A DNA stretch of 64,000 nucleotides. It comes from Luteolibacter flavescens (GTDB lineage Bacteria; Verrucomicrobiota; Verrucomicrobiia; Verrucomicrobiales; Akkermansiaceae). The notes under the pieces were generated by a model. It did no database searches. It saw only the letters and a program-made list of their open reading frames with translations, and was not told the origin of the DNA. A program made the translations under genes and the position numbers. Positions 1-64,000 of the stretch are shown one piece after another (the stretch's first letter is position 1; every line of letters starts with the position of its first letter). Location of the stretch: the NCBI RefSeq assembly GCF_025950085.1, contig NZ_JAPDDS010000002.1, forward strand, positions 248,001 through 312,000, given 5' to 3'.

Positions 1-540
1 GGAGTCGAAGAGTTCGATGAGGCGGTCCGCGGTGCGGCGCGTGTAGCCGGTGTAGTGGTGGACGAGATCGTCCCAGGTGCGAGGATCGGACAATTTGTCC
101 GATCCGGCCTGATTGTTCCCCCGCTTCACGCCGTGGTCCTTCTTGAGCTGGGCGAGTTGCCAGCCGAGGAAGGCTTGGATCTCCAGGTAGGTGCGACCGG
201 TTTCGCGGAGGCGACCGGCGGTTTCGCGCACGGCGAGCCAGCGCGGATCTTCGATCTCCGGGACCGGGCTGTCGGTGGTGACCTCGACCGGGGCGAGCGC
301 GGCAGTCGGCAGCTTGGCGATGGCCGACTTGATCGCGTTGATCAGCGACTTGCGGTGGCTGCCGCGGATCTCATGGGCAAGGCAGCCTTCGAGGATCTGG
401 CGCTTCGTTGTTTCGTCGATCTTTGGCTCACGCTCTTCCGGGCGCTCAAGCAGTGAACGGATGGAGGCCTTGCCGTCGTCAATGGACGTGCAGCAGATCC
501 AACGGAGGTAATCATCAAGGGTGGGATTCTCTACGGACAT
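1..540 (-). CDS. Phage early protein, DUF3102-like (C-terminus cut off)
   Basis: The gene starts at ATG 540-538 and stays open to the window edge, giving 180 visible residues without a stop. The second half contains FLGWQLAQLKKDHG followed by a segment reading TWDDLVHHYTGYTRRTADR. This pattern (a helix with a conserved GxxL..xK, then a short sertAxrl-type helix) is typical of DUF3102-like phage proteins thought to bind DNA. It is the last visible gene of the leftward early operon, two bases after the small membrane protein upstream. Function is not known; family assignment is by eye. Confidence 0.6.
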   Translation of the reverse strand, partial: MSVENPTLDDYLRWICCTSIDDGKASIRSLLERPEEREPKIDETTKRQILEGCLAHEIRGSHRKSLINAIKSAIAKLPTAALAPVEVTTDSPVPEIEDPRWLAVRETAGRLRETGRTYLEIQAFLGWQLAQLKKDHGVKRGNNQAGSDKLSDPRTWDDLVHHYTGYTRRTADRLIELFDS

Positions 541-542
541 GG

Positions 543-746
543 TCAGCGGGAGATGGGTTTGGAGAGCGGGGTGTCGTTGCGCTGGTCCTCAATGGCGCGG
601 GCGCGCTGGAGGAATTCGATTTGCCGCCATGCGCCCTTCTCGGCGGCGCGTAGCTGGGCCGGGACGAAGAGACCGCGGGCGACGTAGCCGAGGACGGCTC
701 CGGCGATGACGCCGAGACCGGCAATGAGCGGGGTGATTTCGGGCAT
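543..746 (-). CDS. Small single-span phage membrane protein
   Basis: This 67-residue protein has one hydrophobic segment at its N-terminus (LIAGLGVIAGAVLGYVARGL, about residues 7-26) followed by a charged helix (RAAEKGAWRQIEFLQRAR). The layout suggests an inner-membrane protein with a short cytoplasmic or periplasmic tail. It lies in the tightly packed leftward early operon, with the next gene starting two bases beyond its stop. No family is recognised. Confidence 0.55.
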   Translation of the reverse strand: MPEITPLIAGLGVIAGAVLGYVARGLFVPAQLRAAEKGAWRQIEFLQRARAIEDQRNDTPLSKPISR

Positions 747-769
747 GGCGGGAAAGAGGTGATCGGTGA

Positions 770-1039
770 TCAGTGGGCGGCTGCGATCTTGGCGGCGCGG
801 ATCGCTTGCTTGGCGGCGCGCTGCTCGGGCGTTGCGTTGCCGGGAAGAAGGTCCGCGGCGGCGAGGACGCGATGGGCTTGCTGTTCGCGGAACTCGGTGA
901 CGATGGCGGCCACGGTCTTGCCGGGCTGGTTCTCGACGAGGCCACAGATCCAGCCGACGAAGCGGTTGGTCGCTGCCTGGTCGAGGGTGGTGAGGTAGCC
1001 GGAGAGTTCTTCCCGGGCTGCGAGGGAGAGCCTTTTCAT
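770..1039 (-). CDS. Hypothetical phage early protein
   Basis: An 89-residue, mostly helical soluble protein. Its start overlaps the stop of the upstream gene by four bases (ATGA), which supports translational coupling and the chosen start. The visible sequence contains TNRFVGWICGLVENQPGKTV and an Ala/Arg-rich C-terminal helix (EQRAAKQAIRAAKIAAA). No domain is recognised. Its position between the sigma-like regulator and a small membrane protein suggests an accessory early function only. Confidence 0.55.
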   Translation of the reverse strand: MKRLSLAAREELSGYLTTLDQAATNRFVGWICGLVENQPGKTVAAIVTEFREQQAHRVLAAADLLPGNATPEQRAAKQAIRAAKIAAAH

Positions 1040-1332
1040 GGTTGTGATTCGGGATCGTGATCGGGAGTGAGTGCGGCCTTGGCGCGGGCGAGAAAGCGGG
1101 CTTCCAGGCGGCGGACGCGCTTGCGGCTGATGCCGTAGATGGCGGCGATGGTTTCCTGGCTGATCTGGCTGCCGGGGGGTGGCAGGAGGCCGGTCATCTG
1201 GAGGGCGGCGAGGCGGATGGGGCCGGGGGCTAACAGGGCCAGCTCGATGATGGCGTCCGCGAGGAGCTCGGCCTCGGCGTCGGCCAGGGCGTCATCGTCG
1301 GCGGTCGGGGAGGTGGCTGTTAGGTCGGGCAT
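1036..1332 (-). CDS. Sigma-70 region 4-like helix-turn-helix protein
   Basis: A 98-residue protein whose C-terminal third reads TIAAIYGISRKRVRRLEARF, close in form to region 4.2 of bacterial sigma-70 factors (typically IA..LGlSreRVRqiE..al). There is no region 2 or other sigma domain, so it is a stand-alone DNA-binding helix-turn-helix. The N-terminal part is acidic and helical (DALADAEAELLADAIIELAL). Within an early phage operon, a role as transcriptional regulator of early or late genes is likely. This is inference; DNA-binding rests on the helix-turn-helix pattern. Confidence 0.6.
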   Translation of the reverse strand: MPDLTATSPTADDDALADAEAELLADAIIELALLAPGPIRLAALQMTGLLPPPGSQISQETIAAIYGISRKRVRRLEARFLARAKAALTPDHDPESQP

Positions 1333-1360
1333 GAGGGAAGGAGTGCCGGGTGGGCGGTGA

Positions 1361-1534
1361 TCAGCGGTGGAAGTCGCCGCGGTCCTGAGCGTCCTGGTGA
1401 CGGCGGAGATGAGGGGGCAGGGCGTCGCGCTTGATGCGGACCGGGACGTGCTTGGGCTTCTCGTCGGCGCGGACCGCGAGGGCCGTGGCGATGGCGCAGA
1501 TGACGAGGCCGAGGAGGTAGAGGGTGGTGAACAT
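1361..1534 (-). CDS. 57-residue exported or membrane-anchored phage peptide
   Basis: A small open frame (ATG 1534-1532, TGA 1363-1361) fits the gap in the leftward operon. It encodes an N-terminal hydrophobic stretch (MFTTLYLLGLVICAIATALA) followed by a short basic tail (PKHVPVRIKRDALPPHLRR). The hydrophobic segment could be a signal peptide ending near AVRA or a membrane anchor. Codon use has the same high third-position GC as its neighbours. It is supported by position and composition, not by homology. Confidence 0.45.
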   Translation of the reverse strand: MFTTLYLLGLVICAIATALAVRADEKPKHVPVRIKRDALPPHLRRHQDAQDRGDFHR

Positions 1535-1579
1535 GGTTGTGTCGGTTGGTGGTTGTCGGTTCAGGCCGGTGGGTGCCGG

Positions 1580-1798
1580 TCAGTGATTCAGTTGCGAGAG
1601 GAGGTCGGCTTCCGCTTCGGAGGCGGCGGAGAAGTGCTTGGCGGCGGCAGCAGCGGCCACGGACAGATCCGGGCAGTCGTCGTGCAGTGCGGTGGCAACG
1701 AGGGTGCAGACATCAGCGTGCTCCTTGGGTGGAGAGTCGGACGCGGCGTTCAGCGCGAGCCGGGCGAGCCGGGAGAGGGCCATCTGTTTTGGGGTCAT
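1580..1798 (-). CDS. Hypothetical phage early protein overlapping the Ner-like gene
   Basis: A 72-residue Ala-rich helical protein starting MTPKQMALSRLARLAL and ending near SQLNH. Its start lies inside the 3' part of the Ner-like regulator gene, with an unusually long 86-base out-of-frame overlap. The sequence contains two Cys (HADVCTLV and HDDCPDLS). No family is recognised. The ORF is believed because it fills the operon and has neighbour-like codon use; a later start at the second Met (six residues in) is equally possible. Confidence 0.45.
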   Translation of the reverse strand: MTPKQMALSRLARLALNAASDSPPKEHADVCTLVATALHDDCPDLSVAAAAAAKHFSAASEAEADLLSQLNH

Positions 1799-1976
1799 GG
1801 TTCAGGGCTTCGGCTATTGCTTGCGTGACGTGGGGGTAGCGATTGGAGCCGTTGATCGCGGCTGACGTGGTGGTCCGGGGGTAGTGGATGCGAGAGGCCA
1901 ACTCAGTGATGGTCCAACCGAGGTCGATGAGGCGCTTCTTTGCCCAAGCGGGAAACTGCTTGTGGGTCTTAGCCAT
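1713..1976 (-). CDS. Ner/Cro-like helix-turn-helix regulator
   Basis: The protein of 87 residues starts at MAKTHKQFPAWAKKRL (ATG 1976-1974). A helix-turn-helix follows: DLGWTITELASRIHYPRTTT, then an Asn/Gly turn and a second helix (VTQAIAEAL). This matches small Ner-, Cro- or XRE-type phage regulators, which bind the early operator and repress early or repressor transcription. It is the first gene of the leftward early operon and diverges from the LexA-like repressor gene, the usual arrangement of a lysogeny switch. A longer frame to 2078 would run across the operator region and into the repressor gene, so it was rejected. Confidence 0.7.
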   Translation of the reverse strand: MAKTHKQFPAWAKKRLIDLGWTITELASRIHYPRTTTSAAINGSNRYPHVTQAIAEALNHDPKTDGPLPARPARAERRVRLSTQGAR

Positions 1977-2052
1977 TTTGTTAGCGTCAACCGCGTTGAC
2001 GGAGGGCAACTTAGTGGACGTCCGACAACACGACAACAACAAAGTGGATATA
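1977..2052. promoter_or_regulatory. Divergent operator/promoter region of the prophage switch
   Basis: This 76-base gap separates the Ner-like gene and the repressor gene. It holds a palindrome at 1985-2001 with 7-base arms and a 3-base centre (CGTCAAC-CGC-GTTGACG) and a second perfect 8-base palindrome, GGACGTCC, at 2016-2023. These are good candidates for operators of the repressor and/or the Ner-like protein. Which protein binds which site is inference. A TATAAT at 2049-2054 overlaps the repressor start codon and is probably coincidental. Confidence 0.55.
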
Positions 2053-2706
2053 ATGCCGACAATTTCACCCGAGCGCATTTCGCTCTACAGGAAACAAAAT
2101 GGCCTAACCCAAGAGGAGCTTGGGAACCGCCTTGGCATTACGGCCAAATATGTGGGCATGATCGAACGCGGGGAGAAACAAGTGGAGGAAACCAGTTCGC
2201 TTGGCTTGCTCTTTCAGATCCTCGGGGGGGCACAAATGCCGTCTGACGGTGGTGGCGAGACCATTTCCTCCTTCGCTGCGCCTGAAGACCACAGGGAGCG
2301 TCGCATGAAGAATCGCCTGATTCCCGTCGTGGGCTGGGCTCACGCTGGAACTGCGGTCAGCTACGAGCAACTGCCCGACTCATGGGTCGCAAAGGTGCCG
2401 ACCGAATGCCGCGATCCGAAAGCCTTCGGTGTCCGCCTGGAAGGAGACTCGATGGAGAGCGCGGGAAGGATCGGCTTCACGGAAGGTGACCTGCTGGTGG
2501 CAATGCCCGGCGAGGAAGCCTACAGCGGATGCTTCGTCATCGCGCGCTTCGCCAATGACGGCGTGACCTTCCGTCGATTTGAAAGCACGGGCGACGTGAT
2601 CCGCCTCGTCCCGCTGAATGAGCGCTATCCCGTAACGCAGCACACCCGTGAGGAATTTTCGTGGATCTATCCAGTGTGGGGCAGGTGGTCCCAGCTATGG
2701 AAGTAA
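2053..2706 (+). CDS. Prophage repressor, HTH-XRE plus LexA/S24-type domain
   Basis: The 217-residue protein starts at MPTISPERISLY. Residues about 5-60 form an XRE helix-turn-helix (LTQEELGNRLGITAKYVGMI). The C-terminal half is a LexA/CI-type S24 domain: a possible Ala98-Gly99 cleavage bond (AHAGTA) and the nucleophile Ser133 in LEGDSME. The position normally held by the catalytic Lys (VTvKR in LexA) is Arg174 in VTFRRFE. Autocleavage may therefore be impaired. The protein should keep the prophage silent by binding the divergent operator region just upstream. A longer frame from 1888 runs through the operator and the Ner-like gene and was rejected. Confidence 0.85.
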   Translation: MPTISPERISLYRKQNGLTQEELGNRLGITAKYVGMIERGEKQVEETSSLGLLFQILGGAQMPSDGGGETISSFAAPEDHRERRMKNRLIPVVGWAHAGTAVSYEQLPDSWVAKVPTECRDPKAFGVRLEGDSMESAGRIGFTEGDLLVAMPGEEAYSGCFVIARFANDGVTFRRFESTGDVIRLVPLNERYPVTQHTREEFSWIYPVWGRWSQLWK

Positions 2707-2724
2707 TCCTAACAGAGTGCCACC

Positions 2725-3120
2725 ATGAAGGAATACAAGGTCATCTCCCAAAACGACAAGTGGTTCAGCGGTCGCTTCGATCCCGCGAAGCTCCAGAAGC
2801 TGCTTAACGAGCAAGCCCGCCAAGGATGGGTCGTGAAATCCATGTGCTCGGCTTCTCGTGAAGGCGTGTTGCTGGGCGGTAACAAGGACGAAATGATTAT
2901 CCTGCTTGAGCGCGACCTGCCAACGGAAGCCACTGCCACTGCTGCCACCAAAAAGGCCAGTCAAGGCCCCTCCTCTCCATATCCAAGCCAACCAGAGCAC
3001 GGCGACGCGGCGAGACGGCGGGCGGAACTCGACAAGATCCTTGCTCTAATTGAGGAGTCCGATTGGGACCCGCTGGAGAAGCGTCGCCAGAAGCTGAAAG
3101 CAATCGCCGACTATTCCTGA
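2725..3120 (+). CDS. DUF4177 domain protein
   Basis: A 131-residue protein. The N-terminal 65 residues fit DUF4177: an MKEYKVISQND start, FDPAKLQKLLNEQARQGWVV and an ending strand EMIILLERDL. A Thr/Ala/Pro linker and a charged C-terminal helix (ARRRAELDKILALIEES) follow. The gene starts 18 bases after the repressor and is probably co-transcribed with it, so it may be expressed in the lysogen. The molecular function of DUF4177 is unknown. Confidence 0.65.
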   Translation: MKEYKVISQNDKWFSGRFDPAKLQKLLNEQARQGWVVKSMCSASREGVLLGGNKDEMIILLERDLPTEATATAATKKASQGPSSPYPSQPEHGDAARRRAELDKILALIEESDWDPLEKRRQKLKAIADYS

Positions 3121-3127
3121 CCGGAGG

Positions 3128-3487
3128 ATGAAACAGACAACCAGGATCTATAAGCTCTCAGGGTTGTTCTTTCTTGCCGTGTTTTTTCTGATCTCGCGGG
3201 GGAAGAAGAACGACGGTGCCGGTGATTGGTCCGGCGGCTCCGCCGTGCAGGCCCGTCCGCGGACCGGGCACCTGGGGCCTGAAACGGTAGCCAATTTTGA
3301 AGAGGGCTCGCTCGGCCTTGAGGTGCTCAAGGAGCGGCGGGCGAAGCTGGTGGCCGAGCCCAATAATGATCCAGCACGCGAGCAATCCATCGCGGATCTG
3401 GACGTTGCGATCACGGCCCTGGAAGCCGACCTTGCTCGATGGCATGCAGAGATCGATGCGGCGCTGCCCGGGAAGGATGATCCATGA
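3128..3487 (+). CDS. Single-span membrane protein, unknown
   Basis: The 119-residue product has one transmembrane segment near its N-terminus (LSGLFFLAVFFLISR, residues about 10-24) preceded by positive charges. A low-complexity stretch and a helical C-terminal region (KERRAKLVAEPNNDPAREQ) follow. It lies 7 bases after the DUF4177 gene, and the next gene overlaps its stop by four bases (ATGA), so it is part of the lysogeny-side operon. No family recognised. Confidence 0.55.
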   Translation: MKQTTRIYKLSGLFFLAVFFLISRGKKNDGAGDWSGGSAVQARPRTGHLGPETVANFEEGSLGLEVLKERRAKLVAEPNNDPAREQSIADLDVAITALEADLARWHAEIDAALPGKDDP

Positions 3488-3864
3488 AACACTGGCGGCG
3501 CATCGAAGATCCGAAGGTCGGCGCGCGGGCGTGGCTGCTCAGTGCCAACTTCGGACGCTGGCTGTGGCGCAAGGAAGTGAAGGTCATCGGCCTCTTCCGC
3601 GACGGGGTAACTGCCGATGTGGAGGCCGGGACGTGGAGCCGCCAGGTCTTCATCCATCACCTCGACTGCGGGCGGGAGTTCCGCACGGCTGGCGGCGAGT
3701 GGATACCGGAGACCGATGACCGGGTGCGGCGCTGGTTGATCAAGGCAATCAAGGACATCGATGCCGGTGGCTCGCGGGTGATAGAGCCGAAGGACGAGCT
3801 GAACCGGGAATACATTCGGGATGACCTTTATTGGGTGCTCCGTCGCAACGGGTGGAAGCTGTAG
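3484..3864 (+). CDS. Hypothetical prophage protein
   Basis: A 126-residue soluble, basic protein rich in Trp and Arg (for example ARAWLLSANFGRWLWRKEVK). No domain is recognised. Its start overlaps the preceding gene by ATGA, which fixes the start. It is the last gene of the repressor-DUF4177 operon before an oppositely oriented gene. Genes in this place are often lysogenic conversion or exclusion genes, but nothing in the sequence shows that here. Confidence 0.55.
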   Translation: MKHWRRIEDPKVGARAWLLSANFGRWLWRKEVKVIGLFRDGVTADVEAGTWSRQVFIHHLDCGREFRTAGGEWIPETDDRVRRWLIKAIKDIDAGGSRVIEPKDELNREYIRDDLYWVLRRNGWKL

Positions 3865-3896
3865 ATTTGTCTATTTTAAGAAGCTCGCGGGAATTC

Positions 3897-4424
3897 TCAC
3901 GGCTGCTCCTGTCCATTGCATTTGCGGTCCCACCAAGCTGCAAGTCTGGGCATCCATTTCCCGCATAGCGCGTCGCTTCTCAGCAGGATGTCTTTCTCCA
4001 TTTCCTCGGCCCCGTTGAAAATCTCGCCGATTGTGCAGATCATGTCTTTTGTCACGCAGCCGGATCGCATGGAGGAAATCGCTGTAACAAAGTGGGCGTT
4101 TTTCTCGACAATCTCATTCAGGCCGGACCGGAGAGATGGAAAGTGAAGGGCAACGAGAGCTTGCAGCTTAGTGGTCAGATCCCATCCTGAGATTTGATAG
4201 AAAAGCTGCGTATTCAGAGACACGTCTTTGACGTCACCCTCCAATAGCAATTGCCGCGCGAGCGAGCGCTCCCTGAACTGGTCCAAGCATTGAAGAACAA
4301 GCTCAAGCTTCTCTGTCAGCAACCTTACTCTTTCCCGGTGATGATTGAGAGTATGGGTGGTGATAGCGGCAATGATGCCGCCGAGAACTCCGCTTAGCAG
4401 GATTTTGAGAAGCTCCAGACTCAT
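3897..4424 (-). CDS. Membrane-anchored helical protein in opposite orientation
   Basis: A 175-residue protein starting MSLELLKILLSG, with a single N-terminal membrane segment (residues about 5-24) followed by a helical soluble domain (ERVRLLTEKLELVLQCLDQF). A GTG at 4466 would add 14 residues (ATHPPINER region) and cannot be excluded; neither start has a clear ribosome binding site. It points against its neighbours on both sides, which suggests an independently expressed cargo ('moron') gene. Its AT content is visibly higher than that of surrounding genes. Function unknown. Confidence 0.55.
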   Translation of the reverse strand: MSLELLKILLSGVLGGIIAAITTHTLNHHRERVRLLTEKLELVLQCLDQFRERSLARQLLLEGDVKDVSLNTQLFYQISGWDLTTKLQALVALHFPSLRSGLNEIVEKNAHFVTAISSMRSGCVTKDMICTIGEIFNGAEEMEKDILLRSDALCGKWMPRLAAWWDRKCNGQEQP

Positions 4425-4561
4425 GCGCTCATTGATAGGAGGATGCGTGGCTCCGGCAAGCGTCACAATTCCCAGCAGATTAATGTTGGGTAGATCGGTG
4501 GGGGTGAAAATCTGTTAGTGATTCGGGGCCGAAGCTTTTGCTCACGTGGTAGAGTGTGGGC

Positions 4562-4894
4562 ATGGACGCCAAGCCGGAGCAGCTTTCCCTTTCCCTGGTG
4601 TGGGAAAGCGAGCTGGTGCGCAGCGGCGACGGATCGGTGACGCTGCGCGCGACGCGGCCACTGTCCGAGGTGTCGGCGAAGCGGGCGGCGAAGATGCTGT
4701 GCGTGAGCGAATGGACGATCCAGAAGCTGTGGCGGCTGGGTGAGCTGGAGGGCTACAAGCCCGGAGGCGTGCGCCGTCGCAAGGATGGCCGGGGTTCCAA
4801 TGCCCGGCTGGTGCTCGACGCAGGAAGCGTGCTGGCCTATAAGGCGCGACAGCAGGCGGAGGCCAAGCGCGAGCAGGCCTGCGGGCTGTGGTGA
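4562..4894 (+). CDS. MerR/excisionase-type DNA-binding protein
   Basis: A 110-residue protein (ATG 4562; an in-frame GTG lies six bases earlier). Residues about 40-75 (LSEVSAKRAAKMLCVSEWTI then QKLWRLGELEGYKPGG) form a winged helix-turn-helix like the N-terminal domain of MerR and of phage excisionases. A later segment, NARLVLDAGSVLAYKARQ, fits the wing and second recognition helix. It sits between the lysogeny genes and the lysis genes. It could be a late-gene activator or an excisionase; the sequence does not decide. Confidence 0.55.
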   Translation: MDAKPEQLSLSLVWESELVRSGDGSVTLRATRPLSEVSAKRAAKMLCVSEWTIQKLWRLGELEGYKPGGVRRRKDGRGSNARLVLDAGSVLAYKARQQAEAKREQACGLW

Positions 4895-5047
4895 GCGATC
4901 TGCGGGGACGGTGATGTCCCCCATCTCCGCGGGGGCGAGAGGCCCGATTGCGAGCGATATGCTTGCGGTGCTGGCAGTGCGGGCCGGGGTTCGCGGCGGT
5001 TGTGCAAGGTGCGTGCGTTGCCCGTGCAGGGCGTTCGCACCACCTCC

Positions 5048-5566
5048 ATGAAAGAGAAACTCGGATCACTCATCCAAGGCCTTGCCATCGCGCTGGGCAG
5101 CATCGGCACCTTCCTTGAAGGACAGAACCTGATCGCGCCCGAAGACGTGGCAGCGGTCAACAACGCGGGCGGCTCCATTGCTGCGGCCCTCGGCATCATT
5201 CTCGCGGCGATCATCATGCATGTGATCGGCAGCCGCATCAAAAAGTCTGGCGTTGGCAACTCCGGGGGGAACCTGCCCGCCATTGCCCTGACCATGACGG
5301 TGGCGCTTTCCATGGTTGGGGCGCTGCCGTCGTGTTCGGTGGTCAGCAGTGCCGTGACCGGCGCGCCGATCCCGGCGACGAGCGTGCAGCGTGCCGATCA
5401 GCCGGGCGCACGGCCATTCCTGGTGGCGAGCGCGGACGTGGCCCAGGCAGAGGCCGAGGCGGACGCTGCGGAGCAGGCCGGGACCAAGCCGCCGATCCAC
5501 GGGCTCTATGATGCGGGGAGGGCGGCCACTGCGGTGCGCGAGGTTTTTACCGAATCGTCCAAATAG
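5048..5566 (+). CDS. Putative holin or lysis-associated membrane protein
   Basis: The 172-residue product starts at MKEKLGSLIQG. It has hydrophobic segments at about residues 8-24 (LIQGLAIALGSIGTF), 42-62 (GSIAAALGIILAAIIMHVIG) and 78-94 (AIALTMTVALSMVGAL), the last followed by PSC at 95-97. The first two look like a small holin. The third, ending before Cys97, resembles a lipoprotein signal. The gene directly precedes the endolysin gene, which supports a lysis role. The 150 bases upstream contain a small hairpin (4904-4921) and no strong ribosome binding site. Holin identity is inferred from context. Confidence 0.5.
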   Translation: MKEKLGSLIQGLAIALGSIGTFLEGQNLIAPEDVAAVNNAGGSIAAALGIILAAIIMHVIGSRIKKSGVGNSGGNLPAIALTMTVALSMVGALPSCSVVSSAVTGAPIPATSVQRADQPGARPFLVASADVAQAEAEADAAEQAGTKPPIHGLYDAGRAATAVREVFTESSK

Positions 5567-5672
5567 CCCTCACCCGCCGCTGAACCCTTTCGGGGAGGGG
5601 CCGCCGATGAAGTTCCCGGCCGCCCCATGAGGAGGCAACCCCCTCCCCGATTTCAATCTTCCCTCTGCTCCA

Positions 5673-6353
5673 ATGAAGACTGCTTCCATCATGATCGACG
5701 CCGGGCACGGCGGCAAAGATCCCGGCGCTGTCGGCCCGGGCGGGCTGCGCGAGAAAGACGTGGCGTTGAAAGTCGCCCAGTTGCTCGGTGCCATGCTGGC
5801 CCTCGCCGGGGTCACGGTTTTCTTCACACGCTCCGATGATCGCTTCCTTGAACTGGCACAGCGGGCAGATCTGGCGAACAAGGCTGAGGTCGATCTCTTC
5901 CTGTCGATCCATTGCAACTCGGCCTCCACACCGGCCCGCGGTTTCGAGGTCTTCACCACGCCAGGGCAGACGGCGGCAGATCCCTTCGCCACCGAACTCT
6001 TCAAGGCCTACGCGCTGAAGTTCCCGACGCTGCCGAAGCGGATGGACGCGAGTGATGGCGACCCCGACAAGGAAGCATCCTTCGCGGTGCTGCGGCTGAG
6101 CAAGATGCCTGCGGCGCTCTTCGAGTTGGACTTCATCAGCGCCCCGGGTGGCGAGGGCTTCCTCGGCGACGACAAGATGCAGGTGGAGATGGCCATGGCG
6201 CTTGCCGATGGTGTGCTGGCCCATCTGCGCATGGTGCCGTCCGCGGCTCCTGTCGCGCCTGCCGCTCCCACCACGAGCATCCCGCTTCCCACGGTGAAGA
6301 GCGAGCTGCGCCGCCTGGTCACCGAACTCTCCACCCTGGCCGAGCGGGCATGA
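5673..6353 (+). CDS. Endolysin, N-acetylmuramoyl-L-alanine amidase (Amidase_3)
   Basis: The 226-residue enzyme cleaves the amide bond between N-acetylmuramic acid and L-alanine in peptidoglycan. The zinc-amidase motifs are complete: His12 in MIDAGHGGKDPGA, Glu27 in LREKDVALK, His80 in LFLSIHCNS and the catalytic Glu151 in LFELDFIS. The amidase domain covers residues 1 to about 190; a Pro/Ala linker and short helical tail follow. There is no signal peptide, so release needs a holin, probably the membrane protein encoded just upstream. The next gene starts inside its stop codon (ATGA). Confidence 0.9.
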   Translation: MKTASIMIDAGHGGKDPGAVGPGGLREKDVALKVAQLLGAMLALAGVTVFFTRSDDRFLELAQRADLANKAEVDLFLSIHCNSASTPARGFEVFTTPGQTAADPFATELFKAYALKFPTLPKRMDASDGDPDKEASFAVLRLSKMPAALFELDFISAPGGEGFLGDDKMQVEMAMALADGVLAHLRMVPSAAPVAPAAPTTSIPLPTVKSELRRLVTELSTLAERA

Positions 6354-6589
6354 GCGGCAAGGAGATCCTCACGGGGTTGCGCCACCACGCGGCGCATGCA
6401 GCCGAGGCGCTGCAAGCCTGCGCGGAAGCCCTGACGGGGCTCTCGCCCGAAGACTACGGCGATCTTCTCGCCGAGCTGGGCCGCGAGAGCGCGCCCGAAG
6501 ACCAGATGATCGCGGGGATGTGCCTCGCCGAATCGCAGTCCCGCTACCTCGCCCTCACCCGCCCATCCGACCTCTCCACCCATGCTTGA
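6350..6589 (+). CDS. Small helical protein of the lysis module
   Basis: A 79-residue, acidic, Ala/Leu-rich helical protein (LRHHAAHAAEALQACAEALT). It overlaps the endolysin stop by four bases and the next gene by eight, so it is translationally coupled within the lysis segment. No domain, signal peptide or membrane span is seen. Role unknown; it may regulate or chaperone a lysis protein. Confidence 0.55.
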   Translation: MSGKEILTGLRHHAAHAAEALQACAEALTGLSPEDYGDLLAELGRESAPEDQMIAGMCLAESQSRYLALTRPSDLSTHA

Positions 6590-7067
6590 TCTCCTACTCC
6601 TCGCCGCGCAGGTAGCGCCTTCCCACGATTCCCACGTTTCCGGCGATTTCACGCTCAAGCTGGTGGGAGGCATCTTCTCCGGCATTGGTGTCCTCTTCGC
6701 CGCCGTGTGGGCCGCCTACAGGAAGGGCCAGAGCAGCCCGACGACCGAGACCACCATCAAGGCACCCGTGCCGGTGGTGACGGTGCAGTCGGCGACGGTG
6801 TGGGCGCGGCAGGATGAACTCGCCGCCTTGCGGGCCGATGTCGAGGAGCTGAAGGGCGACATGGATCACAAGCTCGACCGCTTGCTGGCCGGGCAGGCCG
6901 AGGAGCGGAAGACCGCACGCGACGCCCTGGGGAAAGTCCATGGGCGGGCCGACAAGAACGCCGAGTCCCTCGCCGAGCTGCGGGGCGAGGTGAAGCAGAT
7001 GAGCACCAACCTGGAGCGCCTGCTGGTGCTCGCCACCCAGCCGAAGGGCCGTGGGACCAACTCCTGA
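6582..7067 (+). CDS. Membrane-anchored coiled-coil protein, possible spanin or antiholin
   Basis: The 161-residue product has a membrane segment at about residues 28-45 (LVGGIFSGIGVLFAAVWAAY), a short linker, and a long heptad-like helix (ALRADVEELKGDMDHKLDRL and onward). A membrane anchor followed by a coiled coil next to holin and endolysin genes is the form of i-spanins such as Rz, but the same form occurs in other tail or lysis accessory proteins. No family is recognised. Start ATG 6582 overlaps the previous gene by eight bases. Confidence 0.5.
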   Translation: MLDLLLLAAQVAPSHDSHVSGDFTLKLVGGIFSGIGVLFAAVWAAYRKGQSSPTTETTIKAPVPVVTVQSATVWARQDELAALRADVEELKGDMDHKLDRLLAGQAEERKTARDALGKVHGRADKNAESLAELRGEVKQMSTNLERLLVLATQPKGRGTNS

Positions 7068-7078
7068 TCTCTCCATCC

Positions 7079-7309
7079 ATGGATCTAACCATTCTCACCG
7101 AACTTGAAGCCGCGCATCCGCGGCTGCTGAAGCGCACGACGCTTCAGGCGGGCGTGAGCCTTGCCGAGGACAACTTCACGAAGACGGCCTTCGACCGCGC
7201 CATGGTGGTGCTGGAGCAGAAGGGAGACATCCGCATCCAGGCGGGCGAGGACGTGCAACGCGTCGCCATCACCGCCGCAGGCCTGAACCGCCTTGCCGAG
7301 ACCCGATGA
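7079..7309 (+). CDS. Small winged-helix-like phage protein
   Basis: A 76-residue protein whose layout (ELEAAHPRLLKRTTLQAGVS, then TAFDRAMVVLEQKGDIRIQ, then a short beta hairpin QRVAITAAGLNRLAE) looks like a winged helix. Small proteins like this occur just upstream of the terminase genes in Mu-like late operons. It ends three bases before the small terminase start. Function not known. Confidence 0.5.
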   Translation: MDLTILTELEAAHPRLLKRTTLQAGVSLAEDNFTKTAFDRAMVVLEQKGDIRIQAGEDVQRVAITAAGLNRLAETR

Positions 7310-7312
7310 TCC

Positions 7313-7861
7313 ATGAGCAGCGACAAGAAGCCACGATCCGACAGCAAGCTGGACGCGATGCCGGAGAGCCGCGTGCTGGAGCTGCGGGACATGCTGATGG
7401 CCGGGGCGAAGTATCAGGATGCGCTCGGCTGGCTCGCGGTGGAATGCGGCGTGCAGGTCTCGTCATCGGCGCTCACCTCTTTCTATCGGCGACACTGTGC
7501 GCCGCTGGTGCGGGACAAGCGCAAGCTGGCGGTGCTGAAGTCGGAAGCGTTGGGCGATGCGATGAGCAAGGACCCGGCGAAGTGGGACGGCGCGATCATC
7601 GAGAAGGTGAAACAGCGCGTCTTCGAATTCCTGGACGCGGACAGTGCGAAGCCGGAGGAGCTGATGCTGGTGGTGGACGCCGTGACGAAGGCGAACAAGG
7701 ACCGGCGCGACGACAAGAAGGCGGCGTTGGAGCGCGAGAAATTCGAGGAGCAGAAGCGCAAAGCAAGGAAGGCCGAAGAGGCCGAGGGAGTGGTGGGCAA
7801 CGATGCGCTCTCGGCGGACGAGAAGCAGAAGCGCCTGAAACAGATTTTCGGAATGGGCTGA
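7313..7861 (+). CDS. Small terminase subunit, Mu gp27/DUF3486-like
   Basis: A 182-residue protein directly upstream of the large terminase, overlapping it by one base (TGATG). The N-terminus (SKLDAMPESRVLELRDMLM) followed by a helix-turn-helix ending in SSALTSFYRRH resembles DUF3486, the Mu gp27 family. The C-terminal half is a highly charged helix (AALEREKFEEQKRKARKAEE). Small terminases recognise phage DNA and regulate the packaging ATPase. The assignment rests on the N-terminal pattern and position. Confidence 0.7.
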   Translation: MSSDKKPRSDSKLDAMPESRVLELRDMLMAGAKYQDALGWLAVECGVQVSSSALTSFYRRHCAPLVRDKRKLAVLKSEALGDAMSKDPAKWDGAIIEKVKQRVFEFLDADSAKPEELMLVVDAVTKANKDRRDDKKAALEREKFEEQKRKARKAEEAEGVVGNDALSADEKQKRLKQIFGMG

Positions 7862-9387
7862 TGGCTGATCCCAAGAAAGACGCGATGGAGCAACTGCGCT
7901 GCCAGGTGGCCGAGGCCAAGGCAGAGGCGCAGGCTAATCCCTTGTGGGAAATGACCCGTGAGGAGATGGAGCCGCTGGTTGCCTCGCACGAGCTGGGCTC
8001 AACCCGGAGCGGGTGGAAGAATCCATACCCAGAAGGCGATCCGCGGTCACTGCTGCTGGAATACCAGTTCGTGCCTTTCCATGACCGGAGCCGGTTCAAG
8101 TTTCAGCTCCAGTCGCGTCAGACCGGAAAGGACTTCACCATGCAGGGTGAGATCGTGGAGGACTGTCTTTCCAATGCGGGGTCTCAGTGGATGGTCGCGG
8201 CTCCCACCGAACGCCAGGCACTCGACTCGCTGGAGCAAGGCAAGCTGTGGGCCGAGGCCTTCGGTTTGCACATCGAAGACGTGCTCAATGAGTACGAGGG
8301 CAACAGTTCGCAGCACCTTCTCAAGAGCAGCGAGATCATCTTTCATAACGACAGCCGGGAACGCGCGGTGCCTGGCAAACCCGACAACGTGCGTGGACGC
8401 TCCGCCAGCGTCGCCATCACCGAGTACGACTTCCTGGAGAACCCTCTCGCCACGTGGAGGGCGCTGTTGCCATCCATCGTGAACCCGCTCCGGGGCGGCG
8501 AGAAGAAGTGCCGCGTGGTCACCACGCCCAACGGCGTCGGCGGTGCCGGTCACAAGCTCTGGACCAAGGGCGACGGCGAGCACATGCGGTGGAGCCGTCA
8601 CAAGGTCACGATCTATCAGGCCGTCCTGATGGGCCTTCGCACCAATGCGGCCGCCCTTATCGAGGCGATGGATGATCCCGATGGCGTGGCACAGGAGCTG
8701 TTCTGCGAGTTCCTCGACACGGTCAACGTGCTGCTGCCTTACGATCTGATCGCCCTGGCGGAGAGCGCGGAGGCCAGCGAGGCGTGGAGCATCTCCGAAG
8801 CGATGCTCGCCCACTCCACGTTCCTCGGCATCGACTTTGGCCGGACCAATGATCCGACCGTCTGTTGGACGCTTCAGCGGGTGGGTGACATCCTCTGGAC
8901 CCGCGAGGTGCTTGTCCTTGAGAACGTCAGCACGCCGGACCAGTTCCAGATCCTTGATGACCGCATCCGCGCGGCTGATCGTGTCTGCTTCGACTACACC
9001 GGCCCGGGAATCGGCCTCGGTGACCTGATGGTCAAGAAGCACAGCCAGTGGAAGCCGGAAGCTCACAAGCTCGGCAAGGTGGAGCTGTGCCAGTTCTCCG
9101 CGAAGTTCAAGCGGTCGATCTTCCCGAAGCTACGGCGGGCCTTTGAGGCTCCCACGAAGCTCCGCATCCCGATCAGCACCGTGATCCGCGAAGATCTCCA
9201 CGAGATGAAGCAGGTCATCTCCAATGGCGAATACAACTATTGGGCGGCGCGCACGAAGGAGGGTCACTCCGACCGATGCACGGCCCTTGCACTCGCCGTG
9301 CGGGCTGCCGGTGAGAATGGAGGCTTTAGCTTTCTTCCTCATTCATCCGGCCGTCGCACCCGCAACAAGGAAAGGAGCGTCTGGTGA
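7861..9387 (+). CDS. Large terminase subunit, Mu gp28-like
   Basis: The 508-residue packaging motor starts at MADPKKDAMEQL, one base into the stop of the small subunit. The ATPase domain has a Walker A-like loop QSRQTGKDFT (residues about 84-93) and a Walker B region VAITEYDFL with Glu188; the residue before the Glu is Thr rather than the usual Asp. The nuclease domain begins at LGIDFGRTNDPT (first acidic residue about 325) and continues with VCFDYTGPG. Size and order fit the Mu gp28 family. It pumps DNA into the prohead. A frame open from 7306 was rejected because it overlaps the small subunit. Confidence 0.85.
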   Translation: MADPKKDAMEQLRCQVAEAKAEAQANPLWEMTREEMEPLVASHELGSTRSGWKNPYPEGDPRSLLLEYQFVPFHDRSRFKFQLQSRQTGKDFTMQGEIVEDCLSNAGSQWMVAAPTERQALDSLEQGKLWAEAFGLHIEDVLNEYEGNSSQHLLKSSEIIFHNDSRERAVPGKPDNVRGRSASVAITEYDFLENPLATWRALLPSIVNPLRGGEKKCRVVTTPNGVGGAGHKLWTKGDGEHMRWSRHKVTIYQAVLMGLRTNAAALIEAMDDPDGVAQELFCEFLDTVNVLLPYDLIALAESAEASEAWSISEAMLAHSTFLGIDFGRTNDPTVCWTLQRVGDILWTREVLVLENVSTPDQFQILDDRIRAADRVCFDYTGPGIGLGDLMVKKHSQWKPEAHKLGKVELCQFSAKFKRSIFPKLRRAFEAPTKLRIPISTVIREDLHEMKQVISNGEYNYWAARTKEGHSDRCTALALAVRAAGENGGFSFLPHSSGRRTRNKERSVW

Positions 9388-9514
9388 TCGCGCTGAAATC
9401 GATTTCTAGGGGGGCTTCCATTTCCGTCGCCCCATCGCATGCAATTTTGCCGATACGGCCTCCTGGGCGTATGCACGGCGCTGCACGGTGCCAGTCCGGG
9501 AAGGGAGGTGACCG

Positions 9515-11563
9515 ATGAGCGACCGGACCAAGGCTCCTGCCGCGGATCGCGTGTCCGCCTGGTCGCGGATGGCGGGCATCCTGAACCGTGCCGTCTCCGT
9601 GGTGAGCTATCGCCTCCACGTCGCCGCGGCGAACCTGTGGCGCGACTCCTACAACCCGCTCCGCGGCCTCACGATCTCGCGCGCCATCAACCTGCTGGAG
9701 GCCGGTGAGCGCGGCGAGTATGCCGACCTGCAATGGACTTACCGGTTCATCGAGATGCAGGACGCCACCCTAGGCGCGTTGCTTGAGCGCCGGACCGCCG
9801 CGATCCAGCGGCTCGATTGGAACATCAAGGTCCGCGAGAACGTCCCCGCCGGAAAGGAGGAGATCGCCCGCACACAGGAAGCGGCTCTCCGCGCGGCCTA
9901 CGAACGGATCACAAACCTGAGTTCCGCGCTGGAAAGCCTGGCGATGGCCAGCTTCCGCGGCTTCACCCATCTGGAGAAGGTGCTCGATGCCGCGGGCAAC
10001 GTGGTCGAGTTCGCGCCGGTCGATCAATGGTTCTGGGTCCGCCACGGTCTCTATGGCCGCTGGCAGATGAACAAGGAGGCCCGCTTCGGCGTGGCGCTCG
10101 GCGAGGATGTCCCGCTTGAGCGCTTCATCATCCGCGAGGTTTCGCGCCCCATCAACCGCGTCGCGCTGATCTGCTTCGTCAGGAAGGGCCTCTCGCAAAA
10201 GGATTGGGACGGATTCATCGAGACCTTCGGGATTCCGGCAGTCTTCATCATCGCGCCCGAGAACATCCCGAAGGACAAGACCGAGGAATACCTGGACGCT
10301 GCCGACCAGGTGAGCAGCGACGCGCGCGGCGTGCTGCCGGGCGGATCGGACGTGAAGACCGTGGACAACGGCGCGCGCGGGGCGAATCCCTTCAAGGAGC
10401 ACATCGACTATCAGGACAGCCAGGTCGTGCTTCGTGGCACGGGTGGCAAGCTGACCATGCTGAACGATGCCACCGGTCTCGGCTCCGGGCAGAGTGATGC
10501 CCACGAGAAGACCTTTGACGACATCGCCGCCGCCGAGGCGAAGGAAGTCTCCGAGATCCTCCAAAAGCAGTTCGACGCGCAGATCCTTGCGGCTGTCACG
10601 CCCGGGGAAGCGGCCTTCGCCTATTTCGAGCTGGCGGCGAATGAAGAGACCGACGCGGGCAAGGTGGTGGCCGACGTGGCGACCCTCGACGGCGCGGGCT
10701 ACGACGTGGACACCGACTTCATCAAGGAGAAGACGGGCTATCCGGTGACGCGCAAGGTGGTGGCTCCTCCAGCCACCGGCCCGGCCCCATCGACGGCTCC
10801 CGCCGATCCGATCCTCAACCGCGGCGAGGGTGACGAGAGGTGGAAGCGCTTCGCCCGCGAGACAGGCACGCTGGGCATCCCGCGGGATGTGATGCCGCAG
10901 ATCAACCAGGGCAACCGCGCAGCGATGGTCGCCTTCCTCCGCAAGCGTGGCATCGACTACGTCCGCGAAACCGCCAAGCCCTCCGATCTCAAGCCGAGCC
11001 AGGCCGAGTATTCGCCCGAGAAGGTAGAGCGTGCCCGGGCGAAGCGCGGAACGCTGCGCGCGCTCCTCGTGTCCGCGGATCATCACGTGATCGACGGGCA
11101 TCACCAGTATCTCTCCGATCTCCAGGACGCGCCTAACAAGCCAATCGACATCTTCCGCCTCAAGGCTCCCGCGATGCAGGTGATCGGCACGCTGCTTGCC
11201 ATGCCATCCACCACGACGGCGGACATGCCGATCCGCAACCGGGACGAAGACGAAAGCGATCAGCCCGAGGCCGACGATCTGAAGGCGAAGGCAATCGCCG
11301 AGATGATCGGCGTCACGGCCTCCGCGCTGGAGCCCGTGGCGGATCTGGTGGCCGATCTTGCAAAGGACGTGCAGGGCGACCGCACGGGTGATGCGGAATG
11401 GCTGGCGGCTTTCGAGGAAGCGGCGCTCCGCCTGCCGGAATTCTTCGACGTGAGCGGGGCCGATGCCTTCGCCGGGATGCTTGAGGCCAGTCTCGGCGGT
11501 GCCGTGCTCCGCGGTGCCCGCGACGGCCTGAACGGAACCCCCACTGACGACGACAAGGAATGA
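9515..11563 (+). CDS. Portal protein (Mu gp29/DUF935-like) with embedded ParB-like domain
   Basis: The 682-residue product is longer than usual portals of this family (about 500). Residues 1 to about 430 fit the DUF935 portal: LLEAGERGEYADLQWTYRFI, ALLERRTAAIQRLDWNI and FIETFGIPAVFIIAPENIP. After a Pro/Ala linker, residues about 455-575 carry a ParB-like segment: RDVMPQINQGNRAAMVAFL, KPSQAEYSPEKVERA and SADHHVIDGHHQYLSD (DGHH near 527-530). A portal-type tail rich in acidic residues follows. The start has a strong ribosome binding site (GGAGGTGACCG-ATG). The portal forms the DNA channel at the head vertex; the role of the extra domain is unknown. Confidence 0.85.
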   Translation: MSDRTKAPAADRVSAWSRMAGILNRAVSVVSYRLHVAAANLWRDSYNPLRGLTISRAINLLEAGERGEYADLQWTYRFIEMQDATLGALLERRTAAIQRLDWNIKVRENVPAGKEEIARTQEAALRAAYERITNLSSALESLAMASFRGFTHLEKVLDAAGNVVEFAPVDQWFWVRHGLYGRWQMNKEARFGVALGEDVPLERFIIREVSRPINRVALICFVRKGLSQKDWDGFIETFGIPAVFIIAPENIPKDKTEEYLDAADQVSSDARGVLPGGSDVKTVDNGARGANPFKEHIDYQDSQVVLRGTGGKLTMLNDATGLGSGQSDAHEKTFDDIAAAEAKEVSEILQKQFDAQILAAVTPGEAAFAYFELAANEETDAGKVVADVATLDGAGYDVDTDFIKEKTGYPVTRKVVAPPATGPAPSTAPADPILNRGEGDERWKRFARETGTLGIPRDVMPQINQGNRAAMVAFLRKRGIDYVRETAKPSDLKPSQAEYSPEKVERARAKRGTLRALLVSADHHVIDGHHQYLSDLQDAPNKPIDIFRLKAPAMQVIGTLLAMPSTTTADMPIRNRDEDESDQPEADDLKAKAIAEMIGVTASALEPVADLVADLAKDVQGDRTGDAEWLAAFEEAALRLPEFFDVSGADAFAGMLEASLGGAVLRGARDGLNGTPTDDDKE

Positions 11564-12573
11564 ATGCGAAGATCCTCAACCGCGGCCAGGACGCGCCGCC
11601 CTCGGACGGCTGGTATCAGATCGAAGTCTGCGGCACATGGCCTGCCGGTCACTGGCCGGACGAGCACGCGCGATATCCGGGCCGCCAGCGCCGCCAGGTG
11701 ATCGACGCGAAGGCCATCGAGTCCATCGTCAACCGCTTCGCCGCCGAGAAGGCATCCGCGGGCGATAACTTCGCGGGCATCCTGGTGGACAATGACCACC
11801 TCTCGCACGACCTCGACAAATCCACCGCCGCTTTTGCCTGGGCGAAGGATCTGCGCGTGAAGGACGGCCAGCTTGAGGCACGCCTGGATCTCACCGACCT
11901 CGGCGAGCCCGCCATCCGCAACAAGCGCTTCAAGTTCTTCAGCACGGAGTTCGATCCCGAGGATCTGGAAGACCTCGGCAATGGCGACGTGCGCCCTCTC
12001 CGACTCTCGGGCCTCGCCTTCACCAACCGGCCTAACAACCGGGGAGGACGGCCCATCACCAACCGCACCGGCGCGCAGCCGGACAACCCGACCGAACCGA
12101 CCAAACCACCGATGAAAGCCATCGCCGAAAAACTGGGTCTGCCCGCCGACGCCGACGAAGCAGCCATCCTCGCCAAGATCACCGAGATCATGGGCTCCAA
12201 TGAAACCATGAAGACGAAGGAAGCCGAGACGGAAGCCGACGCCATCATGAACACCCTCGGGAAGAACATCCCGGAGGGAGCCCGCGCCCACTGGCGCGGA
12301 GAGCTGATCAAGAACCGCGCCTCCGCCGAGGCCGCGATCAAGCTATCCTTCCCGGCCAACGCGACCCGGGAAGAGCCCGCCCGCATCTTCAACCGCGGCA
12401 CTGCCACCTCTCCGGCTCCGGTCGAGAAGACGGACGGCGCGCAGGATGATGGCCCGACCGCCGCCGAGAAGAAGCAGGCCGCCGCGATCCGCAACCGCGC
12501 TTCCGCCATCCAGGCGACCGAGAAGGTTCCCTTCGCGACCGCCTTCGCCCGCGCCCAAGCCGAACTCGGCTGA
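11560..12573 (+). CDS. Head maturation protease and scaffold, Mu gpI-like
   Basis: The 337-residue protein overlaps the portal stop by ATGA. The N-terminal 165 residues fit the Mu gpI protease family: FAGILVDNDHLSHDLDKSTA and KFFSTEFDPEDLEDLGNG, then PLRLSGLAFTNRPNNRG. The C-terminal half is helical and charged like a scaffold, beginning near MKAIAEKLGLPADADEAAIL (Met at codon 12112). In Mu the 3' half of gene I is also made separately as scaffold gpZ; a similar internal start at 12112 is possible but has no obvious ribosome binding site. Confidence 0.8.
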   Translation: MNAKILNRGQDAPPSDGWYQIEVCGTWPAGHWPDEHARYPGRQRRQVIDAKAIESIVNRFAAEKASAGDNFAGILVDNDHLSHDLDKSTAAFAWAKDLRVKDGQLEARLDLTDLGEPAIRNKRFKFFSTEFDPEDLEDLGNGDVRPLRLSGLAFTNRPNNRGGRPITNRTGAQPDNPTEPTKPPMKAIAEKLGLPADADEAAILAKITEIMGSNETMKTKEAETEADAIMNTLGKNIPEGARAHWRGELIKNRASAEAAIKLSFPANATREEPARIFNRGTATSPAPVEKTDGAQDDGPTAAEKKQAAAIRNRASAIQATEKVPFATAFARAQAELG

Positions 12574-12613
12574 TACCCCGTCCCGATCCGAATCACATCC
12601 CACGATCCAATCC

Positions 12614-13060
12614 ATGAACACCGCACTCGCGATCTTCCCGGAGCAATCCAACACGCAGGAAGGACCATTCCAGGTCCTGGCCGGTGAAAACCTGACCGGC
12701 CTCGCTGGCCGCGTCGTCAAGCTCACCCACGACACCGGCAAGCCGGAGGTGCAGCTCCCCAATGACGTGCATGAGGAGGCCGATTACCTCCTGCTCGACG
12801 GAGGCCCGGACGGGTCTCATGTCACCGTCATCGCCCTGAGCCGCGACCGCAATGTCCGCGTGCGCCTGGATGGCACCTGCAACCCCGGCGACAAGCTCAC
12901 GCTCGCGGCCATCAATGGCGCGAACGATGGCAAGGTCCGCACCGTGCCGGCCACCGCCGATACCTACTGGGTTTTCCTCCGCGCGGAGGAAAAGGGCGTG
13001 GATGAGCAGCTCGTCCTCTGCCGCCTGCTGCCGAATCCCGGCCCGCAAGTCGTGGCCTGA
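12614..13060 (+). CDS. Capsid decoration/cement protein, DUF2190-like
   Basis: A 148-residue protein between the protease and the major capsid gene, the normal place for decoration proteins in Mu-like and HK97-type head modules. It is predicted beta-rich: LTGLAGRVVKLTHDTGKPEV, VIALSRDRNVRVRLDGTCNP and GDKLTLAAINGANDGKVRTV. These resemble DUF2190-type capsid cement proteins, which have a similar 'processed, nominal value' beta fold. The start at 12614 was chosen because the upstream part of the longer frame overlaps the protease gene. Confidence 0.6.
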   Translation: MNTALAIFPEQSNTQEGPFQVLAGENLTGLAGRVVKLTHDTGKPEVQLPNDVHEEADYLLLDGGPDGSHVTVIALSRDRNVRVRLDGTCNPGDKLTLAAINGANDGKVRTVPATADTYWVFLRAEEKGVDEQLVLCRLLPNPGPQVVA

Positions 13061-13115
13061 TCCGTCCGGCCCCATCCGAGCCAACTCAACCACCTAGCAT
13101 CACCAAATCACTTCC

Positions 13116-14042
13116 ATGAAACTCGCTTCCATCGGCAGCAATCCCCTCATCAAGGAATACGCCCAAGGCGCGGCACAGTCCGCGGCGTCTCCTGTCGCCA
13201 GCTTCATCGCTCCTCCGGTCCAGGTCGGCACCTCCACGGGCCGCTTCAAGATCTACGACGAAAAGCACCGCTTCCGCATCCCGAACACGCTCCGCGCCCT
13301 CGGCGGTGCCGCCACGCAGCTCGGCTTCACTGCGGCGGACGGGACCTACAACTGCGCACCCAACGCGCTCGATTTCCCGGTCGATAATCTGGAGAAGCTG
13401 GAGACAGCCGACATCGAGAACATCATGCAGGAAGGTGCCGACATGGTCGCCGCCGCCGCGTCGCTCGCCCACGAAAAGAAAGTCATCGACCTCGCCCTCA
13501 CAGCCGCGGGCGCGGGCACCGCACTGTCGATTGGAGGCGGGGACGATGTGATCGACCAATTGGACAAGCGCATCCTCCAGGTCGTCAAGGCGGCCCGCTA
13601 TGGCGCGCTCATGGGTATCGGCATCATCTTCGGCGCGGGTGCCTACCGGGTCGTCAAGAATCACCCCTCGGTCAAAGGCCGCTTCGTTTCGGGCGGCAAT
13701 AGCAAGTTCGCGGTGCCGAGCCTCGACAACATCGCGGAGATGCTGATCGCGAAGCCCGAGGTGCAGATGAGCCTGATGTGCTTTGACGACGCCCCGGAGG
13801 GACTCCCGGAAGACATCGAATTCCTGATGGACGGCGACATCCTGATCTTTGCCCGCATGGCGAATCCCACCCGTCGCGATCCGTCCTTCATGAAGACCTT
13901 CCGCCTGCGGGGGCAATGGATGGTTCCGGGCTCCTACCAGAAGGAAGACGGCCGCGGCGAGGTCGCCAAGTTCGACTGGTCTGAAGATGTCCAGGTCACC
14001 AACTCGCAAGCGGTGGACCGCGCCACCGTGGCGGTCGCCTGA
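13116..14042 (+). CDS. Major capsid protein
   Basis: A 308-residue protein of the Mu gpT/HK97-fold type, directly after the decoration gene. The N-terminal arm (NPLIKEYAQGAAQSAASPVA), a VGTSTGRFKIYDEKHRFRIP strand, the long helix around EKLETADIENIMQEGADMVA and an ending beta region (FRLRGQWMVPGSYQ) fit the family. Hundreds of copies form the capsid shell. A stem-loop directly downstream may separate its transcript from the connector genes. Confidence 0.8.
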   Translation: MKLASIGSNPLIKEYAQGAAQSAASPVASFIAPPVQVGTSTGRFKIYDEKHRFRIPNTLRALGGAATQLGFTAADGTYNCAPNALDFPVDNLEKLETADIENIMQEGADMVAAAASLAHEKKVIDLALTAAGAGTALSIGGGDDVIDQLDKRILQVVKAARYGALMGIGIIFGAGAYRVVKNHPSVKGRFVSGGNSKFAVPSLDNIAEMLIAKPEVQMSLMCFDDAPEGLPEDIEFLMDGDILIFARMANPTRRDPSFMKTFRLRGQWMVPGSYQKEDGRGEVAKFDWSEDVQVTNSQAVDRATVAVA

Positions 14043-14072
14043 TAGATCATCGCAAGGCCCTGCCTTCGATCC

Positions 14073-14112
14073 GGGAGGCGGGCGGGTTTTGGGTTTTTCC
14101 CGCCCGCCTCTC
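14073..14112 (+). terminator. Strong hairpin after the capsid gene, possible attenuating terminator
   Basis: A 12-base perfect stem (GAGGCGGGCGGG at 75-86 of the 14,000 block, pairing with 14099-14110) encloses a 12-base T-rich loop. There is no T-run after the stem, so it may act as a partial terminator or as a 3' RNA stabiliser rather than a full rho-independent terminator. Confidence 0.55.
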
Positions 14113-14157
14113 CATCGAGAGCACGACCGATCCACCACACATCCACCCACCGATTCC

Positions 14158-14625
14158 ATGCCTGAGCCTTGGGTCACCATCACCGAAGACGAAGTCCTCG
14201 ACAGCATGACGCTCGTGGAGCGCGAGGACTTTGCCCAGGTCTCCACGGCGGCGGGGCGGCCGGACCGGCTTCCCGGCATCATTTCCGATTTAATCGCGGA
14301 GGTGCGCGGCTACATCGCCACCTGGAGCCAGAACTCGCTCAGCGCGGATGCGACCAAGATCCCGCAGGGCTTCCGTGCCCGGGCGCTCAGCATCATCCGC
14401 TGGCGGACGCTGATCACGATCCCCGGATACGATCCGGGGCCAGCAAGGAAGGATGATTGGGAGAAGGCGGAGGCCTTCATGAAGGACGTGGCCACCGGGA
14501 AGATCCGCCCGCAGCCCGCACCCGATGCCGTGCCCACCGAAGTGCCCGGCGAGAAGCCCCATGCCACGCCGAGGATCTATGCTCGCGGTCGTCAATTCAC
14601 CCGCCGTTCGCAGGACGGCATCTAA
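14158..14625 (+). CDS. Head-tail connector, Mu gp36/DUF1320-like
   Basis: The 155-residue protein starts at MPEPWVTITEDEVLDSM. The central part, SDLIAEVRGYIATWSQNSL followed by ARALSIIRWRTLITIPGY, has the form of DUF1320 adaptor proteins (Mu gp36), which sit between portal and tail. A Pro-rich, low-complexity C-terminus follows. A longer frame starting at 13987 overlaps the capsid gene and was rejected. Confidence 0.65.
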   Translation: MPEPWVTITEDEVLDSMTLVEREDFAQVSTAAGRPDRLPGIISDLIAEVRGYIATWSQNSLSADATKIPQGFRARALSIIRWRTLITIPGYDPGPARKDDWEKAEAFMKDVATGKIRPQPAPDAVPTEVPGEKPHATPRIYARGRQFTRRSQDGI

Positions 14626-14627
14626 CG

Positions 14628-14963
14628 ATGACACCCAATCATGCCACCCTCTGGATTCCCTTTGCTGACGGTCGTGTCGCCCGCGTGCGCATCGACATGC
14701 ACTCGGCGGTGTTGCCCACGCCCTTGGAAGTTGAAGCCCCGGTGATGCCGAGCCGCGCGGATGTGGAAAGTGTGTCCCTCAGTCTTGCCCGCGGTGAGGC
14801 GATGGCCTCGCCCCCCTTCGAGGTCGGTCTCCAGCCCGCTCCGCCACGTCGCGTCGAGATCTCTGTCTGCCCACGTTGCCACGGCATGGGGTGGGTGCCC
14901 AGCCGGACCGATACCGACACCGATCCCTGCCCGCAATGCTCCCTGCCCCCCCTGGGCCGCTGA
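14628..14963 (+). CDS. Small zinc-ribbon protein
   Basis: A 111-residue protein with a C-terminal zinc knuckle pair, CPRCHGMGW and later CPQC, like the CxxC..CxxC pairs of DnaJ-type or ribbon proteins. The N-terminal part is beta-like (ATLWIPFADGRVARVRID) and the middle is Pro/Ser-rich. It starts two bases after the connector gene and ends eight bases before the Dam methylase gene. A role in DNA or protein binding is likely but not shown. Confidence 0.6.
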   Translation: MTPNHATLWIPFADGRVARVRIDMHSAVLPTPLEVEAPVMPSRADVESVSLSLARGEAMASPPFEVGLQPAPPRRVEISVCPRCHGMGWVPSRTDTDTDPCPQCSLPPLGR

Positions 14964-14971
14964 TCCCTTTC

Positions 14972-15859
14972 ATGACTCCTGACATCAATTGTTCCGCTCT
15001 TCCCGATGAGGATCTCGCGATCCTCCTGGAGACGCTTGCGTCCGTCGTCCGCACACCGGCACCGCCCGTCCCCGGATCACCCAAGCCCGTGGTCGCCTGG
15101 CAGGGTGGCAAGCGCTGGCTCGTGAAGGAGCTGCTGCCGCTGATCCCGGAGCACAAGATGTATGTGGAGCTCTTCTGCGGCGGCGGTGCCCTCCTCTGCG
15201 CGAAGAAGCCGAGCCAGGCCGAGGTGGTGAACGATGCGGACAGCGAGCTGGTGAACCTTTACCGTATCGTGAAGTGGCATCTGGAAGAGCTGATGAGGGA
15301 GCTGGACTGGTGCCTCAACAGCCGCCAGGAGTTCGCGGACTTCAAGGCCCAGCGCGGGCTCACCGATATCCAGCGGGCCGCCCGGTGGATGATGCGGATG
15401 AAGAACGGCTTTGGCGGCGCTCCCGATTACTTCGGACGCTCGCGCAATGGTGCCGGTGCGGCCTTCTCATCGAAGGCGGGGAAGCTGGCACTGCTCCGCG
15501 CGATGAATCGCCGCCTGGACAAGGTGGTCATCGAGAACCTCGACTGGAAGGATTGCATCCGTCTCTACGATCAGAAGCCCGCGGTCTTCTTCTGTGATCC
15601 GCCCTACACGACCGGCGAGGCCCGCTACGGCGCATGGACCATCGACGATCTCGCCCGCTTCAGGGAGGAGGGCCTCGACCAGTTGAAGGGCACCTGGATC
15701 CTGACCATCGACGACACGCCCGCCAACCGGCTGCTCTTCCGCGACTGCCTCATCAAGCCGGTGAGCCGGAAGAACGGGATCGGCCACGCCGCCGATGGCA
15801 GCACCTCCGTTTACCACGAGCTGATCATCCGTCCCGACGACGGACGCCACAAACCGTGA
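14972..15859 (+). CDS. Phage DNA adenine methyltransferase (Dam, D12 class)
   Basis: The 295-residue enzyme transfers a methyl group from S-adenosylmethionine to adenine N6. The N-terminal motif VVAWQGGKRWLVKELLPLIP, the cofactor motif YVELFCGGGALLC and the catalytic DPPY at 209-212 are all present, in the order of the alpha-class Dam family. It lies inside the head gene block and overlaps the next gene (GTGA). It probably protects phage DNA from host restriction or marks it for packaging or regulation. Target sequence cannot be read from the protein. Confidence 0.85.
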   Translation: MTPDINCSALPDEDLAILLETLASVVRTPAPPVPGSPKPVVAWQGGKRWLVKELLPLIPEHKMYVELFCGGGALLCAKKPSQAEVVNDADSELVNLYRIVKWHLEELMRELDWCLNSRQEFADFKAQRGLTDIQRAARWMMRMKNGFGGAPDYFGRSRNGAGAAFSSKAGKLALLRAMNRRLDKVVIENLDWKDCIRLYDQKPAVFFCDPPYTTGEARYGAWTIDDLARFREEGLDQLKGTWILTIDDTPANRLLFRDCLIKPVSRKNGIGHAADGSTSVYHELIIRPDDGRHKP

Positions 15860-17430
15860 TCGACTTCTCGACAGCAACGCCTTTGCCGGACGCGGTGGCT
15901 TCCCTCGGGAACCGCACACCGCTGGGCTCCCTGCTGTCGTCGGCGGAGTGGGAGCGCGAGCCGGAAGAGATCCGGCGCGTCTCCTTCTGGTCGGCGCGGG
16001 TCATTGACGAAGTGATCCTCGGCGAGATGCAACGGCGCATCCTTCAGGCCGTGCGCCAGGAGCGTGATGCGGTCGCCGCCGGTGGCCGGGTGATGGAGCG
16101 CGGGCGCTTCGTTCTGGAGATGCAGGAGATCCTCCGCCGCGCGGGCTATCAGCCCGACCCGGAGAAGCGGGGCGGTCTTCAGGATCTCAGCTCTTCACGT
16201 CGCCTGTCCCTGATCTGGGAGATGCAGCTCGCGATTGCCCGGGGCCATGCCGCGGACAAGGTGCGCAAGTCCGACGTGGGCCTCCGCCGTGCTCCCGCGC
16301 AGGAGCTGATCCGCGGCATGCAACGCATGCACGAGCGCGATTGGCCGCGGATCTGGCAGGAGCATGGTGGCAAGTTCTACGGCGGGCCGGGCAGCAACCT
16401 CGACTACCCACGGTCACCGGGCCGTATGATTGCCCTGGTCACCGATCCGATCTGGCGGGCCATCTCGCAATTCAAGCTGCCATATCCTCCATTCGCCTAC
16501 GGGTCCGGCATGGTGCTCCAGAGCATCCGCCGCCGTGATGCGCTGGAGCTGGGTGTGATCAAGGAGGGTGATGCTGCTCCTACCGCTCCTGCATCGCCGT
16601 CCGCTCCCACGTCGCCGCGCCGCCCGCCCACGTCTCCCTCAGCTCCTGGTGCTCCCGCGTCGCCCGCATCGCCGTCGCCCGCCCTGGGCACCGGCCTCCG
16701 CGTCAGCATGGGCCTCTCCGAGCCCGACGCCTACGAGCGGCTCCGCAGCGAGCTGGGTGACTCCATCCGATTTGACGGCAACCAAGCCGTGTATCACACT
16801 GCAACCAATTCCTCCGCCTCCGATGTCCACTGGCAAGAAACCGACGCCTCACTCCGCGAAGCCCTCCGGGCGCGTGCTCGATCCGCATTCGACAGCGGCG
16901 AGGGAGTCCTTGGCCGACTTCGACGAGAATCGGATGCTGCCGAAGCGCTTTTTGCCGGTGATCAAGCAGCCGCCGTCCGCTACTCCTACCTCGCGCAGCT
17001 AGCCGCGGTCAGCAACGGGCGGAAGCGGCTCTTCCATGAGAATATCACTGAGGCGGATGCGCAGCCGTTGATCGCTGCAGCCCGGTCAATGCCGGGTGTG
17101 CGCGCCGAGTGGAAAGATGGTCACGTGCTGGTGTGGCGCGAGGATCTGGTCTCGCAGTCGCTGGACGAGCTCGTGCAGCTCTCGGGCGAGAATCCGGTCG
17201 CTCGCAATGGCGAGCTGCTCGGCTACGGCATGCCCAGCATGGGCGGCCCGGATGATGACTATGCCGTCGTGCTGATCCGCGATCCTGACGGCGATGTCGT
17301 GTCGGGATTCCACTCGCCGCTGCGCACGGCCCGCACCTATGCCGAGGCTCGCACGCGCGACTTCGCCGATGCGACCGGCGAGCCCTTCACCTACGATATC
17401 ATCCCGCGCCCGAAAGGAGGTGGCCGATGA
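15856..17430 (+). CDS. Phage head morphogenesis protein (Mu gpF-like) with extra C-terminal domain
   Basis: A GTG start at 15856 overlaps the Dam stop; 524 residues. The N-terminal region (SFWSARVIDEVILGEMQRRI, MQEILRRAGYQPDP, LSLIWEMQLAIARGHA) is a helical minor head protein of the SPP1 gp7/Mu gpF type. Residues about 238-276 form a Pro/Ala/Ser-rich linker (PTAPASPSAPTSPRRPPTSP). The C-terminal part (about 280-524) seems to be a separate globular domain of unknown kind. Minor head proteins sit near the portal and help DNA ejection. In Mu this gene follows the portal gene; here it is displaced downstream. Confidence 0.65.
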   Translation: MIDFSTATPLPDAVASLGNRTPLGSLLSSAEWEREPEEIRRVSFWSARVIDEVILGEMQRRILQAVRQERDAVAAGGRVMERGRFVLEMQEILRRAGYQPDPEKRGGLQDLSSSRRLSLIWEMQLAIARGHAADKVRKSDVGLRRAPAQELIRGMQRMHERDWPRIWQEHGGKFYGGPGSNLDYPRSPGRMIALVTDPIWRAISQFKLPYPPFAYGSGMVLQSIRRRDALELGVIKEGDAAPTAPASPSAPTSPRRPPTSPSAPGAPASPASPSPALGTGLRVSMGLSEPDAYERLRSELGDSIRFDGNQAVYHTATNSSASDVHWQETDASLREALRARARSAFDSGEGVLGRLRRESDAAEALFAGDQAAAVRYSYLAQLAAVSNGRKRLFHENITEADAQPLIAAARSMPGVRAEWKDGHVLVWREDLVSQSLDELVQLSGENPVARNGELLGYGMPSMGGPDDDYAVVLIRDPDGDVVSGFHSPLRTARTYAEARTRDFADATGEPFTYDIIPRPKGGGR

Positions 17431-18113
17431 TCAAGGTGACCGCTGTGGCGGGTGACAAAGGCGCGAAGGCTTTCCTCGTCGATATCGGGGACAAGGTCGT
17501 CAACCGCACCGAACTCAATCAGGCCTTGGCGACCCGCTACGTCGAGGTGGTGCAGGGCCATTGGCGCGCCAAAAATCGCAAAGGCAACAAGCTGAAGGGA
17601 CCGCGCACCAACTTCTGGTCGAAGGCCGCGCAGGAAACCGGCATCACCTCCGTGACGGAGGAAGGTGCGACCGTCACCGTTGGCGGCGAGGCAGGCCAGA
17701 ATGTCCGCATCCACATCTTCGGCGGCACGATCAAACCGAAGGTGGCGAAGGCGATCACCATTCCGCTTGTGCCCGAGGCGCACGGTCTCCGTGCCGCGGA
17801 GTATGAGCAGAAGCACGGGGACCTGTTTTCCATTCCCAATGTCCCGCTCCTTTTCGAGCAGGAAGGCGGCGGTCGAGGCGGTCGAAAGGGCACGCAAAGC
17901 CTGCTGTCCAACACGACGGGACGCACCAACAAGCCCGGCCCGGGCAACACGATCCCGCTCGCAGCGCGCACGGCGATCCGTCCGGTCTATTACCTGGCAG
18001 ACGAGGTGACGATCCCGCGCGATGCGACGGCCCTGCCTGACGAAGCAACCATCATCCGCGCGCTCCAAGAGGAGGCGGAGGATTGGATCGATGCGCTGGG
18101 AGGTGGATCATGA
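17427..18113 (+). CDS. Virion morphogenesis/tail completion protein, Mu gpG-like
   Basis: A 228-residue protein with a strong ribosome binding site (AAAGGAGGTGGCCG-ATG). The motif region RYVEVVQGHWRAKNRKGN, then GPRTNFWSKAAQETGI and IHIFGGTIKPK, fits the virion morphogenesis family in which a Tyr/His-GG-I-P stretch is characteristic. Its place after the minor head gene and before the tail terminator agrees with a head-tail joining role. Confidence 0.65.
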   Translation: MIKVTAVAGDKGAKAFLVDIGDKVVNRTELNQALATRYVEVVQGHWRAKNRKGNKLKGPRTNFWSKAAQETGITSVTEEGATVTVGGEAGQNVRIHIFGGTIKPKVAKAITIPLVPEAHGLRAAEYEQKHGDLFSIPNVPLLFEQEGGGRGGRKGTQSLLSNTTGRTNKPGPGNTIPLAARTAIRPVYYLADEVTIPRDATALPDEATIIRALQEEAEDWIDALGGGS

Positions 18114-18598
18114 CAACGACACTCTACGATCTCCGCGCTGCGATCCGTGACGTGCTGGTGAATGCCGGGCTCTTCACTGCAAAGCAGGTCATCATCTCGC
18201 GCCGCGCCGACATCTGGAACGCGGTCAACACCGCTGTCTCCGCGGCGGAGCACGGCCGATGCGCGGTCATCGACACGCCAACTGCCGACCCGCAGAGAAA
18301 CAACGAGAATAGCAAGGTGGCGCTCATGGAAGTGACCATCGCGGTCAACATCATCGAGCGCACGCCCACGCGACCGGAAGAGACCGACGAAGCCAGCGAT
18401 GTGGCGTGGCAACGGATGGTCGTCCTGCTTCAGGGGAACCTGCTGGGCCGGAGCGGGGACCACGCGAACGGCCTGCGATTCGACGGTGTCGCCATGGTGC
18501 CCAACCAGCCGCTGCCGGTCCGCCAAACCATCTTCAAGACGCGCCTCCTCGTATGCGCGCAAAGCACCCCTCAGATCCCACCGCCAACAGATCCATGA
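18110..18598 (+). CDS. Tail terminator-like protein
   Basis: The 162-residue protein starts MTTTLYDLRAAIRDVL with ribosome binding site GGGAGGTGGATC-ATG. The alpha-beta pattern (helix, then VIISRRADIWNAVNTAV, then VALMEVTIAVNIIERTP and a second helix) resembles DUF1834/gpU-type proteins that cap the tail tube. Order, between completion protein and tube, supports this. Sequence identity to a named family is weak. Confidence 0.5.
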   Translation: MTTTLYDLRAAIRDVLVNAGLFTAKQVIISRRADIWNAVNTAVSAAEHGRCAVIDTPTADPQRNNENSKVALMEVTIAVNIIERTPTRPEETDEASDVAWQRMVVLLQGNLLGRSGDHANGLRFDGVAMVPNQPLPVRQTIFKTRLLVCAQSTPQIPPPTDP

Positions 18599-18795
18599 AC
18601 ACCGAATCCGACGACGACAATCCTCCCGCAGCGACGCCCGCAAGCGATGTGCAGCTCCTTTGCACGGTGCTCATCTCCGGCACGCAGGTCGGCAAGCTCC
18701 GCCTCGCCAAAGGGCACCGGCTGAAACTGCCCGCCGAGAAGGCCCGTGCCCTCAACAACCTCAACCCGCCCGCCGTCAGCATCGACGGCGTCTAA
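18595..18795 (+). CDS. Small tail-module protein
   Basis: A 66-residue protein overlapping the preceding stop by ATGA. A disordered acidic N-terminus is followed by a short beta-rich segment (LLCTVLISGTQVGKLRLAKG) and HRLKLPAEKARALNNLNPPA. Small proteins in this position of Mu-like tail modules often precede the tube gene; no function is known. Confidence 0.55.
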   Translation: MNTESDDDNPPAATPASDVQLLCTVLISGTQVGKLRLAKGHRLKLPAEKARALNNLNPPAVSIDGV

Positions 18796-18828
18796 CACGC
18801 AACGACACCACCATCACACCTACGACCT

Positions 18829-19416
18829 ATGGCTTCTAAATTTGGATTGCTTGCCGAGCGCATCACGGGCGCGAGTGCCTACTTCGTCCCGGACGGATCG
18901 AACATCGGCACTCTCATGGACCCGGAGATCACCGGACCAACCGCCAAGCCTGCGGACGATGCGGACTGGACGGACTACAACCTCGGTCGCATCACCAGCG
19001 CCGCCTACGACCCGACCACCCAGGAGCGGCAGCGCGAGTGGTTCAGCCCTGAAAAGAAGAAATACGTCCAACGCACGGACAGGCAGGTGCTGGCTGATGC
19101 CTTCAACCTGACGATGGTTGATTTCGCGGGGACGCTCTTCGACTCGCTGATGTTTGGCCTTGCGGAAGAGATCGTCGCCGGAGCTTCCCAGCCGATCTTC
19201 GCGAACAACGCGCGCTACAAGGACGGATGGGTGCGCCTCAAGCGCGAGAACGAGATCGACAAAGCGCTGATCACCCTCGCGGAGTTCCACGTCCGTCTGA
19301 CGATCCAGACCGCACCGAACGACAGCAGCGAGCCGGGTTCACCGGTGTGGCGCATCGAGCACTTGGGCGACGCCACCGCCGCGCTGGAGACCTTCGTCAG
19401 CGGCGCGGAAGAGTAA
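18829..19416 (+). CDS. Major tail tube-like protein
   Basis: A 195-residue protein in the normal tube position, upstream of chaperone-sized genes and the tape measure gene. The predicted fold is beta-rich with one central helix (DAFNLTMVDFAGTLFDSLMF) and a closing beta stretch (FHVRLTIQTAPNDSS). Absence of a larger sheath-like gene beside it argues for a non-contractile tail. The call is from position and size more than from sequence similarity. Confidence 0.5.
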   Translation: MASKFGLLAERITGASAYFVPDGSNIGTLMDPEITGPTAKPADDADWTDYNLGRITSAAYDPTTQERQREWFSPEKKKYVQRTDRQVLADAFNLTMVDFAGTLFDSLMFGLAEEIVAGASQPIFANNARYKDGWVRLKRENEIDKALITLAEFHVRLTIQTAPNDSSEPGSPVWRIEHLGDATAALETFVSGAEE

Positions 19417-19435
19417 CCGCTGATCCGATCACGCA

Positions 19436-20629
19436 ATGAGGCACTCGTCATGGCGCATCACCTGGAATCCCCTCGGCTCATCGCCGCGGGTGATACTGGA
19501 CTTTGACGATCTGATGGACCGGGAGCTTGCCATCGACGGTGCGCAGCTCTCGGCCATCGGCACCTTTGACTTCGCGGTGTCCTCCACGCCATCGGCGCGA
19601 GGCAACCGCCGTCGCCGCGTCGAATTTGGCAAGCGCGTCGGTCATGACAGCGATGCCGACTCGTGGCAGGAGTGCTCCACCCAGCTCGCCGCCGGGCCAT
19701 GGGGTGGCGATGTGGCGGGCGTGATCGAGATCCGTCCGCGTGTCGGCCCTGGCCTCCTGCTCCGGGCCGCTCTGCTGTCCTCGACCCACGAGCCGGCCAC
19801 CGACACCGGGCTTGCGGAGAGCGTGCATGAGTGGTCCTTCCGCTGCACCCGCATGGCCGTCACCATCGGCGACGGCATCACCATCGGCGGCGGGTGGTAT
19901 AACCCGCCGGGCGGTGGCATCACGGTCGTCATTCCGCCGGGCAGTGGCATCGGCCCGGGAACCATCGTCGAGGTGATCATCCCCGGTGTGCCACCGGGCT
20001 ATTATCCGGTGACCGGTGTGACGCCGGGCGGAGGGGGCAGCGGCCCGGGTGGTAGCGCGGGTGATCTCGTGACCATCGGCGCGCCGCGCGATCCCGAGAG
20101 TGGCGACGATGACGAGGAGCCGCATCAGTTCAACATCACGCATGCGGCGGATGCAGCCGGTCCGGGCACATCCTTCATCTGCTCCGCGTGGCGCACGGTC
20201 GTCGTGACCAACGCGGTGGGCATCGAAGTCCTCGCATGGCGTGACGCGCAACCGCTCGGGGTATGGGAGCCCCTGCATCCCGGGACGACGGAGCTGGTCG
20301 GCGCGACCGGCACTTTCGTGCGGCACATCTGGCCGCCCGCGGCGATCGATGGCAACTGGTCGGGACTATCCTCCACGTCGGGGCCACGGACCATCGAATT
20401 CGGACGGGCCGCTGGAGTGTTCCTGTGGCGTCGGGTGGGAGAGATCACGCCGCGCACCATCTACGTCCCGATGCAGGCGAAGGGAGAGGTGAGTTATAAC
20501 CACGGCCATGGTGGTCATGTGGTGCTCAAGATCCCCAGCCTGCCCGTGAGCATCAATGCCGCGGGTGTGCCGGTGGCACCGGGCAGCATCGACGATGGGA
20601 CCATCAGGATCGTGGAGGTGGAGCCGTGA
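19436..20629 (+). CDS. Tail protein with glycine-rich collagen-like insert
   Basis: A 397-residue protein between the tube and tape-measure genes. Two beta-rich parts flank a Gly/Pro-rich stretch at about residues 141-210 (ITIGGGWYNPPGGG and GVTPGGGGSGPGGSAG are examples). The C-terminal part includes HVVLKIPSLPVSIN. No domain is recognised. Position suggests a minor tail or tail-decoration protein. The next gene starts inside its stop codon (GTGA). Confidence 0.5.
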   Translation: MRHSSWRITWNPLGSSPRVILDFDDLMDRELAIDGAQLSAIGTFDFAVSSTPSARGNRRRRVEFGKRVGHDSDADSWQECSTQLAAGPWGGDVAGVIEIRPRVGPGLLLRAALLSSTHEPATDTGLAESVHEWSFRCTRMAVTIGDGITIGGGWYNPPGGGITVVIPPGSGIGPGTIVEVIIPGVPPGYYPVTGVTPGGGGSGPGGSAGDLVTIGAPRDPESGDDDEEPHQFNITHAADAAGPGTSFICSAWRTVVVTNAVGIEVLAWRDAQPLGVWEPLHPGTTELVGATGTFVRHIWPPAAIDGNWSGLSSTSGPRTIEFGRAAGVFLWRRVGEITPRTIYVPMQAKGEVSYNHGHGGHVVLKIPSLPVSINAAGVPVAPGSIDDGTIRIVEVEP

Positions 20630-21042
20630 TCAGCGCCGCATGCAAGATCGAGTTCATCCCCGCGGGTCAACCGGCCATCGTGCTGGTGGACGCGGGCGGC
20701 TGGCTTGAGACGCTGCCTCGCCTGGTCGCGAGGCAGAACCTTTACGAGCCCGATGGCATCGGGCTGGCTGATGGCTTCATCAAACCGCTCGGTGGCGTGC
20801 TGGTAGACATCAGCTTCGCGACCATCGCCGAGCCCGCGAGCGCCAGCGACATGTGGGCCGCTTTCCTCGACTGCCTGCCTCCGACGCTGACCGGCGCGCT
20901 AATCATCACCGGTGGCGGCAAGGTCACAATCTATGCACCCGCCGTGATGCCATCCACCACGCCCGAGCTGCCCGGCCCGGACGCGATGGTGATCAAGCGA
21001 TATCAAATCCAAGCGGCACTGCCGGTGACGGTGGACGCCTAA
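20626..21042 (+). CDS. Small tail-module protein before the tape measure
   Basis: A 138-residue beta-rich protein with GTG start at 20626 and a strong ribosome binding site (GTGGAGGTGGAGCC). Segments such as KIEFIPAGQPAIVLVDAGGW and GALIITGGGKVTIYAPAVMP look like beta sandwich strands. In many siphophages one or two chaperone genes with a frameshift lie here; no slippery frameshift link was evident. Function unknown. Confidence 0.5.
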   Translation: MISAACKIEFIPAGQPAIVLVDAGGWLETLPRLVARQNLYEPDGIGLADGFIKPLGGVLVDISFATIAEPASASDMWAAFLDCLPPTLTGALIITGGGKVTIYAPAVMPSTTPELPGPDAMVIKRYQIQAALPVTVDA

Positions 21043-21060
21043 CAATTCACGAGCACGACC

Positions 21061-23106
21061 ATGGCAGAGAGCATGCAATTCACCTTCAACCTGCGAACGA
21101 CGGGCGACCCCTCGGGCGTGCAGGAAGTCGAGGAGGCAATCATATCGGTGACGGATGCCGCCGAGTCCATGGGGACCTCGACCAGCGGCGGCACGGCCAC
21201 CCTGGAGGCCAACCTGAACGGTGCGGGCGAGGCGGCAGCGGGAACGACCGAAGCCATCGTGGAGCTGGGCGATGCCGTCAATTCACTGGGCACGAGCACG
21301 AGTGGCGGGACACAGACGATCTCCGCCAACCTGCGCAATGCGGCGGATGCGGCCAGCCGTGTGGAGCGCTCGGCCCGGCCCGCCGCCGGGTCTATCTCCG
21401 CGCTGACTGCCGAGGTGAACCGGCTTGAGCGCGAGCTGATGAATCTGCCGGTGGGTAGCCAGGCATTCACGGACATGGCCGCCCGGGTGAGGGCAGCTCG
21501 GCAGGCGCTCGCCGATGCAGACCAGCAGGCACGCCGATTAGCTGGCAGTGTCCGCACGAGCGGTGGCGGCGCGAACAGCGGGGCGGCCGTCCTGGAATTC
21601 TCACGCGCATTCGAAGACGCCCAATACGGTATTCGTGGCGTCCTCAACAACATCCCGACGCTGATCGCCATGCTCGGCGGCAGCGCGGGCCTCGCCGGCG
21701 TGATCTCGCTCGTGGCCGTCGCGGGCACGCAGCTCTGGGAAAGGCTCGGCAATAGCAAGACTGCCGAAGAAGGAATCAAGGCAGTTGAGGAAGCCGCCGA
21801 AAGGCTGGCCGGAAAACTGAAGACGCTGCGTGAGCGCCGCAAGCAGGTCGAGGAGATGAACACGGCTGATCTCGCCCGCCCGCTCAAGGAAGAAGACACC
21901 GCGTTCCGCCTCCAGACCGAAGGCATCCGCGCGAACATCCAAGCGATGAAGGATCGCATCAAGGCCGAGGTGGAATTGGATGGTGCCATCACCCAAGGCT
22001 CCCTCGGTGCGGTGGACGCCGATCTCCGATCCGGCAAGCTGACCGCAGATCAGGCGGCGGAGAAGCGGGACGCCATCATGAAGGCCGCGAGGGAGAGAGA
22101 AATTGCCCGTGCGAACGACTTGGCGAAGCTTGATGAAACTGCGGCCATTGAAGCCGAGAAGGCGGCCAAGCGTGATCTGGCAAGCGCGATGTTCAAGAGC
22201 GTCGCAGCACTGGACGCTCTCGACGATCTTGAGCAGCGCCAACGGATGTTGAAGGAGGAGCAGCGGAAGCGGCACGAACTCAACGAAGCCCAGGCCGCGC
22301 TGTTTCAGGCGCAGCAGGCTTGGAACAAGCTCAACGTCTTCGGTGTGGAGGCTGATTCGGCTGTCCTCGGGCGGCTTCGTGAAACGGCTGAGAAAGAGAG
22401 GAGGCTAGGCGAGGCGACGGGAACGGGAGACCAAGAGACCCGGGCTACCCTCATGATCGCCGCGCTCGAAAAGATGTTTGCTGCATCAGACAGGCTTTCA
22501 GGTCTGGAAGCCACTGGTGGCTCGCCGAGGGGACTCGATGCGCTTGAAAGTGAGGGGATGAAGCTGGTGGAGAACATTGCGAAAATGAAGGACTCAGTGG
22601 TGGCCGCTGAGCAGGAGATCACCGCCAAGACATCCTCTCTCAAGCTCGCGGAACAAGCGTCCACACTGGCCCAGGAAAGAGGTGCCGCCGCACAGGCGGA
22701 CCGCGAGAACCAACAGTTGGCCAGTGACCGCGTGAGCGCGCAGCAAGCAGTTCGGGAAGCGGAGCAGCAAGCGGCGGAACGGATCACGAAGCTGCTGGAT
22801 GACGTGCTTGAATCGCTGGGGGATGCTGCATCCTCTCCCAAGGTCCAAGGCAAAGCCGACGAGCTGAAAGCGATCCTGGAGAATGGCCTCCAGCGAGGCG
22901 AAGAGGATCAAACCCGTCTCCTGCTCCAGCAGCTCATCGGGCAGATGGACGCCGGTGACCGGAAGCGCGGTGAGATGTATCAGCGGATGCTCACGACCAT
23001 GGAGCGGTCTGTGAATGTAATCTCCATCATGACGGGCCGCCTCACGGATTTTGAAGGCAGGATGACCACCGTCGAAGGAAACATCAGGAACGCCTACTCA
23101 CGCTGA
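21061..23106 (+). CDS. Tail tape measure protein
   Basis: The 681-residue protein is almost wholly helical with long coiled coils (KRLRERRKQ-type charged repeats, EREIARANDLAKLDETAAIE, QAVREAEQQAAERITKLLDD). A hydrophobic segment at about 200-225 (IPTLIAMLGGSAGLAGVISL) is typical of tape measure proteins, which pass into the host membrane. Length sets tail length: at about 0.15 nm per residue, the tail would be near 100 nm. The next gene overlaps its last base (TGATG). Confidence 0.8.
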   Translation: MAESMQFTFNLRTTGDPSGVQEVEEAIISVTDAAESMGTSTSGGTATLEANLNGAGEAAAGTTEAIVELGDAVNSLGTSTSGGTQTISANLRNAADAASRVERSARPAAGSISALTAEVNRLERELMNLPVGSQAFTDMAARVRAARQALADADQQARRLAGSVRTSGGGANSGAAVLEFSRAFEDAQYGIRGVLNNIPTLIAMLGGSAGLAGVISLVAVAGTQLWERLGNSKTAEEGIKAVEEAAERLAGKLKTLRERRKQVEEMNTADLARPLKEEDTAFRLQTEGIRANIQAMKDRIKAEVELDGAITQGSLGAVDADLRSGKLTADQAAEKRDAIMKAAREREIARANDLAKLDETAAIEAEKAAKRDLASAMFKSVAALDALDDLEQRQRMLKEEQRKRHELNEAQAALFQAQQAWNKLNVFGVEADSAVLGRLRETAEKERRLGEATGTGDQETRATLMIAALEKMFAASDRLSGLEATGGSPRGLDALESEGMKLVENIAKMKDSVVAAEQEITAKTSSLKLAEQASTLAQERGAAAQADRENQQLASDRVSAQQAVREAEQQAAERITKLLDDVLESLGDAASSPKVQGKADELKAILENGLQRGEEDQTRLLLQQLIGQMDAGDRKRGEMYQRMLTTMERSVNVISIMTGRLTDFEGRMTTVEGNIRNAYSR

Positions 23107-25007
23107 TGCCGGTCGAATGGACAATCACCGGGCAGACCGGAAAGACGGTCGATGCCAGCGCGCACACGCTTGCGGATCTGCACGCGGAGGGCGCGGTGGT
23201 CAGCTTTCAATCGCTCGCGGCTGACACGCTGGAATGGGGCGTGTGGCTGTCGAGCCTGGGAGATGCCGCCGGGACGCTGCTGCCGGATCTAGGGCAGAGG
23301 ATCACGCTGCTGCGAAACGGGATCCGCTTTTTTACGGGCATCGTGATCGCTCGCGACCCGGATCTCTCCGCGGGTAACTACGGCTGGCGGATCAAGGTGA
23401 GTGGCCCGTGGTGGTGGCTCCAGCAGCTCCTGCTCTCCAGCGAGATGGAGGATCAGGCAGGGAACGAAGAGGAGCGGTCGGTCTTCGTGTTTCCCACGGG
23501 ATCTCCGCGCACCCATCTCATCGCGCTCATCGCCCGGGCCATCGAGCAGGGCGCGCCGATCTCCGAAGGGACGATTGCCTCGGCCTTCGCCGTGCCTCGC
23601 CTCAGCTTGCGGGACATGCCAATCGGTGAGGCGGTCGCGAGCGTGATGCGATGGCTGGCGGATGGCATCGTGTATTTCGATTATGCAACCGTGGGGCACC
23701 CGGCCCTCTGCATGCAGCGGCGGGTGGCAGCGGAGACGCTGACCATCACTCCGGCGGCGGTGATGCCGCGGCTGCGAGTCTCGCCAAGGCTCGATCTGAA
23801 GGCCGAGGAGGTGAAGGTCTATTCCGCGAAGCGGGAAACGGTGGGCATGGTGCGCAAGGCGGTGTGGGCCGAACAGAAGGCGGGCGTGCCATCGAGCGGC
23901 TTGCCCGTCCGGCAACCCGTCGTGGTCAGCGGGCCGGAGAAGGTGTGGGACGTGCTGCCGCAGGACTTCACGGACAGCGTGACGGTGCGGTCGGCTCCGG
24001 CATTGTCCGCGGGTCAGGTGCCCATCGAGATGCTGTGGCGGTATGACGAGCGGCTGCGCGCGAGCGGTGCGGTGCCGGTGTTCACCCGTGTCGGCTTGTG
24101 GGAGGAGCTGGATTTCCACTTCGGGTATAAGTTCGGCCTATCGGGCATCGACACGCGGATCACGGACGCCGAGGGCAACGAGATCCCGCTGGCCTACTCG
24201 CACTATCTGACCAGCGGCGAGCCCCGCGACTGGTGGACGAAGGACGGCATCGAGCACGTGATGGCCCGGGTGACGGCCACGATCTCCACCTACACGATCA
24301 CCGGTCAGACCGAGGTGCCCGAGCCGCCAAAGTGGTATGAGCTGATGGGGGGCACTTACCAATCCTACCTCATCACGAACTCACCGCCGCCCGCGCGCCT
24401 CAAGCACGTGTGGTCCACCACGGTCTCGGTCTCGGTGCCATTCGTGAAGACGGCGTGGACGGCTGACACGGTCCTGATCCGGGCCGAGGACTATGCCTTC
24501 GTCCAGCCCCCGCCAGGGCTCGCTGCCAACTTGCTCGCGACGCAAGACTGGCTCCCCTACGAGGGATCGGTCAGCTACGTGACCGCGGAGATCCCGGCGG
24601 GTCATCACCTGGGCAAACGCCTCAATGTCTCCGGCACGCTGCCGGAGCTGGCCAACATGGGGGCGCTGGTCAGCGGCCACACCATCCGCCTGGCGACCGG
24701 CGAGCACACGCTCCAGCTCGGTGCGCCGGAGCGGCTCGGCTACAAGGATCTGGTGGCGCGCTTCCGGCAATCCGGCGCGGACAACATCGTGTGGCTGGTC
24801 GATCAGGTCAGCAGCGACCCGGGCAGCAACCCGCCGCCCGATCCCGAGCTGGAGATCCCGACCGGCCCGCCGAATGCGATCCTCTACAACGGCCAGCCCC
24901 TCATGTGGGACGGCGAATACCTCGTGTGGACCGCTGGAGAAGCTATCACCTACGAGGGCAACCGGCTGCTCTATGAGGGCCGCGTCCTGCGATACCCCAT
25001 CACCTGA
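23106..25007 (+). CDS. Tail hub/baseplate-like protein
   Basis: A 633-residue beta-rich protein directly after the tape measure. The N-terminal region (SLGDAAGTLLPDLGQRITLL, then FFTGIVIARDPDLS) has the feel of gpD/gp27-type hub proteins with an OB-like start, followed by VKVYSAKRETVGMVRKAVWA. The C-terminal 45 residues carry short repeats (ILYNGQPLMWDGEYLVW, YEGNRLLYEGRVLRY) like fibre-attachment motifs. It likely forms the tail tip platform. Confidence 0.6.
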   Translation: MPVEWTITGQTGKTVDASAHTLADLHAEGAVVSFQSLAADTLEWGVWLSSLGDAAGTLLPDLGQRITLLRNGIRFFTGIVIARDPDLSAGNYGWRIKVSGPWWWLQQLLLSSEMEDQAGNEEERSVFVFPTGSPRTHLIALIARAIEQGAPISEGTIASAFAVPRLSLRDMPIGEAVASVMRWLADGIVYFDYATVGHPALCMQRRVAAETLTITPAAVMPRLRVSPRLDLKAEEVKVYSAKRETVGMVRKAVWAEQKAGVPSSGLPVRQPVVVSGPEKVWDVLPQDFTDSVTVRSAPALSAGQVPIEMLWRYDERLRASGAVPVFTRVGLWEELDFHFGYKFGLSGIDTRITDAEGNEIPLAYSHYLTSGEPRDWWTKDGIEHVMARVTATISTYTITGQTEVPEPPKWYELMGGTYQSYLITNSPPPARLKHVWSTTVSVSVPFVKTAWTADTVLIRAEDYAFVQPPPGLAANLLATQDWLPYEGSVSYVTAEIPAGHHLGKRLNVSGTLPELANMGALVSGHTIRLATGEHTLQLGAPERLGYKDLVARFRQSGADNIVWLVDQVSSDPGSNPPPDPELEIPTGPPNAILYNGQPLMWDGEYLVWTAGEAITYEGNRLLYEGRVLRYPIT

Positions 25008-25013
25008 ATCATC

Positions 25014-25457
25014 ATGCCAATCGAACTGAATGGAGCTGCCGAGTCGGTCGTGGGACCGATTCGCAATGCATTGCTGGCCGCCGGGAAAGGACAGCCCAAT
25101 GCTTTCGGCGCGAAGCAGACCTTTGACCGCGGGGTATCCCTCACCGCGCTGGCCCTGGTGGACGCTGCGAATATCCAATGGGATCTCGCCCTCGGTGGAT
25201 TCGCGGCGGTCACGCTGGCGGGGAATCGCACGCTTGAGCTCGTCAACCTGGCACCGGGTGTCCATCGGCTGCGGGTGACACAGGGCGCGGGCGGGAGCCA
25301 CACGCTGGCCTTCGCCGCGGGTGTGACGGTGCGGACGCCGGGCGGGGCCGCGATCACGCTGTCCACGGCGGTCGGGGCCGTCGATTGGCTGACCATCCTG
25401 CACGTCAGTGGCACGACCATCGACGTCATCACCGAGCCCGATTTCCAAGCGATCTAA
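25014..25457 (+). CDS. Tail fibre-associated beta protein
   Basis: The 147-residue protein begins with a helical N-terminus (GAAESVVGPIRNALLAAGKG) and continues as a regular beta-strand domain (VTLAGNRTLELVNLAPGVHR, GSHTLAFAAGVTVRTPGG). Such short beta domains are common in phage fibre or tip proteins. It is followed five bases later by the fibre-like gene. Not assigned to a family. Confidence 0.5.
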   Translation: MPIELNGAAESVVGPIRNALLAAGKGQPNAFGAKQTFDRGVSLTALALVDAANIQWDLALGGFAAVTLAGNRTLELVNLAPGVHRLRVTQGAGGSHTLAFAAGVTVRTPGGAAITLSTAVGAVDWLTILHVSGTTIDVITEPDFQAI

Positions 25458-25462
25458 TCACC

Positions 25463-26290
25463 ATGGCTGACATTGAAATCACCTCTGCCGATCCGGCCAC
25501 GCTCGCGGGCATCCGCGCTGCCCTGGGCGCACCCGACGCGTCGCGCACGCTCCGCTTTCCCGACGCCGAAGTAGCGCCGCCCAGTCCGGTGCTACCTGGC
25601 GCTGCAAGCCGCGCGAGCAAGGTTCTCGGTTTCACGTCTGCCGGTGCGCCGGAGGCGACATTCGGTGGTGGGGGCGGTCAGCTCATTGCTCCTCTCGTCG
25701 CGAGCTTCAGCACGGGCTGGGTCAATCAGGGCACAGCAACGGCGACTGACATCGCCGCGGGTGGTGTGCTCGGGCAGCAGGGGCATCTCCGGTTGGTGAA
25801 GTCAGCGGTGGGCTCGGGTGAGCAGGTGAGTGGCCTTTTCAAGCCGTTGAGCGTCTCCCCGACATGGAGCTATACCGCCGTGCTTTCGTGCCGTCTGCCA
25901 TCGACTGGCAACCACTGCATGGGCATCGCCCTGCGGGAATCGGCGTCCGGCAAGCTGATCCTCTACCCCATGCGGAACGCCGCGTTTTTCGTTATGAAAT
26001 TCAACAGTCCCACGGCCTGGTCCGCCATGGGGGGAGCGGAGAAAACCATGGATGCCATCTTGCCTGGGGTGGGCTTTACCAATCCGATGCCAGCGCAGTG
26101 GGTATTTCGGGTGACCAACAATGGCACCAATATCGTCTTCGATGTGTCCCCGGATGGCTTGGTGTTCACGCAGATCTACAGCGCCGCGAAGGCCGACTTC
26201 ATCACTCCGAATCAGGTCGGCTTGTTCATCGATCCCATCAACAATGCGGCGATGACGGATCTCAGGTGCCTCCATTGGGCCGAAGGCTGA
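25463..26290 (+). CDS. Tail fibre/receptor-binding protein
   Basis: The 275-residue protein is the last gene of the phage late operon. The N-terminus (MADIEITSADPATLAGIRAA) is probably a virion-attachment segment, followed by a Pro/Ala linker. The C-terminal 180 residues are beta-rich with a lectin-like character (WVFRVTNNGTNIVFDVSPDG, SAAKADFITPNQVGLFIDPI). The place at the 3' end of the tail block and the two-part build fit a receptor-binding fibre. A longer frame from 25385 overlaps the previous gene. Confidence 0.55.
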   Translation: MADIEITSADPATLAGIRAALGAPDASRTLRFPDAEVAPPSPVLPGAASRASKVLGFTSAGAPEATFGGGGGQLIAPLVASFSTGWVNQGTATATDIAAGGVLGQQGHLRLVKSAVGSGEQVSGLFKPLSVSPTWSYTAVLSCRLPSTGNHCMGIALRESASGKLILYPMRNAAFFVMKFNSPTAWSAMGGAEKTMDAILPGVGFTNPMPAQWVFRVTNNGTNIVFDVSPDGLVFTQIYSAAKADFITPNQVGLFIDPINNAAMTDLRCLHWAEG

Positions 26291-26603
26291 TAAATGCTGC
26301 CAGGCAATCTCTCATCCGGCGTGAGAAAATTGAGGAAGAAAGGGCGCTCATGCAGCGACGGGCGTGGGGCCTGCACAGGTGCTGCAAGCGGGTTGCAGGG
26401 GGCGTGCGGGGCGGGAGCGGAGGGGAGGCCGGTTACGGCTCATGGACTGACTTTTCCAATGTGTCCGTGAGCTTTTCTAATTTCCCGCGGCGGGTTACCC
26501 CTCACCCAGTCGGAGCAACGCAGTTGCCCCGCTACGAATGGGATAGGAGAATCGTGACCCATCCCCGTGGTTGCGCCTTTTCCGGGACTTGCCACACTCC
26601 GGC
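26291..26603. other. Prophage right end/chromosome junction region, no gene
   Basis: This 313-base stretch holds no convincing gene. It includes a weak 6-base hairpin (26382-26398) and two phased copies of CTTTTCYAAT (26451-26481). The junction between prophage and chromosome must lie here, because the upstream gene is a phage fibre and the downstream gene encodes a chromosomal secreted enzyme. Confidence 0.55.
26451..26481 (+). repeat. Two phased direct repeats near the prophage right end
   Basis: CTTTTCCAAT (26451-26460) and CTTTTCTAAT (26472-26481) differ by one base and start exactly 21 bases apart, two helical turns. Phased short repeats of about this spacing occur at the ends of transposable phages as transposase binding sites, and also as integrase arm sites. 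Which applies here is not known. Confidence 0.45.
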
Positions 26604-27446
26604 ATGACCTTGAAAGCCTTGGCCACTGCTGCCGCCGGTCTCCTCGCCATCGGCATCGCTGAAGCAAAGCCGCTCCGCGTGCTGAGCTACAATCTCCGCT
26701 ACATCACTCCCGGCGACAAGGGTGAGCGCGCATGGACCGCACGCCGCGACCAGGCCGCGGAACTCATCAAGAAGGACGAGTCCGACATCGTGGGCCTGCA
26801 GGAGGGACTGCCGCAGATGATGAATGACCTCGCCGATCGCCTGCCCGGCTACGCGGTCATCGGCGTGGGCCGCGAGGATGGCATCGACCGGGGAGAATAC
26901 GCGGCGATCCTCGTGAAGGCGGACCGTTTCCGCGTTCAGGAGAGCGGCACCTTCTGGCTCTCCGATACGCCGGAGGTGGTCGCGTCCTGCACCTGGGGGA
27001 ATACCGTCACGCGCATCTGCACGTGGGCAAAGCTCTACGACCGCGAGACGAAGAAGACTTTCCACTTCTTCAATACCCACCTCGACCACGCCTCGCCGGA
27101 GGCCCGGGAAAAGGGCACCGCGCTGATCCTCTCGCGCATCGCCCCACGCCGCGCGGCCGGGCCGGTGATCATCACGGGCGACTTCAATGCCGCCGAGGCG
27201 GACCCGCTCCACAAGGCGATTCGCGATGCGGGCTTCGCCGACATCTGGAAGACGGTCAACCCGGACACCCCCGCCAGCGAGGCGGGGACCTTCAATGAAT
27301 TCACCGGCGTGAAGGACAGCGCCCGGATCGACTACATCTACGCCACCCCGGACCTGAAGGGCACCGAGTCCGAGATCATCCGCAGCTCGAAGAACGGCGT
27401 GTATCCCTCCGACCACTTCCCCGTGCGGGCGACGCTGGGGATGTGA
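26604..27446 (+). CDS. Secreted endonuclease/exonuclease/phosphatase family protein
   Basis: The 280-residue protein has a signal peptide (MTLKALATAAAGLLAIGIAEA). The mature part carries the family motifs in order: VLSYNLRYI (metal-binding Asn), DIVGLQEG (Glu), FFNTHLDHAS (His), ITGDFNA (Asp and Asn), RIDYIYATPDL and the catalytic SDHFPV at the end. Substrates of such exported members range from nucleic acids to phospho-sugars and lipids; this one cannot be resolved. It is the first chromosomal gene after the prophage. Confidence 0.85.
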   Translation: MTLKALATAAAGLLAIGIAEAKPLRVLSYNLRYITPGDKGERAWTARRDQAAELIKKDESDIVGLQEGLPQMMNDLADRLPGYAVIGVGREDGIDRGEYAAILVKADRFRVQESGTFWLSDTPEVVASCTWGNTVTRICTWAKLYDRETKKTFHFFNTHLDHASPEAREKGTALILSRIAPRRAAGPVIITGDFNAAEADPLHKAIRDAGFADIWKTVNPDTPASEAGTFNEFTGVKDSARIDYIYATPDLKGTESEIIRSSKNGVYPSDHFPVRATLGM

Positions 27447-27462
27447 TCCGGGGGAGGGGAAA

Positions 27463-27499
27463 GGTGGTGCGGGTCGGTCAGCGATAGACCCGCACCACC
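27463..27499. terminator. Bidirectional hairpin between convergent genes
   Basis: Perfect 13-base arms (27463-27475 and 27487-27499) enclose an 11-base loop between the converging endonuclease and alanine racemase genes. The right arm and loop include the last codons and stop of the racemase gene, so the intergenic arm copies the racemase 3' end in inverted form. No T-run follows. Confidence 0.55.
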
Positions 27500-28575
27500 C
27501 GCGGCGTGATTCCGGTGAGGATCTCCCAGCAGATCGTCCCGGCCTTCGCCGCGACTTCATCGACGCGGATATTCGGGCCAAACATTTCCACTTCGTCACC
27601 CTCGGCCACATCGCTGCCGGTCACGTCGATCATGAGCTGGTCCATGGTCACACGGCCGAGCATGGGGAAGCGCCGGCCGCGGATGAAGGCCTCGGCACCA
27701 TGGCCGGAGACCGCGCGCGGGTAGCCATCCCCGTAGCCGATGCCGATGGTGGCCACGCGCGTCGGCTTCGTGGTCACAAAGGCCCGCCCGTATGACACGC
27801 CGTGCCCCGCGGGCAGTGTGCGGACCAGGGTGACGCGGGATTTCAGGCTCATCACATTCCGCAGGATGCCCTCGTGGCCCGGCAGCGGGGAGATGCCGTA
27901 GAGCATCAGGCCCGGGCGGGCGAGATTGCAGACGCCGGCATCGTAGCCCAGCAGGCCGGCGCTATTGCAGAGGTGCCGCCAGCGGAAGCGCTCCGGTCCG
28001 CCGAGCGATTGCAGGACGGCCGCATACTTCGCGATCTGCGCGCGGGTGAATTCCTCGTCCTCATCCGCCGAGGGCAGGTGGGATCCCAGGCCCTCGATCT
28101 CCAGATTCGGCAGCTTTTCCAGCTCGGTCAGGATCTCCGGCAGCCCCTCCGCGACGAAGCCGCCACGGCCCATGCCGGTGTCTACGGCCAGGTGGACCTT
28201 CAGACGGCTGCCATGGGCGCGTGCCAGCGCGTTGAATTCACGCGCCTCCTCCAGCGAGGAAAGGCACGGCGTCCAACCGCGGCCCACGATTTCCGCGCGC
28301 TCCTCGGACCAGGTCGCGCCGAGCAGGTAGATCCGAGTGGTCACGCCGGTGTCGGAGATGCGGCGGGCCTCGCCGACATTGGCCACGCCGAAGAAGACGA
28401 TGTCCTCGGAAGCAAGTGCCTTCGCGATGTCCTCGAGGCCATGGCCATAGGCCCCGGCCTTGACCACGGCCATCACGTCGCAGCCCGCGGCTTCGCGTGC
28501 GGTGCGCAGGTTGTGTCGCAGGGCGGATAAGTCGATCTCCGCCCAGGATCGGGGCGGCGAATGTGGTGGGTTCAC
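27478..28575 (-). CDS. alr: Alanine racemase
   Basis: The 365-residue PLP enzyme interconverts L- and D-alanine for peptidoglycan synthesis. Lys39 in VMAVVKAGAYGHG binds PLP (Gly replaces the common Asn two residues later), and the catalytic Tyr lies in ATIGIGYGDGYPRA. GRVTMDQLMIDVTG and the GVSYGRAF segment are also typical. Length fits the family. It converges with the endonuclease gene and diverges from a small regulator gene at 28693. Confidence 0.95.
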   Translation of the reverse strand: MNPPHSPPRSWAEIDLSALRHNLRTAREAAGCDVMAVVKAGAYGHGLEDIAKALASEDIVFFGVANVGEARRISDTGVTTRIYLLGATWSEERAEIVGRGWTPCLSSLEEAREFNALARAHGSRLKVHLAVDTGMGRGGFVAEGLPEILTELEKLPNLEIEGLGSHLPSADEDEEFTRAQIAKYAAVLQSLGGPERFRWRHLCNSAGLLGYDAGVCNLARPGLMLYGISPLPGHEGILRNVMSLKSRVTLVRTLPAGHGVSYGRAFVTTKPTRVATIGIGYGDGYPRAVSGHGAEAFIRGRRFPMLGRVTMDQLMIDVTGSDVAEGDEVEMFGPNIRVDEVAAKAGTICWEILTGITPRVVRVYR

Positions 28576-28657
28576 GCCGCGAGGAAAGCCGCGGAGCGGG
28601 AGGGGGGCAAGTGCTGGCTGAGTGAACCTGCCATCGATGGCAGCCCGGCTCGACGAC

Positions 28658-28693
28658 TTGATTTCGCGGTCAAATGACCGAATTATCCGGTCA
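28658..28693 (+). promoter_or_regulatory. Promoter with built-in operator for the winged-helix gene
   Basis: A possible -35 (TTGATT, 28658-28663) and -10 (AATTAT, 28681-28686) are 17 bases apart. The spacer holds the palindrome CGGTCA-AA-TGACCG (28667-28680), and a third half-site, CGGTCA, lies at 28688-28693, 21 bases from the first. Transcription would begin at about the A of the start codon, giving a leaderless message. The sites suggest autoregulation. Confidence 0.5.
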
Positions 28694-29046
28694 TGATCTC
28701 CACGGCATTGCAGGATCTTTTCGGAGGGAAAGCTGCCGAGGCAGTTCTTTTATCCGTCTTTCACCACGGGGAGATCTACGGTCGGGCGGTGTCGCGGGAT
28801 TTCGCGGTATCGCTGGATGCCGTCCAGCGGCAATTGGAGCGATTCGAGCGTGCGGGAACATTGGTCAGCAAGCAGCAAGGGCGCACGTTGGTTTACAGTT
28901 GGAATCCGAAGTCGCGTCTCGCGGCCCGCCTGCGGGATCTAACAGGGGTGGTTTACGATGGCTTGGAGCAGGGTGCGAAAGAGCAGCTTTTCGCCGAGCG
29001 TCGGCAACCGAGAGCCAAGGACAAGCCGGTGATCCGACCGAGGTGA
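28693..29046 (+). CDS. ArsR-like winged-helix transcriptional regulator
   Basis: The 117-residue protein begins ISTALQDLFGGKAAEAVLLS, then GRAVSRDFAVSLDAVQRQLE (recognition helix) and a wing SKQQGRTLVYSWNPKSRLAA. This is the winged-helix type often found next to or fused with minimal nucleotidyltransferases; no such enzyme is present nearby. The operator-like repeats running up to the start codon suggest it represses its own gene. The Lys/Arg-rich C-terminus is unusual for the domain and may contact DNA. Confidence 0.7.
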   Translation: MISTALQDLFGGKAAEAVLLSVFHHGEIYGRAVSRDFAVSLDAVQRQLERFERAGTLVSKQQGRTLVYSWNPKSRLAARLRDLTGVVYDGLEQGAKEQLFAERRQPRAKDKPVIRPR

Positions 29047-29061
29047 CGCGACGCGGAGTGT

Positions 29062-29409
29062 TCAGATTCTTCCGAGGATCGTGAAGCTAAGTACGCAGAT
29101 AACGGGTGCGAGGGGCAATTGGAACATGAACATCAGGGTGCCCGACTTCAGGCCTTCCCGCATCCTGTTCTGGGGGGCGACCTTCGAAGCTGAGATCCAG
29201 CCAGCAAAACCACAGCAAAAGAGCAGGAACGCGAACCACAGGAAGAGCAGCACCACCCCCGTCATGCCGCCTTGGAAAGACGGGAGTAGCAATCGCTCCG
29301 CGAGGCGCATGAATACGGCAGCCGCCAAACCCGGGCACACCATGCACAGGATGATGAGGAAGCCTTCGAGCGTTGAAGCGGGTTCAGCGGTTTGAGGTTC
29401 CTGCGACAT
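29062..29409 (-). CDS. Small integral membrane protein
   Basis: A 115-residue protein with three hydrophobic segments: LEGFLIILCMVCPGLAAAVF, VVLLFLWFAFLLFCCGFAGW and LMFMFQLPLAPVICVLSFTI. It begins 19 bases beyond the end of the halogenase-like gene and runs in the same direction, so it may be the last gene of that operon. No family recognised. Confidence 0.6.
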   Translation of the reverse strand: MSQEPQTAEPASTLEGFLIILCMVCPGLAAAVFMRLAERLLLPSFQGGMTGVVLLFLWFAFLLFCCGFAGWISASKVAPQNRMREGLKSGTLMFMFQLPLAPVICVLSFTILGRI

Positions 29410-29428
29410 TCGGGGCGCTGCTGGAGGC

Positions 29429-30901
29429 TCAAGGCAGCGGCACGCGCGGTGCGGGCTTCACGGCATTCCGCGCGGCGCCGAGGCAGAGCTCGGCGGGTAC
29501 GGCCTGGCGTGCGAGCTGGCGGCGCTGTTCGCAGTGGGAGTCCCAGACCTTTTGCTCGCTGGCCGGGATCTCCGGGTGGTGGCGGAAGGGCACGCCGAGG
29601 CCGAGCAGTGCGGCCATCCACGACTCCAGCCCGACGACGCCCGGCCAGCCGGGGATGCAGGACTCCAGCACCGGCGAGGGGCCGATGCTCTGGTAGAGAT
29701 CCACCAGCTCCGCGAGTGCAAGCGGCTTCGTCTCGCGCGCCGCTTTCCAGAAGCCGGAGTCGCTGGCAGTATTGAAGCGGTAGTGGATGGCGTGGAAGTC
29801 GCGCGTCTCGTCCCATGCCTGGGCCGCCACGCGATTGTAGAGCTCGCGGCTGCGCTCGCCGATGATGCCGTCATTCTCCACCAGGATGCGCAGCAGCCAT
29901 TGGACGTGGCGGATGAGGTGGACGAGGCGGAGGGAAGACAGCGGCTCGAGGAAGCCATTCGCATCCCCCACTGCCACCACGTTCCCGGTCCATGGGGCGG
30001 TGCGATGGCCGCAGTCCCACGCCTGCACCTGCGGGACCAGCGAGGAATCGCCGGCCTTTGCCACGAGTTCGGAGCAAGCCTGATCGTCGCTGGTGAATCC
30101 CGGATTCCACGCCATGCCCATGCCCACCGAGTCATCGTGCTCCACGCGCCAGCGCCAGCCGCTGTCGAGCGTCTCCAGCGTGGTGAAGGGGCGGATTGGC
30201 TCGCTGCCGCGGCGGCGCAGCACGGTGGCCGCGCGGGTGCAGGGCAGATCGTAGCCGGTCCATGCCGCATTCCCCGCGAGGGTCGCGACGTGGGCGTCGC
30301 GGCCCGTGGCATCGACATAGAGATCCGCGGTGATCGAGCCGCCGCCTTCCAGTTGCAGCGTGTCCGGGTCGCGGGTGAAGCCGGTCACCTTTCCCTCGCG
30401 CAGGATCACACCCGCCACGCGGCACGCGCGCAGCAGGATGGCATTCAGCGACTCGGTCTTGAAGGTGAGCCCGGTGATGTGCTCCAGCGGCTTGAAGGCA
30501 TTGGCACCATCGCGCGGGAAGAGTTTGCCCGCCGCCATCAGCGCCGCGCCGGGCGACGACGCGTCGAGGCCCTTCTCCGCGGCCAGGAAGCCGGACAGAT
30601 TCCCGGCGAAGGGCGCGTCGAAGGAGCGGAAGAAGGTGCCCCGGGCACCCCACAGGCACTTGAAGCCGAGCGTCCACACCGGGCGCCCCTGGAGGTGGAC
30701 ATCCGGCCCCTGCAGGCCCACGGCGTGGACCAGATGCTGAAGTACGGAGGGCGTCGTACTTTCACCGGCCGGGCCGGTGGCGGCCTGAGGGTCGCGCACC
30801 AGGATCACGGGCAGGTTTGGCAGCGCGCGCTTCAGCGTCGCGGCGGCGAGCAGGGCATCGGTGCCGGAGCCGGCGACGACGAGATTGCGAAGAGGGTTCA
30901 T
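29429..30901 (-). CDS. Flavin halogenase-like protein lacking catalytic residues
   Basis: The 490-residue protein belongs to the tryptophan halogenase-like flavoprotein family: NLVVAGSGTDALLAAATLKR (FAD-binding GxGxxx), PAGESTTPS, GWRWRVEHDD (the GWxWxIP-type motif) and VVAVGDANGFLEPLSSL. Compared with the adjacent paralogue (30928-32451), the catalytic Lys is Thr77 (PVWTLGF) and the catalytic Glu is Ser322 (EPLSSL). It may therefore keep FAD but not halogenate. Start at 30901 was chosen since the FAD motif follows at once. Possible roles are a flavin partner or a different oxidation. Confidence 0.75.
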   Translation of the reverse strand: MNPLRNLVVAGSGTDALLAAATLKRALPNLPVILVRDPQAATGPAGESTTPSVLQHLVHAVGLQGPDVHLQGRPVWTLGFKCLWGARGTFFRSFDAPFAGNLSGFLAAEKGLDASSPGAALMAAGKLFPRDGANAFKPLEHITGLTFKTESLNAILLRACRVAGVILREGKVTGFTRDPDTLQLEGGGSITADLYVDATGRDAHVATLAGNAAWTGYDLPCTRAATVLRRRGSEPIRPFTTLETLDSGWRWRVEHDDSVGMGMAWNPGFTSDDQACSELVAKAGDSSLVPQVQAWDCGHRTAPWTGNVVAVGDANGFLEPLSSLRLVHLIRHVQWLLRILVENDGIIGERSRELYNRVAAQAWDETRDFHAIHYRFNTASDSGFWKAARETKPLALAELVDLYQSIGPSPVLESCIPGWPGVVGLESWMAALLGLGVPFRHHPEIPASEQKVWDSHCEQRRQLARQAVPAELCLGAARNAVKPAPRVPLP

Positions 30902-30927
30902 GGAAAAAGTCGTGGGGGAGTGCGGTT

Positions 30928-32451
30928 TCAGGTCCACTGCCAGCCGGGCTTGCGGATGGCGTCGAGCGCCTCGCGGACGGACACGCCGCCCCTTGCCACG
31001 CCCGAGAGCTTCTGACGATGGCGGTCGAATGCCTCGCGTTCCTCCATCGCGGCCAGGTGCACGCGCTCGTAGGGCACCTGCATGCCCACCAGCATGGCGA
31101 GGAAGCCTTCCACGCCGTAGATATTCGGCCGGTTCGGCACGGCATGCACCAGCAGCGCCGGGCTGGGCCCCACCTCGCGATAGAGGCGGTAGAGCTCCTC
31201 GTAGTTCCCCAGGCTCGTGTGCTCGCGGCAGTGCGTCCAGAAGGGCGTGGAGAGCCGGGTATTGAACTTGTAGTGGAAGGCGAGGAAGTCGCGGATCTCG
31301 TCCCACGCCACGCCCACGATGCGGTTGTAGCTCGCCTTCATCGCCTCGTCCGGAGATCCGCCGGTGACGTGCAGCGACTCCACCAGCCAGCGTGCCTCGT
31401 AGATGATCTGCGCGAGGGCGGTGGCCTCCAGCGGCTCGACGAAGCCCGAGGCATTTCCCACGGCCACCACGTTGCCCACCCAGTTCCGCTCGTAGCGGCC
31501 GCTGCGGAATTTCACGATGCGCGGCTCGGCGGTGATCTTCGGGTTCTTCGCCAGCAGCTCGGCCTTCGCCTCGTCATCGGAGACGAAGTCGCTGCCATAG
31601 ACATACCCGCGGTTGATGAAGGTCTCGTGCTCGATCTGCCAGCACCAGCCGTGGTCCATCGTCTCAGCGGTGGTGTAGGGCAGGATGGGCTCGTCCGTGC
31701 GCTCCCAGCCGGCGATGACCGCGCGGTCGCAGAAGAGCCCGCCGGAGAAGCTCTTGAAGGGCTCGTCCAGCGCCTTGCCGATCAGCTCGGAGCGGAAGCC
31801 CGAGGCATCCACGTAGAGGTCCGCGGTGCGGGTACCGCCCTTCTTGAAATGAAGCGCCGTCACCTTGCCGTCCGCCACTTCCGCTCGGTCCAGCGTATCG
31901 TCCTCGATGGTCACGCCACTGCGTGCGGCGATCGATTCCAGGCAGGTGACCAGCCGGTGATTCTCGATGTGGAAGGCGTACTGGCCCTTGATCACCGGCC
32001 GGTTGAGCGGGCCGGTCGTGAAGGCCTTGCCCTGTCCCATGAGGGCACCGGCCTGCGAGAGATTCGCGCAATCTCCCGCTGCGAAGAAGCCCGTGGCCTT
32101 CCGCGTGCCGGGGAACTGCTGGTCGTACTGGAACTCGAAGTCGTAGAAGAACTCCTCGCGCGGTCCCCACAGGAAGCGGATGCCCTGCTTCCACGTCGGC
32201 TGCGCTTCCTGATAGAATTCCTCCTTGGAGATCCCCAGCGTGTCGAAGAAATGCGCGGGAAAGACCGCCGTGGTCCCTTCGCCGACGCCGATCACCCCGA
32301 TCTCCGAGCTGCGCACCAGAGTCACCTCCAGCGCCGGCATCAGCCGCTTCAGCGTGAGCGCCGCGAGCAATCCGGCACTGCCGCCACCCAGCACCAGCAC
32401 GCTGCGGATCGCGGCCGGGGCACTACCTTCCGATTCAGAGAACGAGACCAT
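30928..32451 (-). CDS. Flavin-dependent halogenase (tryptophan halogenase family)
   Basis: A 507-residue protein from ATG 32451 (an in-frame ATG 15 bases upstream is possible). FAD motif SVLVLGGGSAGLLAALTLKR, GVIGVGEGTTA, catalytic Lys88 in PTWKQGIRFLWG, GWCWQIEHET, and catalytic Glu342 in GFVEPLEATAL are all present. Family members chlorinate or brominate aromatic substrates using FADH2 supplied by a separate reductase. Substrate is unknown; many bacterial homologues of this class are not proven halogenases. It lies 26 bases upstream of the degenerate paralogue. Confidence 0.8.
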   Translation of the reverse strand: MVSFSESEGSAPAAIRSVLVLGGGSAGLLAALTLKRLMPALEVTLVRSSEIGVIGVGEGTTAVFPAHFFDTLGISKEEFYQEAQPTWKQGIRFLWGPREEFFYDFEFQYDQQFPGTRKATGFFAAGDCANLSQAGALMGQGKAFTTGPLNRPVIKGQYAFHIENHRLVTCLESIAARSGVTIEDDTLDRAEVADGKVTALHFKKGGTRTADLYVDASGFRSELIGKALDEPFKSFSGGLFCDRAVIAGWERTDEPILPYTTAETMDHGWCWQIEHETFINRGYVYGSDFVSDDEAKAELLAKNPKITAEPRIVKFRSGRYERNWVGNVVAVGNASGFVEPLEATALAQIIYEARWLVESLHVTGGSPDEAMKASYNRIVGVAWDEIRDFLAFHYKFNTRLSTPFWTHCREHTSLGNYEELYRLYREVGPSPALLVHAVPNRPNIYGVEGFLAMLVGMQVPYERVHLAAMEEREAFDRHRQKLSGVARGGVSVREALDAIRKPGWQWT

Positions 32452-32522
32452 GGTCAGGACAACCATGCCAGCGAATGCGGGGCAGGGTGGCAAGGGGGAA
32501 GACGAGGGCATTCCGTCTGCAT

Positions 32523-33221
32523 TCAGCGCACCCACACCTCCACCAGATGGCGGAATTCCGCATCGACTTCGGCGGGGTCGGCCGTGGAGGCGATCTCGTC
32601 GCGGATCCGCTGGCGGAATTTCTGGCGCAGCCGGTGGATGGCCACTTTCAGCGCGGTCGGGGTGAGCTGCAGGGTGGCGGCGGCCGCGGTGGCGTCGCCT
32701 TGCAGCCCACCATCCAGCCACGGGCGCAGGGTGTGGAAGTGCTCGCGTTTTCCGGCGGCGATGCTTTCCGCCTCCAGGGAATCGAGCGCGCGGCGGATCA
32801 GGGCCAGAGCCCAGGCGCGGTCGTATTCCAGCTCCCATTCGGCAAGGACGGTGGCGGCGGCGCTTTCGACAGCGTCATCGAGCGGCGTGATCTCCGCGCC
32901 GCCCCCGCGCTTGGCCGCGGCGTCCCGCTCCCGCTGGTGCAGCAGGTGGTGCTTCACCGCGGCGAGCAGGTAGCTGCGGAAGCGGCCCTTCGCGGGGTCG
33001 GGCGTGCCGAGGTGCCCGCGGTCTAACAGATCCTCGAAGAAGGCGTGCGTCAGGTCCTTCGCCCGGTCCTCGCTCCCGTGGCACCAGCGGCGGGTGAAGT
33101 GAAGTACGGGCTCATAGTAGATCGTGCACAGCTCGGACAGGGCCGCCCGCGCCTCCTCGCCCCGGCCCTGCGCGCGGCGGACGAGGGTCCAGCGGGTGGA
33201 GTGGATGGCTGCTCCGCTCAT
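32523..33221 (-). CDS. ECF-type RNA polymerase sigma factor
   Basis: The 232-residue protein starts at MSGAAIHSTRWTLVRRA. Region 2 includes LCTIYYEPVLHFTRRW, DRAKDLTHAFFEDLLDRG and GRFRSYLLAAVKHHLLHQR. Region 4 lies at the C-terminus (LTPTALKVAIHRLRQKFRQR). It is of the type linked to protein kinases in Planctomycetes and Verrucomicrobia. It starts four bases after the kinase gene, so the two are co-transcribed. The kinase may control its activity. A longer frame to 33314 overlaps the kinase gene. Confidence 0.85.
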   Translation of the reverse strand: MSGAAIHSTRWTLVRRAQGRGEEARAALSELCTIYYEPVLHFTRRWCHGSEDRAKDLTHAFFEDLLDRGHLGTPDPAKGRFRSYLLAAVKHHLLHQRERDAAAKRGGGAEITPLDDAVESAAATVLAEWELEYDRAWALALIRRALDSLEAESIAAGKREHFHTLRPWLDGGLQGDATAAAATLQLTPTALKVAIHRLRQKFRQRIRDEIASTADPAEVDAEFRHLVEVWVR

Positions 33222-33225
33222 CGGC

Positions 33226-35577
33226 TTAGTCGTGCGCGAATTCCGCCTCGCGATCCCACTCGACCATCTGCCGGATGGTATCGGAGAGATCCCCGTGGAT
33301 TCTCCATTCTCCATCTTTGCTGGCGATGGGGAGCGGCATTGAGACGGCGATGTTCCTCTGGGTTCCGTAGCGCTTGAGGAAGACGGTGATGTATCCCAGA
33401 TTCCCTTTCACGTGGGGGCGCGATTGGTCGCAGTTCGAGATGACCTTCATCATCTGTGGCAGGGCGGCCAGGTCGGTTTCGGAGAGGGTTCCCGGTGCGA
33501 AGGCGTTGAGGACGGCCTCACGGTCCTTCCGCTTCGCCGCGCGGATCAGCGAGTCCAGCATCAGCTCCGCGGTGGAGAGATCGTTTTCCAAGGCTGGCAG
33601 TTCCGGCAGGGCTGGCCGGCCCTCCAAGGACGGCGGGAGAATGGACGGCGTCGGCCAGGAGGGAGCGACTTGCAGTGCGACCACGGATATCGTCCCCAGG
33701 ATGAAGCAGACGATGGTCGCGCGCTTTCCGGAGAAGATGATGAGGATCGCCCCGGCTCCGAAGAGAACGGTGATCGCCTCCATGCCATAGCCCTGCAATT
33801 TCATGAGCAGGCTGCTCACGTCGTCGGCCCGGGCACCATCCCCGGCGCGGTCCATGCGGATGCGCTCGGGCAATGAGGCGCGGAGCCTCTGGCTAAAGGA
33901 GGCGTGGTGCTGCTCACAGCGCTCGCTCGACCAGCGGCCACGGTCGGTGAAGCCGATGCTCAGCATGTCCAGGCCATGCACGGGAAACTCGATCTGATAG
34001 AATGCCGCGTATTCGCCCGCAGCCCGCGCCGCAGCTGCTTCCACCGCGGCCAGGTCGCGCTCGCTCAGGGAGCCGTAGGTCTTTGCGTCGCGGAAGATGA
34101 AGGAAGCGCTGTGGTACTTCGCGAGCGGGTCGAGCTGCGCCTTCAGGTGCTTGCCGATGAGCAGGCTGAGCAGCAGGGTGCCGGTCCCGAGCACGGGTGC
34201 CCAGCGCCGGAAGCGGCGGACACGCCGTGACGGATCTTCCCCGGGACGCAGGGCCACCAGTCTCAGTGGCAGCTTGCAGAGAAGGACGGCCATCGCGAAG
34301 GGAACGAGGATCCACAGCAGTGGCCAGGGCTGCTCGGAGTAGATGACGTCCGGGAAATACGCCACCTGAGAAACGACCAGCCACCCCACCACCCCTGCCA
34401 GCACGGGGAGGATGGCCGTGCCCAGCAGCAGCGTGCGATGCTCCACCCGGTAGCGCCCGGATTTCATCCCGATGACCAACCACCAGCAGCCGATGATCCC
34501 GATGATGAAGGCGACGGCACCGAAGCCGAGGATGACCGGGCTCGTCACCAGGCCCACCATCGCGCCGATGAGACCGCCACCCGACAGTCCGAGCGACCAC
34601 CGCGTGATGCGGCGTTGCTGTTCCATTGAATCAGCCGCCCGCTTGACCGGTTGCGTCGGCTTGTGAGTCGACGCGCCGTCGATGCCGGAGCGCACGGCGT
34701 CCGCGCTCTGGTAGCGGCGGTCGCGTTCCTTTTCCAAGGCGCGCAGTACCACGTCATCGATGCCTGCGGGGGCGGTGCTCTTTTCGCTCGGTAGCGGGAA
34801 GCGTCCGAGGGGCAGTCCGCCGGTGAGCATCTCGTAGAAGACCACGCCGAGGCTGTAGATGTCCGCGCGGTGGTCGATCTCGCCGCTCGCCTCGATCTGC
34901 TCCGGGGCCATGTAGGCGGCGGAGCCGAGTGCCGAGCCGGTGGCCGTGAGAGTCAGGTGGCCGGGCCCTTCGCCGATCAATTGAGCGATGCCGAAGTCGG
35001 CCAGCTTCACCCGACCGCGCGTGTCGATGAGGATGTTCTCCGGCTTGATGTCGCGGTGCAGCACGCCGTGGTCATGGGCGAACTGGAGTGCGCCGCAGAG
35101 ATCCGGAATGAGGGCCAGCGCCTGCTCCGGGGTGAAGCGTGCCGCGCGCATCGCCTGCCGCAGGTTCACGCCATCCACATACTCCATCGTGAGGAAGCAG
35201 TGGTCGCCGCGCTGCCCGTAGTCGTGGATGCCCACGATGTGGGGATGGCTCAGCTTTGCCAGCGTGCGGGCCTCCCGCGAGAAGCGCTCCGCAAATCCGG
35301 GATCGGCACCCAACTCGGGCGCGAGAATCTTCAGCGCCACCAGCCGGTCGAGGTGCGGCTGGCGTGCCTTGTAAACGATGCCCATGCCGCCGCGGCCGAT
35401 ACACTCCAGCACCTCCAGCTCGGGGAAGGCGGCTTGGATCTCCTCCAGAGGGGGCATGCCAGCAGTTGGGGCATCTTCCTTCGCGCTCGCGCCGAGCAGC
35501 GCGCACACGGGACAGAGCGGCGCATCCGCCGGGAGGGGACGCTGGCAGGTGGGGCAGGTATTTGCAGTCACGTCCAT
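33226..35577 (-). CDS. Transmembrane Ser/Thr protein kinase with zinc ribbon
   Basis: A 783-residue Hanks-type kinase. Residues 8-25 form a zinc ribbon (CPTC then CPVC). The kinase domain spans about 55-320: GRGGMGIVYKAR, Lys83 in VALKIL, GVLHRDIKPENIL, LADFGIAQL and AYMAPEQIEA. It is followed by several membrane segments (GGLIGAMVGLVTSPVILGFG, VAFIIGIIGCWWLVIG and others), a loop domain (530-590) and a C-terminal globular region outside the kinase. It is the first gene of a group with the sigma factor and halogenases and may pass a signal to that sigma factor. Confidence 0.85.
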   Translation of the reverse strand: MDVTANTCPTCQRPLPADAPLCPVCALLGASAKEDAPTAGMPPLEEIQAAFPELEVLECIGRGGMGIVYKARQPHLDRLVALKILAPELGADPGFAERFSREARTLAKLSHPHIVGIHDYGQRGDHCFLTMEYVDGVNLRQAMRAARFTPEQALALIPDLCGALQFAHDHGVLHRDIKPENILIDTRGRVKLADFGIAQLIGEGPGHLTLTATGSALGSAAYMAPEQIEASGEIDHRADIYSLGVVFYEMLTGGLPLGRFPLPSEKSTAPAGIDDVVLRALEKERDRRYQSADAVRSGIDGASTHKPTQPVKRAADSMEQQRRITRWSLGLSGGGLIGAMVGLVTSPVILGFGAVAFIIGIIGCWWLVIGMKSGRYRVEHRTLLLGTAILPVLAGVVGWLVVSQVAYFPDVIYSEQPWPLLWILVPFAMAVLLCKLPLRLVALRPGEDPSRRVRRFRRWAPVLGTGTLLLSLLIGKHLKAQLDPLAKYHSASFIFRDAKTYGSLSERDLAAVEAAAARAAGEYAAFYQIEFPVHGLDMLSIGFTDRGRWSSERCEQHHASFSQRLRASLPERIRMDRAGDGARADDVSSLLMKLQGYGMEAITVLFGAGAILIIFSGKRATIVCFILGTISVVALQVAPSWPTPSILPPSLEGRPALPELPALENDLSTAELMLDSLIRAAKRKDREAVLNAFAPGTLSETDLAALPQMMKVISNCDQSRPHVKGNLGYITVFLKRYGTQRNIAVSMPLPIASKDGEWRIHGDLSDTIRQMVEWDREAEFAHD

Positions 35578-35624
35578 TCCTGACGATTCCCGGCCCCGTG
35601 GTTACACCGCGCGGGTGATTTTCC

Positions 35625-35972
35625 TCAATGCCGCCGCTGCGTCATCATGAATTCGTTTCCCTCGGGGTCGATGCACATGGCCAGGTGCAGCGGGTCTTCC
35701 GGCGTGTCCTCCGGCTCTCGGGCGAGCGTGCCGCCGCATTCCTGCAGGCGGACTATGCCCGCGCGCAGGTCGTCGAGCTGGAAGGACAGCCCGGTCCAGG
35801 TCCGCTTTCCCTCGCCCCCGCCGTGAATGCCGAGCGTGGCCCCGGCCACCACGATTTCGCTCCAGACTTCGGACTCGAAGCTGATCTCCCCGCCGAAAAG
35901 CTCGCGGTAGAATCTCAGGCACCGCTGCCAGTCGGCCGCCCACAGGACATACTTCACTTTTTCCACGCGCAT
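35625..35972 (-). CDS. VOC/glyoxalase-fold protein
   Basis: A 115-residue protein starting MRVEKVKYVLWAADWQRCLR. The beta-alpha-beta-beta-beta pattern with FYRELFGGEI, LSFQLDDLRAGIVRLQECGG and ending DPEGNEFMMTQR is typical of glyoxalase/bleomycin resistance (VOC) fold proteins. Small members of this kind are often metal-dependent enzymes or drug-binding proteins. Longer frames start within the upstream region and were not used. Function cannot be set more precisely. Confidence 0.75.
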   Translation of the reverse strand: MRVEKVKYVLWAADWQRCLRFYRELFGGEISFESEVWSEIVVAGATLGIHGGGEGKRTWTGLSFQLDDLRAGIVRLQECGGTLAREPEDTPEDPLHLAMCIDPEGNEFMMTQRRH

Positions 35973-36177
35973 GATGGCTGCCACTTCGCCGGATGGGAAT
36001 GCATTCGGCAATCCGGATCTTGCAACCCTCACACGCGGGGATATTTTTGCGGACGGTCAAACCACTGGCAATCAATCGTTTGAGATGCGATTTCCGGTTG
36101 GCCGGGGAATTGCGATTGAATGAATCCCTGGCGGCACTCGTCTGCCCCGGTAACCCTTACCTAGAGGAGGACACACA

Positions 36178-38784
36178 ATGAAACCAAGATACTTTCCGAT
36201 GCTCGGCAGCCTGCTCGCCTTTACGGCAGCCGGGCCGGTGGTATTGCCGATGCCGGCAGCCGCCCAGACGGAGCAGACGCAAGCGAGCGAAGATGTGGAA
36301 GTGCTGACGCGCGGCCCCGTTCACGAGGCATTCGCGGAGTCGGTCAGTTTCGAAGCCGAGCCCGGTCTGATCATCCGCTCCGCCCCGCCGGAGGCGATCG
36401 AGGAGCTCCCGCCCGAGCAGCAGCCGGACGGCGAGAATGTCACCTGGATCCCGGGCTACTGGGGCTGGGATGACGACCAGAGCGATTTCCTGTGGATCAG
36501 CGGCGTGTGGCGAAATGTCCCGCCGGGTCGCCAATGGGTGCCCGGCTATTGGAATGACCTCGGCGACGGGGGCTACCAATGGATCGCCGGCTACTGGGCC
36601 GACACCACCACCGAAGAAGTGGACTACGTTGCCGAAGCTCCGCCAAAGAGCATCGACACCGGCCCAAACATCGCCGCGCCCTCGGAGGACCACTCGTGGG
36701 TGCCTGGTAACTGGATGTGGAGCAGCTCGCGCTACGTCTGGCGTCCCGGCTATTGGCTTGCCCTCCGCCCGAATTGGACCTGGGTGCCTTCGCGCTATTG
36801 CTGGTCGCCTCGCGGCTACACCTACGTGGATGGTTACTGGGACTATGCCGTCGTGAATCGAGGCGTGCTCTTTGCACCCGTCCATTTCCGTCGGAATGTG
36901 TGGTCGAGCCCCGGCTACTACTACCGTCCGAGCCTGGTCGTGAACCTCAGCGTTTTCGACAGCCACCTTTTCGTGCGCCCGCGCAGCCACCACTACTACT
37001 TCGGTGACTACTACGCCCCGCGCTATGCAGACATGGGCTACTACTCGGGCTTCCGCTGGCACCACCATCATCGCCGCGGGTATGATCCGATCTACGCCTA
37101 CCAGCGCTGGAATCACCGCCACGACCGTGGATGGGAGCGTCGTCACGAGGACAACTACAACTTCTTCCGTGACAACGACCGCTATCGTCCGCCGCACACC
37201 TGGGCCGTGATGCAGGGTCTGCGGAACGAGAAGTTCGAGGATGATCGCAATCGCAGCCGTCTCTTCGCCCGGCCCTTCGATGGCTTCGTGAAGGACAATG
37301 ACCGCGGCCTGAAATTCCGTCAGGTGGACAAAGAGCGTCGTGACCGGTTCGTCGCCGAGCGCCAGGACATGCGTGCCTTCAGCCGCCAGCGTCGTGAGAT
37401 GGAGACCAGGCCCGTGGCTGCGATCGCTGACCGCAATGGTCCGGGTAATGCCGGACAAGGCCGCGGGGATGATGATCGCAAGGGTGTCTTCCGCGAGAAG
37501 CTCCGCCGCTCGCCCGTCGTGGGTCGTCAGGCCGAGCAATTCGCCAAGAACGAAGCTCCGCCGAAGCGCCCTGAAGCGCGTGGCAACAGGGCCGCTCTTC
37601 TGAACCGTGGTGGCGATGATGACGCTGCCGGTCGTGGTCAGGGCCAAGGCCGTGATCTGGCCGAACGCCAGCGTGGCCAAGGCAACGGTGCCATGCCCGG
37701 ACGTGGTCAAGGTCAAGCCGGTCGCGGTAACAACGCCAACGGCGGCGATGATCAAAACGTGAACCCCGCCGAGCGCGAGCGCCGTGTCCCCGGACAGGGT
37801 CAGGGCCAAGGTCGTGGGCAAGGCCAAGGTCAGGCCGGTCGTGGCAATGCCAACGGCGGCGACGACCAGAAGGCTACCCCCGCCCAGCGCGAGCCCCGCA
37901 CTCCCGGTCAAGGCCGTGGACAGGGTCAGGGCCAAGGGCAAGCCGGTCGCGGTAACGCCGGCGGCGGTGACGATCAGAAAGCCACCCCAGCCGAGCGCGA
38001 GCGTCGTGTCCCCGGACAGGGCCAAGGTCAGGCCGGTCGTGGCGGTCAAGCCACCCCGGATCGTGAAAAGGCCAATCCGCTGCAACGCAATCGCACCGCA
38101 CCGGAGCGCCAGACCCAGCCGAAGACGGAAGGGGACAAGGCCACGCCGCAACGTCAGGTCCAACCAAAGACCGAGCGTCAGGCCCAGCCACAGCGCAACC
38201 CGCAGCAGCCCCAGCGTCAGGCTCAACCCCAACGCCAGGCCCAGCCGCAACAGCAACGTCAGGCTCAACCCCAACGCCAGGCCCAGCCGCAACAGCAACG
38301 TCAGGCTCAGCCTCAGCGCCAAGCCCAGCCACAGCAGCAGCGTCAGGCTCAACCCCAGCGCCAAGCTCAGCCGCAGCCGCAACGTCAGGCTCAACCCCAG
38401 CGCCAAGCTCAGCCGCAACAACAGCGCCAGGCGAAGCCAAAGGAACAGGCCCAACGCGCGCCTCAGGCGGCTGTGCAACGCGCTTCGCAAGCAAGACCGC
38501 AGGTCCAGCGTCCGCAGCAACAGGCCCGCCCTCAGCCGCAACAACGTCAGGTCCAGCGCCCGCAGCAACAGGCTCGCCCCCAACCGCAGCGTCAGGTCCA
38601 GCGTCCGCAGCAGCAGGCTCGCCCTCAGCCGCAACGCCAGGTCCAGCGCCCGCAGCAGCAGGCTCGGCCTCAACCGCAGCGCCAGATCCAGCGTCCGCAA
38701 CAACAAGCCCGGCCTCAGCAGCAGGCGCGTCCACAACAGCGCCAGCAGCAGAATCGCCAGAACCGCGAAAAGAACGGAGCTTGA
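36178..38784 (+). CDS. Exported YXWGXW-repeat protein with long Gln/Arg-rich tail
   Basis: The 868-residue protein has a signal peptide (cleavage near PMPAAAQ, residue 30) and a strong ribosome binding site (AGAGGAGGACACACA-ATG). Residues about 85-215 contain repeats like VTWIPGYWGWDDDQSDFLWI and SWVPGNWMW, the YXWGXW family. A Tyr/His-rich part follows (residues 230-330), then from about 480 to the end a low-complexity region of Gly/Gln and then Pro/Gln/Arg repeats (RPQQQARPQPQRQVQ-like). It is likely a surface or periplasmic protein. The tail is strongly basic and would bind polyanions or cell wall. A terminator follows. Confidence 0.8.
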   Translation: MKPRYFPMLGSLLAFTAAGPVVLPMPAAAQTEQTQASEDVEVLTRGPVHEAFAESVSFEAEPGLIIRSAPPEAIEELPPEQQPDGENVTWIPGYWGWDDDQSDFLWISGVWRNVPPGRQWVPGYWNDLGDGGYQWIAGYWADTTTEEVDYVAEAPPKSIDTGPNIAAPSEDHSWVPGNWMWSSSRYVWRPGYWLALRPNWTWVPSRYCWSPRGYTYVDGYWDYAVVNRGVLFAPVHFRRNVWSSPGYYYRPSLVVNLSVFDSHLFVRPRSHHYYFGDYYAPRYADMGYYSGFRWHHHHRRGYDPIYAYQRWNHRHDRGWERRHEDNYNFFRDNDRYRPPHTWAVMQGLRNEKFEDDRNRSRLFARPFDGFVKDNDRGLKFRQVDKERRDRFVAERQDMRAFSRQRREMETRPVAAIADRNGPGNAGQGRGDDDRKGVFREKLRRSPVVGRQAEQFAKNEAPPKRPEARGNRAALLNRGGDDDAAGRGQGQGRDLAERQRGQGNGAMPGRGQGQAGRGNNANGGDDQNVNPAERERRVPGQGQGQGRGQGQGQAGRGNANGGDDQKATPAQREPRTPGQGRGQGQGQGQAGRGNAGGGDDQKATPAERERRVPGQGQGQAGRGGQATPDREKANPLQRNRTAPERQTQPKTEGDKATPQRQVQPKTERQAQPQRNPQQPQRQAQPQRQAQPQQQRQAQPQRQAQPQQQRQAQPQRQAQPQQQRQAQPQRQAQPQPQRQAQPQRQAQPQQQRQAKPKEQAQRAPQAAVQRASQARPQVQRPQQQARPQPQQRQVQRPQQQARPQPQRQVQRPQQQARPQPQRQVQRPQQQARPQPQRQIQRPQQQARPQQQARPQQRQQQNRQNREKNGA
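37600..38760 (+). repeat. In-gene tandem repeats coding Gly/Gln and Gln/Pro/Arg blocks
   Basis: The 3' half of the YXWGXW gene consists of tandem units. From about 37,620 to 38,060 the unit encodes GQGQGQAGRG-like blocks; from about 38,200 to 38,430 it encodes RQAQPQ-type units; from about 38,500 to 38,740 it encodes QRPQQQARPQ-type units. The pattern favours slippage or recombination, so repeat number may vary between strains. Confidence 0.75.
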
Positions 38785-38803
38785 TCGGTGATTGAAAATT
38801 CAG

Positions 38804-38836
38804 GCCGCGCAGGGGTTCGCCCTTGCGCGGCTTTTT
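38804..38836 (+). terminator. Rho-independent terminator of the YXWGXW gene
   Basis: A 12-base stem (38804-38815 with 38820-38831, one G-T pair) is capped by a TTCG tetraloop and followed by five T. It lies 20 bases after the stop of the YXWGXW gene and before the converging small membrane protein gene. All features of an intrinsic terminator are present. Confidence 0.85.
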
Positions 38837-38853
38837 CGTTTTCCGATGGCTCG

Positions 38854-39117
38854 TCAACCGCGCCGCTTCCTCAACAAGTGCTTCACCAGATCCATCACCC
38901 CCGCGCTCGGCAGATTTGGATCCACGTAGGCATGCAGCACGTGGAAGAGAAAGTAGTAGAAGCGGCAGGCCGCCCACACGCAGATGCCGAGCAGGATCGC
39001 CCGATGGGGATTCGGAAATTCCACCGTTACGATCAGCCCTCCTGACAAGGCGGCGAGGAAGGCGAAAAGCAGGCCCTTCGCCACGATCCAGCGCTTTGAT
39101 TTCAGGTCAGGGCCCAT
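38854..39117 (-). CDS. Small membrane protein
   Basis: An 87-residue protein with two hydrophobic segments (WIVAKGLLFAFLAALSGGLI and AILLGICVWAACRFYYFLFH) and a short basic C-terminus. It starts 27 bases after the UvrA stop in the same direction and so may be read through from the long uvrA transcript. No family recognised. Confidence 0.6.
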   Translation of the reverse strand: MGPDLKSKRWIVAKGLLFAFLAALSGGLIVTVEFPNPHRAILLGICVWAACRFYYFLFHVLHAYVDPNLPSAGVMDLVKHLLRKRRG

Positions 39118-39144
39118 GCCTGCGATTCACGGCATCCGACCTCA

Positions 39145-44853
<5,709 letters not shown>

Positions 44854-44986
44854 GGCGTGTAGAGTAGACAGGACCGCCGCGGGCGCTAGCGGATATTGTG
44901 CGTATGAACGCCTATCCCGCTGCCACGTGCATTTCGCAGGGCTTGCACGGACCGGGTGCCGGTGCCATGACGCGGCCGTGGAATCG

Positions 44987-45358
44987 ATGGAGGAAATCGT
45001 CGCCCGCGAGGTGGGCGCAGACGGCCTGGCCGCGATGGTGGCCGCCTTTTACCGCCGGGTGAAGACGGACGACGTGCTCGGCCCGATGTACCCGGAGCAG
45101 GACTTCGAGGGCGCGGAAAAGCGGCTCCGCGAGTTCCTGCAGTTCCGCTTCCTCGGCCACGAGGCCTACGTCGAGAACCGCGGCCACCCGCGCCTGCGCA
45201 TGCGGCATTTCCCCTTCGTCATCGGTGAAAAGGAAGCCGCCCGCTGGGTGGAGCTGATGGAGGCGGCGATGGCCGACTGCGACATCAGCGGTGAGGCGTG
45301 GGCCGTCATGAGCCCGTTCTTCGCGCAGGTCGCGGAGTTCCTGAAGAACCGGCCCTGA
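44987..45358 (+). CDS. Group II truncated hemoglobin
   Basis: A 123-residue protein (ATG 44987; an in-frame GTG lies nine bases upstream). It has the group II features: AFYRRVKTDDVLGPMYPEQD, AEKRLREFLQFRFLGHEAY, the NRGHPRLRMRHFPF stretch with the proximal His, and WVELMEAAMADC. Group II globins bind oxygen and often detoxify nitric oxide or peroxides with a reductase. It runs divergently from the long uvrA gene with about 130 bases between them. Confidence 0.85.
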   Translation: MEEIVAREVGADGLAAMVAAFYRRVKTDDVLGPMYPEQDFEGAEKRLREFLQFRFLGHEAYVENRGHPRLRMRHFPFVIGEKEAARWVELMEAAMADCDISGEAWAVMSPFFAQVAEFLKNRP

Positions 45359-45444
45359 TAAGGGGCGTGGCGGACGCTGGACCCGCTAGAGCATTTTACT
45401 TTGAGCTGTAGCCCTTCAGCAGACTTCAAAGAGAGGAAGATCGA

Positions 45445-45536
45445 ACCGCGAAAAACGCGAAATACCGCGAAATTTTTGGATCTGAATTTCTCTTCCTGCC
45501 TTCCAGATTTCGCGCCTTTTCGCGTCCTTTGGCGGT
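45445..45536. repeat. Imperfect inverted repeat built from CGCGAAA units
   Basis: The left arm (45445-45473) has three CGCGAAA units and the right arm (45507-45536) carries the same units in inverted order with a few changes. They could form a long stem with a 33-base loop. It lies in the 257-base gap between the convergent globin and kinase genes, where no gene is seen. It may be a mobile palindromic repeat or a bidirectional terminator. Confidence 0.55.
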
Positions 45537-45615
45537 GAAATAAAAGCTCCGACCCATCGGGAGAGCCGACCTCAACCATCCCCGCGCAATCGGCTACGAC
45601 TTTGCGTGAAACGCT

Positions 45616-47667
45616 CTAAAAGTCCGGATGAGGGATGAGCTCCTCAAGATCCACCTTCGAGTTTTCACCCCAGCTCTTTTCGCCCTCTTCCCCGTCCAGG
45701 ACGTAGGTGATGGTGAGCTGCTTGTTCCAGCCGGGATTGGGATCGGCACCGAGATCGGAAGGCGACACGCGGAATGACTCCTTCTTGACCGTCAGCCATT
45801 CGCGGACCTTCACGGTCACGTCCGCATTCTTCCCACCGGTGCCATAGGTGGCGGAGACGACCTTGAAGGAAGTTGCAGCGGCCTGCTGCTCCTGCTCTGC
45901 CACGCCAAGCGTCGCGAGCCAGCCATCGAGATCGGCCGCGGCTTCCACCCTAGCTTGCAGGGCTACGGCGACGTCGTCTTCACCGGACTTCTGGGACGCT
46001 TCCACTGCCTCGCTGACCCGCGTCACGTAGGCGTCACGGATCTTCACCGCTTTCGTTTCGAAGGATTCGTCGATGGTCTGCTGCTTGCGGGAGGAGAAGT
46101 CGGCGATTTTTGACATGCGCTCGGACAGGCGGATGCCACTGCTGGCTCCGATCTCGTCGGGGACGCGATTGTCCGTTACCAGGCGCTTCATCCGTTCGAC
46201 CTGGGTCTTCCAAATGGTCTGGTCGCCCTTGTTGAGGGTCTTCAGCCAAGAGTCCAAGTCCCAGGCATAGGTCTTGGCATTGGCGGCCAGTTCCTTGGCG
46301 CGGTCGGCGTCCAGTGCCGCGACCAGAGTCTTCGCCTTGGCTTCCAGTTCCAGGATGGCGGGCGGGAGTTCGACTTGGGCCGTGGCGGTTTCGTCAGGGC
46401 CGTCCTCGTCGTCCATCGGCTCCTCGGGCGGGAGCCCGGTGTCCGGGGCGTCGGTCCCGGGCTCGTCGTCCATGTCCGCGAGATCGGGCTCCGCCGGGTC
46501 GTTTCCGGCTTGCGGGAGCGGGTCTTCGTCCGGGGTTACGGGGTCAGGCTTGATGGGGTCCTTCGGTGCCGCGGGTCCCGGGCTGGTGGTGCCTGGAGAG
46601 GATTTGTCGGCTTCCTGATCGGCTTTCGAGGCATCGTAGGCCGCTTGTTGTGCCGCCTTGTCATCTTCCATGCCGCGCAGCTTTTTCCACGCGATGGCGG
46701 TGGCGACGATGAGTACTGCCAGCACACCGGCCTGGACCACGAAACTGGAGCCGCTGCGGCGCTTCACCACAATCGGGACGGGCTCGCCGGCGGCTGCGCG
46801 GGGCGGGCGGGCGGGGCGGCGGGAAATGGTGGACGTGGTCTTCGGCGCGGGCGGCGGGGAGGCGGCACCGCGCAGCCAATTGTCCAGCGCGGCGGACATC
46901 GCTTCCGCGCTCGGGTAGCGCATGCCTGCCGTGGGGTGCGTGGCGATCGCGCAGATCGCGTCCAGCGCCGTGTCACATCCGACGATGGAGGACGGCGGCG
47001 GAGCCGGAATGTCGTACGGAGGGCAGCGGCCGATGAGCAGCTCGTAAAGCACCACGCCGAGGGCGAAGATATCCGAGCGATGGTCGGCATGGTCCGGTTC
47101 GCGCATGATCTCCGGCGCGGAGTAGCCCGGCGTGCCCATCAGCAGGCCGGTGGAGCCTGCGCCAGCGGGACGTGCCAGGCCGAAGTCGCCCACCTTTGGC
47201 ACGGCCTTTGGCGTCAGGAGAATGTTCGCCGGCTTGATGTCGCGGTGGATCACGCCGTGCTCGTGGGCATGGGCGAGGCCGTCACAGATGCCCTTCACGA
47301 TCGTCACCGCCTGCCGTGGCTCCACGGACAGGTTGTGCGCGGAGTGGAAGAGCGACTTGCCGTTCACATACTCCATCACGATGTACGGCATCCCGTCGGC
47401 ATCGCCGAAGTCATACACCCCGATCAGATTCGGGTGATTGAGGCGGGCCATCGCCTTCGCCTCGGTCTCGAAGGACTGGCGGAACTCGGGATCCTCCCCG
47501 AGTTCGCGCGGCAGGATCTTGATCGCCACGTCCCGGTCCAGGCTGCGCTGGCGGGCCTTGTACACCGCTCCCATGCCGCCCTGCGCGATAAAGGCCTCGA
47601 ATTCATAGCCCGGCAGCAGGGAAGCGAGCGCTTCCAGCGTGGGGGGATCAAAGGATTCCGGGGTCAT
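45616..47667 (-). CDS. Transmembrane Ser/Thr protein kinase
   Basis: A 683-residue Hanks-type kinase. Domain at 23-265: AQGGMGAVYKAR (30-40), Lys50 in VAIKIL, GVIHRDIKPANIL (HRD 141-143), GDFGLARP (DFG 161-163). A membrane segment follows at 309-328 (FVVQAGVLAVLIVATAIAWK), then a Pro/Asp/Glu-rich stretch (340-430) and a mostly helical exported domain with a beta C-terminus. The exported part could sense cell-envelope state. It is a paralogue of the kinase encoded just upstream (47705-48961); the kinase domains align without gaps around all motifs. Confidence 0.85.
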   Translation of the reverse strand: MTPESFDPPTLEALASLLPGYEFEAFIAQGGMGAVYKARQRSLDRDVAIKILPRELGEDPEFRQSFETEAKAMARLNHPNLIGVYDFGDADGMPYIVMEYVNGKSLFHSAHNLSVEPRQAVTIVKGICDGLAHAHEHGVIHRDIKPANILLTPKAVPKVGDFGLARPAGAGSTGLLMGTPGYSAPEIMREPDHADHRSDIFALGVVLYELLIGRCPPYDIPAPPPSSIVGCDTALDAICAIATHPTAGMRYPSAEAMSAALDNWLRGAASPPPAPKTTSTISRRPARPPRAAAGEPVPIVVKRRSGSSFVVQAGVLAVLIVATAIAWKKLRGMEDDKAAQQAAYDASKADQEADKSSPGTTSPGPAAPKDPIKPDPVTPDEDPLPQAGNDPAEPDLADMDDEPGTDAPDTGLPPEEPMDDEDGPDETATAQVELPPAILELEAKAKTLVAALDADRAKELAANAKTYAWDLDSWLKTLNKGDQTIWKTQVERMKRLVTDNRVPDEIGASSGIRLSERMSKIADFSSRKQQTIDESFETKAVKIRDAYVTRVSEAVEASQKSGEDDVAVALQARVEAAADLDGWLATLGVAEQEQQAAATSFKVVSATYGTGGKNADVTVKVREWLTVKKESFRVSPSDLGADPNPGWNKQLTITYVLDGEEGEKSWGENSKVDLEELIPHPDF

Positions 47668-47704
47668 GGGATGGTGGAGGAGGGGAAAAGACTGGTCTGT
47701 CTGG

Positions 47705-48961
47705 TCAGGGTGGCGGCGTGCCAGCCGGAGGTGTGGCCGGTGGCGTCTCAGGCGGCTTTCCTTGGGTTGGCTCGGGGGCGAAGCGGATGGTGCTCGGGTC
47801 GGGCGGGGCGTTTTCCTTTTCCTGCGCCTTGCGGACGGCCTCGTTGTGGGCCTCCACCTTCGCCTTTTCGATCCGGGCGGCCTCTTCCTTGGCGGCGATG
47901 TCGCGCTTGTTCTCCGTGGCGCGGTGCATCTGGAAGCCGACCAGCCCGCCTCCCACCAGCACCACGGCGGTGAGGATGATGGGCACGGTCATGTCGGTCT
48001 TCTTCTGGTGCATCACCATCGAATTGTTCGACGGGCGGCGCGGTGCGGCGGCGTGGGCGGACCGCACCTGCGGCAGCGCCTGTGCCTGGGGCACGTGAGG
48101 CTGCGGCACCGCGCGCTGCTGCTGCTGTGGCTGGGCCACGCGCAGGGCCACGGCCTCCGGCTCGCGGTTTGCCCAGCCTTCCAGATCATTGCCCATTTCC
48201 TCGGCGCTGGCGTAGCGGCGGGAGGGATCGCGGTCGGTGGACTTCTGCCAGATCGCGTCGAGCTTCTTGTCACAATTGATCACCGAGGAGGGCAGGCGCA
48301 TGTCCTCTTCCTCCGGCTTGTGACCGGTCAGCAGCTCGTAAAGGATCACGCCCACGGCGTAGATGTCGGTCCGGACGTCGAAGTGCTCCGGATTGTCGTA
48401 GATCTCCGGCGCGGTGTAGCCGGGCGTGCCCATCGTCAGGCCCGCGCTCTCGGCATCGGCCGGGCGGGCTAGGCCGAAGTCGCCGATCTTCGGCACGATC
48501 TTCTCGTTGAGGAGGATGTTCGCCGGCTTGATGTCGCGGTGGATCACGCCGTTTTCGTGCGCGTGGGCGAGGCCGTCGCAGATGCCCTTCACCAGCGCGG
48601 CGGCCTGTTCCGGGTCCACCCGCATGTTGTAGGCGGAGTGATAGAGCGACTTGCCGTTCACATACTCCATCACGATGTAGAGCATGCCATCGATGTCGCC
48701 GGAGTCATACACGCCGATCAGGTTCGGGTGATTGAGGCGTGCCATCGCCTTCGCTTCCGTCTCGAAGGAGTGGCGGAAAGCGGGGTCCTCGCCGAGTTCG
48801 CGGGGCAGCACCTTCACGGCCACGTCGCGGTCCAGCGCCTTCTGGCGGGCCTTGTACACGGCTCCCATGCCGCCCTGGGCGATGAAGGAGTCGAATTCAT
48901 ACGCAGGCAGGAGCCCGGACAGGACTTCCAGCGTCGGCGCTTCGAAGGATGTGGCACTCAT
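47705..48961 (-). CDS. Transmembrane Ser/Thr protein kinase (paralogue)
   Basis: A 418-residue kinase with the same N-terminal pattern as its neighbour: AQGGMGAVYKARQKALDRDV, Lys50 in VAVKVL, HRD 141-143, DFG 161-163 and GTPGYTAPEI. After the kinase domain come a Gln/Pro-rich linker and a membrane segment (TVPIILTAVVLVGGGLVGFQ) and a short charged and Pro-rich tail. It is shorter than the neighbour kinase and lacks the exported domain. The two genes are 37 bases apart and read in the same direction, so they may be one operon. Confidence 0.85.
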   Translation of the reverse strand: MSATSFEAPTLEVLSGLLPAYEFDSFIAQGGMGAVYKARQKALDRDVAVKVLPRELGEDPAFRHSFETEAKAMARLNHPNLIGVYDSGDIDGMLYIVMEYVNGKSLYHSAYNMRVDPEQAAALVKGICDGLAHAHENGVIHRDIKPANILLNEKIVPKIGDFGLARPADAESAGLTMGTPGYTAPEIYDNPEHFDVRTDIYAVGVILYELLTGHKPEEEDMRLPSSVINCDKKLDAIWQKSTDRDPSRRYASAEEMGNDLEGWANREPEAVALRVAQPQQQQRAVPQPHVPQAQALPQVRSAHAAAPRRPSNNSMVMHQKKTDMTVPIILTAVVLVGGGLVGFQMHRATENKRDIAAKEEAARIEKAKVEAHNEAVRKAQEKENAPPDPSTIRFAPEPTQGKPPETPPATPPAGTPPP

Positions 48962-49025
48962 GGATTTCGGGAGGCTCGATTACAGGTTTGGACGGACGAT
49001 GGCGAGTGGAACCCTGCCTGCAATT

Positions 49026-50384
49026 TCACAGCGGTGCATGATAAACGATCCATTCAGGAACCTTGATGGCGAAATTGTAGAGTGCATGGAGAAAAATGGC
49101 GGTCGCCAACCTTCCCGAGGCCGCGAAGCAGAGCGAGCAGGCGGCACCGAGCAGGCCGACGGACACCAGCCCGTAGGCGTCGTAATAATGCACCACGGCG
49201 AACACCGCAGCGGAGATCAAGGTTGCGGCCGGGACCCGCAGGCTATTGGCCAGCGAACGGAAAAGCACCCCGCGGTAGAGGATTTCCTCGGCGATCGGCG
49301 CGGCAATGCAGGCGGAAGTGATGGCAAAGACCAGCCCCCAGTGCCCGCTTTCGATCTCGGAGAGCCCTCCCGCCGGGTCCCTGGGCATCGAGTCCCCCAG
49401 CATGAAATACCGGATCACCTGGTCCGCCACCATCAGCAGGCCGAAGCTGCCCAGCACCATCCGGGCCTCTGGCGCCACGTGCAGCCCCAGCCGCGTCCAC
49501 GCGTGGCGGCTGCGTCGGAAGAGGAAGGCGAAGGTCAGCAGCGCCGGGAAGAACCTTGTGGCAGCGTCGATCAGCGCAAAAAGCACGGGCGAGATCGAGA
49601 GCGGCTGTCCTTCCGCGCCATTCCACTTCCGGAAGAAGGTGATCAGGCCGTCGAGTGCCTTTCCGAAGCCGATCGACGCGAGGTAGGCGAGCAGGAAGAC
49701 GCCCAGCCCGAGGGCGGTCGGCCAGCGGCCGATGTATCCCGTGGCCCGGCTCCGCAGGGCGGTCCGGTAGCCGCCGCAGAGGGTGGGCAGGAAGACGAGC
49801 CCGCAGAAGGCAAGCAGCCACACCCCGCCGCGGGAAAGCACGGTGCGCAGGGCGAGTTCGCGGCTGCGGGGGTCATTCCGGCGCTCGGCATCCGGGACCT
49901 TCGCACCGTCGCCGGGCGACTCGCCCAGCCGGACCAGATATTCCCGGTCCCACCAGTAGTCCTGCCCCTGGTCCACGCGGGCGCTCACGGCCTGCGGATC
50001 CGGCGGCAGCGGCATGTAGGAGCCATCGGTCCCGCGCACCGAGCGCAGCACGCCCAGCGCGAAGGAACTCTCGGCATCCAGCGAGCGATCCTTTTCCAGC
50101 AGTCCGAAGGAGTAGATGGCGTCATCGAGCGCCTCCCGCCGGTCCGGAATGGCGAGCAGGTGGCGCAGCGGTCCTGGGAGATGGCCGGCGCTGTCGGAAA
50201 GCCGAAGCTCGCGATCCGCCTTTCTCACGGCCATGCGGGCCACGCCTTCTTCCCAGCCGTATTTCTTGCCGAAGTGATTGTCCCACAGCCACACCCCCAT
50301 CACGAAGATCAGCAGGGCCAACAGGGGCTCCGGCATGTGCCTGCGCAGGATCGAGCGGTAGGGATTGGCAGCCTGCTGGGACAC
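49026..50384 (-). CDS. CPBP family intramembrane metalloprotease
   Basis: The 452-residue protein has a long soluble segment near its N-terminus and about eight hydrophobic segments. The CPBP (Abi/CAAX-type) motifs lie in the last third: PIAEEILYRGVLFRS, AVFAVVHYYDAYG and FLHALYNFAI. These Glu and His residues bind the metal. Start is uncertain: GTG 50384 gives MSQQAANPYRSIL with coding-like codons, ATG 50336 is the next Met, and a TTG frame opens at 50435. It diverges from a second CPBP gene. Substrate unknown. Confidence 0.75.
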   Translation of the reverse strand: MSQQAANPYRSILRRHMPEPLLALLIFVMGVWLWDNHFGKKYGWEEGVARMAVRKADRELRLSDSAGHLPGPLRHLLAIPDRREALDDAIYSFGLLEKDRSLDAESSFALGVLRSVRGTDGSYMPLPPDPQAVSARVDQGQDYWWDREYLVRLGESPGDGAKVPDAERRNDPRSRELALRTVLSRGGVWLLAFCGLVFLPTLCGGYRTALRSRATGYIGRWPTALGLGVFLLAYLASIGFGKALDGLITFFRKWNGAEGQPLSISPVLFALIDAATRFFPALLTFAFLFRRSRHAWTRLGLHVAPEARMVLGSFGLLMVADQVIRYFMLGDSMPRDPAGGLSEIESGHWGLVFAITSACIAAPIAEEILYRGVLFRSLANSLRVPAATLISAAVFAVVHYYDAYGLVSVGLLGAACSLCFAASGRLATAIFLHALYNFAIKVPEWIVYHAPL

Positions 50385-50528
50385 AAAGGGGGGGAGAACG
50401 CTGCCCGACCCTCCCAAAATCCCGGAAAACGGCAAGCTTATCGGATGATCACGATCCGTTGACTAAAATCCGGGCACCGATTTCCCACTGGCCGCGTTTC
50501 TTGGCCGCCGCCACAATGTCGTCACCGA

Positions 50529-51554
50529 ATGGGAACCTTCCTCGCCTCAAATCTCGCCGCCATCGCTCTGGGTCCGGATGCCATCGTCCTCGGGGTCTTC
50601 GCGCTAGCGGCCGTCATCTTCCTCGTGAGCTGGGCCATCCGGGCACTGACCGGGAAGATGGAGCCTTTCTCGGAGTCCTTTCCCGCGCCGCCCATTTCGG
50701 CGGAGGACGCTGCCCTGCTGAAGCCCGCTGGAGACCCTGACTCCCCCTACGCGCCGCCCGGCGAACTGCCACCGCCGCTGCCCGCCACCGCTGATCCGGC
50801 ACCCGCCATCGGTTCCTTCAAGGTCAGCACCGCGCCCTACCGGTTCTTCGACCTGCCGCTCATCGGCATGGTCTTCCTCGTTTTCATGGGCCTCACCGCG
50901 ATGAATAGCGGGGGAGGCGGCGAGGAGATCCCGCTGGACAAGAAATACACGCCTGGCGTGTTGATCGCCTCGATCGTCTTCCAGTTCATCATCATGGGCA
51001 TGGTGCTCGCCTTCGTCACCTGGCGGGTGAAGATCATCGACTGGCTTGGCCTGCGCTGGCGTCAGTGGCCCTTCGTCTTCGCCATCGCGCCGGTCACCGT
51101 GTTCTTCATGTGGTGCTTCATGGGGGTGCTCTTCATCAGCGGGTGGAATACCTGGCTGGAGAAGAGCCTGGGGATCGAGTCCATGCAGGAGGCGGTGAAG
51201 GTTTTCCAGGAGGTGAAGGACCCGCTGGTCATCGCCCTCATGGCCGTCACGGCGGCACTCGTCGCTCCTCTCGCGGAGGAGGTTGTCTTCCGCGGCTACC
51301 TGTATCCGGCGGCGAAGCGCTTCTGCGGACCTGCGGGGGCGATCCTTTTCTCCTCGTTGGTCTTCTCGGCGGCGCACGGTCACGTGGTGGCGCTGCTGCC
51401 GCTCTTCATTTTGGCGGTCGTGCTTTGCCTGCTCTATGAATTCACCGGCTCGCTGTGGGCCTGCATCTCGGTGCATTTCCTCTTCAATGCGGCGACGGTG
51501 ACCATCCAGCTTCTCCAGCGGTCCGGCATGCTCGACGCCCAGACACCGTCATGA
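50529..51554 (+). CDS. CPBP family intramembrane metalloprotease, second copy
   Basis: The 341-residue protein starts MGTFLASNLAAIALGPDAIV and has a N-terminal membrane span, a Pro-rich cytoplasmic segment and six to seven spans. The CPBP motifs are APLAEEVVFRGYLYPA, SSLVFSAAHGH and CISVHFLFNA. It differs from the divergent neighbour in size and loops. It begins an operon in which the thiL start overlaps its stop codon (ATGA). The function in this operon is unknown. Confidence 0.8.
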   Translation: MGTFLASNLAAIALGPDAIVLGVFALAAVIFLVSWAIRALTGKMEPFSESFPAPPISAEDAALLKPAGDPDSPYAPPGELPPPLPATADPAPAIGSFKVSTAPYRFFDLPLIGMVFLVFMGLTAMNSGGGGEEIPLDKKYTPGVLIASIVFQFIIMGMVLAFVTWRVKIIDWLGLRWRQWPFVFAIAPVTVFFMWCFMGVLFISGWNTWLEKSLGIESMQEAVKVFQEVKDPLVIALMAVTAALVAPLAEEVVFRGYLYPAAKRFCGPAGAILFSSLVFSAAHGHVVALLPLFILAVVLCLLYEFTGSLWACISVHFLFNAATVTIQLLQRSGMLDAQTPS

Positions 51555-52438
51555 AGCGCCTGCGCGATCTGGGCGAGGACGCCTTGATAGCCCGCATGCT
51601 GCGGGGCTTCCCCGGGGGCGAAAGTCTTTTGGTCGGCCCGGGCGATGACTGCGCGGTGGTCGATCCCGGTCGCGGCCCGCTGCGGCTGCTGAAGACGGAT
51701 GCCATCGTGGAAGGCGTGCATTTCCTGCCGGACACCCCGGCGGAAAAGGTCGGCTGGAAGTCCGTGGCGCGCGTCATCAGCGACTTCGCCGCCATGGGCG
51801 GGAAGCCGGAGCACCTGCTCGTGACCGTGGCGGTGGATGCGGAAAAGCCGGTGGCCTGGATGGACGGGCTCTACCGCGGCATCCGCAAGTGCCTGGCCAC
51901 CCACGGCGGCGTGCTGGCGGGCGGCGAGACCTCGCGGCTGCCAGACGGAGCGCTCATTTCCGTGGCGGGCGAGGGGAGCGTGGAGCGCCGCCACCTCGTG
52001 CTGCGCAGCGGGGGAAAGCCGGGCGATCTGGTCGTCGTGACCGGGCGGCTCGGCGGCTCCATCCGCGGGAAGCATCTCACCTTCACCCCCCGTCTGGCCG
52101 AGGCCGCCTGGCTGGTGCGCCACCTGCGCCCGTCCGCCATGATGGACCTGTCCGACGGGCTGGCGAAGGACTTGCCACGCCTCGCCGCTGCCAGCGGCTG
52201 CGGATTCGAGATCGACCCCGGCGCTCTCCCGGCCAATCGCGGCTGCACCCGCGCGCAGGCGCTGGGGGATGGCGAGGACTACGAGCTGCTCTTCACCGTC
52301 CCGCCGCGCCGCTGGCGTGCTGCCGCAGACCAGTGGCCAAAGGGCTTCCCTCCGCTGTCGATCGTCGGCACACTCCGCCCCCCCGGCCAGGGACAGGGCG
52401 ATGCGCTCACGGGTGGCTGGGACCATTTCTCCCCATGA
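51551..52438 (+). CDS. thiL: Thiamine-monophosphate kinase
   Basis: The 295-residue enzyme phosphorylates thiamine monophosphate to thiamine diphosphate. Motifs: MKRLRDLGEDALIARML, LLVGPGDDCAVV (metal binding), LKTDAIVEGVHFLPD, VISDFAAMGGKPEHLLVTVA, GVLAGGETSR, MDLSDGLAKDLPRLA and ALGDGEDYELLF. All are those of ThiL; length is slightly shorter than the usual 310-330. Start 51551 overlaps the protease gene by ATGA; the longer frame at 51455 lies inside that gene. Confidence 0.92.
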   Translation: MKRLRDLGEDALIARMLRGFPGGESLLVGPGDDCAVVDPGRGPLRLLKTDAIVEGVHFLPDTPAEKVGWKSVARVISDFAAMGGKPEHLLVTVAVDAEKPVAWMDGLYRGIRKCLATHGGVLAGGETSRLPDGALISVAGEGSVERRHLVLRSGGKPGDLVVVTGRLGGSIRGKHLTFTPRLAEAAWLVRHLRPSAMMDLSDGLAKDLPRLAAASGCGFEIDPGALPANRGCTRAQALGDGEDYELLFTVPPRRWRAAADQWPKGFPPLSIVGTLRPPGQGQGDALTGGWDHFSP

Positions 52439-52824
52439 AATCGCTGATCGAAACTTACTACGCCGCATTCAATTCCGGCGACCGCGAGGCGCTGTTGGAG
52501 CTTCTGGCCGACGATGTCGTCCACGAGGTCAACGAGGGCGAGGCCGAGACCGGCAAGGATGCCTTCCGTGCCTTCCTCGGGCGCATGGACCGCTCCTACC
52601 GCGAGACGGTGGAGGAGCTGGAAATCTTCACCGGCCCGGAAAACCGCGCGGCTGCCGAATTCTACATCCGCGGCGAATACCTCGCCACCGATGCCGGTCT
52701 GCCGGAAGCGAAGGGCCAGACCTATCACCTGCGCGTGGGTGCCTTCTTCGAGGCCCGCCTCGGCAAGATCACGCGCGTGACGAACTACTATAACCTCCGT
52801 GATTGGCTTGCCCAGGTGAGCTGA
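52435..52824 (+). CDS. SnoaL-like/NTF2-fold protein
   Basis: A 129-residue protein of the SnoaL-like (ketosteroid isomerase-related, NTF2-fold) family: YYAAFNSGDREALLELLADD, VVHEVNEGEAETGKDAFRAF and FFEARLGKITRVTNYYNLRD. It overlaps the thiL stop by ATGA, so it is the third gene of this operon. Members range from isomerases to binding proteins; no specific role is set here. Confidence 0.75.
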   Translation: MKSLIETYYAAFNSGDREALLELLADDVVHEVNEGEAETGKDAFRAFLGRMDRSYRETVEELEIFTGPENRAAAEFYIRGEYLATDAGLPEAKGQTYHLRVGAFFEARLGKITRVTNYYNLRDWLAQVS

Positions 52825-52845
52825 GCGGAGCGTTGGGAAAAGTAG

Positions 52846-52864
52846 CTGGGGCATCTTGCCCCAG
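52846..52864. repeat. Perfect short hairpin between convergent genes
   Basis: CTGGGGCA-TCT-TGCCCCAG has perfect 8-base arms and a 3-base loop and lies in the 82-base gap between the SnoaL-like gene and the TPR gene, which converge. No T-run follows. It may act as a bidirectional terminator or be a dispersed palindromic element. Confidence 0.5.
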
Positions 52865-52906
52865 TCCGTCCATAGGGAGTCCCGCCTCTCTTTTCCCTCT
52901 ATCGGG

Positions 52907-54046
52907 CTACCCGCGACCGCTCGTCCGGCCGGAACTCCACGCCTCGTATTTCCTGAGCAGCCTCAGGAAGAGCAGCACCACGAAGTGAACGCCGACGAAG
53001 GCGCCCACGAAGCCGAAGCCCTTGTCCAAGGGCACGCCCGCGAGGAGGAAGAGCAGCGCCCAGATCCCGCAGCTCAGTAGGAGAAAGGAGCCGAAGCGCA
53101 GCCACAGCGGGAAGCGCCGGATCTTCAGCCATAGCGATAGCATCGGGATCGACGTGTCCGAGCCGCGTCGCAGCTCCGAGACCACGAACCATTCGTACAC
53201 CTTGCAGCCCGGCCACAGCAGCACCGTGGCCACCGCCAGCCAGGCGAAGAAGATGCCCACGAACTTCATGGCCACCAGCAGGAAGATGGCGATCCACCAG
53301 TGGTCGCGCAGCACGCCGAAGCCGTTCTTGATCGAGACAAACGTGCGGGAGGGCAGGCTGAAGAGGCAGTAGAGCAGGCTGCGCCGCGCCACCGCGTGGA
53401 AGAGGTCCTGCTGGTATTCGCGATTTCCCGGCTCCGCGCGCAGGGCCATGCGATAGTGCTCCTCGGCCTTCGCCGGGTTCTCGAGCTCCTCGAGGTAAAC
53501 ATCGCCGATGCTGCTGTGCAGCGAGCTGTTCGCAGGGTCCAGCGCGAGTGCGGACTCGTATTCGCGCAGGCGCTTCCAGGCGTCCCTCGGGGTGGTCTCC
53601 ATCGCGGCATGGAGGCGGATGTGGAGGTTCACGATTTCCGGATCGTGCGGGGCCAGCTCCCGGGCGCGGGTGATGCGCTTCCGCGCCTCGGCCGGGCGAT
53701 ACTGTTGAGCCTCCACGATGGCGGCGGCGAAGTGGAAGTAGGCGAAGTCCGGCGCGATCTGCAGGCCGCCCTCGATGAAGCGGCCCGCCTTCTTCCACTG
53801 CTGCTTCACCATATGGAAGCGGATGGCTGCGACGTGGGTGTCCACCGACTGCGGGTCCAGATGGAGGAGCTGCTGCACATGGCGCTCCGCCGCGGGGAGC
53901 TGCCGCAGGTCGCACAGGCCCATCACCAGGTAGTAGTGTGCGTTCAGGTCATTCGGATCCAGACCGAGGAAGCGATACGCCTCGGCCACCAGCCGGTCGG
54001 GATTTCCCGCATCATGGAGGTTCGACAGTACCCGGCCCGAGGACAT
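52907..54046 (-). CDS. TPR-containing membrane protein
   Basis: The 379-residue protein has tetratricopeptide-type repeats at about 5-220 (RFLGLDPNDLNAHYYLVMGL, DVYLEELENPAKAEEHYRMA are examples), then three or four membrane segments (HWWIAIFLLVAMKFVGIFFA, SFLLLSCGIWALLFLLAGVP, GAFVGVHFVVLLFLRLLR). ATG 54046 was chosen; a GTG at 54091 would add 15 residues. The TPR part is probably cytoplasmic and binds partners. Function unknown. Confidence 0.7.
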   Translation of the reverse strand: MSSGRVLSNLHDAGNPDRLVAEAYRFLGLDPNDLNAHYYLVMGLCDLRQLPAAERHVQQLLHLDPQSVDTHVAAIRFHMVKQQWKKAGRFIEGGLQIAPDFAYFHFAAAIVEAQQYRPAEARKRITRARELAPHDPEIVNLHIRLHAAMETTPRDAWKRLREYESALALDPANSSLHSSIGDVYLEELENPAKAEEHYRMALRAEPGNREYQQDLFHAVARRSLLYCLFSLPSRTFVSIKNGFGVLRDHWWIAIFLLVAMKFVGIFFAWLAVATVLLWPGCKVYEWFVVSELRRGSDTSIPMLSLWLKIRRFPLWLRFGSFLLLSCGIWALLFLLAGVPLDKGFGFVGAFVGVHFVVLLFLRLLRKYEAWSSGRTSGRG

Positions 54047-54191
54047 GCCGGAGTGAAGGCGGAAGCGGCCCGCTCCGGAAGCCCTATCCACCGGCCGCCA
54101 CGCCTATCTTCCGCGTGACAGACTCCCCCGAGAAGGGGGCTTGGCGGCGCGCCATTCCGGGACGAGATAGTAGCCCACCATCATCATTATC

Positions 54192-54878
54192 ATGAAATCG
54201 TCCGTTCTCCTTTCGCTCCTGTCCGTCGCCGCGCTCCACGCCCATGCCGGGGAAAAGCAGCTCTTCAATGGCAAGGACCTCACCGGCTGGGAGGGCAATC
54301 CCAAGCTGTGGTCCGTGGAAGACGGCGCTATCACCGGCAAGACCACCGACGAGGGCGAGACGAAGATTTCCCACAATACCTTCCTCGTCTGGAAGGACGG
54401 CACGGTGGGTGACTTCGAGCTGACCTTCAAATACCGCATCGAGAAGGGGAACAGCGGCGTGCAGTACCGCTCGAAGCTCCACGAGCCCGGCCCCTCCGGC
54501 CCGGTCGTCGGCGGATATCAGGCCGATTTCGAGGCGGGGAAGACCTACAGCGGCATCCTCTATGAGGAAAAGGGCCGAGGCATCCTCGCGAAACGAGGCG
54601 AGAAGACCGAGATCGGCGACGATGGAAAGCCGGTCGTCACCGGGAATGTCGGCGATACGAACGACATCCAGGCCGCCATCAAGGACGAGCAGTGGAATGA
54701 CTACAAGATCATCGCGAAGGGGAACCACGTGCAGCACTTCATCAATGGCAAGCAGACCGTGGACGTGACCGACAAGGACGGGAAGAACGCGCCGAAGGAA
54801 GGCATCCTCGCCCTGCAGATCCACGCCGGTCCGGCGATGGTCGTGCAGTTCAAGGAGCTGGTGTTGAAGACGGAGTGA
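54192..54878 (+). CDS. Secreted DUF1080 (3-keto-disaccharide hydrolase-like) protein
   Basis: A 228-residue protein with signal peptide (MKSSVLLSLLSVAALHAHAG). The mature part begins KQLFNGKDLTGWEG and continues WSVEDGAITGKTTDEGETK, FELTFKYRIEKGNSGVQYRS and EWNDYKI-type motif QWNDYKIIAKGNHVQHFING, ending GILALQIHAGPAMVVQFKEL. This is DUF1080, a jelly-roll family common in Planctomycetes and Verrucomicrobia that acts on sugars, including 3-keto-glycosides in tested members. Substrate here is not known. Confidence 0.88.
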   Translation: MKSSVLLSLLSVAALHAHAGEKQLFNGKDLTGWEGNPKLWSVEDGAITGKTTDEGETKISHNTFLVWKDGTVGDFELTFKYRIEKGNSGVQYRSKLHEPGPSGPVVGGYQADFEAGKTYSGILYEEKGRGILAKRGEKTEIGDDGKPVVTGNVGDTNDIQAAIKDEQWNDYKIIAKGNHVQHFINGKQTVDVTDKDGKNAPKEGILALQIHAGPAMVVQFKELVLKTE

Positions 54879-54958
54879 GGGGTCCGGGGGAGGGGAAGCC
54901 TTCCGTGACCGGGAGAAGGCTCGGCGCAGCGCGGATTCTTTAGCCTCCCCTCATCCTT

Positions 54959-55211
54959 TGTCCGTAGTTTCAGGGCCAAAGGCCCGGCCATCCCTCAGCC
55001 CGGGCCAACGGCCCGGGAAAAGGGTTCGAGAGCAGTGGCGCCCTGGAGGGCCGCGATACATGCCAGCGCCGCGATCCGTGTGCCCAGGCCGCATCATCGA
55101 AAGGCGGTGATTGTTTGCGCGCGAGGCGGAGATGCACCCGAGATGCACCCGATGTGCGCGAGGCGGTGGAGATCGTTTTCCGCCAATACCGGCCCAGCTC
55201 TTATCGCAGCC
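54959..55211 (+). repeat. Palindromic repeat unit, copy A
   Basis: It starts with TGTCCGTAGTTTCAGGGCC and contains hairpins GGGCC-AAA-GGCCC and CCCGGGCC-AAC-GGCCCGGG, then a GCATCATCGAAA segment, GATTGTTTGCGCGCGA, and ends with TTATCGCAGCCCTTCA. Copy B has the same parts in the same order. It includes a two-fold AGATGCACCCG repeat not kept in copy B. Confidence 0.75.
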
Positions 55212-55221
55212 CTTCATTCTC

Positions 55222-55463
55222 TGTCCGCAGTTTCAGGGCCAAAGGCCCGGCTATCCCTCAGCCCGGGCCAACGGCCCGGGAAATGCGTCCGAGGAGCGTG
55301 GCGGCCTGAAGGGCCGCGATATGTGCCAGCGCTGCGATACGTGCCCGGTCCGCATCATCGAAAAGCGGCGATTGTTTGCGCGCGATGCGGCGATTCACCT
55401 GACATGCGGGAGGCGGTGGAGATCGTTTTCCCACGCGACCGGCCTATCTCCTATCGCGGCCCT
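55222..55463 (+). repeat. Palindromic repeat unit, copy B
   Basis: It begins TGTCCGCAGTTTCAGGGCC, has the same two hairpins, then GTCCGCATCATCGAAAAGC, GATTGTTTGCGCGCGA, GGCGGTGGAGATCGTTTTCC and ends CTATCGCGGCCCTTCA. It differs from copy A by substitutions and short indels, showing an older duplication. Confidence 0.75.
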
Positions 55464-55509
55464 TCAGGCCGCCAACCCGTGTCGGATCGCCAACCCCGGC
55501 CGATGGCCG

Positions 55510-55542
55510 GGGCTGAGGGATGGCCGGGCCTTTGGCCCTGAA
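55510..55542 (-). repeat. Inverted partial copy of the repeat head
   Basis: These 33 bases are the exact reverse complement of 54969-55001 at the start of copy A. It is followed on its other side by a CCCCGGCC-GAT-GGCCGGGG hairpin in place of the CCCGGGCC one. This puts copy A and B between opposed ends, so the whole locus could be a single element. Confidence 0.7.
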
Positions 55543-55559
55543 GAATGGGATCGGCAGTG

Positions 55560-55700
55560 AAGAACAAGGTTGATCGTGAAGAATGAGGTTGGCCCTGAAG
55601 AGGGAGGTCGGCTCGGAGGGAGGTTGGTTCGGAAGTAGGAAGTCGGTTCGGAAGTAGGAAGTCGGTTCGGGAGAAAGAAGCTGGCCCTGAAGAATGGGAA
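55560..55700 (+). repeat. Degenerate 19-20-base tandem array
   Basis: Units related to GGTTCGGAAGTAGGAAGTC recur; two exact copies lie at 55626-55663 followed by a partial one. Neighbouring units are diverged (CCTGAAGAATGGG, GAGGTTGGCCCTGAAGAG). There are no constant repeats separated by unique spacers, so this is not a CRISPR array. Confidence 0.65.
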
Positions 55701-55766
55701 AACGATTCGCAGATCCAACCGAAGTATCCACCACGACCGCGGTGTGGAACCCGACCTCCAAGTCTC

Positions 55767-57224
55767 CTAACTGCCACCCGCCGCCAGCTTCAGATCCGCG
55801 ACGAACTGCCGGTATTCGGATTCCTTCCTTAGCTCATCCACCCGCAGGAGATAGGACGGGTGCACCGTGAGGATCACCCGCGATGCGACATGAGGCGCGG
55901 CGACGACCCCGCGATGCCTGGTGACTTTCACGCCTGACCCGAGCAGGGATCCGGCCGCTGTCCCGCCGAGGAGGATCACGATCTCCGGCGCGACCCGCGA
56001 CAGCTCCGCGAGCAGCCACGGCTTGCATGCCTCGATCTCCCCGGCGGCGGGCTTCTGGTGCAGCCGCAGCTTCCCCCGCGGCGTCCACTTGAAGTGCTTC
56101 ACCGCGTTCGTCACGTAGATGCCGGAGCGATCCAGACCCGCCTCTGCAAGCGCCTGATCCAGCAGCTTTCCCGCGGGGCCGGTGAAGGGGCGGCCTTCCA
56201 GGTCCTCGCGATCTCCCGGTTGCTCGCCCACGATCATGATGCGCGCATTGTCCGGCCCATCGCCCGTCACCGCCCCTGTGGCATGTTCCCACAGCGGACA
56301 ATGGCGGCAGGCGTGGACCATGCGGTTCACGTCCGTCAGGCTGAGGTCGGCGACGTCAGCGGGATCTTCCGGCACTTCCACCGGCGCGGACCGCTCGCGC
56401 AGGTGATCGAGGTAGGCATTCACCGGGGCCCGCTTCACTTCGCGCAGCGGCGTCTCGATCATCGCCTGGCTGCGGCCGGAGCTCTGGCGCGAAAGTTCCT
56501 CGATCAGGTCGGCCTCCGGCAGGTTCTTCCAATAGCGCTTCGGCATTTCGGACTGCATCGCTTTCAGCTTCAGCCGTGCGGGATTGAAGATGCTGCGGTA
56601 GTAGGTCCGCCAGATGCCCTCCATCACGTCGGGGTCGTCGCACGGATTCCGCATGACGCCCGGCGTGAGCTGGAATTCCTCCGCGATCCAGTGCGCGCAA
56701 CCTTTCGGCGTGAAGATGGACCAGTCCATGTTCGCGAAGCGCTTGCGGAAAAAGGGCGCTCCGGCCTCGACGATGTAGTGATCCGGCTCGAACCACGCGA
56801 CGAAGCGCTCGCGCCCGTCCTCCGCCTCGCCGATCTTCCGGAAGCGGACGAAGGCGTGCATCTTGTGGATTTCGCGGCGCACGTTCTTCGCGAGCATCCT
56901 TGCCATTGCCACATCGGCATCGCTGGCGATTTCCATCAGCCGCCGCTCGCCGCCTTTCACAATGCGCCAGAGCAGCCGGTAGAGCAGCGCCCAGCGGCGG
57001 GTGTCGGCATGGCACGCGACGGTCTGCGCCAGCTCCACGAAGGCGGGTGGCACCGCGGGCGCTCCGCCCCGGCCCACAGGAGGCGCCAGCACCGGCGCGG
57101 ACTCGAATAGGCTCGTCACCGGCGCTTCCCAGATCACCTCCGCCGGCGGGACATCCCGCGCCACGAGGCCGCGCGCGGCGGCACGCCACGTGGTAAAGGA
57201 CTCGCCGGGGTCAACGCAGTGCAT
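55767..57224 (-). CDS. UdgX-family uracil-DNA binding/glycosylase protein with DUF4130
   Basis: The 485-residue protein has an N-terminal DUF4130 region (residues about 1-240: RRWALLYRLLWRIVKGGERR, FVAWFEPDHYIVEAGAPFF, DWSIFTPKGCAHW) and a C-terminal uracil-DNA glycosylase domain. The latter includes an iron-sulfur Cys pair (ACRHCPLWEHATG), GEQPGDREDLEGRPFTGPAG and the UdgX loop RGKLRLHQKP with His389, the residue that links to uracil sites in UdgX, and TVHPSYLLRV. It overlaps the upstream radical SAM gene by 14 bases. The two families are regular neighbours and form a DNA repair unit. Confidence 0.88.
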   Translation of the reverse strand: MHCVDPGESFTTWRAAARGLVARDVPPAEVIWEAPVTSLFESAPVLAPPVGRGGAPAVPPAFVELAQTVACHADTRRWALLYRLLWRIVKGGERRLMEIASDADVAMARMLAKNVRREIHKMHAFVRFRKIGEAEDGRERFVAWFEPDHYIVEAGAPFFRKRFANMDWSIFTPKGCAHWIAEEFQLTPGVMRNPCDDPDVMEGIWRTYYRSIFNPARLKLKAMQSEMPKRYWKNLPEADLIEELSRQSSGRSQAMIETPLREVKRAPVNAYLDHLRERSAPVEVPEDPADVADLSLTDVNRMVHACRHCPLWEHATGAVTGDGPDNARIMIVGEQPGDREDLEGRPFTGPAGKLLDQALAEAGLDRSGIYVTNAVKHFKWTPRGKLRLHQKPAAGEIEACKPWLLAELSRVAPEIVILLGGTAAGSLLGSGVKVTRHRGVVAAPHVASRVILTVHPSYLLRVDELRKESEYRQFVADLKLAAGGS

Positions 57225-58449
57225 GGCCGAAGAGATCGAGCTGCACCGGCTTCGGGGCCAGCCGTGCGAGCAGACGGTCGGTATCCAGTCCCTCGCGCGC
57301 GGGGTGGTGGTCTGCCACGATGATGAAGGGCCGCACCTTTGGCAGCGAGATGCGCAGCCGCGCGAGGTCTGCCAGCCGCAGGAGGGTCAGGCGGCGGATG
57401 CCGAGCAGGCGGTCCACGTTCTTCACCCCGAGACCCGGGATGCGCAGCATCTGGTCGCGCGATGCTGTCTGGAGGTCGAGCGGGAATTCGTGGCGATTCC
57501 GCAGTGCCCACGCGAGCTTCGGGTCGAGGTGCAGGTCCAGGTTCGGATTCTCCGGCGTGAGGATCTCGGATGTACTAAATCCATAGTATCTCATCAGCCA
57601 GTCCGCCTGGTAGAGCCGGTGCTCCCGCATCAGCGGCGGGGCCGCGGGCGGCAGGATGGACGAGGGCTCCGGGATGGGGCTGAAGGCGGAATAATACACC
57701 CGCCGCAGCCGGTAGGCCCGGTAGAGCTCGTCGGACCGCGCGAGGAAGTCCGCATCCGTGGAAGGGTCCGCACCTACGATGACCTGCGTACTTTGTCCCG
57801 TCGCATGGCGCAGCTTCCGGTCCCCGCCGCGCTTGCGGTCCGCGGCATCGTCCAGCTTCACGCGGATGCGGCCCATCGCCTGCTTCGTGCGGCCCAGGTT
57901 CTTTTCCGGCGCGAGCCGGTCGAGGCCTTGCTGGGTGGGCAGCTCCAGATTGATGCTGATGCGGTCGGCATAGCGCGCCGCCTGTTCGATGAGTTCCGGC
58001 GATGCCTCCGGGATCGTCTTGAGATGGATGTAGCCGCGGAAGTCGTGCACCTCCCGCAGAGTGCGCGCCACATTCACCACCTGCTCCATCGTGTGGTCGG
58101 CGCTGCGGATGATGCCGGAGCTGAGGAAGAGCCCCTCGATGTAGTTCCGCTTGTAGAAATCCAGCGTGAGCCGCACCGCTTCCTCGGCGGTGAAGGCGGC
58201 GCGCCGCACGTTGCTCGACCGGCGATTGATGCAGTAGTGGCAATCGTAGAGGCAGCGGTTCGTCAGGAGGATCTTCAGCAGCGAGATGCACCGGCCGTCC
58301 GGCGCGTAGCTGTGGCAGATGCCCGCGCCGCCGGTGGACCCCACGCCGGTCCCGCCGAGCGAATCGCGCTTCGTCGCCCCGGAGCTGGCGCAGGAGGCGT
58401 CATACTTCGCGGCGTCGGCGAGGATGGAGAGCTTTTGATCGAGATCCAT
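57211..58449 (-). CDS. Radical SAM protein, putative DNA modification/repair
   Basis: The 412-residue protein binds a [4Fe-4S] cluster through NRCLYDCHYC, the radical SAM CxxxCxxC motif, and has the domain order of the TIGR03916 family that partners with UdgX/DUF4130 proteins. Further marks are FLSSGIIRSADHTMEQVV, SINLELPTQQGLDRLAPEKN and a helix-hairpin-helix near the C-terminus (MLRIPGLGVKNVDRLLGI) that should bind DNA. The reaction is unknown. It is the first gene of the operon; a LexA-like palindrome is just upstream of its start. Confidence 0.88.
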   Translation of the reverse strand: MDLDQKLSILADAAKYDASCASSGATKRDSLGGTGVGSTGGAGICHSYAPDGRCISLLKILLTNRCLYDCHYCINRRSSNVRRAAFTAEEAVRLTLDFYKRNYIEGLFLSSGIIRSADHTMEQVVNVARTLREVHDFRGYIHLKTIPEASPELIEQAARYADRISINLELPTQQGLDRLAPEKNLGRTKQAMGRIRVKLDDAADRKRGGDRKLRHATGQSTQVIVGADPSTDADFLARSDELYRAYRLRRVYYSAFSPIPEPSSILPPAAPPLMREHRLYQADWLMRYYGFSTSEILTPENPNLDLHLDPKLAWALRNRHEFPLDLQTASRDQMLRIPGLGVKNVDRLLGIRRLTLLRLADLARLRISLPKVRPFIIVADHHPAREGLDTDRLLARLAPKPVQLDLFGHALR

Positions 58450-58467
58450 GGTGGTCAGGCGAATACT

Positions 58468-58481
58468 AGTTCACTTGAACT
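58468..58481. promoter_or_regulatory. LexA-like SOS box
   Basis: AGTTC-ACTT-GAACT is a 14-base palindrome with the GTTC-N4-GAAC core of the Verrucomicrobia LexA motif (consensus TGTTC-N4-GAACA); it is part of an 18-base palindrome (58466-58483). It lies 18 bases upstream of the radical SAM start codon. A half-site ACTTGAACT recurs at 58551-58559 nearer the LuxR gene. Confidence 0.65.
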
Positions 58482-58592
58482 AGCGCGCGAGCAAAAGTTG
58501 GTCCCGCGGGGGTCCTGTTAGAGCGGCAGTTTGCACGACCGTTGCACTCAACTTGAACTCGGTCCGATCAGTCGTTAGATTGCTCATCTCCC

Positions 58593-59327
58593 ATGGAACG
58601 TCTGCGGCATTCCGACTACCGGCGCTTGCTCGACTTTGTCGCAGCACTGCAAGAGCCGATCGAGTCCGGCACCTTCGGCGAAAAGATCGTGGCGCTCACC
58701 GCGGAGCTGCTACCCGGGGCCACCATCGCCTTCGACCAGATCCGCGAGTCGGACAATCACTACACCATCGACCACAATGTGCCGCTGGATCTGCCCGAGC
58801 AGATGCGGATGGCCGCGCGAATCCGTGACCTGTATCGGGAGAATCCCGTCTATAATTACATCCAAGGCGGCGGCACCGGCCCCGTGGTCGATATCGCGGA
58901 CCTGATGCCGCGCCGCAGGTTTCAGAAGACGGACTTCTATCAGGACATCTTCCGCCCCTACGGCATCGAGCACCAAGTGAATGTGTTGCTCTCCCGTGAA
59001 GGCTGGATCAATGCCCTCACAATCAACCGTGATAAGGCGATCGACGGCCGCTCAAAGACCCTGCTCGCGCTGGCCAGCCGGCACATCCGCCTTGCCCACA
59101 GGCAGGCCTGCCTCACGGATAGCCTGCGCCGCGGCGGTACGGAGGAGTCGCTCACGCCGCGCGAGCAGGAAGTTTTCCGCTGGCTCCGCGAAGGGAAACG
59201 GAATTCCGAGATCGGCATCATCCTCGGCTGCTCGCCCCGCACCGTGGACAAGCATGTCGAGAATATCCTGCGAAAGACCGGCGCGGAGACGCGGACCGCG
59301 GCGGTCCGCATGGCGCTTGGCGAGTGA
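58593..59327 (+). CDS. LuxR-type helix-turn-helix transcriptional regulator
   Basis: A 244-residue protein. The C-terminal 60 residues are a LuxR helix-turn-helix: LTPREQEVFRWLREGKRNSE and IGIILGCSPRTVDKHVENIL, with RKTGAETRTAAVRMA. The N-terminal 170 residues are a single domain of GAF-like character (LTAELLPGATIAFDQIRESD, YIQGGGTGPVVDIADLMPRR) without a receiver Asp pattern, so it is not a standard response regulator and may bind a small ligand. It diverges from the radical SAM operon with the LexA-like box between them. Confidence 0.8.
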   Translation: MERLRHSDYRRLLDFVAALQEPIESGTFGEKIVALTAELLPGATIAFDQIRESDNHYTIDHNVPLDLPEQMRMAARIRDLYRENPVYNYIQGGGTGPVVDIADLMPRRRFQKTDFYQDIFRPYGIEHQVNVLLSREGWINALTINRDKAIDGRSKTLLALASRHIRLAHRQACLTDSLRRGGTEESLTPREQEVFRWLREGKRNSEIGIILGCSPRTVDKHVENILRKTGAETRTAAVRMALGE

Positions 59328-59528
59328 GTGGGTCGTACGCCATCCTGCGTATTTCCCCGGGGCTGGTTTTTTCCGATCCTGCGAGGGTTCATCCATGGCC
59401 CTCCTGACAGTTCATCTTTTCCCCTCCCGGAAGATTCTCCGGGGAGGCCACGGGCGAATGTCCGGCATCACCGCTTGACCCGCGTCGTCCGCCATCTGCT
59501 CAAACCGGCGGACGGCGCGGAATGCCGG

Positions 59529-59553
59529 ATGCGCGCATGCATGCATGTGCGCA
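59529..59553. repeat. Strictly alternating purine-pyrimidine palindrome
   Basis: These 25 bases alternate purine and pyrimidine without a break. Positions 59530-59553 also form a 24-base palindrome with one mismatch, centred on CATGCATGCATG. It lies 25 bases before the start codon of the secreted protein gene at 59579. Such DNA can form Z-DNA or a cruciform; it may also be an operator. Confidence 0.6.
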
Positions 59554-59578
59554 AGCACGCAAGCCACCTCCGCCCTCC

Positions 59579-61168
59579 ATGATCCGCTCCTTCATCCTCA
59601 CCGCTGCCCTTTCCATCACGGCAGCCGTCTCCACGACCCTGGCCGGGATCACGACGCCGCAGGGGATATGGCAGTTGAATGGGAGCTTCTCAGGCACGCT
59701 GCCATCCTACCCGGCGCTCGATGCTTCCACACTGGTGAGCGGCACGGACTACAGCTTCGCCACGGACGGCAGCGGCTACCAGTATCTCCAGACGCAGCCC
59801 TTCATCAGCCCGTCCCAGCGCCTCATCGTGAATCACGGCGTGGCCCCGAATGGTGGCCCGGGCGCGACGCGGGTGAACCAGTGGACCATCGTGATGGACG
59901 TGAAGCTGGATGCGCTCCAGCCCTACGCCGGACTGATCCACTTCAATCCGCTGAACAACACCGACGTCACCATCTACGTCCTCTCCGCAAACAATATCAC
60001 CGGCAGCCTGAATGGCGGGCTGAGCGCCACGAATGCCATCTCCGTGAATACCTGGTACCGGATGGCCATCACCTGCGGGAACGATGGCAATGGCAGCGGA
60101 ACGACCATGAAGCTCTACCTGAATGGCGTGCCGAATGGAACCCCGCGCACCACGTCCTTCGACGGACTTTTCTCGCTGCAGTCGTCCTTCCTGCTTTTCT
60201 CCGACAATACGGCGGGAGGCACGGAGCTGAAGCCCGCCAAGCTCGGCTCGCTCGGCTTCTGGGCCGAGGAACTCAGTGCCGCGGACATCGCCGCGCTCGG
60301 CGGACCCGTGCCGCAGGGCATCGTGCTGCCCACGCCCACCACCATCGCCGCGGCATCACCGCATGCCTATGGGGCGAATATCGGATGGATCCACGCGGGT
60401 GCCTCCTACCATGGCGTGGTGGCGGGCGAATATGCTTTCTCCGGTCACGCTTACTCGGCGAATTGCGGATGGATCAATTTCGGCAGCGGCTCCCCGGCCA
60501 ATGGCATCCGCTACTCGAATGCGAACGGAGCGGACAGCGGTGTGAACCACGATGGGGCGGGCAATCTCTCCGGCCTCGCATGGGGGGCGAATATCGGCTG
60601 GATCAACTTCGGCACCGACGCGACCGGAGCACCCCGGCCGACCAGCGATGCGAACCGGCCACGGCTGGATCTCATGACCGGGCAGTTCACCGGCTACGCG
60701 TACGGAGCGAATGTCGGCTGGATCAACCTGTCCCAGCTCAGGACCGAGACGCTGCATTCCCCGGACACCGATGGCGATGGCATCGCCGATGCCTGGGAGC
60801 GTGAGAAATTCGGCAATCTCACCGCGGCCAATGCAACGAGCGATACGGATGGCGATGGCATCTCCGACCTCGACGAACACATCGCGGACACAAATCCGAA
60901 CGACCCCGCCAGCCGCCTGAGGATCGTGAGCCAGCAGGTGAGCTTCTTTCCGAACGAGGGCTATAACCGGTGGGACGCGACCTTCACCAGCTCGCCGCGT
61001 CGGCTCTACCGCTACCAGGCCTCCGCAAATCTCGGTGCCACGCCGTGGGAAAACGCGACCGCGCTTTTCCCGGGCTCCCAAGGCGTCACCACATCCGCCG
61101 GGGCAGATGTGCAGCCCTCGCCGAGGAATTTCTTCCGTGTGCAAGCCGTGAAACCCCTCCAGCCATGA
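59579..61168 (+). CDS. Secreted LamG-like protein with GWIN repeats and calcium-binding repeats
   Basis: The 529-residue protein has a signal peptide (IRSFILTAALSITAAVSTTLA). Residues about 25-240 are a LamG/concanavalin A-like domain (WTIVMDVKLDALQPYAGLIH, GTTMKLYLNGVPNGTPR). Next come at least four GANIGWIHAG/GWINFG repeats (about 260-390), then two type 3 thrombospondin-like calcium motifs (DTDGDGIADAWE and DTDGDGISDLDE) and a C-terminal beta domain. It likely sits on the cell surface or outside the cell. The next gene overlaps its stop by ATGA. Confidence 0.78.
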   Translation: MIRSFILTAALSITAAVSTTLAGITTPQGIWQLNGSFSGTLPSYPALDASTLVSGTDYSFATDGSGYQYLQTQPFISPSQRLIVNHGVAPNGGPGATRVNQWTIVMDVKLDALQPYAGLIHFNPLNNTDVTIYVLSANNITGSLNGGLSATNAISVNTWYRMAITCGNDGNGSGTTMKLYLNGVPNGTPRTTSFDGLFSLQSSFLLFSDNTAGGTELKPAKLGSLGFWAEELSAADIAALGGPVPQGIVLPTPTTIAAASPHAYGANIGWIHAGASYHGVVAGEYAFSGHAYSANCGWINFGSGSPANGIRYSNANGADSGVNHDGAGNLSGLAWGANIGWINFGTDATGAPRPTSDANRPRLDLMTGQFTGYAYGANVGWINLSQLRTETLHSPDTDGDGIADAWEREKFGNLTAANATSDTDGDGISDLDEHIADTNPNDPASRLRIVSQQVSFFPNEGYNRWDATFTSSPRRLYRYQASANLGATPWENATALFPGSQGVTTSAGADVQPSPRNFFRVQAVKPLQP

Positions 61169-62232
61169 TCCGACTTCTCCTCACCCTCTCATCCGTCTTT
61201 CTCCTCATCCTGCCTGCAGGTGCGCAGGGTCCGCTCGCCCCGCCTGCGGGACCGCCCGCGGCAGGCATGAAGTCGCTGCAGGAACTGTGGGACAAGGTGA
61301 ACAGCCAGCCTGTGGACAAGCGCACCCCGATCTCCGGGTCCGTCGAACTCGTCACACCGGGGTCCTACTATCTCACGCAAAACATCACATCGGCGAGCGG
61401 CACTGCCATCACCATCTCCGGAGTGGGGATCACGCTCGACCTGAATGGCTTCACCATTGACGGGCGAAACAATGCCAACGGCCGCGGGATCGTTCTGGTC
61501 TCCAGCGCCCGTTCCACACGCATCATGAATGGCAATATCCTGGGAGGGGTCACCCGGAGCGGGAGTGTCTTCAGCGCCGGCACCTTCGTGGGCATTTCAG
61601 GTTCGAATGGCGCGAGCGGACTCACCATCGAACGGCTATGCATTTCCGGCGCGAGGCATGGGATCGACGTGAAGGTGGTCGTCGGCAGCGTGGTGAAGGA
61701 TTGCGCGGTGAGCCTGTGCAGCTCTCATGGCATCCGCGCGGGGACTGTCACCGGAAGCAGCGCATTCCTTTGCGAGACCACCGGCATCGAGGGCGATACG
61801 GTGAGCGGCTGCACTGCGGAATCCCTCGGAGCCGGTTCGTCGGGGGTGCCTGCGGGCATCCGTGGCGGGCAAGTCACGAATTGCACTGCGAAGAATATCG
61901 GCACCAGCGGCATGGCCATCAGCGCCGATAATGTCACCGACTGCGTGGCGGTGCACAGCGGCACGGGCATCGGCATCTACGCCGACGTGGTCTCCAACAG
62001 CAAGTCCACCGCGACATCGGGCACCGCCATCAGCGGCACCTCTATCACGAATTGCGTCGCCACCTCGACGAATGGCTCCCCGGCGATCGCGGCTGACAAT
62101 GGCACGGTGGCAAATTGCCGCGGCTCCACCTACGCGGGCGGCATCGCGATCAGTGCCCTCGTCGCCACCGGTTGCGTCGTTCCCTCCGGCCAATCCATCA
62201 ATGCGACGGTGAAGGAGAACTGCGTGCCCTGA
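61165..62232 (+). CDS. Secreted right-handed beta-helix protein
   Basis: The 355-residue protein has a signal peptide (MIRLLLTLSSVFLLILPAGA). After a short helical part (MKSLQELWDKVNSQPVDKRT), the rest is a regular parallel beta-helix with about 20-residue turns (for example GVGITLDLNGFTIDGRNNAN, VKDCAVSLCSSHGIRAGTVT, VTNCTAKNIGTSGMAISADN). The fold is that of pectate lyase-like and surface proteins. No catalytic residues are clear. Translational coupling with the LamG-like gene suggests that the two act together outside the cell. Confidence 0.78.
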   Translation: MIRLLLTLSSVFLLILPAGAQGPLAPPAGPPAAGMKSLQELWDKVNSQPVDKRTPISGSVELVTPGSYYLTQNITSASGTAITISGVGITLDLNGFTIDGRNNANGRGIVLVSSARSTRIMNGNILGGVTRSGSVFSAGTFVGISGSNGASGLTIERLCISGARHGIDVKVVVGSVVKDCAVSLCSSHGIRAGTVTGSSAFLCETTGIEGDTVSGCTAESLGAGSSGVPAGIRGGQVTNCTAKNIGTSGMAISADNVTDCVAVHSGTGIGIYADVVSNSKSTATSGTAISGTSITNCVATSTNGSPAIAADNGTVANCRGSTYAGGIAISALVATGCVVPSGQSINATVKENCVP

Positions 62233-62247
62233 TTCCCGCAGCGGTAA

Positions 62248-62985
62248 TCAGCCGCCCAAGGCCGCGCGTGCCGCGGTGATCAGTGCGACGTCCGCCACGC
62301 GGCGCTCGTACTCGCCCGGGACGGTGAGCGCGCCCATCGGGACCTCCGGGCGGCGGTGGGTCATGGGGCTCTGCTGCAGGCTGCGGGCGGAGAGGTGGAT
62401 CTGGTTCGCACCGGTGCGGCGGATCACTTCGGCCACGTGCTCCGGCTTGATGCCGCCGCCGGGCAGGATGTCGAGGCGGTCGCTCGCCTGCTGGACCAGC
62501 GCGGCGATGGGATCGAGGGCATCCATCACGGAGGGGGCACCGCCGCTGGTCAGGATGCGCTCGAAGCCAAAATCCGCCAGCGTCTCCAGCGCGGCAGGCA
62601 GGTCCACGCAGACATCGAAGGCGCGATGGAAGACGGCGGGAAATCCTTCACAGGCCTCGACCAGCGTCTCGATCGCGGCGAGGTCCAGCGAGCCATCAGG
62701 AGAGAGGCAGCCGAAGACGACCGCATCCGCGCCGAGGTCGCGGGCCAGCTCGATATCCGCGCACATGGCGGCGATTTCCTCCGGCCGGTAAACGAAGTCC
62801 CCACCGCGCGGGCGGATCATCATGGCGATCTCGCCGGGGAAGCAGTCGCGTGCCTGGACCAGCATGCCGGCGCTGGGCGTGAGGCCGCCTTCGGTGAGCG
62901 AGGCGCAGAGTTCGATGCGGTCGGCACCCGCCTCGGCACAGGCGAGGACGGAGTCGAGGGAGTCGACGCAGATTTCGAGAAGCAT
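62248..62985 (-). CDS. cutC: CutC family protein
   Basis: The 245-residue TIM-barrel protein starts MLLEICVDSLDSVLACAEAG. Family marks are ADRIELCASLTEGGLTPSAG, AMMIRPRGGDFVYRPEEIAA, ADAVVFGCLSPDGSLD, FHRAFDVCVDLPAALETLAD, RILTSGGAPS and ILPGGGIKPEHVAEVI. CutC was first linked to copper homeostasis, but related proteins have other suggested roles; nothing in the context speaks for copper here. A longer frame to 63042 lacks coding character at its start. Confidence 0.88.
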   Translation of the reverse strand: MLLEICVDSLDSVLACAEAGADRIELCASLTEGGLTPSAGMLVQARDCFPGEIAMMIRPRGGDFVYRPEEIAAMCADIELARDLGADAVVFGCLSPDGSLDLAAIETLVEACEGFPAVFHRAFDVCVDLPAALETLADFGFERILTSGGAPSVMDALDPIAALVQQASDRLDILPGGGIKPEHVAEVIRRTGANQIHLSARSLQQSPMTHRRPEVPMGALTVPGEYERRVADVALITAARAALGG

Positions 62986-63115
62986 GGGATCGAGATGGAG
63001 CGGGGATCGAGGAGCCGTTGGGAAAAGGCGGGCGGCAGGCATCTACCATCGCGGATCGGCCACCGGCCATCCTGAAAAAACTCGCGGATGGCCAAGGCGG
63101 CGGCGGTGCGCTTGG

Positions 63116-63718
63116 ATGGCGGTGATGACTCCCGAGCGACTGGAGCTTCTCTTGCGCGATGGCACCGCGGTGGTGGCGCGTCCGCTGACGCCGGCGGACC
63201 GCGCCTATGTGGCGGATGGCTACCGGCTGCTGTCCCCGGAGGCGCGCTACCAGCGCTTCTGGGTGAGGCAGGGAGAGATCATCGGAGATGCGATGCTGAA
63301 TCGCCTGCTGACGGACCAGCTTCCGAAGCACGCGATCTGGACCGTCTTCGATCCCACGCGCGAGGGCTTCCCCGGTCTCGGCGCGGCGAGCTTTTGGAGG
63401 TCCGAGAGCGACCCGACCGACGCGGAAATCTCCGTGACCGTGATGGACGCGGACCAGGGCCGCGGCGTGGCGACGCTGCTGCTGTCCATCCTCTGGCTGG
63501 TGGCCTTCCGCTGCGGCATCGAGACCTTCACCGGCTACACCATGCCCGAGAATACGCGGGCGCTGCGATGGATGCGGAATACCGGCGCGGCAGGCGAGTG
63601 GGACGGCTACAATGCGGTCTTCCGCTGGAAGCTCGCGGATCTGGACGCGATCCCGGCCACACCCGCCGGGGCGGATCTCGCCGCGCGGCTGGCGGAGCTT
63701 TCCCCGCGGATGCTGTAG
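63116..63718 (+). CDS. GNAT family N-acetyltransferase
   Basis: The 200-residue protein (ATG 63116; a second ATG lies nine bases in) has the GNAT fold: VVARPLTPADRAYVADGYRL, EISVTVMDADQGRGVATLLL with the acetyl-CoA loop QGRGVA, and FTGYTMPENTRALRWMRNTG. Substrate is unknown. The C-terminal 40 residues are a helical extension. The gene converges with the LOG-family gene at the window edge. Confidence 0.82.
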   Translation: MAVMTPERLELLLRDGTAVVARPLTPADRAYVADGYRLLSPEARYQRFWVRQGEIIGDAMLNRLLTDQLPKHAIWTVFDPTREGFPGLGAASFWRSESDPTDAEISVTVMDADQGRGVATLLLSILWLVAFRCGIETFTGYTMPENTRALRWMRNTGAAGEWDGYNAVFRWKLADLDAIPATPAGADLAARLAELSPRML

Positions 63719-63730
63719 GGTCTCCCTCCG

Positions 63731-64000
63731 TCAGATCGCAGGCTTGGCTACGGCCTTCTCGCCCATGAGCGGGCTCGGCTTCGGGAGCTTCTGGCGGCGC
63801 AGGCCGAATTGCCTCACCGCGTGCCGCTGGAGGTGCGCGATGGCGTCCGCCACGTCATCGGTGAAGAAGATCAGGTCCGGGTCTCCCGGGCTGATCATTC
63901 CCTCGTCGGCCATGTGATAGACGAGGTCCATGAGCGGCTTCCAGTAGTCCTTGCCCATCAGGATAATGGGGAAGTTCCGGATCTTCCCGGTCTGGATCAG
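63731..64000 (-). CDS. LOG-family (lysine decarboxylase-like) protein, 5' end cut off
   Basis: Only the C-terminal 89 residues are in the window; the gene continues past the right edge. The visible sequence, LIQTGKIRNFPIILMGKDYW, then LMDLVYHMADEGMISPGDPD and FFTDDVADAIAHLQ, is the C-terminus of the TIGR00730/LOG family, which contains nucleotide 5'-monophosphate phosphoribohydrolases. The catalytic PGGxGT site lies in the missing part. A Lys/Pro-rich tail extends past the usual end. Confidence 0.8.
   Translation of the reverse strand: MIQTGKIRNFPIILMGKDYWKPLMDLVYHMADEGMISPGDPDLIFFTDDVADAIAHLQRHAVRQFGLRRQKLPKPSPLMGEKAVAKPAI

Follow-up and report, generated by a model that had tools for sequence, protein, structure and literature searches.

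The locus analyzed here raises the question of whether the palindrome in front of a radical SAM-UdgX operon in Luteolibacter flavescens is the operator through which LexA, which represses DNA-repair genes as long as the DNA is undamaged, places this operon under SOS control. A first-pass annotation of the window, i.e., the whole stretch of 64,000 nucleotides that was analyzed, had proposed as much from the letters alone. Based on comparisons within the genome and across relatives, we predict with high confidence that LexA uses the palindrome as its operator for this operon, so that DNA damage most likely induces the uracil-binding repair genes downstream of it. The features on which the argument turns are the following.

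58466 to 58483, minus strand: predicted LexA operator (intact, distal), CTAGTTCAAGTGAACTAG, with the core AGTTC-N4-GAACT.
58463 to 58468, minus strand: possible -10 hexamer TAGTAT, read from the sequence and sharing bases with the end of the intact operator.
58452 to 58465, minus strand: decayed LexA box TATTC-GCCT-GACCA, which agrees with TGTTC-N4-GAACA at 8 of 10 positions and is separated by 2 bases from the ATG.
57211 to 58449, minus strand: radical SAM gene of family TIGR03916 (rSAM_link_UDG), 539.6 bits against a cutoff of 343.5, with the CxxxCxxC cluster motif.
55767 to 57224, minus strand: fusion gene for a TIGR03915/DUF4130 domain followed by UdgX (TIGR03914), based on family models and the alignment with 6ajo.
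58593 to 59327, plus strand: LuxR-type regulator, the divergent neighbor, based on family models and neighborhood comparison.

Positions 58466 to 58483 read CTAGTTCACTTGAACTAG, a sequence that forms a perfect inverted repeat of the 8+2+8 type. The 14-base core of this repeat (58468 to 58481) is separated by 18 bases from the ATG of the radical SAM gene (58449 to 58447), and the coordinates therefore confirm the earlier description of an 18-base palindrome with the core AGTTC-ACTT-GAACT 18 bases from the radical SAM start. The palindromic form alone is unremarkable: two 8+2+8 palindromes were found in the window while dinucleotide shuffles predict 2.1, and because chance yields about as many, we rejected the form by itself as evidence. 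By comparison, AGTTC-N4-GAACT occurs once in the window versus 0.025 times expected, and WGTTC-N4-GAACW once versus 0.08 times. Throughout the 5.9-Mb genome, WGTTC-N4-GAACW is present at 15 places versus 4 for the reversed pattern used as a control; counting the motif genome-wide with up to two mismatches gave no signal (902 versus 854 for the control). Since TTCNNNNGAACTAG was found at one place only, we dismissed the possibility of a dispersed repeat. A chance palindrome without any role would fit the ordinary frequency of such repeats in the window and the expectation that ∼4 of the 15 genome-wide sites arise by chance; however, the match to the motif, the location ahead of the radical SAM gene, and the presence of a box in orthologs jointly make chance very unlikely, and we consider this reading highly improbable.

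The genome encodes one clear LexA (160 bits, above the cutoff) and RecA. Perfect TGTTC-N4-GAACA boxes are present in both corresponding promoters (TGTTCCAAAGAACA for lexA and TGTTCAGCCGAACA for recA), and this is the motif that the first-pass annotation had named; a perfect box of this type is also present in 18/18 lexA promoters of the genus. All of these lexA promoters (L003 and L158 to L174) contain, 15 bases on from the full box, a TGTTC half-site, which makes up a conserved one-and-a-half operator. The palindrome before the radical SAM gene fits 8 of the 10 specified positions of TGTTC-N4-GAACA. The inner GTTC-N4-GAAC is exact, while the two outer positions of the core are A..T where the lexA/recA box has T..A. 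Each of the single outer changes was observed in relatives; the double change was observed only here among the radical SAM promoters examined. Using a scoring matrix built from the lexA, recA, and other presumed SOS sites, we scanned the window and found that 58466 to 58483 is its top match. The score of 11.9 bits is below those of all reference sites (15.9 to 22.9 bits) due to the outer A..T in place of T..A. Because of this low score, LexA may bind the predicted site less tightly, and early induction or partial leakiness of the operon could be conceivable.

Among the 15 WGTTC-N4-GAACW sites in the genome, several directly precede classical SOS genes: lexA, recA, ssb, a PA0069-family radical SAM gene (SplB-like), a helicase gene of the DEAD-box type (Hel308-like match), and, at the position of ImuA, a gene that is followed by an error-prone-polymerase-like frame; the ImuA label is given by position alone, and the protein was matched by no family model. 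Further genes also lie close to such boxes. In L102 (1501 to 1984), a perfect TGTTCCAGTGAACA box is located 14 bases ahead of a 151-amino-acid frame for which Pfam gives a weak Whirly-like match; this frame is possibly an unnamed SOS gene. In L099 and L105 (site at 1501 to 1514), a perfect TGTTC-N4-GAACA is located 84 bases upstream of each of two genes for paralogous ribbon-helix-helix proteins of 116 to 119 amino acids, which are perhaps SOS-controlled mobile-element genes. A TGTTCATGTGAACT box is present at the start of a phage-like frame that shows ParB-like and DNA methylase matches (L100, 1501 to 2974). Separately, the window itself encodes near its start (∼1889 to 2707; 1081 to 1899 of L004) a phage-repressor-like protein of 272 amino acids that combines a stretch resembling a helix-turn-helix with a LexA-like S24 peptidase half and scores 34.9 bits with TIGR00498, i.e., below the cutoff.

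If the palindrome is a LexA operator, a similar box would be expected before the same operon in relatives. We therefore collected 62 distinct promoters of orthologous radical SAM genes and scored the 40 bases preceding each start codon for WGTTC-N4-GAACW, with dinucleotide shuffles for comparison. At least 8 of 10 positions were matched in 51/62 promoters (3.7% of shuffles), at least 9 in 31/62 (0.3%), and all 10 in 15/62 (none), these counts being unweighted for kinship and so not representing independent events. The encoded proteins are ∼62 to 93% identical, and the promoter sequence around the box varies widely. No box was found before the operon in four of the family genomes whose orthologous promoters were examined (L122, L127, L131, and L155). 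The box is thus kept before orthologous operons, and, together with the boxes of lexA and recA in this genome, its conservation supports the proposal that the UdgX operon is SOS controlled. In relatives, the box is usually located 0 to 2 bases before the ATG, and in some 9 to 12 bases; in the genus, it is located 1 to 2 bases before the ATG in 11/12 relatives. With its 18 bases, the position of the intact box in the genome analyzed here is atypical for the genus. During this comparison, we also observed that seven family genomes (L114, L115, L130, L132, L133, L136, and L137) have a radical SAM frame without ATG, GTG, or TTG near the conserved N terminus; the frames open INTxxKLEIL with ATA or ATT just past a LexA-like box, which suggests that these genes use rare ATA/ATT start codons.

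The LuxR-type gene reads away from the site, as described previously, and starts at 58593 on its other side. It could be argued that the palindrome is instead the operator of this regulator, i.e., a lux-box-like dyad that controls both the LuxR gene and the radical SAM operon. The two genes share the intergenic region in which the site is located, 111 bases ahead of the LuxR start, and the dyad opens with CT and closes with AG; quorum-sensing boxes often begin with CT and end with AG. In addition, a partial copy, AGTTCAAGTTGAGT, is present at 58546 to 58559; however, it fits only 7 of 10 positions. Among the loci compared, 12 from genus relatives and 38 more from the family, the LuxR gene lies beside the operon only in the genus relative G039, the LuxR protein of which is 85% identical, and G039 has no such palindrome apart from a normal LexA box. 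In G006 and G045, where the LuxR gene is located elsewhere, the palindrome is absent upstream of it, so that the palindrome is not kept with the LuxR gene across relatives. Moreover, a LexA-type box precedes the operon in genomes without the LuxR gene. On the basis of the single adjoining relative and the orthologs lacking the palindrome, we rejected this idea, which we regard as extremely improbable. Given how rarely the LuxR-type gene adjoins the operon (1/12 genus relatives), it is, judged by neighborhood, only a neighbor outside the radical SAM-UdgX unit.

Returning to the LexA operator, the promoter contains a second box that the first-pass annotation overlooked. At 58452 to 58465, where relatives have their box, this genome has TATTCGCCTGACCA, and this decayed box aligns without gaps to TGTCCGCACGAACA, the box of the close relative G039. 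At the same offset, 10/12 genus orthologs match at 9 to 10 of 10 positions. The intact palindrome is located 16 bases upstream of the decayed box, and G039 has no box there. The distance from an AACTTTT stretch to the ATG is about equal in this genome and in G039, and this conserved spacing argues that the promoter frame was retained while the operator moved. In the anchored promoters, relatives have TAnTGT at roughly the position of TAGTAT, the possible -10 element, and it overlaps their own box. The simplest reading of the two boxes looks like operator turnover, and we hold it to be reasonably probable that there was recent turnover within the genus, in which the conserved box decayed in this lineage and a new perfect palindrome appeared 16 bases upstream, or else that the two boxes form a strong/weak tandem pair. 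If turnover is true, SOS control was retained, with its strength or timing possibly altered.

The tandem alternative, which would refine rather than replace the identification of the LexA operator, holds that the two boxes act together, with the distal palindrome as the strong LexA site and 58452 to 58465 as a weak second site 16 bases away. It draws on the observations that the decayed box, which occupies precisely the ancestral offset, still matches at 8 of 10 positions, that it is among the 10 best matrix matches of the window, and that the lexA promoters of the genus likewise combine a full box with a second, partial one. However, its score of 6.7 to 8.0 bits is far below that of every reference site and it may be only a relic; we consider joint action of the boxes rather improbable.

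What would LexA control from this operator? The start of the fusion gene overlaps the radical SAM stop by 14 bases, which argues that the two genes are cotranscribed and probably translationally coupled. The UdgX part could be aligned to 186 residues of the UdgX structure 6ajo, with the motifs GEQPG, R-loop GKLRLH, and HPSYLLR retained; GKLRLH is aligned to GKRRIH of 6ajo, with His389 at the position of His109. These correspond to the motifs defined for UdgX, i.e., motif A GEQPG, an R-loop ending in the cross-linking histidine, and motif B HPS..LLR (PMC10359453). The protein therefore shares the GEQPG motif, the R-loop with its terminal histidine, and the HPS..LLR motif with the UdgX of 6ajo/6io9 (PMC10359453), but differs in that it carries a fused TIGR03915/DUF4130 domain and has a radical SAM protein as its partner. 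In our literature search, no paper was found that names UdgX together with radical SAM.

Based on these observations, we suggest a model in which, in the undamaged cell, a LexA dimer would occupy AGTTC-N4-GAACT, which lies immediately upstream of the presumed -10 element and in contact with it, and would block the promoter. Upon DNA damage, RecA filaments would stimulate LexA self-cleavage and the operon would be transcribed. UdgX would then cut uracil from DNA and covalently cap the abasic site by means of the histidine in its R-loop, and the radical SAM partner would act on the same lesion or adduct. We infer from the operon structure that the radical SAM protein is directed at uracil-derived lesions or at the UdgX-DNA cross-link and that the two proteins function jointly in repair. 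The box types found before this operon in several groups (see below) argue that the pair is best studied under SOS induction, which narrows the search for the radical SAM chemistry to lesions or adducts that arise in the SOS response, such as uracil, abasic sites, and the UdgX-DNA cross-link.

The link between DNA damage and the radical SAM/UdgX pair, which the first-pass annotation had put forward, is supported by the sequence but is not new, since it is already in the literature (PMC8565304). SOS regulation of COG1573-COG4277 is reported there for Verrucomicrobia and Alphaproteobacteria with reference to Erill 2016 and da Rocha 2008, together with evidence for SOS control in Bacteroidetes (PMC8565304). 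As that article relays it, the Verrucomicrobia LexA regulon of Erill et al. 2016 shares with our locus the TGTTC-N4-GAACA type of box and the COG1573-COG4277 (UDG/rSAM-HhH) operon, cited as SOS regulated; the locus here differs in the outer bases A..T, the box 16 bases upstream of its usual place, and the decayed copy at that place. Likewise, in the Alphaproteobacterial regulon, described there from da Rocha 2008 for Caulobacter, the operon is under a LexA box, but this box is the direct repeat GTTC-N7-GTTC. The SOS network of Bacteroidetes, with a noncanonical LexA, has the same two-gene unit with evidence of SOS control but differs from this genome in LexA type and motifs (PMC8565304). Our analysis thus adds a well-supported further instance of a known link, and the only novelty is the move of the site by ∼16 bases within an otherwise similar promoter.

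We also examined the same operon in other phyla. In Betaproteobacteria, CTGT-N8-MCAG (CTGT-N8-ACAG or CTGT-N8-CCAG) precedes it in 4/5 loci; CTGT-N8-ACAG is the LexA box type of the Beta/Gamma group. In Alphaproteobacteria, GAAC-N7-GAAC or GTTC-N7-GTTC precedes the orthologous operon in 49/55 loci (0.6% of shuffles), and this direct repeat is what LexA recognizes in that class (PMC8565304). Judged from these boxes, one operon is guarded by different LexA proteins with different box types, and such differences, which extend over Verrucomicrobiota, Alphaproteobacteria, Betaproteobacteria, and, according to the literature, Bacteroidetes, support the view that the radical SAM-UdgX pair is a true DNA-damage response unit.
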